NCBI RefSeq assembly: GCF_000001735.4
Contig: NC_003070.9
Coordinates: 992,001 to 1,056,000 of the forward strand
Length of the DNA stretch: 64,000 nucleotides
Direction: 5' to 3'
Origin: Arabidopsis thaliana
Taxonomy: Eukaryota > Streptophyta > Magnoliopsida > Brassicales > Brassicaceae
A program made the translations under genes and the position numbers. Positions 1 to 64,000 of the stretch are shown piece after piece (the first letter of the stretch is position 1; every line of letters begins with the position of its first letter). The notes beneath the pieces were generated by a model. The model did no database searches and was not told the origin of the DNA. It was given only the letters and a program-made list of their open reading frames with translations.

Positions 1-442
1 CATTATCTGCTGAGATTGATTAGCTATTCGTTATTTGGATTTTCTAATTTCCTTTATTTGTAGTGTTATTTGGTGGAAGATCTTTGTAGTTTGTATGCTC
101 TGTGTAGATATTAGGATGAGTAAATAGTACCAGCCTTAATTTTTCTCGATCTTGTGTTGTGTTCATCATCTCTAATCTTAAATTGATGCTGCTATATGTC
201 TTGATTTTGCTCTTTTAGTCTTCACAGATGGTTCATAATCACAAGTTTTGTTTTAGCATCCACTCGTAGTTGCAGAACATACTCATTTGATTTTGTTTAC
301 TCAATATCTTTCTCTGGGAACCGTAACTGTAGAATCAATATTTCAATTCTGATTGAACTCCATCATTTATCCGGAAAAGGAAAATTCTTGGCATTTGGAC
401 TTGGTAGAACCTGAAAAGATTGTTGTTTTGATGGGTTTTAAG
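1..442 (+). other. Intron and edge of the NECAP-like gene
   Basis: No coding exon is recognisable here. The stretch is T-rich and ends in a TTTTAAG acceptor directly before the first visible NECAP exon. An open frame runs through part of it (from 353) into that exon, but its residues before KEGETIRINV do not resemble NECAP proteins. I therefore read it as intron. The upstream exons lie outside the window. Confidence 0.6.
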
Positions 443-852
443 GAAGGTGAAACCATAAGAATCAACGTGAAGCCGAAACCAACAACAAATGGCACTGGGA
501 TGCTCTCAGCTGCTCTTTCAGGAACGGGGAAGCCAAAACCTCTAGCACTTGCCCCACCCCCCAAAGCTGCCGGAGTAACCAGGTCTCCTTTACCTCCTCC
601 TCCAAACGATCCCGTCGCTTCAAGGATTGCATCTGATGGCTGCAAGGAATCACGCAGGAACGAGCCTCTATCTGATCTATCTCAGCTCAAGGTAAATAAA
701 CCTTGTCTTCTTAATTACATTTATTCTTATTCTCTAAGGTTACTCTAAATTATCCTTGATTTGGTAATACTCGGCAGAAAAATCTTCCTTCAACGGCGGG
801 ATCAGGATCGAGCAAGTCAACAGGAGCTGCATCAGGTTGGGCAGCTTTCTGA
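443..852 (+). CDS. NECAP-like adaptin-ear-binding endocytosis protein, C-terminal part
   Basis: Only the last two exons are in the window (443-691 and 778-852, about 107 residues). They begin EGETIRINVK, the end of the PH-like NECAP-1 domain. A low-complexity Pro/Ala/Lys tail follows (KPKPLALAPPPK, SPLPPPPND), and the protein ends GWAAF before TGA at 850-852. A terminal WxxF-type peptide is the known signal by which NECAPs bind the ear domains of AP-1/AP-2 adaptors, so the protein should act in clathrin-coated vesicle formation. The order matches the locus I recall as At1g03900, which was once catalogued as an ABC protein (NAP4/ABCI18). No ATPase motif is visible in the part seen here. Partial because of the window edge, not because it is broken. 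Confidence 0.82.
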
Positions 853-1477
853 TGAATGGAGTGTAAAATTTAAGTTATTGGACAAGTCCGGCTTCATCTT
901 CTTGTGACTTGAGAGCACGAGACAATAGACAACAATGGTGGTCAGCCAACAGTCTTTTTGATGTATGTTAATGGTAAGTTGATGTGTGTTTCTTTGTAAT
1001 CCTCCCACACTCCCTGTTTTAATTATTTTTCTTCCTTATAATCATCGTTGTTACATTATCGATTATCATTTGTATCACTGAGATATTAATATATACAAAA
1101 AGGCTTTTTCATAATTTCAACTTTTGCTTCTACGTAAAACTAAAATGCTAAATCTGTTTGCTATTGCATGACTAAGCAAATAAATGTACAAGAAAATATT
1201 ACAAAAAAAAAAAAAAAAACATTTTGTACTCCCTTATACGCTGTCGTTTGGTTGACGATGCGTGATGACCAGCACACTGACGTGGCGACGTGCAAAGAGA
1301 TACAATCGTTATATCACTGACGTGGCGAAAAGGTACTGGTATGACGTGGATTTAGCGTTGAACGAAACATATTTAAAGGACTGCATATTTGACCAAAGTA
1401 AACAATGTCGGTCCACCAACTAATCGTTACCTACTCCTTGTATCTGACCGCTTGAGAGCTTTTGGAGACTGGCAAAA
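853..1477 (+). promoter_or_regulatory. NECAP 3' UTR and ABCI19 promoter with repeated TGACGTGG boxes
   Basis: The first half is the 3' UTR and downstream region of the NECAP-like gene, ending in an A-tract near 1202-1220. The second half is the promoter and leader of ABCI19. It contains a 14-bp exact direct repeat, CACTGACGTGGCGA, at 1275-1288 and 1315-1328, and a third TGACGTGG at 1342-1349. TGACGTGG is a hybrid C-box/G-box core bound by bZIP factors such as HY5. An AT-rich TATTTAAA lies at 1369-1376. Confidence 0.6.
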
Positions 1478-3594
1478 ATGGCGGAGAAAGATGCGACGGC
1501 GAGTGGCGATGACGCCATTAGAGTTAGCGGTATGCAATTCGCATACGAAGTTGAGGATCCAATATTCTTCGACTTCAACCTCGATCTTCCAGCTGGTTCT
1601 CGCTGTCTTCTGGTTGGTGCCAATGGATCTGGTACGATGATCGATTTCTAGAGAGAGATTTTCCTTGTAGTTAGTTTTCATTTTTTTTCTGTCTTGGGGT
1701 CACAGGTTTTGGATCAGCGATTCGACTTGTTATGTTTTCGGCGAGAATGGAAAGTTAAAGACATCTTTTGTTTGATTTGATTTAAAGTTTGGAACTTTGA
1801 AAATTGGCCCTATGCCTCTGCAATTTCAGAATTTATTTGCCAGTCTGAAATTGGAATCATCCGTTTCTGTCGTTCTGGGGTTGGGTTTTTTTGACGTCGT
1901 TGTAGTAGAATCCGGTTTGCCATGTGATCTTAATACTGCGATTAGCTTGAGGTATTTACCATGTTCAAAACTACTCCAGGCTATTGAATTTGTTTTGTTT
2001 TTTCTGGAAGACTAATGCTTGTGTTCCTTTGGTAAATTTGTTAAGGCAAGACAACCTTATTGAAGATTCTGGCTGGAAAGCATATGGTGGGAGGAAAGAA
2101 CGTTGTACAAGTTCTTAGCCGCTCGGCTTTCCATGATACTCAACTTGTTTGCAGTGGTGACTTGTCTTACCTTGGAGGATCATGGAGTAAAACCGTTGGT
2201 TCAGCTGTGAGTAGTCCCTTATCTTCTTTCCATTTCTCATGCTTTTGTGAGATCTTTTAGGAATTTGATTGCCTAGAGAGTAACTAATCGACTACCGCTC
2301 GACTGCATTATCAATCTGATGTTATTTACTTTCTTGATTCTGCTACATTTTAGGGAGAGGTTCCTCTCCAGGGAGATTTCTCAGCAGAACATATGATATT
2401 TGGAGGTAATTTTCAGTAAGTTGATTTGTTTTATCTTTAGTCCCCTTTTTTCAGGCTTATAAACTGAAGGAGATTTTCTTTCGTTGTCCTTCTAGTTGAA
2501 GGAACTGATCCCGTGAGAAGAGAAAAACTGATTGATCTTCTTGATATCAATCTTCAATGGCGTATGCATAAGGTTTCTGATGGGCAGAAACGGCGCGTGC
2601 AGATATGTATGGGACTCTTACATCCATTCAAGGTGAAAACAATACTGTTTCAGAGAGGCTGATTATTCTGCATCCTCTAAAATCTCACATGATTCATTGT
2701 CAGTTATGTTCTCCTCTGGCTTTAAGCAAAAAAGAACCTCGTTTCTGATTGTGTTATCATCATTGCTGACGCTAATTTTAATCTGATTTTACAAACTTCT
2801 TATAAATCTCTCATGCTCTGATCACAGGTGTTATTACTCGATGAGGTCACTGTTGACCTAGACGTCGTTGCAAGGATGGATTTGCTGGAATTCTTCAAAG
2901 AAGAATGTGATCAGGTAATATTCTACCAGCCTCTTTAATATCATCTATGATCTCCTAAGTATATACAAGCCGTTTGTGTACATGTTTCTGTCGGTTAGTA
3001 ACTGGAATATTAATGCTTAACCATTCAAGGACAAGCTTTTCATATCGGTTCTTGTTGCTGCTAAGTGATGTTGCCTATAATTACTATAGGGTCCTTGCAT
3101 GTCTATGATCTGTGGTAGTACCATAAAAGGATAATTTAGTAGTAGCATGCATGTATCATGCAGTTTCAAGTGCAAATTTGTACCGGTTTTTATAGTTTCA
3201 CTTCTTGAGTTCTGAGCACGTATTCGTATTGGAAGATTACAACTCACACACTTATTCTTACTGATGACTTATTGCATGATCTTTGACTTGTTTATACCAT
3301 TGATTAACTCAGAGAGGAGCTACAATCGTGTATGCAACTCACATATTCGACGGGCTAGAGACATGGGCGACACATTTGGCCTACATTCAGGACGGTGAGC
3401 TGAATCGTTTATCGAAAATGACAGATATTGAGGAGCTGAAAACTTCACCCAACCTCCTCTCCGTGGTAGAATCTTGGCTCCGTTCTGAAATCAAACTCGT
3501 GAAGAAGAAGAAGAAGCCTGTGGCGCCATGGAAACCATCTCCATTCGATAACTCTCCTTTTAGATCATCGAGACACATGGCTTATTACCGATGA
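1478..3594 (+). CDS. ABCI19: Soluble (non-intrinsic) ABC ATPase, ABCI19
   Basis: Six exons (1478-1631, 2046-2206, 2354-2405, 2496-2632, 2828-2914, 3313-3594) give 290 residues. The start is the MAEKD codon; the longer open frame upstream is out of frame. It is a single nucleotide-binding domain with no membrane segments. The Walker A motif GANGSGKTT is split by intron 1. A variant signature, SDGQKRRVQ, stands in place of LSGGQ, and the Walker B is [12 protein letters not shown], with the catalytic Glu present. The C-terminal tail is basic (VKKKKKP) and ends SRHMAYYR. Plants have three such proteins (ABCI19/20/21), which are reported to form an ER-associated complex that affects cytokinin and light responses. 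Naming this copy ABCI19 rests on remembered gene order next to cactin. The ABC assignment itself is secure. Confidence 0.9.
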
Positions 3595-4431
3595 TTGGTG
3601 ATTACCAGTGAGATCATTGATCCTATATATGAATTTGATAATCGGTAAGAATAAAGACACCCGAGAGTAGTTCAGATTTCGTGTGTGTAGCTGCTATTTA
3701 CCACTTGGCTCATTGAAGAATAGACAACAAATTGTACTTACAATTGTGCTGATATATATACCACAGTGATTTTCACAAAATGGGAAGTGAATTTATTTTA
3801 CCGATTGCTTCAAACCCTTAATTCTATATACTTGATCTCTAAACATTGTGTAAATTGTGTAAATTTCAACCAAAATCTCTGAAATGTGTTTTTAACGTTT
3901 TTGATCATATAAGTGGACAATATGAACCGGCCGATTTTGCTCTTAACCAGTCGTTATTTTCCATAGACGGTCGGTTTTTCTTGAACCGGGAATTTCCACA
4001 TGATTTTATTGACAGAACGACGTCGTATTAAAATAGAAGGAAAGAAGAACCGACGTCCGAATGACGAAAATCTCCCTGAAACTTAATAAATCTTAACCCT
4101 CCTTTGCTCGATCCATTATCGGGGAGGAGAAAATCCTACCGCCTTCACCACCGTCGCGCAGACGCCGCAATCACCAACACTCATCGTCACTGACTCCAGA
4201 TCTTCCTCTCCAACTAGGTTTGCAATTCTCTTCTCCTTCCGCTGTTTATTGGTTTCAATTTCTGCTTAGATTCTCTTACTGCTGGTGAAACTTGAATTTG
4301 GAGCTTCTCTTTTCGCTCATTTAACCACTTCGTGTGTTCTTAGGGTTTAGATGTTGGTCTTTTAGGGACTCTCTTTGAATACTTGTTTATTGCACTTTAA
4401 GAATGATTCAATTTATCTTCGACAGAGAGAT
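3595..4431 (+). other. ABCI19 3' region, cactin promoter and 5' leader with intron
   Basis: The 3' UTR of ABCI19 fills the first part. The cactin leader probably begins near 4080-4150, just after TTAATAAATCTTAACCCTCC. A leader intron is likely at 4218-4425 (donor AG|GTTTGC, acceptor GACAG), ending six bases before the cactin ATG. The short open frames in this stretch look accidental. Confidence 0.5.
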
Positions 4432-7400
4432 ATGGGTTCTCATGGTAAGGGTAAGAGAGATAGAAGTGGAAGGCAGAAGAAGCGGAGAGATGAATCCGAG
4501 TCTGGGTCTGAGTCCGAGTCTTACACTTCTGACTCTGATGGCTCAGATGATTTGTCGCCGCCCAGGAGTTCCAGGAGGAAGAAAGGTAGCAGCAGTCGTC
4601 GGACTCGACGCCGTAGCTCAAGTGATGATTCCAGTGACAGTGATGGTGGACGGAAGAGTAAGAAGAGATCTTCATCTAAGGATTACTCGGAGGAAAAAGT
4701 TACGGAGTATATGTCTAAAAAAGCTCAGAAGAAGGTAAACTTATTGTTGTATGTTATTTTGTTTTTTGTCCTTTTTTTGTGTGTTTTAACCCTTGTATTT
4801 GTTGGAGCTGGTTGCTAACTTTATGCTACTTGTTAAATTCTTTGTAGGCATTACGTGCAGCAAAGAAACTGAAGACGCAGTCAGTGTCAGGGTACTCCAA
4901 TGATTCAAACCCATTTGGTGATTCAAATCTCACTGAGACGTAAGTACTAAGAAAATATGATTATTGTTTCTGAGTTTTAGTGGTGTATAACTTTGATGAT
5001 AGGATGTAGGAGGATTATGGAGCTCTCCTGGTTTTCTACTTGTACAAATTTTGAAATCTGGTAGTTAAAAAAGTTGGCTTAAATTGAATGTGTTATCGAT
5101 TTGTACAGATGTACTTGTGAGTAACTTGGTTTTAAGAGTCTGCAATTCTCATGGCATGCAATTTTATTAATATCAGATTTGTGTGGCGGAAGAAGATTGA
5201 AAAAGATGTTCATCGAGGAGTACCGCTGGAAGAATTTTCCGTTAAAGCTGAGAAGAGAAGACACCGGGAAAGGATGGTATGTACAATAAGCATTACTGAT
5301 TAAAAATATCGATGAAATTTTCATTTCCTTGATGCTTGTAACTATTTGCTATTTTTTCTGGTGGAATGAGCTTTCTGCTTATGTATTAACTCTTAAGCAC
5401 TTTGGTTTAACGCGCAGACAGAGGTTGAAAAGGTTAAGAAGAGGAGAGAAGAGAGAGCAGTGGAGAAAGCTCGACATGAAGAAGAAATGGTAAATTCTGG
5501 TATCCAGAAGGATGTATACAATTGAAATTCTTATTAGCCAGTTACCTCTCTAATTTGGTTAATACTGTATAGCTATTGACTTAAATCGTTCTATCCTCTG
5601 CAGGCATTGTTAGCTAGAGAACGTGCTCGGGCTGAGTTCCATGATTGGGAGAAGAAAGAGGAAGAGGTATAACTGCGTTTTCTTTGCTTTTGCAATTAAT
5701 TCTTCTTTACAGTTGTTTGGTGTATGTTGCTTGATATATCTGCTTGATCTACAGTTCCATTTCGATCAAAGCAAGGTGAGGTCAGAGATTAGATTACGTG
5801 AAGGTCGACTGAAGCCAATCGACGTCCTCTGCAAGCACTTGGATGGTTCAGATGATTTGGATATCGAGCTCAGTGAACCGTACATGGTTTTCAAGGTATT
5901 TAAAAAGATTATATTATATTGTAAAGCCATAGGCGTGTTAAGTTGTGGAGCTTTCTCACTGAGGTTTATACTTTCTTGGGCCCAGTCCAGTTCCATAACA
6001 GTTTCAGTCTATGCAATCAGTTCGATTGTGACCGTAGTAGACAGGGAACAAGCTTGAGATAAAATAAGTTATTCTGCAAGTCTAAGTATGAGCAATTTAG
6101 ATGCTGGGATAGCATCTATTCTGGTTAGCTTTTCTGAGTATCTCTTATAACTCTGTGAACCTATGTAGAAAAAAAAAGTACGTATAGGAATTTGGCTGAA
6201 TTTCCAGCTCAGCATAACCAACGTCTATGTAGAAGCAGAATATAAGAATGATTCTGCATGCTTGCTTTTGAGATCGAGAGTGGACATCTTGTTAAATAAA
6301 GTCTCTGATTGTGTAGTTGTTCTCTTTTTTGGTTGACAAAGAAGATTTTACTGGTTTGGTTTTATCAGATTGTTATGATTCTTATTATTAAAATTGACCC
6401 CCTGATCTGTATGATGCAGGGACTTACTGTTAAAGATATGGAAGAGCTTCGCGATGATATCAAGATGTATCTGGATTTGGATCGGGCAACTCCAACACGT
6501 GTACAATATTGGGAGGTATGTTCTACAACTGAGTCTCATTTTGCATTTGAGGAGATTCACGCATTTAAAGTTATTATGCATGTATGGAATTTCGATCCAA
6601 AAAATACATATTCTATGGACCATCTTGTTGTACCTTTTTGATGGTTGATTAGTATTCTTGCCTCTTTTTCATGTTATATTACCTGCTGCTTACGAGTAAA
6701 TATTTGGGCTTAATACCATTGAAATTTTCCAGGCGCTTATTGTGGTATGCGATTGGGAGTTAGCTGAAGCTCGTAAGAGGGATGCCCTTGATCGAGCTAG
6801 AGTTAGAGGGGAGGAGCCTCCTGCAGAATTGCTTGCTCAAGAGAGGGGACTACACGCTGGTGTTGAAGCTGATGTGAGAAAACTTCTCGATGGGAAGACC
6901 CACGCGGAGCTTGTAGAACTGCAGTTGGACATCGAATCGCAGCTGCGTTCTGGGTCTGCGAAAGTAGTAGAGTATTGGGAAGCAGTTCTTAAACGCCTCG
7001 AAATATACAAGGCAAAGGTATTTGCTCGTGGATGATCATGGTGTGTTAGATTTTGAAAACTGAGGATTTGTTTTTCGCATCTTCACTGACTATATTGATG
7101 TTCAACAGGCTTGCTTGAAGGAAATACACGCTGAGATGCTGAGACGTCATCTACATCGCCTCGAGCAACTTTCAGAGGGTGAAGATGATGTAGAAGTTAA
7201 TCCTGGCTTAACACGTGTGGTGGAAGAAAATGAGGAGGAGATAAATGATACGAATCTTTCAGATGCTGAAGAAGCATTTTCTCCAGAGCCTGTTGCGGAG
7301 GAAGAAGAAGCTGATGAGGCAGCAGAAGCGGCTGGTTCGTTTTCGCCAGAGCTCATGCACGGTGATGATCGTGAAGAAGCAATCGATCCCGAGGAAGACA

Positions 7401-8231
7401 AGAAGCTACTGGTATATTTAACAGTTCCTACAATTGAATTTTACACATGAATTATTGTTGTTGGTGCTTCTACTGACCCAAAATATGACTGCGGCTATAA
7501 CAGCAAATGAAACGGATGATTGTGCTGGAGAAACAGAAGAAACGGCTTAAAGAAGCTATGGACTCAAAACCAGCACCTGTAGAAGATAACTTGGAGCTTA
7601 AAGCAATGAAAGCAATGGGAGCAATGGAAGAAGGTGATGCCATATTTGGCTCTAATGCTGAAGTGAACCTCGATTCCGAGGTACCCTTATCACTATTTTT
7701 CTCTTCTCTGCAACTTTTCAGTTTTGTAGAACAAAAATACCATAATTTTCATCTTCTAGGTATACTGGTGGCATGACAAGTACCGGCCAAGAAAACCGAA
7801 GTATTTCAATCGGGTTCACACAGGTTACGAATGGAATAAGTATAACCAAACTCACTATGACCACGATAATCCGCCTCCAAAAATCGTTCAAGGATACAAG
7901 TTTAACATCTTCTACCCGGATTTAGTAGACAAAATTAAGGCTCCCATTTACACTATCGAAAAAGATGGGACAAGTGCTGAAACGTGTATGATCCGGTTCC
8001 ATGCTGGTCCACCTTATGAAGACATTGTAAGTACTCGTAACCATTATGTGGGTTTCATCATCACCTCTCGTGTTATCATTGTGCTCAAATTTATTTTTGT
8101 TTGCTTTTCAGGCGTTCCGGATTGTGAATAAAGAATGGGAGTATTCTCACAAGAAAGGTTTCAAATGCACGTTTGAGCGTGGGATTCTGCATTTGTACTT
8201 CAACTTTAAACGACATAGGTACAGGCGATAA
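4432..8231 (+). CDS. CTN: Cactin, splicing-associated nuclear protein
   Basis: Twelve exons give 672 residues. Exons are 4432-4734, 4848-4939, 5177-5276, 5418-5489, 5604-5666, 5755-5895, 6420-6515, 6733-7017, 7109-7411, 7504-7680, 7760-8026 and 8112-8231. The N-terminus is an RS/SD-rich low-complexity region (MGSHGKGKRDRSGR, then SESGSESES and SRRKKGSSS). A charged helical middle contains the conserved cactin segment (DVLCKHLDGSDD, DMEELRDDIKMYL, VQYWEALIVVCDWEL). An acidic stretch follows. The C-terminus is the highly conserved cactin domain (VYWWHDKYRPRKPKYFNRVHTGYEWNKYN... ending HLYFNFKRHRYRR). Cactins are spliceosome-associated proteins; the plant gene is essential for embryogenesis. The unbroken frame across all twelve exons supports the model. 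Confidence 0.93.
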
Positions 8232-9472
8232 CCTTATCGGAGTTTGGCTGGAGAAGACGAAAGTGGCACTTGTAAGACTTTGGCTGATGTTTTTAAAAGC
8301 CTTGTTTGTAAGAGAAGGGCGATATACATAGTCTAAATTTGGATTTCTCTCAAGTTAATTTCTGAGGTAAGAGCTGTATTTGGATATTTTGTTGAAGCTG
8401 ATCATCAAACAGAACCGAATAGAAAATGATTTTCCCACATGACAAACTAACAATCGAAAATGTAATGATGATAACTAACAAAATGTGACGTAAATAATTT
8501 GAACAAATCTGGAGTTGGTGTTTCTGCAAGAACTTTTTGGTGAATGAGTGTTATATGGAAAAGTTGGTGTAGAGACATGAATGTGTGTTTTGGTTGGGGA
8601 CGAGAGAGACGAAGAGAGAGAGAGTTAAGGTGTTGAAGTTGCTTATTAGGTTGAGATCTCAACATCAAAATGCTTATAAAAAGATTCTGTTGGTAACTTA
8701 AGTAGTGGAGTAGAAGATATTATTTATTCTGACTTTTCCTTTCTTTTTCATCTTCCTTTTGATGTCTCTTTTTCTCCAAACTCTCCTCCACTCCAAGACA
8801 AAAAAAAAACCCTTCTTTTGTATTCGTATTACTTAAAATTTGCATTTCTTTTAATAATCTCGATTCTGAATATTATATTTATGTCTAATTTTCGTTACTA
8901 ACAAACTAACATAACCAAATTTTCCGTATATATCCACCATTTAAGTTTAATGAAGCTTTTTGAAAATGAAAAACTAGTGCGTAGAGAGTGGAGATAACCA
9001 CTAAATTAATTGTTCGTCGTCAACATCACAAGTATTGTTAAATTTGTAAACAATTCCCTATAAAACTGAGTGTGCGTTATATTTCATTAATATATTCTGA
9101 AAATAAAAATATTAACAATTCCACGCTCTATATATATATATGATAAAATCGCTTTCAAACTTCTACGGTAACCCGACATTTTCTGTTTTTCCTCAATAAA
9201 AGATTTCTTTTTTTTCCTTTTCCGATAAAATTAATTAGGCAACCGTATCTTAATCTCCGATCTTTCCGCTTCTATCAGATTTTCAGATTTGATGAACTCA
9301 GGTTCGTTCAATCTTTTTCTCCAAACAATCTTCTTTGCTACCAAATTTCTGGAATCTAGGGTTCGATTATATCTCTTTTAGATTATCCATTATTTTTGTA
9401 ATTCGTTTTAGTTTCGTTTTTATTTCCTTTTTTAGATTAAGAAGAGTTCATATTTTAGAATAATTAAAAAAA
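8232..9472 (+). other. Spacer between cactin and the AGC kinase
   Basis: The cactin 3' UTR comes first, followed by AT-rich sequence and the kinase promoter and leader. A tract of TATATATATATA lies at 9130-9141. A 73-codon minus-strand open frame at 8447-8668 has no recognisable domain, and I do not call it a gene. A leader intron could use AACTCAG|GTTCG near 9300. I see no RNA gene or transposon here. Confidence 0.45.
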
Positions 9473-12240
<2,768 letters not shown>

Positions 12241-13438
12241 ATATATATCTGTTATGCCTATGTATATGTAAACCAAATTAAACCGGAAAATAATGAGCTT
12301 AAATGTACTAAAAACGTAAGTAAACTGAAGATAACTAACTACACTCTTCTTTCTTTAATACAAAGAAAAATAGATTGCAAGTCTTTTTTTAATCCCACTT
12401 TGAGAAGCCAAATTAATTATCCATATTCATTCATTAGTTTTATAGTAATAATCTAAGGAACAAATGATTTATGATATAGTATCGTCCACGTCTGGTAGAT
12501 TCGGATGAGACTCGTATTTTCCTGATTGGGAAAAAGAATATGAAATCCATATGCAACGACAACACGTATGGGCAGTTGTTGTTCCCAAATTTGATGTATA
12601 CAAATGACTACTAGCTACAGAAATTCATATACTACTAATAAGAACATTCACATGTCACTATGTCAGGTCATAATTAACCTCTATTTTCCACTATATAAAA
12701 TTTATTTGCACCAACAACAAAAAAAGGTACCAAATGAAATACTCTGCCAAATTCATCTTCTGTTAAAAATGGCGTGTTTCGCATGGTCATAATTGGAGTG
12801 AGGAAAAAAAAAAAAAAAAACAGAATGTCACAAAAAAAAATCATCTCTTTTCCAGTTTTCCTTTGTTATTCCTAACTTGTCTGTAATAACTACCGAATCT
12901 TCTTCTTCTTCTTATTAATGTTCAACAAAATTCGACATTTTTGGGTCTAATCCAGCTCAAAAGTTTACGTTTTTATTTGTGTGTGTCGGTCTGTAAGAGT
13001 TAGTTCGATTTCTTATCCAAGTAAAGGGGTTTCATTGGCTAAAATTGACAATCGGGGCGGGCCCTAGAAGAAAATATGAACTGTCAATTGTAGCAGACGG
13101 TTCGTGATTCATCGTTTTCATGGCCGATTCGATTTCCGATTTCCCCATGAGGGTTTGTCGTTGATATTAACGCCTCCCCTGGATTTCCATAATTTGCCTT
13201 GTTTAGTTCGTGTTATGATGGATCTTTGAAAGCTATTCCCTTTTTTTTGGGTGTCGAAATCGAGAATCTGAGAGTTGTTGTCACTTGAAGAATCTGGATT
13301 CTGGAAGGCTGTTGTTGGTGTGTTAAATGTTGGATTGGAAGATGAATCCAGGGCCGTAGCTAGGAGACGAAGGGTTTGTTGTATATTTGCGTTTGAAAAA
13401 TCTCGGTTTTTGTTGCTTTAGAGATTGTTGGAGAAAAT
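12241..13438 (+). other. Kinase 3' UTR, spacer, and CKI1 leader with small upstream ORFs
   Basis: The first ~600 bases are AT-rich with no gene. From about 12900 the composition changes to leader-like CT-rich and G/T-rich sequence before CKI1. Three small upstream ORFs precede the CKI1 ATG: 13120-13164 (14 codons, MADSISDFPMRVCR), 13215-13229 (MMDL) and 13327-13359 (MLDWKMNPGP). They would lie in the leader unless an intron that I could not place removes them. A 19-base A-run lies near 12806-12822. Confidence 0.45.
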
Positions 13439-16118
<2,680 letters not shown>

Positions 16119-16584
16119 AACCTGACAAACAAGAAAGTCATTATTATACGTACAATCCAAAAGAACAAACAGACAGATAATCGTAAGAGAATCTGCGTAA
16201 AGATACATTACAATGTTCCATATATACTTTATATAGTTTATTTTGTATATGTAAAACAGTTATAGAAGCCGAAATTTCTTCATCATTGGCAGATGACGCA
16301 GACTCAAAGTACACTTTTGTTGGTAAACAAATTACTACTTCGATCTATCTGTAATGAAAAAAAATATAACAAATTGTTTACTGGACGGTTATTATTTAAC
16401 CGCAAAAAACTAACGGGGGCAATTTCGACTTTTCGGGATAGAGATTAAAGGCTAGGGTTTTGACCAGCCGCGTGCTATTTAATCATCTTCTTCTTTCCGT
16501 TGTTTCTTACAATTATCGATCTTTAGATTAGGGTTCTTTTTAGACGTGTAGTGTTTTATACTTTTTATATATATATATATCTAG
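16119..16584 (+). promoter_or_regulatory. CKI1 3' UTR followed by a telo-box promoter for the noncoding RNA
   Basis: After the CKI1 stop comes 3' UTR sequence. From 16380 a promoter-like segment follows: AAAGGCTAGGGTTTTG at 16446-16461 and GATTAGGGTTC at 16525-16535 both contain telo-box-type cores (TAGGGTTT or close). A TATATATATAT tract at 16566-16580 sits just upstream of the first hairpin. Telo boxes are the classic promoter element of plant snoRNA and ribosome-biogenesis genes. This is an inference; no transcript data were available. Confidence 0.45.
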
Positions 16585-16735
16585 TTATGGTTCGCAGGAG
16601 CCTCCCGGGCTAGTCTGATAACTAAGGTACTTGAGGAACTAAGCCCCAAAGCTCCTGCTAGATTATTTTTGCCGTTTGTGTTGCAGATTTGCCTTATTCC
16701 TTAGGCTTTTCTGTGTCAAAAAAGCGGCTATATCT
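16585..16735 (+). ncRNA. H/ACA-box snoRNA candidate (predicted 18S helix-31 pseudouridylation guide)
   Basis: There are two hairpins with internal loops, as in an H/ACA snoRNA. In the 5' hairpin, lower stem GCAGGAGC (16594-16601) pairs with GCTCCTGC (16651-16658), and upper stem GGGCTAGT (16607-16614) pairs with ACTAAGCCC (16638-16646) with one bulged A. The hinge AGATTA at 16660-16665 fits ANANNA. In the 3' hairpin, GCCG (16671-16674) pairs with CGGC (16725-16728), GCAGA (16683-16687) with TCTGT (16710-16714), and GCCT (16691-16694) with AGGC (16703-16706). An ATA box lies at 16730-16732. From upper stem to box the distance is 13-14 nt (5' hairpin) and 15 nt (3' hairpin), against the known 14-16 rule. 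The 3' pocket arms TTTGTGTT and GTCAAA are complementary to 18S rRNA UUUGAC-U-C-AACAC. That uridine is the m1acp3-pseudouridine site of yeast and human. Ends are approximate. Confidence 0.78.
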
Positions 16736-17541
16736 CTCTTTTCTGTGTATGTTTTGCTTTGAGCTGTGTTTGTTGATGGTATCGATTTGGTATCAACGTT
16801 TGTTTATGTGGCAATGATTATAAACTTACCCGCGCTTCTGAGATTATTCAATGAAGCAGATACGGTAAATACATGGTTGAATTTCTTAATATGAGCCAAA
16901 GTTTTGTTTTTTTTTATATGGGTTTCTGTGTTTTGATTGGCTGGGATGATGAATTGTAACAGCTTGATACGCCAGTTCTGCTTCAGATAATTCTTGATCG
17001 AAAAAGCTGTATTCTTATCCGAGCCTTTCATTGCTATTTTGTCTTTCTTCTGAGTTATTATTTCTTGGGAATGTCGATGAGGATCTAATCCAATCTTACG
17101 AGGTGCAGTGGAGCTGAGACCTTGTTTTACAGGGAGAACCCCTTGGCAGAAGCTGCAATTTCTTTGACTTCAATGGATTTTACTGAGACTTTCTCATTCA
17201 TTTATCGTTTTTATTGAAATCTATTTGAGTTTAAACTATACACTTGCACTTGTATCTTAGTGCTTGTAGTCTGAAAAAACTCATAAATTCTCAGTGTTCT
17301 CATCAGCTTCCGTCTCCTTAACCATGAGACTTGAGTTAAACAAGATCACTACATTATTCTCTTTCAATTTCACATTATCTTTTTGTTTTCTTGTTTTGAG
17401 TTTATATTTCGGACTAAAGAGTATGTTTTGCCCGTATTTATGAGGTTGGATATGGATATTAAACAACAAGTCTATCCGTTCCAACAACGCTTTTCATAGA
17501 GTCATTTCGTTGCTACAAGTTATTGGATGAGAAAGGGGCTG
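16736..17541. other. Noncoding stretch after the snoRNA candidate
   Basis: No coding frame is supported. Sequence texture (T-rich, with many GTTTTG/TTTCTG words) looks transcribed, and it may be the 3' extension of the snoRNA precursor on the plus strand or the 3' UTR of the minus-strand 3AT1 gene near 17281-17541. A weak inverted repeat, TGCAG/CTGCA (17104-17108 and 17153-17157), encloses further short complementary segments but lacks convincing H or ACA boxes. Confidence 0.4.
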
Positions 17542-18951
17542 CTACGTTGCGAATTTCTTGATCCCCTGTTGTAGAATTGAGTCAAACACATCCATTTTCT
17601 TCTTCTCTAGTGCTATTCCAATCTCAACTCCATTGCTGCCGTCTCTGGACTCTGAGAATGCGATAGAACCACCTGTTTCTATGTGCACGATCTCCATTTT
17701 GCAGGGCTTTCCTAATCCAAAATCCATGTCATACAGTCCCAATTTCGGAGCTCCTGCAATTGAGGTTGGATAATGGGACATGACCCATTTACGTACTCCT
17801 TGTCCCCATCTTGGTGCTGTCTTCAACAGATCGCTTGATAACATATCTTTGATTCTCGCTGTGATTGCATCTGAAGCCGCCAAAACGCATTTTTCTCCTA
17901 GCAAATCGTGTTTCTTGACTGATACGATACCAGGAGCCATACAGTTGCCAAAGTATGTTTGTGGTATTGGTTGTGTGTACTTGAGGCGATTCCTGCAATC
18001 CACATTGATCATCAAGTGAAATACTTCATCCTTGTCTTCCTCGTTGGCCTTTGTTTCACTGTCTTGTACAAGTGTCTTGATCAAGCTTACCCAAATGAAA
18101 GCTAGAGTCACCACGAAGGTAGAAACAGGAGATTGATTCTCAGACTGCTCTGTAACCCAACTTTTTAGATTATCTATCTGCTTCCGGCTCAATGTAAAAG
18201 TGGCTCTGACCATGTTCTCAGGCGTAACATGTGAACTGTGTTTTGCAGAGTTTTGGCTCCAAAACCGCTCCAAATGTCCTGCGCCTACCTCGCCTGGGTC
18301 CTTGATCATGTTTCTGCAGCTGTGAATAGGCAGAGAGGGTAGAAGAACCGTGGCGGGATCTTTACCGCTGGATTTGGTCAATGACATCCAATACTTCATG
18401 AAATGACTGAAGGTGACTCCATCTGCTACAACATGTGTAGCTGAGTTGCCTATACAGATTCCAGCTCCAGGGAAGATGGTGACTTGCATAGCCATTATTG
18501 GTCGCATCTGAATTCCTTCCGGAGAGACGTGAGGAGGAGGTAACTTGGGCAAGACGCCATGCAACACACTGATATCTTTAGGGGAATCAGACTTCAGTTG
18601 GTCGAAGTCGGTTTCAGTAGACTCTGCTACGGTGAAAACAAGAGAGTCTTGGCCATCGTTGTAGTGTAAATATGGAGGGTCGGGACGAGGCGGGATAATC
18701 AGTTTACCGGCGTAAGGGAAGAAATGTTGGAGAGTGATGGAGAGGGAATGTTTGAGGTTGGGTACAAAGTCTTGGAGGAAAGATTCAGTTGAGTTTTGGT
18801 AAGAGAAGAAGAAGAGAGAATCGGCGAGTGGGAGAGAGAGCCAGGGGGCATCGAAGAAGGTGAGAGGAAGAGTGGTTGATGGAACGGTGCCCTTTGGGGG
18901 AGAGATGTGACAGGTCTCGATGATCTTAGGAGGTTGAAGATGAGCCACCAT
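17542..18951 (-). CDS. 3AT1: BAHD acyltransferase: anthocyanin 3-O-glucoside 6''-O-coumaroyltransferase
   Basis: A single uninterrupted frame of 469 residues is a normal length for the BAHD family. The catalytic HxxxD motif is HVVAD at residues 173-177. The structural DFGWG motif near the C-terminus reads DFGLG (about residue 410). The YFGNC segment, characteristic of the anthocyanin/flavonoid acyltransferase clade, is present. These enzymes transfer hydroxycinnamoyl or malonyl groups from CoA to sugar hydroxyls in the cytosol. This locus matches what I recall as At1g03940, one of two near-identical coumaroyl-CoA:anthocyanidin 3-O-glucoside transferases (3AT1/3AT2). The lack of introns is usual for the clade. 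The ATG chosen (MVAHLQPPKI) is the first in frame and aligns with family N-termini. The exact substrate cannot be read from sequence. Confidence 0.88.
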   Translation of the reverse strand: MVAHLQPPKIIETCHISPPKGTVPSTTLPLTFFDAPWLSLPLADSLFFFSYQNSTESFLQDFVPNLKHSLSITLQHFFPYAGKLIIPPRPDPPYLHYNDGQDSLVFTVAESTETDFDQLKSDSPKDISVLHGVLPKLPPPHVSPEGIQMRPIMAMQVTIFPGAGICIGNSATHVVADGVTFSHFMKYWMSLTKSSGKDPATVLLPSLPIHSCRNMIKDPGEVGAGHLERFWSQNSAKHSSHVTPENMVRATFTLSRKQIDNLKSWVTEQSENQSPVSTFVVTLAFIWVSLIKTLVQDSETKANEEDKDEVFHLMINVDCRNRLKYTQPIPQTYFGNCMAPGIVSVKKHDLLGEKCVLAASDAITARIKDMLSSDLLKTAPRWGQGVRKWVMSHYPTSIAGAPKLGLYDMDFGLGKPCKMEIVHIETGGSIAFSESRDGSNGVEIGIALEKKKMDVFDSILQQGIKKFAT

Positions 18952-19387
18952 GGTGTGATTAAGTTTTGAGGAACTGAGTTCATATTTGTCTTTTTATAAA
19001 AGGAAAATGAAACCACCGGGCAAGTGAAGAAGTTGATTCTTTTACGTACTTTGGTCGAAAAAACGCTCTCATGTGCCCCAACCTCCACAACCACCATTTT
19101 TTTTGGTTTTCAAAACATTTGTTGGGCCTTTATGTTTGCTTGCCGATATATCAATCGAACCCATAATTGTTGGGTTTTCAGAATTTTATTAACTTTGAAA
19201 ACCAAAAAACCATTTCTTTCAAGTACACCGGATTTAAAATTGGGCTTTGGTAGTTTATTAGGCCCATTAAATATTGTTTATTATATATATATCCACAAAT
19301 CTTCCCAGAAAGCAAACTGTAGAAGACACATTGAATGTATAATATTTTTTGTCTGAAACATCTTCAAGCTCATGGTACTTCTTCTTT
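18952..19387 (-). other. 3AT1 promoter and VPS2.3 3' region
   Basis: The proximal half holds the 3AT1 5' leader and promoter, with TATAAAAG on the minus strand at about 18991-18998. Farther out are GGGCC and GGCCC words at about 19122-19127 and 19260-19266. The distal end is the 3' UTR of VPS2.3. Both genes point the same way. No further gene is seen. Confidence 0.5.
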
Positions 19388-21212
19388 CTATCTAAGCGCC
19401 GCCAACCGCTTCTCCAGTTCATCGATTCCAGAACTGCACAGAAACATAGAGGTTTGGTTTCGATACAGATATGTTCTAGTTGTGTTTAGTGGATACCATA
19501 CCTGCCAACATCCTCTGCTTTCTTCCCACCAATTTTCCCTTTTGGAGCAGATGATAACTGCAGATGGATAAATACAGAGACAAGCGAATATGAATCACGG
19601 AGAATACGTGATTATACGGAAACAATGACAAGAATCGATGGTTATAAACAAACCTGCGAGGCGATATCAATGCCGATTTCATCAAGAACCTAATCAGTAA
19701 AACAAAAAGCATTTGTTAACCCTTTGAAACAGTCTATTTTTAGAAATTGAATTGATGGATAGAGCCCGGAAATGTACCTGGTTTGTCAAATCCTCTGTTT
19801 CGTCTTCAGCTTCGTCATTGTCTAAAGCATCATCTATGGAATCTGACATCATCTCAGTCTGGATTCCACATGCATTAGTCAGATTAATGACTATTTGAGT
19901 GTTCATGGATTTAAAGAAACGATGGATTTGAAAGAACTTACAGTCATGTCCATTTGTGCAGACTGCTTTTGAAATTCTCTCATAACCTTAGCCTGTTTTG
20001 CTGGATCCATATTCTGGAAAACCCACAGAAACAACAAGATCTTAACAAAAGAGCCCCTCAAAATTCCTACTGGATTTAAGTTATTTCTACTAATTTAACT
20101 TGATGAATCCAATCAAATAATTAAACATGGACAAATCAGATTTGTGTTACATAGGGAATCTGACCTTGCTCATAGCTGCCATTGCCTTAGTGGCACCTTG
20201 CATTCCAGCAGCAACTGAAGTGTGTGCATGCATAGCCTAAACACCAAAGAGAAAGCTTCCAATACTCAATCTTCTTGGTTTATAAACAGAAATACTTTAG
20301 AATGAAAGGATAGAAGTTGTTTAAATTAAGAAACCTGTGTATGAGTAGCAATGCCTCGCATTTGAGCTCGGCTACCTTGTAAGTTAGCTATTTGCTGCCT
20401 TAGACGGATCAATTGCCGAGCAAGAATCTTAGTCGCTCCCTGCATAAAAACAAAAGATGTAGTGTACATAAACTAGATGCTATTACTGATAAGGAATGCT
20501 TGAAATACCTCATTGCCTGATTTAGCAGTTCTTTTGATCTCGAGAACGAGCTTTTTTTCCTATCAAACATGAAAGAAAACGTTTTTTAGATATGTCCCTT
20601 TTAAAAAGATGGATGAAAACGTTACTAACTGAGCCACACTCATACTTCTGATTGCAGAGATCCGATTTCCTTTTCGATTCCTGAAGCCAAAACACGAAAA
20701 GGTGGAAAATTTCATCAGTTTGAGAGGAATTTAGGTATATGGCGATAAATACTTGAGTAATATCTAGTTAAAGCCATGGAACATAGTAGCTTATCAATCA
20801 AGCAATCAAAAACAATGAATTAACCTTTTTCTAGATTCAATAATCCAAGCATATGAACAAAGAATACCTCTGGTAGCTTGTGTCATCTCTCTCTTACTCT
20901 CCCGAAGCACTTCTGCAATTGCCAAAAAAAAAAACGAAACATTCAGATTCTGACAGTCCGATTTCAATAGACATTAAGATTCTCGAATTCAGACGAAACC
21001 AAGCCAGATTCCAAAAGAAACATGATCACGAACGCGCCACAAAATTACAGAAGAAGTCAACCGGAAGAAACCCAGATGATCAAAATTCCATTTAGGTTGA
21101 TCAATCGGAGAAAAAAAAAACCTAATTGAGAAAACAAAATCCATAATGATACAAAAGAAAAATCCGGTGGAATTAAACCTCTGGGATTAGGTTTCTTAGT
21201 GAAGATGTTCAT
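19388..21212 (-). CDS. VPS2.3: ESCRT-III subunit VPS2.3 (CHMP2 class)
   Basis: Eleven exons, in transcript order, are 21212-21179, 20912-20868, 20680-20646, 20559-20509, 20439-20335, 20236-20165, 20013-19942, 19858-19778, 19689-19654, 19557-19502 and 19433-19388. They give 210 residues, the normal length for CHMP2. The N-terminal half is basic and helical (MNIFTKKPNPREVLRESKRE, then RGIEKEIGSLQSEEKKLV). The C-terminal half is acidic (QMDMTTEMMSDSIDDALDND). The protein ends in a textbook MIM1 motif, IDELEKRLAALR, which binds the MIT domain of VPS4/SKD1 and LIP5. ESCRT-III polymers cut the necks of intralumenal vesicles at the multivesicular body. The DDALD/MIM1 arrangement and CHMP2B-like spacing favour VPS2.3 over VPS2.1/2.2. 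The locus matches At1g03950 from memory. Confidence 0.92.
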
Positions 21213-22084
21213 GTTTCTTCTCCTTGCTTGTTTTGTTTTTCTCTGTGAAATTGAAGATGGTCTCAAAGCTTTTAGAACACGGAGACTCTGTACCACAGAG
21301 GTAGTTAGAGAGAGAGAGATTTAGCTTCAAACGTGATCGCAGCAAATTTTTGAAGGTTTTAATTTTCTCATCGATTACGTAAATATTCTTATTTATATTT
21401 GATTATTAGTTTTTTTACTGTGATTATTAAATTCCACAAATACGAGAATTTATAGCTAAAACGTTATACATAATGTAATTAAATCGTTTTTTTTACACGA
21501 CTACTACTAACCTAAGTATTTTCTATTTAGAATAAATAAATAAATATATGATACAATATTATATTTTTGTTTTGATTAAATTAATCTAAAAACAAAATTA
21601 ATTTTAATCCTTGGCAAAAGGAGATAGGGGGGTCAAACAGAAAGAAGTGAAAAAAAAAAGAAAAAGAAACGGCCGGTGAGTAATAAATATCTCTCGAGGT
21701 CCTCCTCCTCCTTTCCTTTGATAACTTTCCGGCAAAATCTCAGAACCTCCCCATTTTTCTTTGCCGATTATTGATCGGAATTGCTTTGTTCGCTCATCTG
21801 CCAACTTCCTTCCTACTCGGTGTAGGAATCTTACGTGTCCAATCATCTGTCTATTTTTGGAAACAAATCCTCAGTGATTTTGTACTTTACTTATATCAAA
21901 TTCGATAACTAGGGTTTATCGAATCGGATTGTTGTTTCTCCAATTATAATAATTCAAGTTGGTTCACACAGTAGCGTCGACTTTTCATAGCCGCTGTTGT
22001 CGAATTTTGAATTTCTCGATTTTCCCGGCGCTTTTGTTACGATTCAAGGAGTTTGAACAAGTAGGGCTTCTCGTTGCGGAGATC
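21213..22084. promoter_or_regulatory. Divergent promoter between VPS2.3 and the PP2A B'' gene
   Basis: This 0.87 kb stretch separates two head-to-head genes. The VPS2.3 leader is GA/CT-rich (GAGAGAGAGAGA near 21307-21318). The middle, about 21360-21600, is very AT-rich. The B'' leader from about 21690 is CT-rich and includes GATAACTAGGGTTTATC at 21904-21920, a telo-box-like core. An upstream ATG at 21959 is in frame with the B'' start and without a stop between them, so a 42-residue N-terminal extension cannot be excluded. Confidence 0.5.
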
Positions 22085-25000
22085 ATGGATATTGACGGAG
22101 TAGACGACGATCTTCATATTTTAGATCCTGAGCTCTTGCAGCTCCCCGGTTTGTCTCCTTCTCCCCTCAAACCAACCTCTCTTATTGCTGATGACCTCTT
22201 CTCTCAGTGGCTCTCACTCCCTGAAACTGCCACATTGGTAGCCACCTTCTTATTTCTACACTTCCTTCCTTGGCCTCTCTTTTACACAAGTGTGTTCCAT
22301 GACCTTGGTTTCCCATTTTTCATGTTTCTGTAGGTCAAGTCTTTGATTGATGATGCTAAATCTGGAACACCAACTAATAAATCCAAGAATTTGCCTTCTG
22401 TGTTTCTGAGCAGCAGCACTCCCCCACTATCTCCACGAAGCTCCTCTGGTTCCCCTCGTTTCTCCAGGCAAAGGACTAGCCCTCCTTCTCTCCACTCTCC
22501 TCTTAGATCACTCAAGGAGCCAAAGCGCCAACTCATTCCTCAGGTTTGTTCTCATTTCCTGCCTCTGGACCTGTGATTTTGGTCTAGTATCTATGTTCAC
22601 TGGATTGGTCGTTGAAACAGATAGCTTTCGTTAGTAGATGCAGGGTACAATTTAAACCGAGGCTACTAATTTGTAGGTAAACTTGATTTGAACGAAAAAT
22701 GGTCCTTCACTGTGACATGATAATAAGTTTCGCTCACAACTGTTCATATGTTTATAATTTCTGCAGTTCTACTACCAACACGGGCGTCCACCAGCAAAAG
22801 AACTAAAGGAGCAATGTCTATCCATGGTTGATCAAGTTTTTAGTAACTATATTGATGGACTACATGTAGATGGTGATGTTTTTGTTCTATTTTTGTCCTT
22901 CTAAGGAATATATAAGGCAGTTCATTTTACCATTCTCGTTCCTCTTGCAGAATTCAAATCCATTACGAAACAAGTCTGCAAGCTGCCTTCTTTTCTTTCT
23001 CCTGCACTTTTCAGAAAGATCGATCCCAATTGCACTGATATAGTTACAAGGTAGCTCCATATATGACTCATTTATTCTTTTATAAAATGTTTTTTAAAAG
23101 TAGTATGAGAACTTTGGGTGCTTGCTCTATTTTCTTATAAAGCTTTGTTGGGTAATTGGTGCGGTACTAATGTTTGCTGATTGACCAATTGTCCTCAGGG
23201 ATGCATTTATCAAGTATTGGATTGATGGCAATATGTTAACTATGGACACAGCCTCCCAGATATATAATATACTAAGGCAGCAGGGCTGCAGCTATCTCAG
23301 ACAGGTCTTTTTGTGATTCTTCTCCCGCTTTTCTCCAACCGCGTTCTGATTTATTTTCCAACAATTGTCTTCCTTTTCTTAACCCATTGTGCCATACATT
23401 TTGATCATTTCTTGGATTTGGCTACAGGCAGACTTCAAACCAGTTCTTGATGAGCTTCTGGCAACACATCCTGGATTAGAATTTTTGAGGACGATAAGCG
23501 AGTTTCAAGAAAGATATGGTAGGAACCATTGATTTGTGACTTACTGATTGTCATGGTGTTAAAAATGATGAAACCTACTCAATAAGACGTTCTTTCTGTG
23601 CATACATCTTTATATCTCTACTAGATATGTACTTATGTTAGATTCATACTTGTACTAATTTTAATCCTTTGTTGATTACCCAGCTGAAACGGTCATCTAC
23701 AGAATATTTTACTACATTAACAGATCCGGAACTGGCTGCCTTACTCTTAGAGAGCTGAGACGTGGAAATTTAATTGCTGCTATGCAACAACTTGATGAAG
23801 AGGACGACATTAATAAAATTATTAGGTGAGTTTATTTTTTCTTTTCATAATTTCCTAACAATAAGTATTTGAAATTCAAACATATTCTGTTGTTATATAA
23901 GGAGTAAACAAGCTTACGAAAATATATTAAAGTTCGAGGGTTTATCACATATGTAACATTAAACAGTTCAAAATGGAAGAGCTATATGAGTATTGGCTTA
24001 TACCTTCATATTGCTTCTGTAACAGAACTTATGCCTGATTTTACCATTTGCAATCATGTCGTTTCTTTTAATTTTCAGGTACTTCTCCTATGAGCACTTC
24101 TACGTGATATACTGCAAATTTTGGGAACTTGATGGTGACCATGATTGTTTTATTGATAAGGACAATCTCATCAAATATGGTAATAATGCCCTTACCTACA
24201 GGATTGTTGATAGAATATTTTCACAGGTTGGTTCCCAAAATTGTTCCTGCCTAGACCTTCTTAAAAGCTAAGTTATATAGTATGATGTGATCCTTTTTAT
24301 TTGATCTCCATGCGTCTTGTGGCTATGTTTCTCTTTTAGATTCCAAGGAAGTTTACGAGTAAAGTTGAAGGGAAGATGAGTTATGAAGATTTTGTGTACT
24401 TCATTCTCGCTGAGGAAGACAAGTCTTCCGAGCCTAGTCTTGAGTATTGGTACACATCTCCCCCTCCGTGTTGATATTGGTTTTCCTTAATGAATGTTGC
24501 CCCTTGGTTTAGATCACAAGATCTTGATATATATACTACAACGGAGTCAAAACCAGTGACTTGAGGACTTGTTACTTGTAACAAGTCCTCTTCCTCAGAT
24601 ATATTTAGTAATCATTGTATGGTACCATTTTTTCATGAACATAGGATCCTTGTTTATACTCGGGCACTAACAATCTAACAATCTGATACTAGTTTATAGC
24701 CTAGTATGCTCATCTATCTATTATGGATGTCAAAACTCAATATTTTTGCAAGTCCGTGTATTTTACTTGACACTGATTGAAATTTTCCGTGCAGGTTCAA
24801 ATGCGTAGACTTGGATGGAAATGGGGTAATCACTTCAAACGAAATGCAGTTTTTCTTCGAAGAGCAGCTGCATCGCATGGAATGCATAACCCAGGAAGCT
24901 GTTCTTTTCAGTGATATCCTATGTCAAATAATTGACATGATTGGACCCGAGGTTAGTTACTTTACAAACCAGAACATGGTTGTTTGATTTTTCCGAGCTT

Positions 25001-25472
25001 TTTTGTTATTTATCATTTATTTGACTGGAATCATCTATATGGTGGATGTCCTTGCAGAAGGAGAACTGTATCACCCTCCAGGATCTGAAAGGATCGAAAC
25101 TTTCAGCAAACGTTTTCAATATACTCTTCAACCTTAATAAGTTCATGGCATTTGAAACACGTGACCCATTTCTCATTCGCCAGGTAAGTTTGGCTTACCA
25201 GTGGAGTTTTTATAGCACTCAAGAGGGAAAAAAATAACAAAGAATATGACTTCTTTTAACTGCTAAAGGCAGTTTGTAGTAGTTCGGATTGAGGCAATTA
25301 GAACAAGTATAATTCTCTTTCATTGCTGTAGGAACGGGAAGATCCAAATTTGACAGAGTGGGATCGATTTGCTCAGAGAGAGTATGCGAGATTGTCAATG
25401 GAGGAAGATGTAGATGAAGTCTCAAATGGGAGTGCAGATGTCTGGGATGAACCACTCGAACCTCCATTTTAG
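22085..25472 (+). CDS. PP2A B'' regulatory subunit with EF-hand domains
   Basis: Twelve exons give 529 residues: 22085-22237, 22334-22543, 22767-22872, 22951-23050, 23199-23304, 23428-23518, 23684-23825, 24079-24226, 24340-24449, 24795-24951, 25058-25183 and 25332-25472. A variable Ser/Pro-rich N-terminus ([18 protein letters not shown]) precedes the conserved core [17 protein letters not shown]. Two EF-hand-type loops are visible: [16 protein letters not shown] and the canonical [12 protein letters not shown]. The EFDRFAxxEY-like C-terminal motif reads [13 protein letters not shown]. These subunits bind the PP2A A/C core and make it calcium-responsive. Two such plant proteins are reported to control HMG-CoA reductase. 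This locus fits At1g03960 (B''-beta) by memory. The start MDIDGVDDD matches family N-termini better than the upstream in-frame ATG at 21959. Confidence 0.9.
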
Positions 25473-26236
25473 TCCATAGTGGTAAGTTCACACTGCTTGT
25501 GTATAGGAAATGCAAATGCTTATAAAATTCTGTGATTTATTGAGTCGAAAGCCGATCTTGACTACAGAAACCAACCAAATAAGGAGACTTATGATTTGAG
25601 GTTTTCCCTGGAGAGAGATCCATGATCAGAGATTGGAGGTCACTGTTGGTTGTTACCAGACGCTTTCATCATCATTTCCAAAAGAGTCTCAGCCAAATTC
25701 ATGAAATTTTTGCAATTTTGTTTTGGTTTCATTATAAAGATTATATCAAGTTGGGCCCTCTCTCCCTCTACATCATCTAGTGTCCATATAACCAGTTGGA
25801 TTGTCCAACTCAGAATGTACTCATAAATCTGAATTGTTAAACTCTTTTAGTCTTTACTGTCACACGAATATATTTTCAGAAAGAAATCTGAATTGTAAAT
25901 CTCTTTAGTTGCACTGATATCTTTTTCATAAAAAAAAAAAGAGAAAGAAATCTGAATAGTAAATCTTTTTTCTTAATTAAAAAGAAAAGAAAAAACATCT
26001 CCTTATAGTATAGTTGATAGAAGGTGCAAGTCACGCGTTTAATGTGCGCGTGATTAGTTAATTAAACTTGTATATAGAGAGTAAGCGCGTGGTTACATTG
26101 CAAAACACTAGAGATAACCCTAGAAAGATCTCTCTCGATCTCTGGTTCGAAGAAAATCCACCATTTCCGATTGTTCTTTCTCTTTGACAAAACCCAGATA
26201 GATAAAAATTCGTTCCAATTCCAGTGAGCTCCGGAA
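25473..26236 (+). other. PP2A B'' 3' UTR and GBF4 promoter
   Basis: The 3' UTR of the B'' gene probably ends within a few hundred bases. An imperfect repeat follows: words like AAATCTGAAT..GTAAATCTCTTTAG recur at about 25830, 25887 and 25950. The GBF4 promoter near 26030-26110 carries CACGCG and GCGCGTGATTAG-type CG-containing words in an otherwise AT-rich context, and a TATATAGAGAG TATA-like site at about 26072. Confidence 0.5.
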
Positions 26237-27049
26237 ATGGCGTCCTTCAAGTTGATGTCTTCTTCCAATTCCGACTTGTCTCGCCGTAATTCTTCTTCTG
26301 CTTCATCTTCCCCTTCTATAAGATCATCGCACCATCTCCGACCAAATCCTCACGCCGATCACTCCAGAATCAGTTTCGCTTACGGCGGAGGAGTCAACGA
26401 TTACACTTTCGCGTCTGATTCAAAGCCCTTCGAGATGGCGATTGATGTTGATCGGAGTATCGGAGATCGGAACAGCGTTAACAACGGAAAGAGTGTTGAC
26501 GATGTTTGGAAAGAGATTGTATCTGGAGAGCAAAAGACGATCATGATGAAGGAAGAAGAACCAGAAGATATAATGACACTTGAGGATTTCTTAGCGAAAG
26601 CAGAAATGGACGAGGGAGCTTCAGATGAAATCGATGTGAAGATTCCAACGGAGAGACTCAACAACGACGGTAGCTATACATTTGATTTTCCGATGCAGCG
26701 ACACAGTTCGTTCCAGATGGTTGAAGGATCAATGGGTGGAGGAGTAACGAGAGGAAAGAGAGGGAGAGTGATGATGGAGGCAATGGATAAAGCTGCAGCT
26801 CAGAGACAGAAGAGGATGATCAAGAACCGTGAATCCGCTGCTAGGTCTCGAGAGAGGAAACAGGCTTATCAGGTTGAGTTAGAGACTTTGGCTGCCAAGT
26901 TAGAGGAGGAGAATGAGCAGCTTTTGAAGGAGATTGAAGAGAGCACTAAAGAGAGATACAAGAAGCTCATGGAGGTTCTGATTCCGGTCGATGAGAAACC
27001 AAGGCCACCGTCGAGGCCCTTAAGCAGGAGCCATTCCTTGGAATGGTGA
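26237..27049 (+). CDS. GBF4: bZIP transcription factor GBF4 (group A)
   Basis: An intronless frame of 270 residues. The basic region, near residues 188-210, has the invariant N-x7-R spacing (NRESAARSRERKQAY). The leucine zipper follows with heptads LETLAAKLEEENEQLLKEIEE. Upstream are a Ser-rich N-terminus and acidic conserved segments DVWKEIVSGEQ and IMTLEDFLAKAE. These two, the C1-C2 boxes of group A bZIPs (ABI5/ABF clade), are casein-kinase-II or SnRK2 target regions. The protein ends RPLSRSHSLEW, where RSHS is a typical SnRK/CDPK or 14-3-3 site. Group A factors bind ABRE/G-box (ACGTG) sites in ABA and stress responses. GBF4 is known to bind G-boxes as a heterodimer with GBF2/GBF3. Locus At1g03970 by memory. 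The single exon is unusual for ABFs but normal for this subclade. Confidence 0.93.
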   Translation: MASFKLMSSSNSDLSRRNSSSASSSPSIRSSHHLRPNPHADHSRISFAYGGGVNDYTFASDSKPFEMAIDVDRSIGDRNSVNNGKSVDDVWKEIVSGEQKTIMMKEEEPEDIMTLEDFLAKAEMDEGASDEIDVKIPTERLNNDGSYTFDFPMQRHSSFQMVEGSMGGGVTRGKRGRVMMEAMDKAAAQRQKRMIKNRESAARSRERKQAYQVELETLAAKLEEENEQLLKEIEESTKERYKKLMEVLIPVDEKPRPPSRPLSRSHSLEW

Positions 27050-27310
27050 AGTGTGGTAAAAAAAACTTTTGTATGTAAAAAAAATAAAAACATATGGGCT
27101 TGATTACTATATTATAATCTATATAGTAAAGTGATGGTGATATGGTTAGTACTTAGTTACCTGTAATGTATCTAAGGGATGTAATGGATAATACATAGCT
27201 TTTTGCTGATTTATAAGATATCTATGGACCAGACTAGATGGGATAAATTCTTTTTCTCCCTAACAATTTTGTTGGTCGATTCAAATTAGAAAGTGGTTGG
27301 TTGTGTTTGA

Positions 27311-29871
27311 TTAGGCAGGAGCAGAGAGTTCTTCGTCTTCTTTATTCTCCTGGCATCGTTTTAGCATCTCAAGTTGGCGTCGTAGATGCAAAACCTGTAA
27401 CCCACCAAAGGAAAACGATTTAACTTAGCTGACTTTACTACATATTTCTCATCTAATGGATTCTGGAGTTCAGCCTTAAAAAAGAGTCAGCTTCAGAAGG
27501 TAATCCTCAGACTATATAACTGAGTTTCATTTCTGTTTCTTATCCTAAGAATTAGAAGATATATAACTCAGACTCCAAGTGAAGAGTTGGCTTAGTTATG
27601 TACCTCTTGTTGAAGCAAAGTCGGGTGGCTAACCATGGAAATGAGCTGTTTCATTTCTTGCAAAAGTGACTGGTCTTTGATACCTGACCACGTCTGTGGA
27701 GGTAAAGCCAACAGAAGAGCAGTGAACACATCGTTCCCGGATGGGTAAGCTACCACTGTCACTTTCTCCTCACCAAGACCTTGATGTAAAACAAGAAATT
27801 CAAAGAAAAAAGTGATTTCTTGATTAGAACTTTGCACACTACTAACTTCAAGCCAAGGTTTCTGAAGCGCTTAGAAAGATAACCAGAATGTAAGAACAAA
27901 CATACCTTTGATACATTTGACACAAGTTTCCTTACAACAGGATTCATCTGATTCATATCCCGATAAGATTTCATCTCCGTCACAATAAACCTTAGCAGCA
28001 ACATATGGCAGATTGTCTTCGTACACAGAGGAGAGAAACTTATCCACATGCTTGAACAGTTTAGTTTCTTGCACTTGTTTCAGTAACTCTTGCTACAGCA
28101 AAACGAACCATAGAACAGTGATGAATAAACTGATGGAATATAAACATGGAAAACTAAAGTTCAGAAGCAAATGGACAAGATAATACCTTTAATTTGAGCC
28201 TTGATTTCTCTTCTGAGCTAAGATTTTGATTTACATCCTCTGTTCTTCGAATCTCAGCCATCCATTTGATAAATTGGTTGAAATTTGCTGGAAGTGACTT
28301 GAATACAACATATAAGATTCTTTCAATAGTATCAACATGTTGTGAGCTTACAAGACGAGGAACATCTTCCTTCAAATACTTTGCAATGCTGATCCAGCTC
28401 TCATCCTTACAACTCTGAAATCGATAATCAAGATATCATTACTCAGTCCTATTCGAAAGAAATGTTATTGTAATAGCAGCAACTACTAATAGAACCATGA
28501 CTTTGGACTTACTAATGTATAGAGCAATCCTGGTTCTCTGTGGGGTCTTGATATAAGCATGAACCTGGAAGTAAAGCAGAATAGCAAAAAGAAACGGATT
28601 ACATTCTTTAATCATACAAGTGAAGCCTAAGAAAAAGAATAGAGATCCATGTACCCTCTACGTCTCCCTGTTGACTGATCAATACTATCCATGGCATCCC
28701 AAAGAAGTTTAAGAGGAACCCAGTGAGGAGGATACTTGAAACGAGCGACATCAAGAATCAAAGCCATATCTCTTTCAGCATTATAACCACCAATAGGTGA
28801 AAAGTGGCCAGTTCCAGTCTGCAATCATAGACATTAGAATCCGATCAGCATGGGACTTCATAGCAAGACATGAAAGAGTTTCACCATTATCAAACTTTGT
28901 AATAACATTAAGTCTAATGAATTTCACTTAATTGCCATATAACTGTTAATATACACAGAGTTTAGGCCAAAAAAATGATACCTGCTTGAGTACTTGCCTA
29001 TGATATGTTGAGATCATATGACAATTATCAGAAGTTGAACATTTGACCACATATTTGCGGAAATCATCAATGGTGCTCTGATTTGTGCGGAAAGCTTCGA
29101 CTTTTGCTCCTGAAGAATGAGCTAAACAGACCACTTTTCCAAATGAAATGCCTTTATCCTTCACTATTTCAAGCGGCTCGCAACATTCCAGCATTGATTC
29201 ATCAAACCACCTCCAAGGCCCTGAGAGAAACCAAAAAAATTCAAAAACCCACCAACAAATGTACTCTCCAGTAGAGGTATGTATACCTTTCCACTTTCTT
29301 CCCGGGTCAATAGAAAGAGAATTCAAAACCATCGAAAGACTAGCTAAGCCACAAAAAGCTGGCTCAGACTGTGTCTGAAAATAAGAAATCAGCCCGAAAA
29401 ATCCTTCCATAGTGCCTTTCTGAAGCGCTTCATTGAAGATTTGCTGCAAAGACAATGACAACATTTAAATTCTCAGGGCAAAAGAACTTGTCCCATTCTA
29501 CTAAATTGGCTATCAATAATTCGTGAACCATTTATCATGAAGCATGCTCAGATCTCTCACCAACAACTAAACTTGTAAAAACAGCAAGGGGTTTAGGGTT
29601 TTACGAGTTTTACACAGTTCCCAAGAAAATCCAATTTCTAGACTCTATACAGATAGAGAAGTAACCAAATCAATCAACATACAAAAACCAAATCAGTGAT
29701 CATCTCTAACCAGAAGCACAAGGATACTTAAAAAGTTAAAACCCAGAACCCTGAATTTTCAATTGAATCCATGGATCGAACACTTGAGAAATAACGCACC
29801 TTTCCTTCAAAAGAAGCGAAATCTATCGCCGGAGGGGAAAGAGACCGCCGATACAAACTCGCCATAGACAT
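27311..29871 (-). CDS. PCS2: Phytochelatin synthase 2
   Basis: Nine exons in transcript order are 29871-29800, 29443-29287, 29220-28982, 28818-28655, 28564-28513, 28414-28187, 28092-27906, 27779-27604 and 27394-27311, giving 452 residues. The papain-like N-terminal domain carries the catalytic Cys in [12 protein letters not shown], the His in [12 protein letters not shown] and the Asp in [13 protein letters not shown]. It makes phytochelatins by transferring gamma-Glu-Cys from glutathione, for heavy-metal detoxification in the cytosol. The start [11 protein letters not shown] uses the upstream of two in-frame ATGs, by analogy with PCS1 ([11 protein letters not shown]). Compared with PCS1 as I remember it, exon 8 goes straight from KCIKG to [16 protein letters not shown]. 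It lacks about 30 residues, including the Cys-rich ECECG stretch of the metal-sensing tail. The gene is intact and in frame. It converges with GBF4 across about 260 bases. Confidence 0.95.
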
Positions 29872-29944
29872 TGTCAGAGTTTGACTATGGAGCAAACTTG
29901 CGCCGAAAGAATCAGGGACGGGTTCGAAAACAATGTAAAAGAAG

Positions 29945-29980
<36 letters not shown>

Positions 29981-30423
29981 GAACTACCTAAAAAATGGAG
30001 CAATGCTTCACATATGAAGAAGAGTAACGTTCGCAGAGAAGTCTTTCATTTACTTCAAAATGCGGATTCAATAAAACGTCGAAGAGGGACTGAGTTGTGT
30101 GAGAGAGACAGAAGAGAAGATTGGTAAAGTCAAATCTTAAACCGCGGAGACTGATGGTTATTTAGCCGGTTTGGATCGGTTTGGAAAATAATTATTGATT
30201 TGAAAACTAATTGACCTTGACTAAGACTCACCTACTGTTTTTTCTTTATTGCAACTGGGGAAATTGTTTATTTTATTTTATTCTGAAGCCATGAAGGCAC
30301 GTTGGTTTTAAACTAATCAAATAAAATAGGTAACAAATCCTCACAAGAACCAGCACTGTAGCTAGCTTAATTGAATTTCCCTAGTAACCTATGTTATTTA
30401 TTTTGATGCAAATTTTTATCGTC
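29872..30423 (-). promoter_or_regulatory. PCS2 leader and promoter with a (CT)16 microsatellite
   Basis: This stretch holds the PCS2 leader and promoter plus the 3' end of the CRIB gene. A perfect dinucleotide repeat, (CT)16 on the plus strand or (AG)16 in the PCS2 transcript, occupies 29947-29978, within the likely 5' UTR. An AT-rich segment from 30180 to 30423 shows no gene. Confidence 0.55.
29947..29978. repeat. (CT)16 microsatellite
   Basis: Sixteen uninterrupted CT units in the PCS2 5' leader, reading as GA repeats in the sense strand. GA/CT tracts are common in plant 5' UTRs and can bind BPC proteins. Length is likely to vary between accessions. Confidence 0.95.
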
Positions 30424-31284
30424 TTAAGTTAGATATCCTGCATCAGACGTTGATGAAGAATCACTTATAGATTCTACTTGAGATCCACGTACTCGTCGTG
30501 ACGATCTTCTAGATCCACCATCTACACAGTCCTTTGATTTTTTTCTACGAGATTTCTTATTAAAACCACCATCTTGAGGAATAGCAGAAGATTCTTTTGA
30601 TGATCTCCGTGAAACTTTAGGGTTTCCATTATATTGTGAAGATCCACGTCGTCGTGATCGTTCTTTTGTTGGTGAACCACCTAAAGTGCTCGAACGCTCT
30701 CTCGACGATTTTGGAAGTCTCGGTATATCACGTGACCGAGTCGAATCTGCATGTGCATTTTTTATTTATAATTATTTCTTCTTTTACAAAAAAAAATATC
30801 TATAGTACTATTCCATATTAGATAGCTCACCTTCAAAAATGCATGAAGCATCCTCCTTGATATTTCCGATAAGCGCCGGTGAATATCCACCCAATACTTT
30901 GAAATCTTTCATCTACATTGAATTTCATTATTTTGACTTTATGATAATGATTTATTAGTTAATGTTATACTATAGACCAAAAAATTATTGAAAATTAAAT
31001 TAAATACCCAGCTGGGTGGATTATGATTGACAGAGCCTCCATCCCAACCAATGTGAGCAACATGTTTTACATCTGTTGGAGTTCCAATTTGCATCTCTGC
31101 CTCTTTCTCGTTTTCTGCGTTATGCAAATTGATCATAAAATGTAATATTAAAACGAGAAATTTACAAAATTATTAGGCTACATTCAGAGAAGATAGTATA
31201 TAGTATATATATATAAAACTCACCAAATATTTGAGAAAAATACCTAAGACCCTTCACGAGGCTCTTCATTTTGTAGGTTGACAT
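30424..31284 (-). CDS. RIC8: ROP-interactive CRIB-motif protein (RIC family)
   Basis: Four exons in transcript order are 31284-31224, 31114-31008, 30912-30831 and 30746-30424, giving 190 residues. The CRIB (PAK-box) motif is nearly complete: [17 protein letters not shown], then NPPSWMKDF. This motif binds GTP-loaded ROP/RAC GTPases, so the protein should be a ROP effector, probably at the plasma membrane. A short N-terminus ([20 protein letters not shown]) resembles other RICs. The C-terminal half is Ser/Arg/Lys-rich ([35 protein letters not shown]) and strongly basic, consistent with membrane or cytoskeletal binding. Two in-frame ATGs exist (31284 and 31269); I chose the first. Naming it RIC8 (At1g03982) relies on position and memory. 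The CRIB call is firm. Confidence 0.88.
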
Positions 31285-32846
31285 AATGAAATAGCCAAAC
31301 AAATCAATATAGTTTCTAAGAGAAAAAAAAATAATCTATTCTGTGTTTACTAATTTTGTTTTTCTCCTGGAAGCTATAAGAATGAAATGAATTCAGAACT
31401 GAAAAGAAATCACGTAAGTTTCATTTCGGCTCGATCGATTAAGAGCCATTGTCAGTGATTTCTTTGAAAGCATTTTGATTTAACATTCTACGACCTAAAA
31501 TTTTCTTTCTCCAGGAAAAAGAAAAAAGGTTGAATCAAAATACTCAGTTATGAACAAAAAGAAATAGGAAAAGGAGATTGTGCATGGAGAGCTAATATAT
31601 CAAGTTTTCTGTTTCCAGTTCCAGATATGGAACTAATTAACAATGTGATGGAGGGAAAACAAAAAACTAATTAAGTGAACGACAATTAGTTTAAAGTAGA
31701 TTTTTTTAAAAAAATCGATGAGGCTAATTTTATTGTTTGTTCTCTATTGCAATCTTAATGTGGTAAAACTGTAAAGAAAATCAGCAGTTGTTAGTAAAAA
31801 CAAATCAATTATTGGCCACTAATTTTTTTGTCAAAGGGTTTTCATGTTTATTGACTTTTTAGGAGGATAAGATGGAAACAACATATTGGGCCAGACCCAT
31901 ACAGAATGATAAGATAAAACAAAACAAAGAAGGCCAAAACCCATAAAGGGGAAACATGCCCAAACAGAGGGAGAAGCCCAAGATTCGCCAGCAAGAGAGC
32001 CCAAGAGGCCCAAGAACCATGAACCGTAGGCAATAACCATTAGAGCATCTCCATCGGGAGATAGATACTCTTGCTGGCATCTCAAAAAAAAAAAAAACCT
32101 GTGACGCTAGTAAAACTGTGTTACACACATAAGTAGTATATTCACAAACGTACTATAACTATTAATAAAATTTTGAGGATGATGTATATAGCTGGAAAAA
32201 ACGATTGAAATATGTAATTGAAGACTATGTATATTATCTGATTTCACAGAAATGTTGTTATTTCTACATGGCTGCTACACATACCAGAAAAAAAACAATT
32301 ATTGACACCTGAAAAAGAAAAGGCTGTCATAATTATATTATATACAGCTAAAAACAAATGATTTATATATATAGAGAGAGAGACTTTATATGTTGGTGGT
32401 GGAATATCTGAGAGCTTTATTTTATCGGTGATGTCGAAAATATACACATGTAACATATTGTAATACAACAGTACGATGCTGCGTTTGTCACGTGTACTCC
32501 TGATGTATCCCACACCTGACTCAAGACACATATACGTATTCGTATACATCACACGTGATACGTAATCTGTGGTCTCTTTTTCCAGACGCAAACAAACAAA
32601 CATAATCATCTCAAAACTCAAAAAAGAAACAATCTCTTTCAAGTTTGTTTTAGTCCTTCTTTCTGATTACCCAACACTTAAGGAACCGCCTTACACTTTC
32701 CCACAACAAGTTTTGCAGAGAAAATCGAAAAGAAAAATGCTCAAACCCTAGAAGCTCTTCGCATGTCTATATATATGTTTGTGTAAAAAAGAACTAAGCG
32801 TAAAGAGGAATTAAGAAAGAGAGAAAGGACCTAAAAGCTGAGAGAG
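31285..32846. other. Spacer between RIC8 and FAO1, partly repeat-derived
   Basis: No gene is supported. The segment 31840-32100 differs from its surroundings: GC-richer, with GGGCC/GCCCA words. It carries open minus-strand frames in three phases and ends in an A14 run at 32083-32096. It looks like inserted, decayed repeat sequence (see the separate entry). The FAO1 promoter shows CACGTG-like words (TCACGTGTA at 32489-32497 and CACACGTGATACG at 32550-32562), typical G-box/ABRE cores. Confidence 0.45.
31850..32098. mobile_element. Possible decayed DNA-transposon-like fragment
   Basis: GAGCATCTCCA at 32043-32053, preceded by TTA, matches the terminal-inverted-repeat start (GAGCATCTCCAA) seen in many small plant Harbinger-like elements. 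These insert at TTA/TAA. An 11-bp inverted repeat, GCCAGCAAGAG (31987-31997) and CTCTTGCTGGC (32068-32078), brackets this point. No matching far end was found, so the element, if real, is a fragment. Composition is clearly unlike the flanks. Family assignment is tentative. Confidence 0.3.
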
Positions 32847-35616
32847 ATGGTAGGAGGAAGAAGATTAGGGAAGAGAGGAAGCCCTTTGTTGAGATGGAGT
32901 GTGAAACAAGAAAGCTTCAGCCATGGATTCTCAAAATCTGACCTCCAAGCTCTCTCTTCCATTTGCGACGCTATTATGCCTCCTGTTCCATTAGAGAGCT
33001 TAAATCTTGAGATGAAGTTGAAGGTTTTGCGCAACGATGCACTCTTATCTTTCTTCAAGTCTTCTTCTTCTGAGTCTCATGTTCGACCAGATGAGGTTGT
33101 TTATCTCCAACTTTCTCTATCATCTCAGTAAAAGACACTATTATGAATATAATTAATAATAGCATAATCTTTAATGAACCCTAAGGTATATAGAGTGATG
33201 AAAATTTAGATTTTACTCTACGTTATCTTCAGTGCACAATTTATTAGTGCTTACGTGCAATTGGAATGATAATAAATTGATTAAAAAATCAGGTGGCAGA
33301 GCTACTGGCGACCAAGGCAATACCATTGACAGTTTTAGTGGTGAGAATAGTTTTGAGAATACTCACATTCAGACTGGGGACGTTACTGCTTTGCGGGTTA
33401 GTCTGTCTTGACAAGAAGCATTGGCCTTTTCTTCTCAAGTTCTCTGAAATGTCCCTGGAGAAGAGGGAAAAGGTTCTTCAGAGATGGAACACACAGTGGT
33501 ATAACCCACTAGCGAGAATCGGCTTTATGATGATCAAAGCCATCTTCTTGTTCTACTACTTCACATGGGTAAGTCTTCCATCTTCCTCTGCATAACAGGT
33601 CATTCGCTTTCGTTAGAAACTATAAAAAAAAGGTGCAACATGAGACTTTATAAGTTATGCTGGAATTGATTGGCTCAGTAATGATGTGTTCTTCTTCTAT
33701 TCCCACAAAACGGCTAGGTCACTAGGACTAGTGCGATGTCTTCAACCAGATGGTTGTGTTTCTAATCCCTATCATGGTTCGAACAACTTTTTTCAACCAG
33801 CAAGAACTTTTCCATGTTTTATTACCTGTGAATATATGTATAACTAATTCAAATGCATGGACAGACAAATGAAAATTCAGAAAACCCAGTATGGGATGCA
33901 ATTAATTATAGCGTGGAAATTGGTGAAAATGAGGACATGGAACAAAAGGAAAGACCTCTAGATGAAGGGATCATCGAGACTGCAAAAGAAGATGAGATGA
34001 CCATCAAGCAACGTATGATCAACAAAGGCCTCAAAGTCACAGAAGACAGAGAAAGGGACACTTACAAGATCGAGTGTGATGCAGTGGTAGTGGGTTCTGG
34101 CTGTGGCGGAGGGGTTGCAGCTGCAATTCTAGCAAAGTCGGGCCTTAGGGTGGTAGTTATCGAGAAGGGGAACTACTTTGCCCCCAGAGACTACTCAGCT
34201 CTCGAGGGCCCTTCCATGTTTGAGCTGTTTGAGTCCAATAGCTTGATGATGACTCATGATGGCAGGTTCCGGTTCATGGCAGGATCAACAGTCGGTGGTG
34301 GCTCTGTGGTAAACTGGGCAGCGTCCTTAAAAACACCTGATGCTATCATCGAAGAATGGTCAGTACATCGAGGGATTTCAATATATTCTAGTGAGAAATA
34401 TAAGGCGGCGATGGGTATTGTCTGCAAGAGGTTAGGTGTCACTGAGAAAATCATCAGAGAAGGGTTTCAGAACCAGATTCTGCGGAAAGGTTGCGAGAAG
34501 CTTGGTTTGGATGTGACAATAGTGCCAAGGAATTCAACAGAGAAACATTATTGCGGTAGTTGCTCGTATGGATGCCCAACCGGAGAGAAGAGAGGGACAG
34601 ATTCAACCTGGCTGGTTGATGCAGTTAACAACAATGCTGTGATCCTAACACAGTGCAAGGCTGAGAAACTAATCTTGGCGGATAACGATGCTAACAAAAG
34701 AGAGGAGAGCGGACGAAGAAAAAGATGTTTGGGAGTCGCAGCCTCTCTATCCCACCAAACCAGAAAGAAGCTTCAGATCAATGCCAAAGTGACAATTGTG
34801 GCTTGCGGCTCGCTTAAGACACCAGGATTGTTGGCTTCAAGCGGGTTGAAGAATTCAAACATCAGTCGCGGTCTCCATATCCACCCTATCATGATGGCTT
34901 GGGGCTACTTCCCAGAAAAGAATTCAGAATTGGAAGGAGCGGCTCATGAGGGAGAGATCGTCACTTCATTGCATTATGTGCATCCAATGGACTCCACTAC
35001 ACCTAACATCACACTGGAGACTCCTGCTATAGGACCAGGTACGTTCGCAGCTCTGACCCCGTGGGTCTCTGGGTCAGACATGAAAGAAAGAATGGCCAAA
35101 TACGCAAGAACAGCTCATATTTTTGCCATGGTGAGAGATGAAGGAGTTGGAGAGGTGAAAGGAGACATTGTCAAATACAGATTAACCAAAGCGGACGAAG
35201 AGAATCTGACAATTGGGTTAAAGCAAGCACTGAGGATCCTAGTAGCAGCAGGAGCAGCGGAGGTAGGCACATACAGGAGCGACGGGCAGAGAATGAAGTG
35301 TGATGGAATCAAACAGAAAGATCTAGAGGCATTTTTAGATACCGTAAACGCGCCACCTGGAGTTGTGTCCATGAGTAAGCATTGGACTCAATCCTTTACA
35401 GCGCATCAAATAGGATGTTGCCGTATGGGTGCCACAGAAAAGGAAGGAGCCATTGATGGAAAAGGAGAGAGCTGGGAGGCAGAAGATTTGTATGTCTGTG
35501 ATGCAAGTGTTCTGCCTACAGCTCTTGGTGTTAATCCCATGATCACCGTTCAGTCCACTGCTTACTGCATATCCAACAGAATAGCCGAGTTAATGAAGAA
35601 GAGGAAGAAAGACTGA
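32847..35616 (+). CDS. FAO1: Long-chain fatty alcohol oxidase FAO1 (GMC oxidoreductase)
   Basis: Three exons (32847-33095, 33293-33568, 33865-35616) give 758 residues, typical for plant FAOs. The N-terminal region contains hydrophobic segments (PLTVLVVRIVLRILTF, LLLCGLVCL and IGFMMIKAIFLFYYFTW) that likely anchor it in a membrane. The FAD-binding Rossmann motif is VVGSGCGGGVAAAILAKSG, followed by VVIEKG. A Cys cluster, HYCGSCSYGCPTGEKRG, is characteristic of the family. The GMC C-terminal signature is LYVCDASVLPTALGVNP, with MITVQSTAYCISNRIAE after it. FAOs oxidise long-chain fatty alcohols to aldehydes, producing hydrogen peroxide, in omega-oxidation and lipid mobilisation. Exon 3 starts at TNENSENP; the ATG at 33853 lies in the intron and is not used. 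Locus At1g03990 by memory. Confidence 0.94.
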
Positions 35617-36414
35617 GAAAATCTCAAAAGTTTCAAGCTTTGTTTTTCTTTTTTACTACAATGAATAAAAAGAAACAACCTTCCCAGCTATCTCATCAAT
35701 GCTTACTGGCCTCACAACACAATCTTTTCGCTAATTGAAATCAATTCAAATTCAACAAAATACCTCTATATCAATATCATCATCTTTCTATCAACTCAAA
35801 TGTATTGAATTGAATAGCTTCTTTACATGATCAAATCTCTAAAGAAGCTACCGAAGACAATTTGTATTCACTAAATGCACAGAGAGTTTTTACTTAACAT
35901 GAATAACTTCGGCCATACCAAGGCATCACCAAATTTTGTCTTCCAGAAAAATGATGATCTCAGATTACACCAAACTGGCCGGAGGTTGAATCTCAATTAG
36001 CATTTGAATCTTAGATCCATCGACGAAGTTCGATAATTAGAGAAGATATTGAAATTGATAACTTTTTATATCGTTTTGTATAGATCTCTAATCACTTTGG
36101 AATCATCAAAATCCATACACACAGAGAAAAGGGTTCAATTTTGCTGATCTGAAAACATAATCCATTGGCTAATTGATATTTCTGATGTACAAAAGAGGAG
36201 CATCTACCTCAACAACAAACCCTAAATTTTCTCAGTCGATTTCCGAGGAAGACGATGATGAGAAGAGAGAGCGAGCGAGTCAGCTTTACAGAGAGGATTC
36301 TAAAAAAACATTTGAAAAAAAAAGAGAGAGAAGAAGGTTTCGGTTTTAAGGCTGTCTCGCTTGCCGGACGACAGACCAATGATCTGTCTCCACGTGGACA
36401 CCGGATTACGCCGA
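35617..36414. other. Convergent 3' regions of FAO1 and the small unknown gene
   Basis: Both flanking genes end here. The stretch is AT-rich with no supported coding frame. From about 36150 to 36414 it becomes purine-rich (GAGAAGAGAGAGCGAGCGAG), presumably as the 3' UTR of the minus-strand gene or an antisense transcript. The short open frames at 36209-36545 on the minus strand overlap the real gene out of frame. Confidence 0.45.
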
Positions 36415-36873
36415 TCACAGTTTGAGAAATCGGGCAAGCTGGGCAGGATTGACGATGCCGGGCAGTTGGGCCCCATCTGACCGGAGAAGATTAGCAACCT
36501 CCCTATACCTCTTCCGTTTCGGCTCACATTCCTCAGCCGGCTCAACAGTATGGCTCGGCTTTATCTTACTGGACTCGGCTTGGGCTCGAGCCTGGTTCCA
36601 TTGCTCTCCGAAGAGTGTGCCTTGGGTGAGGTACTCGTGGCTCAGATAACCGGCTAACATCAGTTGGTTCGAGCCGATCGGCTCGGCTGCTGCGGTTGAA
36701 GATTTCTTGGAAATGGGATTAACCGGCGGAGGAACAAGTTTAGGCGGCGGAGAGGGAAACTTGGCGATTTCCGGCGGATTATCGGTGACGGAGGAGATGA
36801 AGGCGTCTCGTTCTTTGCGCTTATCCGCCGTTAGAACGCGACGTGGGGGAAGACGCATCGTTTTGGTGTTCAT
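36415..36873 (-). CDS. Small conserved plant protein of unknown function
   Basis: Intronless frame of 152 residues, MNTKTMRLPPRRVLTADKRK to PAQLARFLKL. The N-terminus is basic (RLPPRRVLTADKRKERD). A Pro-rich stretch follows (FPSPPPKLVPPPVNP), then a hydrophobic/aromatic segment, LAGYLSHEYLTQGTLFGEQW. After a basic KRKR patch, the C-terminal block RYREVANLLRSDGAQLPGIV is probably the conserved core. I see no signal peptide or membrane segment. Composition and codon use look like a real plant gene. A paralogue on chromosome 5, in the duplicated block, is annotated in my memory as embryo sac development arrest-like. I do not assign a function. A possible nuclear role is inference from the KRKR patch. 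Confidence 0.78.
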   Translation of the reverse strand: MNTKTMRLPPRRVLTADKRKERDAFISSVTDNPPEIAKFPSPPPKLVPPPVNPISKKSSTAAAEPIGSNQLMLAGYLSHEYLTQGTLFGEQWNQARAQAESSKIKPSHTVEPAEECEPKRKRYREVANLLRSDGAQLPGIVNPAQLARFLKL

Positions 36874-39702
36874 GGTGATACTCTATTGGATGCATGCCAC
36901 GTCAGCACCCAATAATAAAATTGAAATATTGACTGTCGTAAAACAGTCAAATCAAAATAATCGGGTGAAAAAGAGAAAATCAAAATTTATAAAGATTTTG
37001 TTTTCTTTTTTAATTGCGACCGAATAACTTAAGAGGGAGAGTCTGTTTTAAAAAAAAACTTAAGAGGGAGAGATAGCGAGAGAGAGAGAATAAGAGAAAG
37101 AGGGGATAACAGAAAGTTTAAGGGAATGGGTAGGTTACGACAATTTATAGAGGCTGGAGGTTTAAATTACCCTCTACTTTTCAATAAAATTACATTAATG
37201 CCACTCAATTGGAATTTACTGGATTGTCCTTCTTTGCTTTACCGTTTCTTCAATTTTGGGTTACCCATTGAAATATAAATTTATGACTAAATTGTTCCTT
37301 TTTATTCTCATAAAAGTTGTATAAAGTTGGAGACTACAAGGAATCAAATTTAATGAAATTTTGCTTCTTTGGCATAAAGTTTTTATGAGTTTGTGCGAAA
37401 TATTTAAAGTAGAAGCTTCGGAATCCAATCCTCGTAAAGTCATACATACATAAGTACTGTATATCATATACTTTCTACTAAAAATGAATCTCTTAAAAAA
37501 CAAAAAGAACGAATCTCTTATTTTCATGTTTAGGCTAGACATCTAAGTTTATATGTTATGTGAATCATGATTTTGTACCGTATCACTATTATAAATCATA
37601 TATACTACTTTTTAGTGTTAAGAAGATCAAACAACGTTTGCACAGATCTTTTAGTAAATGTTGTCAAATTTTATCAGTGAGCTTTGCAAATCTAATGCGT
37701 GCAGCACAAGATCGACCACACAATTGATTTTTTTTTTTACTTTTTGTTTCTGTCAAATTTATCCTTTTTATTTGTGGCCAAATGGTATATGTAAATGCAG
37801 AACACGCATATACGCTAAATGTTAGGGAGAAACAGAAAAGTGATTCAAGTTTAGACTTTGTCCTCGTTTACTTTTAGTTATTTATTAGCAACCTAAACAT
37901 TATAAAATTTCAACGATGGCGAGAAATCAAATTCAAGAAGCGACCAATTTAAGACAAGCAAAAACTCAAGTACTTAATAGTAGTGGTTGAGAATCCTATT
38001 CACTGATTATTTAAATGACAATAAATCCCTTATTTACAGATTTTTGCAATTAGTTTGAGTTTCGCTTTATATAATTATTAACATCAAAATAATAACACTG
38101 AAACCCATTAATATAATCTGCTATTGAGAATATTTAGATCTTACCCTACTATAACTAATTGACAAGTGAGATGTAATAATCATCGATTACAAATTTATAT
38201 GTAGCATATCCGACCATATCAAATTTCAATGAACTTTATGAAGAATGCACAAAGTGTAGTACTTAAGTTTTGATTAACACATATTTTCTTATTTTAATCA
38301 GAGTGTTTTGTAGAAGTAGGAAATTTTAGTATTTTAGATTTGTTTTATAAAATTTAATTATATAATATATAACTAAAATAACCTGACGTTAAGATATATA
38401 AATATATCAATTTTTTTACACCATTATCACCTTAAATACATTGTAAAAAAAAAAAAAACAGAACTGAAAATTTTGGTAGACTTGAAGTTGTGAAAATTTT
38501 GTTGGGTTTTGGACAGTTTGGCATTAAGTTTGCCACCTTTCATCCAATAGACTGAAAGAATAATGCCAATGTTAAACAAAAAAAGAAAAGGAAAAAATTA
38601 AGAGGCAAATTTAGAAAAAACGAATGCATGTCTATTATTTTAATAAGGGAGGCAAATTTAGAAAAATAAAATAAAAAAGGACCCCAAATTTGAGAGGGAC
38701 CATAAAATTGACTAAAACATTTAATTTCGATACATAAAAGTATTAACTCTCACATAAAAAGTTCAAAACTCATGTTCAACCAAACCATCAAACCACCTAG
38801 CACTTTAATTCTTCCACCTAATTATGCTTTGTTCCCTTTCTCTCTCTCCAAATTGCTTATCAAAAACGTAAAATCCATAAAAAGTAATTTTTTCACATCT
38901 TAATACTTTCATATTGTATACAGTACAAAATTACTACATAAACTGATAAACTGGTTCGGTATTCAAATAAATACATGCCTACTGTTTAATACATTACGAC
39001 ATATATATTAAATTAATTAAATATGTAAGAAAGTGAGTGGAACTTTATATTCTATCTATCCCTCTATAACTTCAGACGTTAAATACAAAAGTGTCGTCTT
39101 TATCATATTGACTGCCAACTCAAATGCTACATTTGAAACAATCAAACAGATGAGAAATAAAAATTCAACCAAAATCTTCACCGTCTTTTTTTTTTTTTCT
39201 GATTTAATCATCATACAATTTTGTACCCAATAAGCTAAAGAGGGAAATGGTACCAACCAAAAGCAAGAACATACTCAGAATTGTTCTGTTTCTCTCCATC
39301 AAAACGGAAGAGACCAAATCGCACTTGTAGTTAAAAAAAAAAAACTCTACATTGTTTTCATATGGATTTACTACTTTAGCCGGTAAGTTCAAAGTGACTG
39401 CACTCTTAGCTGTACCCAAACTGTCTATCATATTGCTCGTAATAGAAAAAAAAATCACAAAGAATACCTTTGCGTGAGAAATAGAGAGAGCAATAAGAAT
39501 TGACCGTTTTAAACCCCTTTTTTTTTTACCTCTTACTGGGAGAAGAAAATGAAGAAGAAGGAATGGTCATTTGCTGTAACCATTAAAAAGAGAAAAAAAG
39601 GTTGGTTAAAGTTTGTTGTTTGCGTGAAATCCAATATCCAAGATAAAGAGAGAGTTGGAATGTGAGAAAATTAGAGAAGTAATGTGACCTGAACGAAGAA
39701 AT
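36874..39702. other. Long AT-rich spacer between the small unknown gene and PSAT1
   Basis: This is 2.8 kb, the largest gene-free stretch in the window. The first ~250 bases are the leader and promoter of the small gene and hold a 16-bp direct repeat, AACTTAAGAGGGAGAG (37026-37041 and 37057-37072). The centre (37260-39400) is about two-thirds or more A/T, with poly-A/T runs and no coding signal. An 18-bp repeat, GAGGCAAATTTAGAAAAA, occurs at 38602-38619 and 38649-38666. The last ~150 bases are the PSAT1 3' UTR. I see no transposon ends. Confidence 0.5.
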
Positions 39703-42700
39703 TTATATGTACTGGAGAAGCATATTAGCAGATGTGTTCCTCAATCTACAACTTTGTCCTAAGTGAACATCCCCAAAACTGTATCTGCAATATTAGGTTT
39801 CACAATACAATTACAGCAACCAAATCAGTAAAATACAGATTTCAGAATCATAGATAAGAATAAGATTAAAAAACATTGGATGGGAAGAGGAGAGTGATAC
39901 CTGTATTCACAGTATTCTTGCCAAGCACAACAGGCTTTCCCGTAATCCCAGTAGCAATCCGCATCTCTAAGTGGCCCGCGCTTGGCTGTGACACGGTATT
40001 CATATTTACACCAAAAGCAATAAGAAGTGGTACAAGAGCCAATAAGTTTCTTTTTTACCTTTGGTGACAAATTTGGACTTTGCACCAGGCTGAATGTCAT
40101 GCCACATCTGAAGCCATAACTCCCTCATCAGAACTGGAGATCTTACTATGTTCCTGTGATTTGCTGCACAATAACGGTTACTCAAAAGTTGAAAAAACAA
40201 TGCAAGGTACTTTGGGAGCATGTTTCATATGTTTAATACCCACTTTTATCAAGCTCCCAGACTGCGGTTCTCTTCCCCGGAATGCTCTCAGAGTCTTCAT
40301 AAAAGGTTATGTACTTAACCCTTGGTGCTTTTGTCATGTTAGCTATGATGTCTGACCCATGCTCATGATCAACATTTAGTTCCACATGTACGTCGCTTCC
40401 ATCGTGTTCTGGCTGTTGTTTTATTTTCCCAATGAGAATCTCGTTTAGATTAATACAAGTTCTTGAGGAGTACAGAGATATATGATTTTTAGAAAGAACA
40501 AATTGGAGGTAAATCAACACATAACCAGAAAAGTACACTTAAAGTTTGATCTATATAAGGTGAGGAACTAAAAAAGAGTACCTGGGGAGCCATTGTTATG
40601 TTAACTTTAGGTCCGAGCCAATTCTTGCACCAAGAGAGTGAATGATAGGGTACCTATAAGAGATCAATTTCATAATCAATAAAAGTAGCGGAGAGTCAAT
40701 ATTGCAGTGTACTAGAGAACATAGCAAGCAGTGTTCCAGAAGCAAGTATTATCTTAGTCTTCAGTAGTTTGCAAGAAGATAATTTCAAAACCAACTTCTG
40801 AGCTTACCGTCTCATCCCCAGTTATAGGTCCAGCGTTCCCATCAACCACAGTTCCAGACCTGCAGATATTGCACAATCAAGATATGAACTAGTTTTTCGG
40901 TTTCTTAAAACAAATTTTTTAAAAGCACGACTACTCCTAATAATATGAAATTCAGAAATGGGTTAGTTTTGTTTTGCTAGTTATCTTTGATACAAGTGTC
41001 ATGTTTCATGCAACACCTCTTCCCACTTTAAGCCACTGATCATCCACTAAGCTCAAAAGGAATGATAAAAAAGTACTTAAATTTTAGTTGTTTAATAATT
41101 TGCTTATGCAACTGAGATAACATGCCACTAGACTGATACAGAAGACTTTGCCTTCCTGTTTTACTTCTGCCATTGCGGAAAATTACCTTGACACGAGGGA
41201 ACCTTCAGTTTCATAAATGATATCCGTGATGATCCAATTATCAGGATAAGGTTTGCCACTTGGGGCAAAGTAATAACCAACCTATGACAGACAGCTTCAT
41301 ACATTTAGTACCTTTAACGCTTAATAGCATAAGATGCAAGGGAGAAGATAAATCATAATTCAAAAAGATATTGCAAACCAAATGGGGAATATAATAACAA
41401 AGTCAACGCATAATGTGATATTGAGAATGCATCATACCTCTGTCTTTAGATGAGCACCATATATGCAAAATACATTTTTTATAGGTGGTCTCTCCCAAGG
41501 AGTCAGAGGATTAAAAACAGGGTCATCATGATACAACCTGAAAAGTATAGTTAGCATGTTATATATAATTCACAAAGATTTGCTAGAAAAACAAAATTGA
41601 CGCTATTAGTCAAAACAAACTAGAGAATGAGAGAATCAATCAACTAAAATACCCCCTTTTGCATTCATAACTGTAAACGAAAAAGACATTCCATAATATA
41701 AGGAGAGAACTGATAATCAATAATAAGGTTTCTGATTATACTTGTTTCTTATAGTAAGAAAGACAAAGCATATGAACAATTGATATAGAGATTTAAACAA
41801 AACAATTTGACGTACAAGAAGCCAGCAAGTGATGATCGATGAGCAATATTTCTTATCACAAAGAAAGGTACGTACTTCTTTAACTGGTGTAACATCCTCT
41901 TGCTATCTGGGTCATAGTCTTCTATTGCTTTGAAAAGAGTCCCATCTGCTAGTTCACGGGCTGTGAAAGACAAAAGGGTGGGAAGGCCACATTCCATGCT
42001 GGTCATGTTGACTAGAGCTGTTTCTGTAACTGATGGATACACATCAAAGGAACGAAATATGAGAGTGAACATTCTTGGTGAAACTTTTGTTAGTGTTACA
42101 GTTGCATATACAGAGTCTAACCGCTAGTGGAAGGAATTTCAATGTTAATAATATTTGTCGGCCAGCCAGAATATTTTGATTGATATTCCTCTTCATCACA
42201 GTGGTATACGCGCTTATCTTTCTTTGCAGCACCCCCAGAAAAATGCGTCCAGAATGTGTTATCACCCTTGCAATTCTTTGAAAATGGCATAAGCCACAAT
42301 GACGACGCAAAAGAATTGGACAACAACCGAGCAGTTCCCTGAAGCCTTGCCAACAAAAAACATGAGAAGCGCATGTCAATATGTCACATGATTTCAATAA
42401 ACAAATCATAGCCTATTAAAATAAAAAGATTTCAGTCAAAGTTTCTTCTCAACTTAAAGTCTACCATAATAATCTGAAAACTAAATCAGTGTACATGTGG
42501 TTTGGTTGTATTAGCTAAGGCCGCTGACAGGTATACTACCCACAATATGTTCTTTGATAACTAGCACTTCAAGATCTACAGATACCATATCGCGTACAGC
42601 AGTTCAATTAACAAAAGTAATACTTTCAAAAGGAAAATCCAGTGAGTTATAAGACCTGGTTGATATCAACTACTTAAAACTAAAGAGAAGTCAGAGGTCA

Positions 42701-44128
42701 CCTCAGAAACAGGAAGGCCAAACGTTACACCAGAGAGAGTAGATTTGATTGCCTCAACAGAACCAAGAAGAGGAGCTCCTAAATCAACAACAAATCAGGT
42801 ATCGAGCTCAATCCAGTAAGTCACAACATAACTCCCCCAATTAGAGAAAAAATAAAATGGTAACTTAAGGATAGTAGGCCGGTACCAACAGCGAAATAAG
42901 CATGGATATGCTGATCAAGCCACTTCAAATAATGTTTTGGTGCAATTTCTAGCCTCAGCCATTCCAGAAAGTATCTGAAGACATTATTACCCATTGAATG
43001 GGCAAATACTATAGAAGGGCCGCCACGGAGTTTTAAAGCAGTTTCAAAGGTCAACCTGCAAAAAGGAAGACGACCAGAGCTCTTAGCTTATCTTACATAA
43101 AAAGAGAAGATAAAAGACATTAGCCTGATAAGGACTAACTTGAGCTTGTGAAAGTAAAGGTCACGCTCTTCCAATTTGGTTGGTGACAATCTCCAATCGT
43201 ATGGAACAGCGACAATTGCATTTGCTTCTATACCAAACTCAACACACCACTTAAGCCACTCTTTCCAGACAGTAGAAAGAGGACCTGAAAATTGACCAAA
43301 TTAATGAACTTAGCCATATTATATCACAACAAGATGATATCAAATTGAAGAAAACTCAAAAGAAAGAAAAATCCGAAACTACCTGTTATGTAACCTGGAT
43401 CCAATTCTGTGATGGCTGAAAGACCACTGTCAGGCCGTGACTTACACTCGGGATGGTCTGTTTGATTATAAGGATCTAGCACCATACACTTAAACCAGCA
43501 GTTGACAGCAGAAAGAAGCTGTAAACCATCCATCACGTCGATCAGTAAGCAACAACCAAAAGAATCACAATGCACAAGTAAAATGACCTAACATTTTCTA
43601 ACTACTATTGAGCACTCTGAAAAACTTGCAGATCTAGTTGAATAAAAAGCGCAGACTAATTACACATTCATTGCGCTACATTTAGCGAACCAAAAGCGAT
43701 GGGAAACACTCGCCGAGTCAGCTGTTTTATATGACTCTAAACTCAGATTCAGAAGCGTCACTGTTGACTAATGAACGAATCAATAAGAGAGACGAGACAT
43801 GCTTCATTGCTATATTTCGCTTGGAATTCATCAACAAGTGACTCGACCGACAGAATAAGGAGCGAAGGAAATGAAGATCACGGACCTTAGTGGTGTCTAG
43901 CCATACGAGGTCGAGCGGATTGAAGTCCAACGGAGTGTATGGACAGTCAAGGATCGACCACGCTCGTAGCTGCGTCGACGCAAATCCCGGAATGATTATA
44001 CCCGATAGCTTCGAGTAGTCGCCGTGAAACTCGGTCTCATCCTCCACCGCAGTTCGGCCACCGCAAATCAAGAAAAAAACGGCGATGACGGTGAAGGAAG
44101 CCGTTACTGATTTCGAATTCGCTCCCAT
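39703..44128 (-). CDS. PSAT1: Phospholipid:sterol acyltransferase PSAT1 (LCAT-like)
   Basis: Fifteen exons in transcript order are 44128-43886, 43518-43383, 43284-43140, 43055-42886, 42778-42702, 42338-42122, 42029-41876, 41537-41438, 41281-41187, 40859-40808, 40653-40582, 40412-40244, 40163-40059, 39985-39901 and 39778-39703, giving about 631 residues. An N-terminal hydrophobic segment (TASFTVIAVFFLICGG) is a signal peptide or anchor. LSGIIIPGFASTQLRAW is the LCAT-family N-terminal block. The nucleophile elbow is AHSMGNNVFRYF, with the catalytic Ser. The enzyme esterifies sterols with acyl groups from phosphatidylethanolamine at microsomal membranes. The C-terminal plant extension is Cys/Trp-rich (DADCYWDYGKACCAWQEYCEYR). 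The exon 12 donor was placed at AAAA|GTGGGT because only that keeps HRNIVRSP in frame. Locus At1g04010 by memory. Confidence 0.92.
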
Positions 44129-44609
44129 CGCTCGGTGTCTCTAACTACTTTTCATCGCCAGAGTTTAGGAGGAAAAGTAAGAGAGAGGAGAGAGAGAGAG
44201 TGTGTGCGTTGTTGGGGACCTTGAAGGTGAGAGTTGAAAAGTTTTTGGAAGCGTCCTAACTTTCCAAATATACCCTTACAAGAACCTTCGAAGTCATCGA
44301 GAAGGTTACTACTCTCTATCACGTCGTAACAAACAAATGGGCTTTTAATTGGGCCTTTGAAATTGAAAGTTGAATAATTTCAAAATTTTCGTAACAAACA
44401 AGCGGGCGTTTATTCACATTTTCTCCCGCTTAATCAAATCATAAAATCCCCGCCTATCTTCCCGCCATTTGATATCTATCGTACACGTGTCTCTAAATTC
44501 TCAAAGTAAATACCAATCGCACGGAGACGAAGCAAGGAAGTGCATCTTCTCCTTCTCTTCTCGGTTTCAAGAGCTTTCGTCATTTAGATCTGGGTTTTGT
44601 ACATCACCA
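44129..44609. promoter_or_regulatory. Divergent PSAT1/BARD1 promoter with site II and E2F-like boxes
   Basis: A 481-bp head-to-head spacer. Site II words TGGGCT (44338-44343) and TGGGCC (44350-44355) lie near the middle. Nearer to BARD1 are TTCTCCCGC (44421-44429) and TTCCCGCC (44459-44466). The second fits the E2F consensus WTTSSCSS, as expected for a DNA-repair gene expressed in S phase. The PSAT1 leader side is GA-rich. Confidence 0.6.
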
Positions 44610-47600
44610 ATGGCGGAATTTACTAACATGCTAATGAATCCATGGGTTCTTCATCTCCAGAAGCTCGAGCTCGAGCTCAAGTGCCCTCTATGGTTTGTTT
44701 CACCCACAGCTTCCCTTTCCTTGATTATATTGTAGAGTAATCGAGTTTTTGTTTAGTGTTCTTGGAATCGTAACAAGAGATTTACGTAATTTGCAGCTTA
44801 AAATTGCTTAATCGACCGGTGTTGCTTCCTTGCGACCACGTCTTCTGCGAGTGAGATTATCTAACTACTCTGTTATTCTTTAACAATTCATTACAAATTT
44901 GAATTCATATAGATTCTTATCTTTCTGGAAATTATTTGTACAGTTCATGTGTACACAAATCGTCGCAAGTTGAATCGGGATGTCCTGTCTGCAAATCTAA
45001 ACATCCCAAAAAGGGTAAGTCCAGTGATATCATTTGAAGATTAGTGTTCAAGACAGTATGTGAAATTGTGAATTACTCTCATGTGCAGCTAGGAGAGATC
45101 TTCGATTCATGGAGAGTGTTATAAGCATATACAAGAGCTTGAATGCAGCTGTTAGTGTTCATCTCCCACAATTACAGATTCCAAATGATTGCAACTACAA
45201 GAACGATGCATTGAACAATTCCAACAGCCCTAAACATGGCGAATCTGAAGATTCTGAGATGACTGACAAGGATGTGAGCAAGCGCAGTGGTGGTACTGAT
45301 TCTTCTAGTCGTGATGGTTCTCCTCTTCCGACCTCAGAAGAAAGTGATCCAAGACCTAAGCATCAGGATTGGACTGAAAAGCAGTTGAGTGATCATCTCC
45401 TATTATATGAGTTTGAATCAGAGTATGATGCTGCCAATCACGTAAGAGCATATTACTGATCATTTTGATTTATCAGTGCGCAATATTGAAAGATGTTTAT
45501 AAATTCCTCTTTTTTTTCTTCTTGCTGCAGACTCCGGAAAGTTATACAGAACAAGCTGCAAAAAATGTGAGGGACATCACTGCTTCTGAGCAGCCTAGCA
45601 ATGCTGCAAGGAAGCGGATATGTGGTGATTCCTTTATCCAGGAAAGCAGTCCGAATCCTAAGACTCAGGATCCGACTTTGCTGCGGTTGATGGAGAGCCT
45701 CCGGTCAGATGATCCCACTGATTATGTTAAAGCACAGAACCATCAGGTGCATTCTCGTCTTACTTCATAAGTTGACTATTTTAGTTTATCAGTTATGAGT
45801 ATTCTTAATCACACATTTACATGTTAATAGATGGTGTACTTCAGTTTTTGGGTAATCTATAGTTTTGTTCTGTGCTTGAGATCAAACAACTTAAGATGTG
45901 TAGTGATCTTTTGTGTCCAGCAGTTACCCAAAAGTCATACAGAACAAGATTCAAAAAGGAAGCGTGACATCACCGCTTCTGATGCAATGGAAAATCATCT
46001 GAAGGTCCCCAAGAGGGAGAATAATCTGATGCAAAAATCTGCTGATATTGACTGCAATGGTAAATGCTCTGCAAACTCTGATGATCAGCTAAGTGAGAAA
46101 ATCTCAAAGGCATTAGAACAAACATCATCCAACATAACCATTTGTGGTTTCTGCCAATCCGCTAGGGTATCTGAGGTAAAACCTTTAAAAGTCTTTGCCA
46201 TATCCTCTGCTCTAGAAACTGAGCTTCTCTGTTTGTGAAGTATTTTACTCAACTGGCTGGATCAATATTTGTTAGGCCACTGGAGAAATGCTGCATTACT
46301 CTAGGGGAAGACCGGTGGATGGAGATGACATCTTCCGCTCCAATGTTATCCATGTCCATAGCGCATGTATCGAATGGTATAGAAAATGAAACCCAAAAAA
46401 CTTCTACATTTGCTCATCTTTGTTTCTGCAAGTCCATGTGGATATAGTTTGGCTAGTGTTATAACGCTTTTGGCTTTTGCATGATAAAAATACTAAAAGT
46501 AGTTGAATAAATGTTCAGGGCACCGCAAGTTTACTATGAAGGTGACACAGTGAAGAACCTGAAAGCAGAACTGGCAAGGGGGATGAAAATCAAGTGCACT
46601 AAATGTAGTCTGAAAGGTGCTGCCTTAGGCTGCTTTGTCAAGTCTTGCCGTCGAAGCTATCATGTTCCATGTGCAAGAGAGATTTCTAGATGCCGTTGGG
46701 ATTATGTATGTTTTGCCACATTCTCTACATTCTCATTCACATAAGAGTTACTTACCAATGTTCTAGTTATAATGTGAGATTGTTTTCTTGGTCTTTACAG
46801 GAAGATTTTCTTCTACTTTGTCCGGCTCATTCTTCTGTCAAATTCCCGAACGAGAAGTCTGGACATCGCGTTTCCAGAGCCGAGCCCTTACCAAAAATGT
46901 ATAATTCTGTTTCAGCATATAATTTAATACTTACAGTATGACATTATTATTCTTATGATAGCAACTAATAAATCTCATTACCTTGCTCCCTCAGAAATCC
47001 TGCTGAGCTATGTTCTTTGGAACAAACACCAGCTTTTACAAAAGAGCTTGTTCTCTGTGGATCAGCACTCTCTAAAAGTGATAAGGTCAGTACTAAGTTA
47101 ATCTTCTTTCCACAAGGTTCAAACAAGAAACAAGTGTTTGTGGATTTACCACTCTTGGTTCAAAGTTGGTAGAGCTTTTTCATATAAAAAGACTAATTTT
47201 CTCATTGCATTGCTATTCCCTAGAAACTGATGGAAAGTTTAGCCGTTCGATTTAACGCGACCATATCAAGGTACTGGAACCCAAGTGTTACACATGTGAT
47301 TGCTTCTACAGATGAAAAAGGAGCTTGCACAAGAACTTTGAAGGTTCTTATGGGTATTCTCAATGGAAAATGGATTATCAATGCAGCTTGTAAGTTAGAT
47401 TGCTCACTCAAGAGTTTGTCATAATCTTTACTTTTCACCATTAAGGAATCTTCATCTTTACATGAATCAACCTTGAATTGTTTCTAGGGATGAAAGCAAG
47501 CCTAAAAGCTTCTCAACCTGTTGATGAAGAACCATTCGAGATTCAAATTGATACTCAAGGATGTCAAGATGGACCAAAAACCGCAAGACTCAGAGCAGAA

Positions 47601-48045
47601 ACTAATGTAAGTATAAAAACACACCAAAAACAAGTTTGAAAGTGCTTTGCTTCTTTTAGATATCTCACTCTCTATTTTTTCTTTTGGCAAACAGAAACCA
47701 AAGCTCTTTGAGGGCTTGAAGTTCTATTTCTTTGGAGATTTCTATAAAGGATACAAGGAAGACCTTCAGAATCTAGTCAAAGTCGCTGGTGGTACAATCT
47801 TGAACACAGAGGATGAGCTTGGTGCAGAAAGCAGCAACAATGTCAATGACCAAAGATCATCATCGATTGTGGTTTACAACATTGATCCTCCACATGGATG
47901 TGCCTTAGGTGAAGAAGTCACAATCATTTGGCAACGAGCTAATGACGCAGAAGCTTTAGCAAGCCAAACTGGGTCTCGTCTCGTTGGTCACACATGGGTC
48001 TTGGAGTCCATTGCTGGTTACAAGTTACATCCTGTGATTGGCTAA
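44610..48045 (+). CDS. BARD1: BARD1/ROW1: RING, PHD-like and tandem BRCT protein
   Basis: Thirteen exons give 714 residues: 44610-44692, 44797-44850, 44944-45014, 45089-45441, 45531-45746, 45921-46175, 46276-46376, 46519-46705, 46801-46898, 46995-47085, 47224-47389, 47488-47606 and 47695-48045. The N-terminal RING finger reads CPLCLKLLNRPVLLPCDHVFCDSC, then GCPVCKSKHPKK. A long charged linker follows. Next is an extended PHD/ZnF segment (ICGFCQSARVSEATGEM, KIKCTKCSLKGAALGCFVKSC, YHVPCARE, LLCPAHSS). Two BRCT repeats close the protein (LVLCGSALSKSDK...WIINAAW and LFEGLKFYFFGDF...GHTWVLESIAGYKL). In plants it pairs with BRCA1 in homologous repair and also represses WUSCHEL in the shoot meristem. 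One acceptor (45920 or 45923, a CAGCAG choice) is ambiguous by one Gln. Locus At1g04020. Confidence 0.95.
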
Positions 48046-48596
48046 TTTAAGAGGAAGAGACAAAAGACATTTCAATTTCCCTACACATATGTAACATAGT
48101 TTAATTTTACTATTTTTGATTTCGTAAGATAACAAAACAGATTCGTGTTTGAACGCATATAAAATTCCAACTTTTACTTTCGAAAAACAAAGCTTTGTAA
48201 CTTAAAGTTTGGAAATCTTACCGATTAATGACAGAATTAATGTTTTTAATGAAAAATAAATTGTAACGAAAAATGGTGTGCCAACGCACCAATACCAAAA
48301 GGCTTTGACAGGGCATTGGTGGGTCAAAATTGTAACGGTCACTTACTTTATCCTCCTTAATAAAGCTACACAATTAATAAATTAAAGAGGCAAAAAATAA
48401 TGCTAAACAAACCCTAAATTCCCAATTTCCGAAGTGATCACTTTTTCCCCGCTCTCTTCGTAGTGATCGTCCCCACCACACCAGACCCCGCTCCTCAATT
48501 TCGATGTCGACCTATTAATGCTTGATCAAATATCTGGAAACCACACGCATGAAGTTTCTCTTCTTCTCTCGCTAGACCTTGAGAATTTTCGGGACT
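48046..48596 (+). other. BARD1 3' UTR and promoter of the next gene
   Basis: An AT-rich 3' region is followed, from about 48400, by CT-rich and CCCC-containing leader sequence (AAACAAACCCTAAATTCCC at 48405-48423 contains a telo-box core). No additional gene is seen. Confidence 0.5.
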
Positions 48597-50313
48597 ATGG
48601 GTTGCTTTTCGGGTTGCTTCGGTGGACGGAAGAATCGCCGGCGTCAGAGACGCAGAGATTCCGATGAAGCTAGAGATAACGTAAGTTTCCTTAAAAAAAT
48701 TCTTACGTTTAGTTTGTGAGAGTTTTTATCTGAAATTCCTCGCTTCTTTCAGTTTCTTTTTAGTGATGAATTTGCTTGAATTACGCTACATTCTAGATAG
48801 ATCATCTCCGTGTTTATCGCATTTAACTTCCATTGATTTTGCTTGACCCGATGAATTTGTTTGTTATGCATAGAAACTCTCTGTGGAAACTGCAGAACCT
48901 CATCATCTGAATGATAGAGTCCACATTGTTGAGGAGATCCCGAAAGCTTCTGTGATTCCAATCACTGAAATTTGGTGAGTGTGATTGTTTTATTTGTGTG
49001 CTTTTCCTCTAGATTCAAGTTTTAAGCTAACATTTTCTGATTTCTCAGTGACGAGGCTGAAGAGAAATGCAGTCCAAGCACTATTTCTAGGAAGAGAGTC
49101 ACTTTTGACTCCAAAGTCAAAACCTATGAACACGTTGTTTCAGAAGAATCTGTTGAACTCTCAGAAGAGAAGAACGAAGAGGTTGAATCCGAAAAGAGGT
49201 CATTAAAGTCAAGCAAGACTGATGATCAGATCATTGAGGTTGCCTCCAACTCCTCAGGGTCGTATCCTGAAAACCACAGATACAAGAATTGCAGAGAAAG
49301 TGATGATGACATAGAGGAGGATGAGTTTGACTGCAGTGACAGCGATCTAGATGAAGATGAAGAATATTACAGTGATGTTGGATTTAGTGAGGATAGCTTG
49401 CATAACCCAACCAAGGAAGTTTATACTCAAGATATTGGGGATAAAACAGAGGAGATTGATTCAAAGCTGAGAAGGTCTAACGAGACTGTTAGAGATGGAA
49501 ACCACTATGATGGCCAAGGAGTACTTAACCCTGTTGAGAATCTTACTCAGTGGAAATCCGCTAAATCCAAAGGGAGAACAAAGCAGAAACAGTCTCAAAA
49601 GGAGAACTCTAACTTCATCGCAGATCAAGAAGAAAAAAGGGATTCCTCTTCTTTCGGTACAGACCCTCAGATTGATGATATAACACTCAGCGTCAAACCG
49701 AAATGCAGAATTGAACCCAAGAAACTGCGAAACCAAGAACTGGCCGTTGATGCTAGCCTTTCAACATGGTTATCAACATCTGAGTCTGGTAGTGAATGCA
49801 ACAGCGCCTCTATGTATACCTTAACACCCGAGAAACTCAAGTCTACCAGCTGCTACTCAAAACCGCTTAGAATCAATCATGACGATAGACCTGTATTATG
49901 CGCATTGACATTGGAGGATATCAAACAGTTCTCGGCTACATCTACGCCAAGGAAATCACCGAGCAAAAGCCCTGATGAGACACCTATTATAGGCACAGTT
50001 GGTGGTTACTGGGGTAATCGCTCAAAGGCAATAGATTGCGGCTCTGCATCTTCATTCAAGGGAATACCAAACACCAGTAGCAAGTACAGAGAGGTACGCA
50101 TAAACCAGTAAAAACACTCCAAAAGATAGTAGAATTTCTGATATTGATTTCATCACACTTTCAAACCCAACTACCTCGAGTGCAATAATCAATCAGGTGT
50201 CCTTTTCCCCGACAATAACAGTTTTTTTGGAAGTGCAGGATAAGAGCGTAAATTGGCATTCAACACCATTTGAGGCAAGACTGGAGAAAGCTTTGAACAA
50301 CATAGACAAATAA
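48597..50313 (+). CDS. Unknown acidic protein with a lipid-anchor-like N-terminus
   Basis: Four exons (48597-48680, 48874-48974, 49049-50093, 50239-50313) give 434 residues. The protein begins MGCFSGCFGGRKNRRRQRRR. Gly2 with Cys3 and Cys7, followed by a polybasic run, is a classic N-myristoylation plus palmitoylation signal, suggesting plasma-membrane attachment. The middle is very acidic and Ser-rich (DDDIEEDEFDCSDSDLDEDEE). The C-terminal part has conserved-looking blocks RPVLCALTLEDIKQFS, TPIIGTVGGYW and a terminal WHSTPFEARLEKALN. I recognise this as the plant family of At1g04030, which has no assigned function. No catalytic domain is visible. Most of the coding sequence is in one long exon. 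Confidence 0.86.
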
Positions 50314-50563
50314 TGGTGATGTACTCATTCCACACTTGCTTAGTTGGTACTGTAAACCTTTGGTTGATAATGTGTGATTTTGATTTGATTTCTCTCTGTT
50401 ACATATAACCATTTGTTTGTTCTTTTGGATGCATAAGTCTCTCAATATAATATGACACGAAAAAGGGGAAAATAAACAAGAAACAGATTCAAAACAGCTC
50501 TCTCTTATTCGTGGATTCTTCTTTTTGTTTGAAGCTAAATCAAAGTTTTGTGTTTGGTTTTGA

Positions 50564-51819
50564 TCAGGCGACATAGTAGATGGAGTTAGGGAGCTTGAAG
50601 GTTCTCCTGGGAAGAGGACAGCCTGCAAAGCTACTCCATTGGTCACCCATCACTCCCCAGACTCTGTAACCAAGACTCATTAGCCATTTTCTCTTCTCTG
50701 ACTTGTATTGTTTCACTTCCTTTTGCTGATCTTCTAGCCCCCTGCATTTTTCAGTTTTCTTGTTAGAGTACACTAAAATTACTAGAGGGGTGTACAAAAT
50801 CGGTTGTGTGCTCACTTAAGAGTGAATATATGAAAACTACTCAAGGTATTAAGGAGTGGAAAAACTTGACTTTTGATTCATCTTGATTTTGAACGGTTTT
50901 AGAGAATATATGAAACAGATAGATTTTGGCTTCAATATCCGGTATAGTTGTACCTGAGCATTAGGTTGGACCAGCCATAGTAACCGGCTTGGATGAGGTT
51001 GTCGACGGTGGCAGACCTGAGATATTCTTTCCGGGAAGAGATCAAGAAGATCTTAATGCCTCTTTCTCTGATGTCGTGGTACAATTTCTTCATGTGTGGC
51101 ACTGCTGGTGCTTTCTTCTTCTGTATCCAATCCTCGAATTTCGTTGAGTTCAATTTCTCTCCTCTGTTTTTAATCCATTAGCATGAGAAAAATAAGATTA
51201 ATCCAAATTGAACCGAAATCTAAAATTCACATCTCTAATCAGAGATCCGGTCCGGTTCAGTCAGATCCAAAGTGCATTCACTTAAGTAAAAAGCTAAAAA
51301 GTAACAATATGTACAGTTACGTATACACAACACCCATCAATTCAAGTTGGTTTATCTTAAACCGGGTAAGATAGAGAATTTCATAAATTACCCGAAGAAG
51401 CCATTTTTCTTGTGGTAAGGGATGGTAGAGAGAAGCGTGTCATCGATATCAAAGATCCAAGCGTCCATGCCGTCACACTTAGACTTGCTACAGCACATGC
51501 TCCCGAAATGAAGAATGACCTCATCAACGGTTCTCGCCACGTCATCCTTGTACTGCGATGACGTCATGTAATCCTTAATGTGCGATACACACTCTTGAGG
51601 CACCACATCGAACTTTCTGATGTTGTGAACTTCCACGTTGATCCTCCAGCTTTCACAGTATCCTTTCAGGTCCGTCTTGATACCTTTAGAAACGATACCA
51701 TTTTGGCTTGACGATGAGCCGAGTCCTCTGAGTTGGTTCAAGATGTTCCAGTCACCAGCTGAGACGACTCCGACCAAGAGTGAGGCTATTGTCAGGGAAA
51801 GAAACATGGTTCGGTCCAT
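50564..51819 (-). CDS. HAD superfamily class B acid phosphatase (VSP-like)
   Basis: Three exons in transcript order (51819-51392, 51163-50954, 50741-50564) give 271 residues. A signal peptide is evident (MFLSLTIASLLVGVVSAGDW), so the protein should be secreted or vacuolar. The HAD nucleophile motif FDIDDTLLST has both Asp residues, which distinguishes it from VSP1-type relatives that lost the nucleophile. Motif II is IFLISSR and motif III includes KRKWLMSLGYR followed by GVMGDQWSS. The protein resembles plant vegetative-storage-type acid phosphatases. A longer in-frame frame begins upstream at 51909, but its extra residues lack family similarity, so I start at MDRTMF. It converges with the unknown gene across about 250 bases. 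Locus At1g04040 by memory. Confidence 0.91.
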
Positions 51820-53966
51820 GTTTGAAAGAAGAGTTTTGGATCTTGAGATTTTGATCACAAGTGTGTATGTGTTTGTGTGTAAAGAGGCTTTTATAAGTAG
51901 AAGAGTCAAACTGGCAGCCCTAACAATAAAGAAAAATAATTAATACACAAATCTGAATCAAAGTTTTTGGTGTTTCATTATTTTTTTCATAAATAAAATA
52001 ATAATTTGGTTGTAATTATACATTATAGTATTTTTAAAAATATATATAGTTGTTTACTATACATTCATGCACGATATGATCTAGCTTTCCAACATTTTAT
52101 GGGAGGCAAAATTATGAAAGTTTAACTTAATATGCGGGTGAAACTAAAAGATTTGGATAAATTAAAGATAATTAACTGCCAACTTGCCAAGAAGTATGAT
52201 TGTATGAACTTATCAAAAAAAATAAAAAAAGTATGATGGTATGAGCAATTGTTTTCCTCGATTAGTGGCGATATATTTGCCAAAGTGTATAATTACATAA
52301 TGTATGTAGAATTGTAGATGTATCATGTATTTGACTATCGGCACAAATAGTATACACATTGCAATTAACAAATGAAGTTGGAAATTAATTTTTAGGATTT
52401 GAAATGGATACATCATGAAGCAAGTTGGATGATAGTGTGAAATAATTGTAGTTCCAATAATTGATGCAATCAAAATCAAACAGCTATTTAACTTACTTTT
52501 ATTAACAGTTCAAATCAAACGATCAAACTAATTGTTTTTGTTTTTTTTCCAAATGATGTTCAAAGTAGACATTGTTATATACGTAGACTCTATCGACACC
52601 AAAAATCAAATGGGATCACAAGAACAATATTCATATATAAGAAAATAGCAGTTTCGAGTCAAAAATCTAAAGTAAATTACACCAAAAGTTCTTTTAGAAC
52701 TTGTTAGCATTATGAAATGGAAAGGACAAGATAGATAGATCTAGCTAGAGAGGAGGTGGTAAGGTTATGGTGACAAAATTGATTGAAGAGTTGGAATGGC
52801 AGCACATGGATTTTAATTTTAATAAATAAAACCGTTGAATAAATTGATTTGTTGGTTTGCTAGCTAGCAAGGCAAGGATAGATGTCGACAAAATTTAAAT
52901 ATTGTTAAATATATACACGAAAATACATATAGAAATGGTAAAAGTAAAACATGACGCTCATGAACAACTCAAACCTATTTTTAACCAAAACAAAAAAAAA
53001 ACAACTCATAACTGTTTTTAAAAATTTTCACATATATATTTTTAATCCTAAACTCTTTTTTTCTTCTATGCTGCATTTGTGAAAATTAATTTGGATCTCT
53101 TAATTGAATATAAGTAGAGTATAGATATTAAGTCATTAGAAACACTCGGTTTTCCAGCAAAGCACGTATACGACCGATCATGCACAGTTGGACTACAATT
53201 AAATGCTTATTATTTTCAACTGCCAATTCAGCTTAAAATTGAATAAGTTAAACATTTACTACAACTTTTGGCCATATTTTGTCAAAATAATCGTAAAATG
53301 TTAACGATGAGAATCTCATTTTTCCCGTTATTTTGATCTTTTAGATAATACGTGTTATACATTAGGATACCACTTTCGTAAAAGCTTACTTTCTTAAGCA
53401 AACAATTATAACATTCAAAAAGTAGAATGGTCAATTAAGTAACACCGATCATAACATGACAAGAGTTGTTTGTTTATAATTTGTTAATCACGTTTTGATT
53501 AAATTTCATACATAAATAGATTATATATATAGTGAGAGAGTTGTTCAACGGCAATTTTTTAGCTTTTTTCACTTGTTTTAGATGAACACACCATATGCAC
53601 AAAGACAATACAATCATACTTTCCATCTCCATAAACTGAGTGATAAAAGTAAGAAGTAAAAACTTGTCCATCCTAGACTCCTAGTCTTACGATCAGGGAT
53701 CCGTTGGCCCTCAACAGTGCGGAAATTTATGGTTTACTACAAAAAAGAACGTGGTTTAGAGAGATTTAGAATTAAAGATGGTCAAACTTCTAAATTAAAA
53801 CAAAAGGCACTGGACCCTCGAGCTATACAGAGTTTGATCACACAATACCCAACTTAAGCTTCTTTTTTTCCCAACCTACAAAATCTATTAACCCGGACCG
53901 GTTTGGAGAGTCCCATTCACCAAAAAACAGAGGGTCTCATCACGTCTTTTCTTCTTCACTAGCCTC
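51820..53966. other. AT-rich spacer between the acid phosphatase and SUVR1
   Basis: Acid phosphatase promoter and leader occupy the first part. The remaining ~1.9 kb is strongly AT-rich with no coding or structured-RNA signal that I can defend. An imperfect short duplication, AAGTATGATTGTATGA and AAGTATGATGGTATGA, occurs at about 52192 and 52230. The final ~200 bases belong to the SUVR1 3' UTR. Confidence 0.45.
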
Positions 53967-56900
53967 TCATGCTTTGTTCAAAATCTGCATGGTCTCTGGA
54001 ACATAACAAAGGTAAAAAAAATTCAGTCAGTGAGATGCAGGATTGATATTACTCAGTCCCATGTAACAGAATCAACAAACTCTGATGATATTACTCACTC
54101 GTTGATCGCTTCTTGTTCCTGCAGAATCTGCTACCACACAGACAATCAAAGGGTTTCATTAGAGAGTCATTATCGTTGAAGTCAATGCCATAATCCTGAG
54201 AATGTGAAAGGGTTACATCAGATCAATGTATATCAAGATATCAGTAAGCATTAGGAATATACAATCATTTTCATCGGTATAGAAACTTCTCAGCCTAATA
54301 TAAAATGGATATGCGAAATTATACACACCCATGCGAGTTCCTCCATTGCCTCGATGTCTCTTGTTGTGAAGAATGCAAGCTGGAAAAGATTACAGTTTAA
54401 ACAATTTCCCCAAAACAGAAGAAACATATGAGCAAAAGATTATATATGAGACCGTCATTGTATCATTACATGATAATAATGCTGATCCGGAGTCTCGACT
54501 TGAACTGGAATCTCGATCAAGTTTGCATCAAGACATCTACATACATCAAAGGACAGAAAGAAACATCAGTTTAAAATAGAGAGAAACACCATTGGTGTTC
54601 TGAGTTTTAGGGGAAGCCATTACCTGTGGTTAAGGAACCTTGAGATATTTCCATAAAACATCCCATCAAGACACAGAGCTTTGTCACCCTCTAACCTTTC
54701 TTCAGAACCCCAATGTGCATCCAATATCACAGGCAAAGTGGGTTTATCTTCAAAGCTACGTTGGTATAACTCCGGAATTGTCAATATCTCTCCAATGTAC
54801 TCACAAATAAATGCCCCTTTAGGCAGTTTCTCTAAAGTCCTAAGTCCCCAGCCTTTCCCATTTGGCGTGAAAAACACCTGATATTAAGAAAAAAAGATGA
54901 CTGATCAAAAATGGAAACTAATTGATTTATATAACAAGATGAAAGAAAAACACGTAAAAGATTGTTAGTTAAGGTGAATGTTTTACCTGTAATTTGTTGT
55001 GCATTCCTCTTTGCACCACTCGGTTACCGCATCTCTTAGTGCAACCACATTTGAACCAACACTCTTTAATGGCTCCCCTCTTTAGATGCCCTTTACATGG
55101 TTCCAAAATCTCAACCTTTTTAGCTCTCTCCAATGGGCACTCTTCACAGAATCGCAGCACCTGTTTCCGTTGATCACGAGCCTCAGAGATCCGAGCTTCC
55201 AAGAATTCTTCTTTGAGTAACCCATCTAATGTGTACGCAAACCCGTTATCAACACCAATTGCACAATTGCACGACATTTCTGAAGCCAGGCAGTCTTCGA
55301 TACAAGAAGTGGAGCAGCTTTGCTCATCAGAGAAACTTGAGAGCGAGAATATCACTGGAGCATCTTGAAACACAAAGCTGTGAGGCATGTAACGGAAACG
55401 GGAAGGAACCTTCTCGTTGATCTCATTCACCCATGGAATCTCAACGTTTTCTTCACCAGCCGTAATGTCCTTCATGTTGCTAATTGCTTTCCAGCCATCT
55501 CCCGAGATCTCGCATTCAGGAACAACCACCAACGGCATCGAAATGCCAACTGCACCACTTTCATCACCCGCCTTACTCATGTCACATACGGTTTCTGTTT
55601 CAAGCAACTGGCTGGTTGAATTCTTTGCCAAGTCTATGTAACAGCTACACATGTCCTTCATGAACCCAAGGACCGAAAACTCGGGGTGAACAATTTTGTA
55701 CGACTTGAGGCACTTCTCCTCCATTGCTCTCCGAAGATCCTCCATAGAAGGCAAATGCAAATTCGTTGTTTCTCCAGTTGCAGGCGCGAAACTTAGACAA
55801 ATCTTTGCCTCACCAGAAGTCGAAGAAGCTAATTCAACTGAAGCAGCAGCAACCTTATGCTCACTTGATTCCCCAATAGCTGAAGAAGGAGACACATCCA
55901 TGGCAGTAGTATCATTGAGAATATCTTTGGTTTCCCAATCCCATTCTTGCACATGTATATTTGATTTCCCCATCTCAAGCATGGGAGCTGAACAGTTTCC
56001 TGTATCTAAATAATGAAAAGAAGTGTCAGAAGGAAACATCACAAAAGACAGATCAGGTTAAAATGCAAAGGTTTCAACATCTCATCACAACCACATAAAA
56101 AGCAATAAAAGAAAGATTACTAAGTTTTATCTTGAGTTCATGTAACAATACCTGAAATCACAGGCTTATGATCGATATTGGGTTCATCATTGAGGATAAC
56201 AAGTGCACTGGCTTCAGAAACCTTCGTTTCCATAGGATGAGCTGGCAATAGAACCATTGGTGGTACTTCTTCGGGCTCCATTGACAAGCGACTGCTGGAG
56301 CTAGGACTTGCATTGTTATAAACAGTCATTGCCAACCCTCGTTCACCATTTCTGCGTACGTACCTCTTTAACGGAGGTAATTCAGTCACACCATCATCTT
56401 CATCTTCCTCTTCAGGCTGTGTCTGTTTCACCGAAAACAAAATAAACACAGGCTATATAATATGACCAAGAAACCCGAAAAACAGATACTAAACATACCT
56501 TGAGATCCTCGTTGTTATAGGAAGATGAAGATGAAGATGAAGATGAAGCTCTTCCACGTCTACTGCGCAACCTCCTTTTCAATGGAAATTCATCTTCATC
56601 CATATCGTCCTCTTCATCTTGTACCAAAGGCTGAGTTTGGTTTAACCAAAAAAAAAAACAAGTTAATGTTTCATGATGATAACAAATTCTAAAACAACAA
56701 AGATATTTAGGTCGTATACCTCAGGAGCTTTCCTCCTTCCCCTGCTCGTTGCTACACTCTAAAGAAACAAAAAAAGATCATCAAAACCTTGAGAAGAAAC
56801 AACATCAAAAAACACCAGAAAATTGTCATCAAATTAAAGAAAGTTAACTTACTCTGGACTTCTTTTCCTCTTCCTTCTTCTTCTTTTCCTCTTCCTTCTT

Positions 56901-57196
56901 ATTTTTTTCAGTGGACTACCATATGACATATCAAAGAAAGAGAACTGACTAAGTGAGAATATGTAAACAATCAAATAAAGAAAATAAAAAGTGATTAAGC
57001 AGAAAAAACAGACCTGGGCATCAGCCTCGTCGAAGATTGCATCAAGAAGGACCTTATAAGCATCCTCTTCAATGAAATCCCAGTTATTCTCATAGGTCTT
57101 GAGAAGTTTCCTGAGAAAGGCCCTTGTTTTCGTCTCTGATATTCCTAAAAGCTTCATCGCGTCACAGGCTTTCTTAATCCTAAGATTCGGTGCCAT
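53967..57196 (-). CDS. SUVR1: SUVR1, WIYLD and SET domain histone-methyltransferase-like protein
   Basis: Eleven exons in transcript order are 57196-57014, 56915-56853, 56758-56720, 56630-56499, 56422-56152, 56005-54987, 54877-54624, 54536-54470, 54379-54329, 54195-54099 and 53995-53967, giving 734 residues. The N-terminal WIYLD domain (NLRIKKACDAMKLLG to VLLDAIFDE) is known in SUVR1/2/4 to bind ubiquitin. A low-complexity K/E and Ser-run region follows. The pre-SET Cys-rich domain (CSTSCIEDCLASEMSCNC, FCEECPLERAK, ECWFKCGCTKRCGNR) precedes the SET domain (GKGWGLRTLEKLPKGAFICEYIGEI, ISRFLNHRCLDANLI, LAWDYGIDFND) and post-SET Cys (CLCGSRFCRNKK). The expected NHSCxPN reads NHRCLDAN, as I recall for its relatives. 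SUVR proteins act in transposon silencing and RNA-directed DNA methylation. Locus At1g04050. Confidence 0.93.
56521..56548. repeat. GATGAA hexanucleotide repeat encoding a Ser run in SUVR1
   Basis: AGATGA/GATGAA units repeat about four times on the plus strand, reading TCTTCA on the coding strand and giving a run of nine serines. A coding microsatellite; its length may vary between accessions. Confidence 0.9.
56861..56900. repeat. 21-bp periodic repeat in SUVR1 exon 2
   Basis: The 19-bp word TCTTTTCCTCTTCCTTCTT occurs at 56861-56879 and again at 56882-56900, a 21-bp (seven-codon) period. In the protein it gives KKEEEKKKKEEEKK. It preserves the reading frame and lengthens a charged linker between the WIYLD domain and the rest of SUVR1. 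Confidence 0.9.
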
Positions 57197-58831
57197 TTTC
57201 AACAAGTTTCTGCAATAACAAAGCTGAATCACTCACCAACCTCAAAAAACTTCAGAAATAAACATAGCAAAGTAACAAAAGTGGAAACTTTCATCTTCCT
57301 GCCCCACCAATAAGAGCGAAACCAGAGAAGAGAGTAAAAGAGTTAGATGTGTAACGAAACTAATGTGACTAAGACCCTGAATTTTGAGATGAAAGCAAAC
57401 AAAAAAACAAATGTAGGAAGAGCCATTACCAAATACTTATTACCCACCAAAAAAATTGGAACTTTTTCTGTTTTTTTTTTTTTTTTTTTGGAAAACCGAA
57501 GGGACAACAAAGTACCAAAACCCTAAAACGTTTCAATTTTCCAGAATAAAAAAAACGAGTAGAGGTCTCGAAACGGAAAAGATTGAAGCTTTAGCAGAAA
57601 AAATGAGAAGAACTTACAAGCAAAAGAACCAACTCTGAAACTGATTTAGGGTTTTAAGAGGGTGAGACTCTGTAGTGAGAGAACCGGATTTTCGACTTTC
57701 CTCAGAGAAGAGAATGTAGTGAAAAACTGATGGTAGATTTGCTTATGCAAAGCGTATTTTTGATCAATGTATCTCTCTGTCCAAAGAAAGACGACAATTT
57801 GAAACTTTAAAAGACGAAGTGAGGAAAGAAAAGTGTATACTCTCCACGAAGGAGAGTCTTCAAAGATTTGAGAAACGCAGCGTTTGGGAGTCGTCATTGA
57901 CTTTTTCTGTATGAGGCGAATAAGACAAACTAAAAGTGAACCTTTCTTTCTCTCTATGCAGTGTCAGTATGATTGACTGATTTTACTCCTTCGAGTTGAC
58001 TGGTTTAACTCCTTTAAATCATATGGGCTTCATCAAGTATGGGACGGCCCACAACATATGTTTTTTCTTTTAAGCGATTGGGTCCAGGACAGACAACGTT
58101 TTGTTCTACTACAATTGAATAACCCAGGGAATTCAAGTATGATTTCAGTTTTTGGTTTAAAGTAGAATTTTGTATAGTTCTTTTGGTTCAAGTGTGAAGG
58201 CGATAGGGGAAGAATAAAATCAAGAGATTCAGTAATCAGCAAGTCAGCTAAACCAAAACCCTTCATGCAAACAGAGTCAAAATACACATTGAAAACTGAA
58301 AAAGTGGGAGTCAAAGGTTTTGTCACGAAAAGAGCAGTGATGCTAACAAGATATTTGCTGAACAAAAGAAGCATCATCAAGGTTTAGGCAGTCTATTTAC
58401 AGGCCTTGCCATGTAAAGGAGTGATGATCAAATCAAAATTTGAACTAAATGGCATAAATGTTGACGAGAAATTAAGACAAGTGTAAACAGCTAAGTTTAC
58501 CAAAGATCCTTACCTATATTCTTAACCAGATTGCCAAATAAAATTTCGAAGATTGATGCTCCACTCAAAGTGAGTCACAGCTATGAGATTAAAAGAATAA
58601 TCACTTGTACGGAGAAAATCTCAGCCCACATCATAAATTGCCAAATAAATTAGAAGAAGATTGCTCAAACACAATCTTCAAAATAGCCAATTGAAATTCA
58701 TCAAATCCCTTATGAGTAAACCTAATCTTACACAAGGAAGGAAACTAACAGCTTCTAATCGAGTAGCAGAAACAAGCATGATAATATCAAATTTATGATA
58801 TGATCGACGGATTAGGGTTTCTAAAGTTACT
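57197..58831. other. SUVR1 leader and promoter, TOM9 3' region
   Basis: The SUVR1 leader probably extends to about 57650, possibly with an intron around 57230-57620. A poly-T run (about 20) lies at 57469-57489. The middle, 57900-58400, holds a 115-codon minus-strand open frame (58033-58380) with no recognisable domain, which I do not call a gene. The last part is the 3' UTR of TOM9. No RNA gene or transposon is evident. Confidence 0.45.
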
Positions 58832-59116
58832 TTAGAGCATCGCACCGACCGGTGGGGTTCCGAGAAGACTCGCCTGCTCAAAATCTATCTCGCCTAATCG
58901 ATGATCTTGCTCCAACTCTAAGATCAAAGGCACGGCAAGGATGAGAAACGTCGTACCGGCGATCCACGCCGCCTTCCCGGTGCTCTTTAACAGCTTCTTC
59001 GACACGTAGACGGCATCGCAAGCGGCGCGTCTTCCCTGAGAAACGATATCGTAGTTTGAAATCTTCGCCAAGATGCTCGAATCGCCTTTGCCGGCTCCGA
59101 TTTTCTTAGGCGCCAT
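58832..59116 (-). CDS. TOM9-1: Mitochondrial outer-membrane import subunit TOM9 (plant TOM22)
   Basis: Intronless, 94 residues: MAPKKIGAGKGDSS to GTPPVGAML. A short cytosolic N-terminus precedes a basic helix (VSQGRRAACDAVYVSKKLLK). One membrane segment, AAWIAGTTFLILAVPLILEL, contains the conserved Pro of the TOM22 transmembrane helix. A short acidic intermembrane-space tail follows (EQDHRLGEIDFEQ). Plant TOM9 is a truncated TOM22 that lacks the large acidic cytosolic receptor domain of fungi and animals, and its length fits exactly. It organises the TOM complex for preprotein import. This gene corresponds to what I recall as TOM22-I (At1g04070). It is head to head with PRP39. Confidence 0.94.
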   Translation of the reverse strand: MAPKKIGAGKGDSSILAKISNYDIVSQGRRAACDAVYVSKKLLKSTGKAAWIAGTTFLILAVPLILELEQDHRLGEIDFEQASLLGTPPVGAML

Positions 59117-59802
59117 TGATTGAATGAAATCGAGAGAGATTGAAAAAGTTCAGACTAGAGACGACGACGAGGGTTTCACTTTGAAAAATAAAATTGAAAG
59201 GGGATCCTCGGCTTTAATAATGTACGGGTCAGTAGGCCCATTAAGAAATCTAATGACCCATTTACTTAACGGGCCAGATTGAGTTCCAGTGTGCGCCGAC
59301 CAACACGATACGCGTCGCCTTTCGTTTTGGTTCGTCGTCTCTAACCCTATACCCCCCTCTCTTCGTGTGTAAACGAAACACACCAAAATCAAAAGCTGAG
59401 AGCTCTCTTACATTGAAGCTACTTTCGAAGATAGCATTCACTGATTGGTAAAGAGTTCTAGAAGCGACGAGCATCTTCTTTAGTTCCCGAGGTACATATC
59501 CTTTTCTCGTCTCTACGAATTGGGAACAAAACTAGGGTTTTACATTAGCTCATTTTTGTCGGGTTTCTGCTTTTGTTTCGGTTGTGGTTTAGATTTTTGT
59601 CCTATTGTAGAAACTTCGTATCATGCTTTCCTGGTTGTGATTCATAGGAAGATAGAGTGAATTTTGCTTTACGCTAATCTTATTTGCTTGCATTTAATGA
59701 AATCCTTCGATGAGTTTAGTATCAGTCTTCTGTGTCTTTAAACTGATTCTGTTCTTATGTGAATGTAGTTTTCTGCGTTTGAGAAGTCTGTTCTAGAAAG
59801 TA
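59117..59802. promoter_or_regulatory. Divergent TOM9/PRP39 promoter
   Basis: A 686-bp spacer shared by two housekeeping genes. GGCCCA (59235-59240) and GGGCC (59271-59275) are site II-type words found in promoters of mitochondrial and ribosomal protein genes. The PRP39 leader from about 59400 appears to contain an intron: a donor such as GAG|GTACAT near 59489 and an acceptor near TGAATGTAG at 59768 are plausible, with AAACTAGGGTTTTAC at 59528-59542 inside. Confidence 0.55.
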
Positions 59803-62800
59803 ATGGGTGACAGCGAGGCCATGGTTTCCGAGGGTTATACTTCTGCTCCATATGGAGACTATAATGCTTCTGCTGCTACTGTGGAATCGACCGGGCAAGA
59901 GACTGCACCAATTGTTGATGCATCACACTCGGTCAACAATGATTCTTTGGTCAATGGTACTGCGCCAGTTGAGAACGGAAGTGCAACAGATAATGTGGCT
60001 GTGACTGCTCCAGCAGCGGAGCATGGAGACAATACTGGTAATTTCTTCTTCTTTTTGAAAGCTTGTATGAGCACATATTGATTCTAAGAGGCGTCACTAG
60101 AACCTGATCTTAACTTCGATGATGATAATCCTTTACTTATTCCTTCTCTCTTGTTACAGGCTCTACACTCTCAACGGAAGAGGAGCGCTTGTGGAATATT
60201 GTAAGGGCAAATTCTTTAGAGTTTAATGCTTGGACTGCCTTGATTGATGAGACGGAGAGGATAGCGCAGGTATGTGTGGAGTTACATAATGAATCTTATT
60301 TTTCCGGTTTTCCCTATGTACTCTGCTCTGAGTCCTCTGACCTTCGTGGTGACGTAAATGTTTGTCATCTGGATTATGTTTCCAAAACTTGTTTGCTATT
60401 TGAATCTTAAGAATGAGTATTCCGTTTTTATTTGTACACCATAAGTCGCTGTCATCTTTCGGTATATTTTTTCTAACTTTTACTGTCAGCTACTTGATTA
60501 ATTTGCTCTAGATTGTTAATGTTTTCCTTGCTGCCCTGATTACAGGACAATATAGCAAAAATCCGGAAGGTCTATGATGCTTTCTTAGCTGAATTTCCTC
60601 TGTGTTATGGCTATTGGAAAAAGTTTGCCGATCATGAGGCTCGGGTGGGGGCAATGGACAAAGTCGTGGAGGTTTATGAAAGAGCAGTGCTGGGAGTGAC
60701 ATATTCAGTGGATATCTGGTTGCATTATTGCACTTTTGCCATCAATACATATGGAGATCCAGAAACGATCAGAAGGTAATGAATGCTTATTCTTCTATTT
60801 GTATGTGTATTAACAACTTGGTGATTTTCCAATTACCTAGACAAAATGGTTTTACCATCTAACCCTTTTTTTAGATTGCTACAGCAAGTCCTCTCGTTTG
60901 TGGCGGAAAGATCTGATGGAATTAATTTTAAAATACTTCGTTTTTCTATGTTCGACACACTAGCTTTTAGCCTCCTTCCATTGCTATCTGATATCTTTAT
61001 CTAAAACTGTTCCCTTTTTTGGTGCTCGTTACTTCTCTGGTTTAAAAATTTTGATGTTAAAATATATCTGTTTTAACTGTCACCCTCCCCCGAAGTTCAA
61101 AATGCTGCTGGAAAGATGTCAACCAGTTTTGGGCTTAGGTAGCCCTTGACTGCTCGATTTTGGCCATAGTATGCTTTTACTAGGAAGGTAAATGCAGTGT
61201 TTGGCAGTATCATGCATTCAAAGAGTGAATCCTTTTCTCCATAGAACTCGTGTTTGTCTCTATTGATTGGATATGTCTGTTTCTTTCAGCTCATATGACA
61301 TTCTTTTTACTATAATGCTGTTGCAGGCTTTTTGAACGAGCTTTGGTTTACGTTGGAACTGATTTTCTTTCCTCTCCGTTGTGGGACAAATACATTGAGT
61401 ATGAGTACATGCAGCAGGACTGGAGCCGAGTTGCCTTGATTTACACCAGAATATTGGAGAATCCAATTCAAAATCTGGATAGATATTTCAGCAGGTAATT
61501 TTTACTGATTGCATTAATCATTATTGTCTGTGCTGAATTGGATAGAGTCTATTTATGTGGATTGTCATGGTTATGGAGAGAAAACATCATTTGATGCACT
61601 ATGTTGATTTAGCACTTAATCGAGTTCAGCTATCTGGCAGGTGTGCTGTATCATACATTTGATATATGCTTAATCTAATTTTATATTTCATCTGTCATAG
61701 CGAGGGTTTTTATGTTTTGCTCATAATCTTTAGTTTCTTTCTGATGTGTATGTTGCTTCGTTTTTGGTATTTTTTCTGTTGTTGATAAGTTCTTGTCTTG
61801 CTATAGTTTTAAGGAGCTAGCTGAAACACGGCCTCTGTCGGAACTAAGGAGTGCTGAGGAATCCGCAGCTGCTGCTGTTGCTGTTGCTGGTGATGCTTCT
61901 GAAAGTGCAGCATCTGAGTCCGGTGAAAAGGCAGATGAAGGACGATCTCAAGTTGATGGTTCCACCGAACAATCCCCTAAATTGGAAAGTGCTAGTTCAA
62001 CTGAACCTGAGGAGTTGAAGAAGTATGTAGGCATCAGGGAAGCCATGTACATAAAATCGAAAGAGTTTGAATCTAAAATCATTGGTTATGAAATGGCTAT
62101 AAGGAGGCCCTATTTCCATGTGCGTCCTCTGAATGTCGCAGAACTGGAGAATTGGCACAACTATCTGGATTTCATTGAGAGGGATGGAGACTTCAATAAG
62201 GTACTGGGGTTTAACTCTCTTATACGTGAACGTACAAGTGTTTTGTAGATTAAGTTGTACCTCTGTCATATTATTGACCTACAGTTAAGTAGTATCTGGT
62301 GCATCATATGCTTGATTGGGTTTCCATTGGATCAAGCAACTTTTAAATGGGAAATAACTGAGACCAAAGCATGTGCCTCGATTTGGTAACTTTAAGGCTA
62401 AGTATTTCGAACTCTCAATTTGTCAATGGATATTTTAGGCACATGAATTATCCTGTTGTTGAAGTTCCAATGTTATTAATGCAGGTGTCTTCCTAACATT
62501 CTGTCTGTCAGGCAAGGAGGGTCCCTCTGTATGTGAGGGCCCCTCTGTTGGACTTGTAGAGTATTTCTTGTGGATTTCTCCTTTTGTGTTTTCTATGTTT
62601 ACATGGTTTTTTTCCGTAGTCATCATCATATATGTTTTACATTCGATTGTCTTTTCCAATAGGTGGTCAAGCTGTATGAAAGATGTGTGGTTACCTGTGC
62701 AAATTACCCAGAATACTGGATTCGTTATGTGACAAACATGGAAGCAAGTGGAAGTGCGGACCTTGCAGAAAATGCCCTTGCTCGAGCAACTCAAGTCTTT

Positions 62801-64000
62801 GTCAAGGTATGAATTGTGTTTCTCCAACCTTTCTGGGTAGTTAAATTTCATTATTTTCGAGTGGCTTTGCAGAATAATTCTAAATAGTCAGCTTTGAGTC
62901 TCATGGTTATTTATCTGCTTTCTTTTCTTTCATAGAAACAACCAGAGATTCACCTATTTGCTGCTCGATTAAAAGAGCAGAATGGAGATATAGCTGGTGC
63001 TAGAGCTGCATACCAATTAGTGCACTCTGAAATTTCTCCTGGACTTCTTGAAGCAGTAATCAAGCATGCAAATATGGAATACCGACTAGTAAGCTTCAAT
63101 GGTGATTAAAGAACTAGTATAAGATTATTATCACTGGTTGTTTCCCTTACATGTCTCCTAATCTTATCTGTAGGGTAATCTGGATGATGCTTTCTCTTTG
63201 TATGAGCAAGTGATTGCTGTTGAAAAGGGGAAAGAACATTCCACAATACTGCCACTGCTGTATGCGCAGTATTCAAGGTTTTCATACTTGGTACGTCACA
63301 TGGTCTCTACACTACTAAGACTTTATAGTACTGATTTTTGAACTCGTTTTGTTTTGTTTTCGTGATGGAGTATGTAGTGATACTTTATAGTACTGATTTT
63401 TGAACTCATTTTGTTTTTGTTTTCGTGATGGAGTATGTAGTGATTTGGCTTCTTACTTTTCTTAATATTACTTTCAGGTCTCCAGGGATGCTGAGAAAGC
63501 TAGGAGGATTATTGTCGAAGCACTTGACCATGTACAACCGTCAAAACCTCTCATGGAAGCACTGATTCATTTTGAGGCGATTCAGCCACCACCAAGAGAG
63601 ATTGATTACCTTGAGCCACTTGTAGAGAAAGTTATAAAGCCAGATGCAGATGCCCAAAACATTGCAAGTTCCACTGAGAGGGAAGAGCTATCCTTAATAT
63701 ATATAGAGGTAATGGAAAAGAAAGAAGACAATTCTTGTTTGAACATGATGTATCTATATTATTGGTTTTAACACCCAAATGTGCATGGCCTTTGCAGTTC
63801 CTGGGTATTTTTGGAGATGTGAAGTCCATTAAAAAAGCGGAAGATCAACATGTTAAACTGTTTTATCCTCATCGGAGCACGTCGGAGCTGAAAAAGCGTA
63901 GCGCAGATGATTTTCTCGCATCAGATAGGACGAAAATGGCAAAAACTTACAACGGCACTCCACCTGCTCAGCCAGTATCCAATGCATATCCAAATGCTCA
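59803..64000 (+). CDS. PRP39: PRP39 pre-mRNA splicing factor, HAT-repeat protein (partial, 3' end outside)
   Basis: Ten exons are visible: 59803-60037, 60160-60269, 60546-60775, 61327-61494, 61807-62200, 62663-62806, 62936-63088, 63174-63290, 63478-63708 and 63798 to the window edge. The frame is open across them all. After an Ala/Ser-rich N-terminus come repeated half-a-TPR (HAT) units, recognisable by W-x-Y and aromatic spacing: [87 protein letters not shown]39 is a U1 snRNP component that helps define the 5' splice site. In plants, loss delays flowering through FLC regulation. An Ala/Glu-rich insert ([20 protein letters not shown]) interrupts the repeats. Locus At1g04080 by memory. Confidence 0.94.
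63320..63444. repeat. Tandem duplication of about 62 bp inside a PRP39 intron
   Basis: Copy 1 is at 63320-63381 and copy 2 at 63382-63444. They differ only by one substitution (CTCGTTTT versus CTCATTTT) and one extra T. The repeat lies wholly inside the intron between 63290 and 63478. High identity suggests a recent slippage or unequal-crossover event. Confidence 0.95.

Follow-up and report, generated by a model that had tools for sequence, protein, structure and literature searches.

The closest described systems to the locus reported here are the box H/ACA guides of the helix-31 uridine of 18S rRNA in yeast and humans. In yeast, snR35 guides position 1191, where H/ACA pseudouridylation is the first step toward m1acp3-pseudouridine (PMC7694415), and in humans SNORA13 guides position 1248 (PMC12975130); the later steps in both organisms involve Nep1/Emg1 and Tsr3 (PMC7694415, PMC12975130). 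The equivalent Arabidopsis base, U1192, is a predicted pseudouridine, and whether it is hypermodified in plants was left open in 2021 (PMC8351944). m1acp3-pseudouridine has been placed at position 1196 in wheat (PMC10743738) and at position 1194 in tobacco, where it contacts the P-site tRNA (PMC10281867); the tobacco base is presumably the same as the target discussed below. We found no paper that names the plant guide of U1192, the supplementary tables likeliest to name it lying outside the search; snR35 is absent from the main text of PMC8351944, and snoR134, 1192 and AT1G03 have no match in PMC7464842. Very probably, U1192 has already been tied to some snoRNA in an existing database.

Here we analyze a 64,000-nucleotide stretch of Arabidopsis thaliana DNA (the window) in which one locus encodes snoR134, an already-known RNA family, and we propose that the 3' pocket of this RNA guides U1192 and its 5' pocket a second 18S uridine at about U1104. 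We hold this explanation as a whole with high confidence. An Rfam cmscan matches the locus to RF01430 over the entire model (positions 1-149 of 149) with 139 bits (E 1.1e-29), above the curated gathering score of 40 that sets membership, and a rerun at lax thresholds returned the same five matches. The whole-RNA fold has a z score of -3.54, with none of 200 shuffles as good. The RNA is laid out as an H/ACA snoRNA, with two hairpins and a box after each, the 3' box being the variant ATA and not ACA:

16592..16735, plus strand: box H/ACA snoRNA snoR134 (RF01430), two hairpins, from cmscan and the whole-RNA fold
16660..16665, plus strand: box H, AGATTA (ANANNA), from the sequence
16730..16732, plus strand: ACA-type box, variant ATA, followed by TCT, the final three bases of the family match

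At the position of the 3' box, the RF01430 consensus reads UAcAUcu. Because the family is known and U1192 is a listed predicted site, novelty is low. The original prediction, that the locus encodes a plant counterpart of snR35/ACA13, was silent on the known family and on the 18S match of the 5' pocket, which is even stronger than the one it described.

Pairing was scored against NZ_CP050525.1 (hereafter L001), a 1764-base record filed as an Acinetobacter baumannii complete plasmid and recovered from a plasmid collection as the one match to an 18S query. Rfam identifies L001 as a eukaryotic SSU rRNA, nearly full length (model positions 14-1797 of 1831) and cut at both ends. Its end letters are what we take to be a sequencing adapter, and for that reason we regard the record as a contaminant, presumably plant 18S rRNA. 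The 18S sequence named in the original prediction proved to be real: AATTTGACTCAACACGGGG occurs in L001 and in the printed partial 18S of Chlamydomonas, which, in the excerpt available, has both target sites discussed here but differs at a single base among those that would pair with the 5' pocket (PMC6245355). Since the Rfam match starts at model position 14, the 5' end of L001 would lack 13 bases, and adding these to U1183 of L001, the 3' pocket target, gives 1196, the number of the wheat m1acp3-pseudouridine.

The 3' hairpin, which carries the pocket of the original prediction, consists of the following features:

16671..16728, plus strand: 3' hairpin, fold of -23.4 kcal/mol, z -5.08, 0 of 200 shuffles as good
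16678..16682, plus strand: left guide arm GTGTT of the 3' pocket, pairs with 18S AACAC, 5 Watson-Crick pairs
16715..16720, plus strand: right guide arm GTCAAA of the 3' pocket, pairs with 18S UUUGAC, 6 Watson-Crick pairs

The hairpin is closed by GCCGTTT (16671-16677) pairing with AAGCGGC (16722-16728), and the arms lie where they had been placed, flanking the upper stem GCAGA/TCTGT. As in a pocket of the snR35/SNORA13 type, they can pair with the 18S bases before and after the helix-31 uridine and leave this U and the next base unpaired; the predicted five and six Watson-Crick pairs with UUUGAC-U-C-AACAC were counted in L001. The additional claim of G-U wobbles extending outward stands for the left side, which has three, and fails for the right, where the next two positions are mismatched. 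Among the scored uridines of L001, namely those at least about 12 bases from either end, the best site in the canonical bipartite register is U1183 with a score of 12.5 (left, 5 Watson-Crick and 3 G-U; right, 6 Watson-Crick), and the runner-up reaches 6.5, so that aligning the arms to this presumed plant 18S selects the expected base. Because the three G-U pairs would form at the expense of the lower stem, 11 Watson-Crick pairs are the fair count. The unpaired U corresponds, as had been proposed, to yeast 1191 and human 1248, and in Arabidopsis it is U1192 (excerpt of PMC8351944).

A site scoring at least 12.5 arose anywhere in 2 of 1000 dinucleotide-shuffled 18S sequences, and 12 of 5000 arm-permuted pockets reached 12.5 at some position of the real 18S. 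With the cutoff relaxed to a score of 8, just 3 of the 5000 permuted pockets had U1183 as their best site. From these nulls, the 3' match is an event of roughly 0.2% anywhere in 18S and rarer at a base named in advance. At the 3' site, the arms of the RF01430 consensus retain every one of the 11 Watson-Crick pairs. The Rfam consensus structure pairs a few of the guide-arm bases with each other, and the unbound minimum-energy fold of the 3' hairpin has two base pairs across the pocket, so conservation of the arms is in itself no proof of guiding.

The second pocket is formed by the 5' hairpin:

16594..16658, plus strand: 5' hairpin, fold of -26.1 kcal/mol, z -2.61, 2 of 200 shuffles as good
16601..16608, plus strand: left arm CCTCCCGG of the 5' pocket, pairs with 18S CCGGGGGG on the 3' side of the predicted U, 7 Watson-Crick pairs and 1 G-U
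16645..16651, plus strand: right arm CCCAAAG of the 5' pocket, pairs with 18S CUUUGGG on the 5' side of the predicted U, 7 Watson-Crick pairs

Its lower stem is 8 bp long (GCAGGAGC/GCTCCTGC), and its predicted target is CUUUGGG-U-U-CCGGGGGG, centered on U1095 of L001, with 14 Watson-Crick pairs and one G-U in total. The left arm takes in two upper-stem nucleotides and one lower-stem nucleotide that are paired in the unbound fold, and pairing at U1095 requires two upper-stem pairs to be opened. In the matching register, U1095 is the best site of the 5' pocket with 14.5 and the runner-up scores 8; the other three registers (0, 1 and 3) find weak 18S sites, with a best bipartite score of 6, so that one of four registers yields a match. 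H/ACA guide pockets lie about 14-16 nt before their box. The first base of the 5' right arm is 15 nt from the H box in the matching register (13-16 over the four registers), and that of the 3' right arm is likewise 15 nt from the ATA box. No shuffled 18S among 1000 reached 14.5, taking the best of four registers, nor did any of 3000 permuted pockets, scored in the matching register. Before the first mismatch, the RF01430 consensus keeps 5 Watson-Crick pairs on the right of this site and 7 Watson-Crick pairs plus 1 G-U on the left.

In L001, 88 nt separate U1095 from U1183 downstream of it; U1095 would therefore be about U1104 of Arabidopsis, if no insertion or deletion intervenes. We know of no pseudouridine at the matching base of yeast or human 18S. 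A literature word search that included U1104 showed no paper with this term among the matches listed. Excerpts of the ribosome papers on tobacco, wheat and tomato hold no modification at its equivalent, the matches in them being references. A second 18S pseudouridine at about U1104 may be specific to plants. With 18S uridines matched by both pockets, snoR134 is a predicted double guide.

The exact 18S motif had no match in viral contigs, and plant 25S rRNA had none in plasmids, phages, viral contigs or a first genome-contig scan, so that a better target in 25S is conceivable. As a rough control only, both strands were scored at ten loci in bacterial assemblies that bear a eukaryotic LSU motif (L002-L011) and came from a second genome-contig scan. 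The 3' pocket scores at least 12 at five of these (L005, L009, L011, L007 and L010) and at most 9.5 on the other strands; at L005, L009 and L011 the match falls on the exact 18S helix-31 motif. The 5' pocket scores 12.5-14 at L007, L008, L009 and L011, in the register of the U1095 match, and, in a different register, 13.5 within an LSU stretch of L006; on all other strands it scores at most 10. Having a eukaryotic 25S/28S motif although they belong to bacterial assemblies, one of them under the name Borreliella garinii, the ten contigs are probable contamination in reference genomes. At L007, 970 bases rather than 88 separate the best match of one pocket from that of the other, a distance suggestive of an insertion, for instance an intron in the rDNA.

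Rfam places snoR134 at the head of a row of five snoRNA genes on the same strand of the window:

16453..16460, minus strand: Telo-box AAACCCTA, exact match, upstream of snoR134
16809..16898, plus strand: snoU36a, box C/D, next after snoR134 (RF01302, 101.7 bits)
16935..17029, plus strand: snoZ223, box C/D (RF00135, 95.8 bits)
17073..17189, plus strand: snoZ278, box C/D (RF00201, 47 bits against a gathering score of 36)
17249..17356, plus strand: snoR97, box H/ACA (RF01215, 89 bits)

The five genes form one cluster and are probably transcribed together. A Telo-box with Site II elements is typical of plant snoRNA cluster promoters (excerpt of PMC4660826, in which the Telo-box motif is defined). 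The window contains 12 Telo-boxes on its two strands (4 + 8), and the Site II element TGGGCY does not occur between 15950 and 16600. Four of the five neighboring reading frames fall in a Pfam family (Transferase, PF02458; bZIP; phytochelatin synthase; GMC oxidoreductase). Among the ten LSU-bearing contigs, the guide complement of Z223 occurs in five (L002, L005, L007, L009 and L010); one of the U36a complements is present in two of the ten and the other in none. We considered the lncCOBRA snoRNA-containing lncRNAs as a host and rejected them: the loci named in the excerpt of PMC9175010 are AT1G05917, AT1G05907 and AT3G03445/03425/03415, and AT1G03 has no match in that paper. In the excerpt of a cotton paper, snoR134 comes up solely in connection with DNA methylation.

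We propose the following route from this locus to the ribosome. Once expressed, snoR134 would be bound by H/ACA proteins of the dyskerin/NAP57 type, and its 3' pocket would hold UUUGAC-U-C-AACAC of 18S rRNA so that the unpaired U1192 is converted to pseudouridine. This would be the first step toward m1acp3-pseudouridine beside the P site, which enzymes of the Nep1/Emg1 and Tsr3 types may then complete in plants as well. The 5' pocket would act likewise on the second 18S uridine, 88 nt upstream at about U1104. The further proposal, that one and the same snoRNP makes both pseudouridines and that the P-site modification is thereby coupled to the one near U1104 through a single RNA, is one for which we see the balance as even.

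Other readings of the same pairings attach different roles to the two hairpins. It is conceivable, though we think it unlikely, that the 3' pocket alone is a guide and that the 5' hairpin has a structural role or targets 25S or another RNA, the pairing at U1104 being coincidental. Such coincidence would fit the need to open two upper-stem pairs, the lack of the term U1104 among the matches listed in the literature word search, and the score of 13.5 that the LSU stretch of L006 attains in another register; that stretch, however, precedes the conserved LSU motif by about 177 nt and falls in a part in which, judged by eye, the ten loci do not resemble one another. It is harder to square with nulls in which neither 1000 shuffled 18S sequences nor 3000 permuted pockets reach 14.5, with an H-box distance of 15 nt in exactly the U1104 register, equal to the box distance of the 3' hairpin, and with a consensus of RF01430 that largely retains the pairing. 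That the 3' match should itself be due to chance, snoR134 having a different target, we regard as extremely improbable. Two of 1000 shuffled 18S sequences do hold an equally good site somewhere, but the uridine matched here is known to be modified in tobacco, wheat, yeast and human, the register and box spacing are right, and the family consensus keeps the pairs.

Alternatively, U1192 could be served mainly by another, unlinked guide, with the 3' pocket of snoR134 redundant or chiefly an aid to rRNA folding. Plant snoRNAs are often multicopy, which counts toward this possibility. In the excerpts at hand, U1192 is listed as a predicted site with its guide unnamed, some predicted guides are said to act perhaps in processing or folding (PMC8351944), and an Arabidopsis lncRNA that contains a pair of C/D snoRNA domains is reported not to have enriched rRNA (PMC9175010). 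We nevertheless judge a principal role for an unlinked guide to be distinctly unlikely, given that the 3' pocket pairs at 11 of 11 positions with the right spacing, that the RF01430 consensus has kept this pairing, and that the arms occur once in the window, with no second copy. Guiding of U1192 by the 3' pocket of snoR134 is thus the reading we prefer, and we consider the assignment sound at the level of sequence on account of the family match, the register, the 11 pairs, the spacing of 15 nt, the equivalence to U1192 and the modification of this base in plants.

With snoR134 as the candidate guide of U1192, a plant P-site modification becomes directly testable through the removal of one locus. 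The 5' pocket provides a second prediction that can be checked, and the double-guide reading is likely the added value of this analysis. Overall, we offer a useful assignment inside a well-known system and not a new kind of system.

Relative to the RF01430 family, the locus shares the full-length match, the hairpins and the guide arms; it differs from the consensus in having ATA for ACA and in small changes that fall mostly outside the guide-paired bases, and is otherwise a plain member. Relative to yeast snR35, snoR134 would share the target uridine (excerpt of PMC7694415), and the likeness supported here is one of function. Similarly, human SNORA13/ACA13 shares this target, but it resides in the intron of a lncRNA (excerpt of PMC12975130), whereas snoR134 heads five snoRNAs with a Telo-box upstream. 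The pairings thus bear out the proposed counterpart of snR35/ACA13 as a functional equivalent only, and in plants snoR134 very probably takes the part that this guide plays in yeast and humans.
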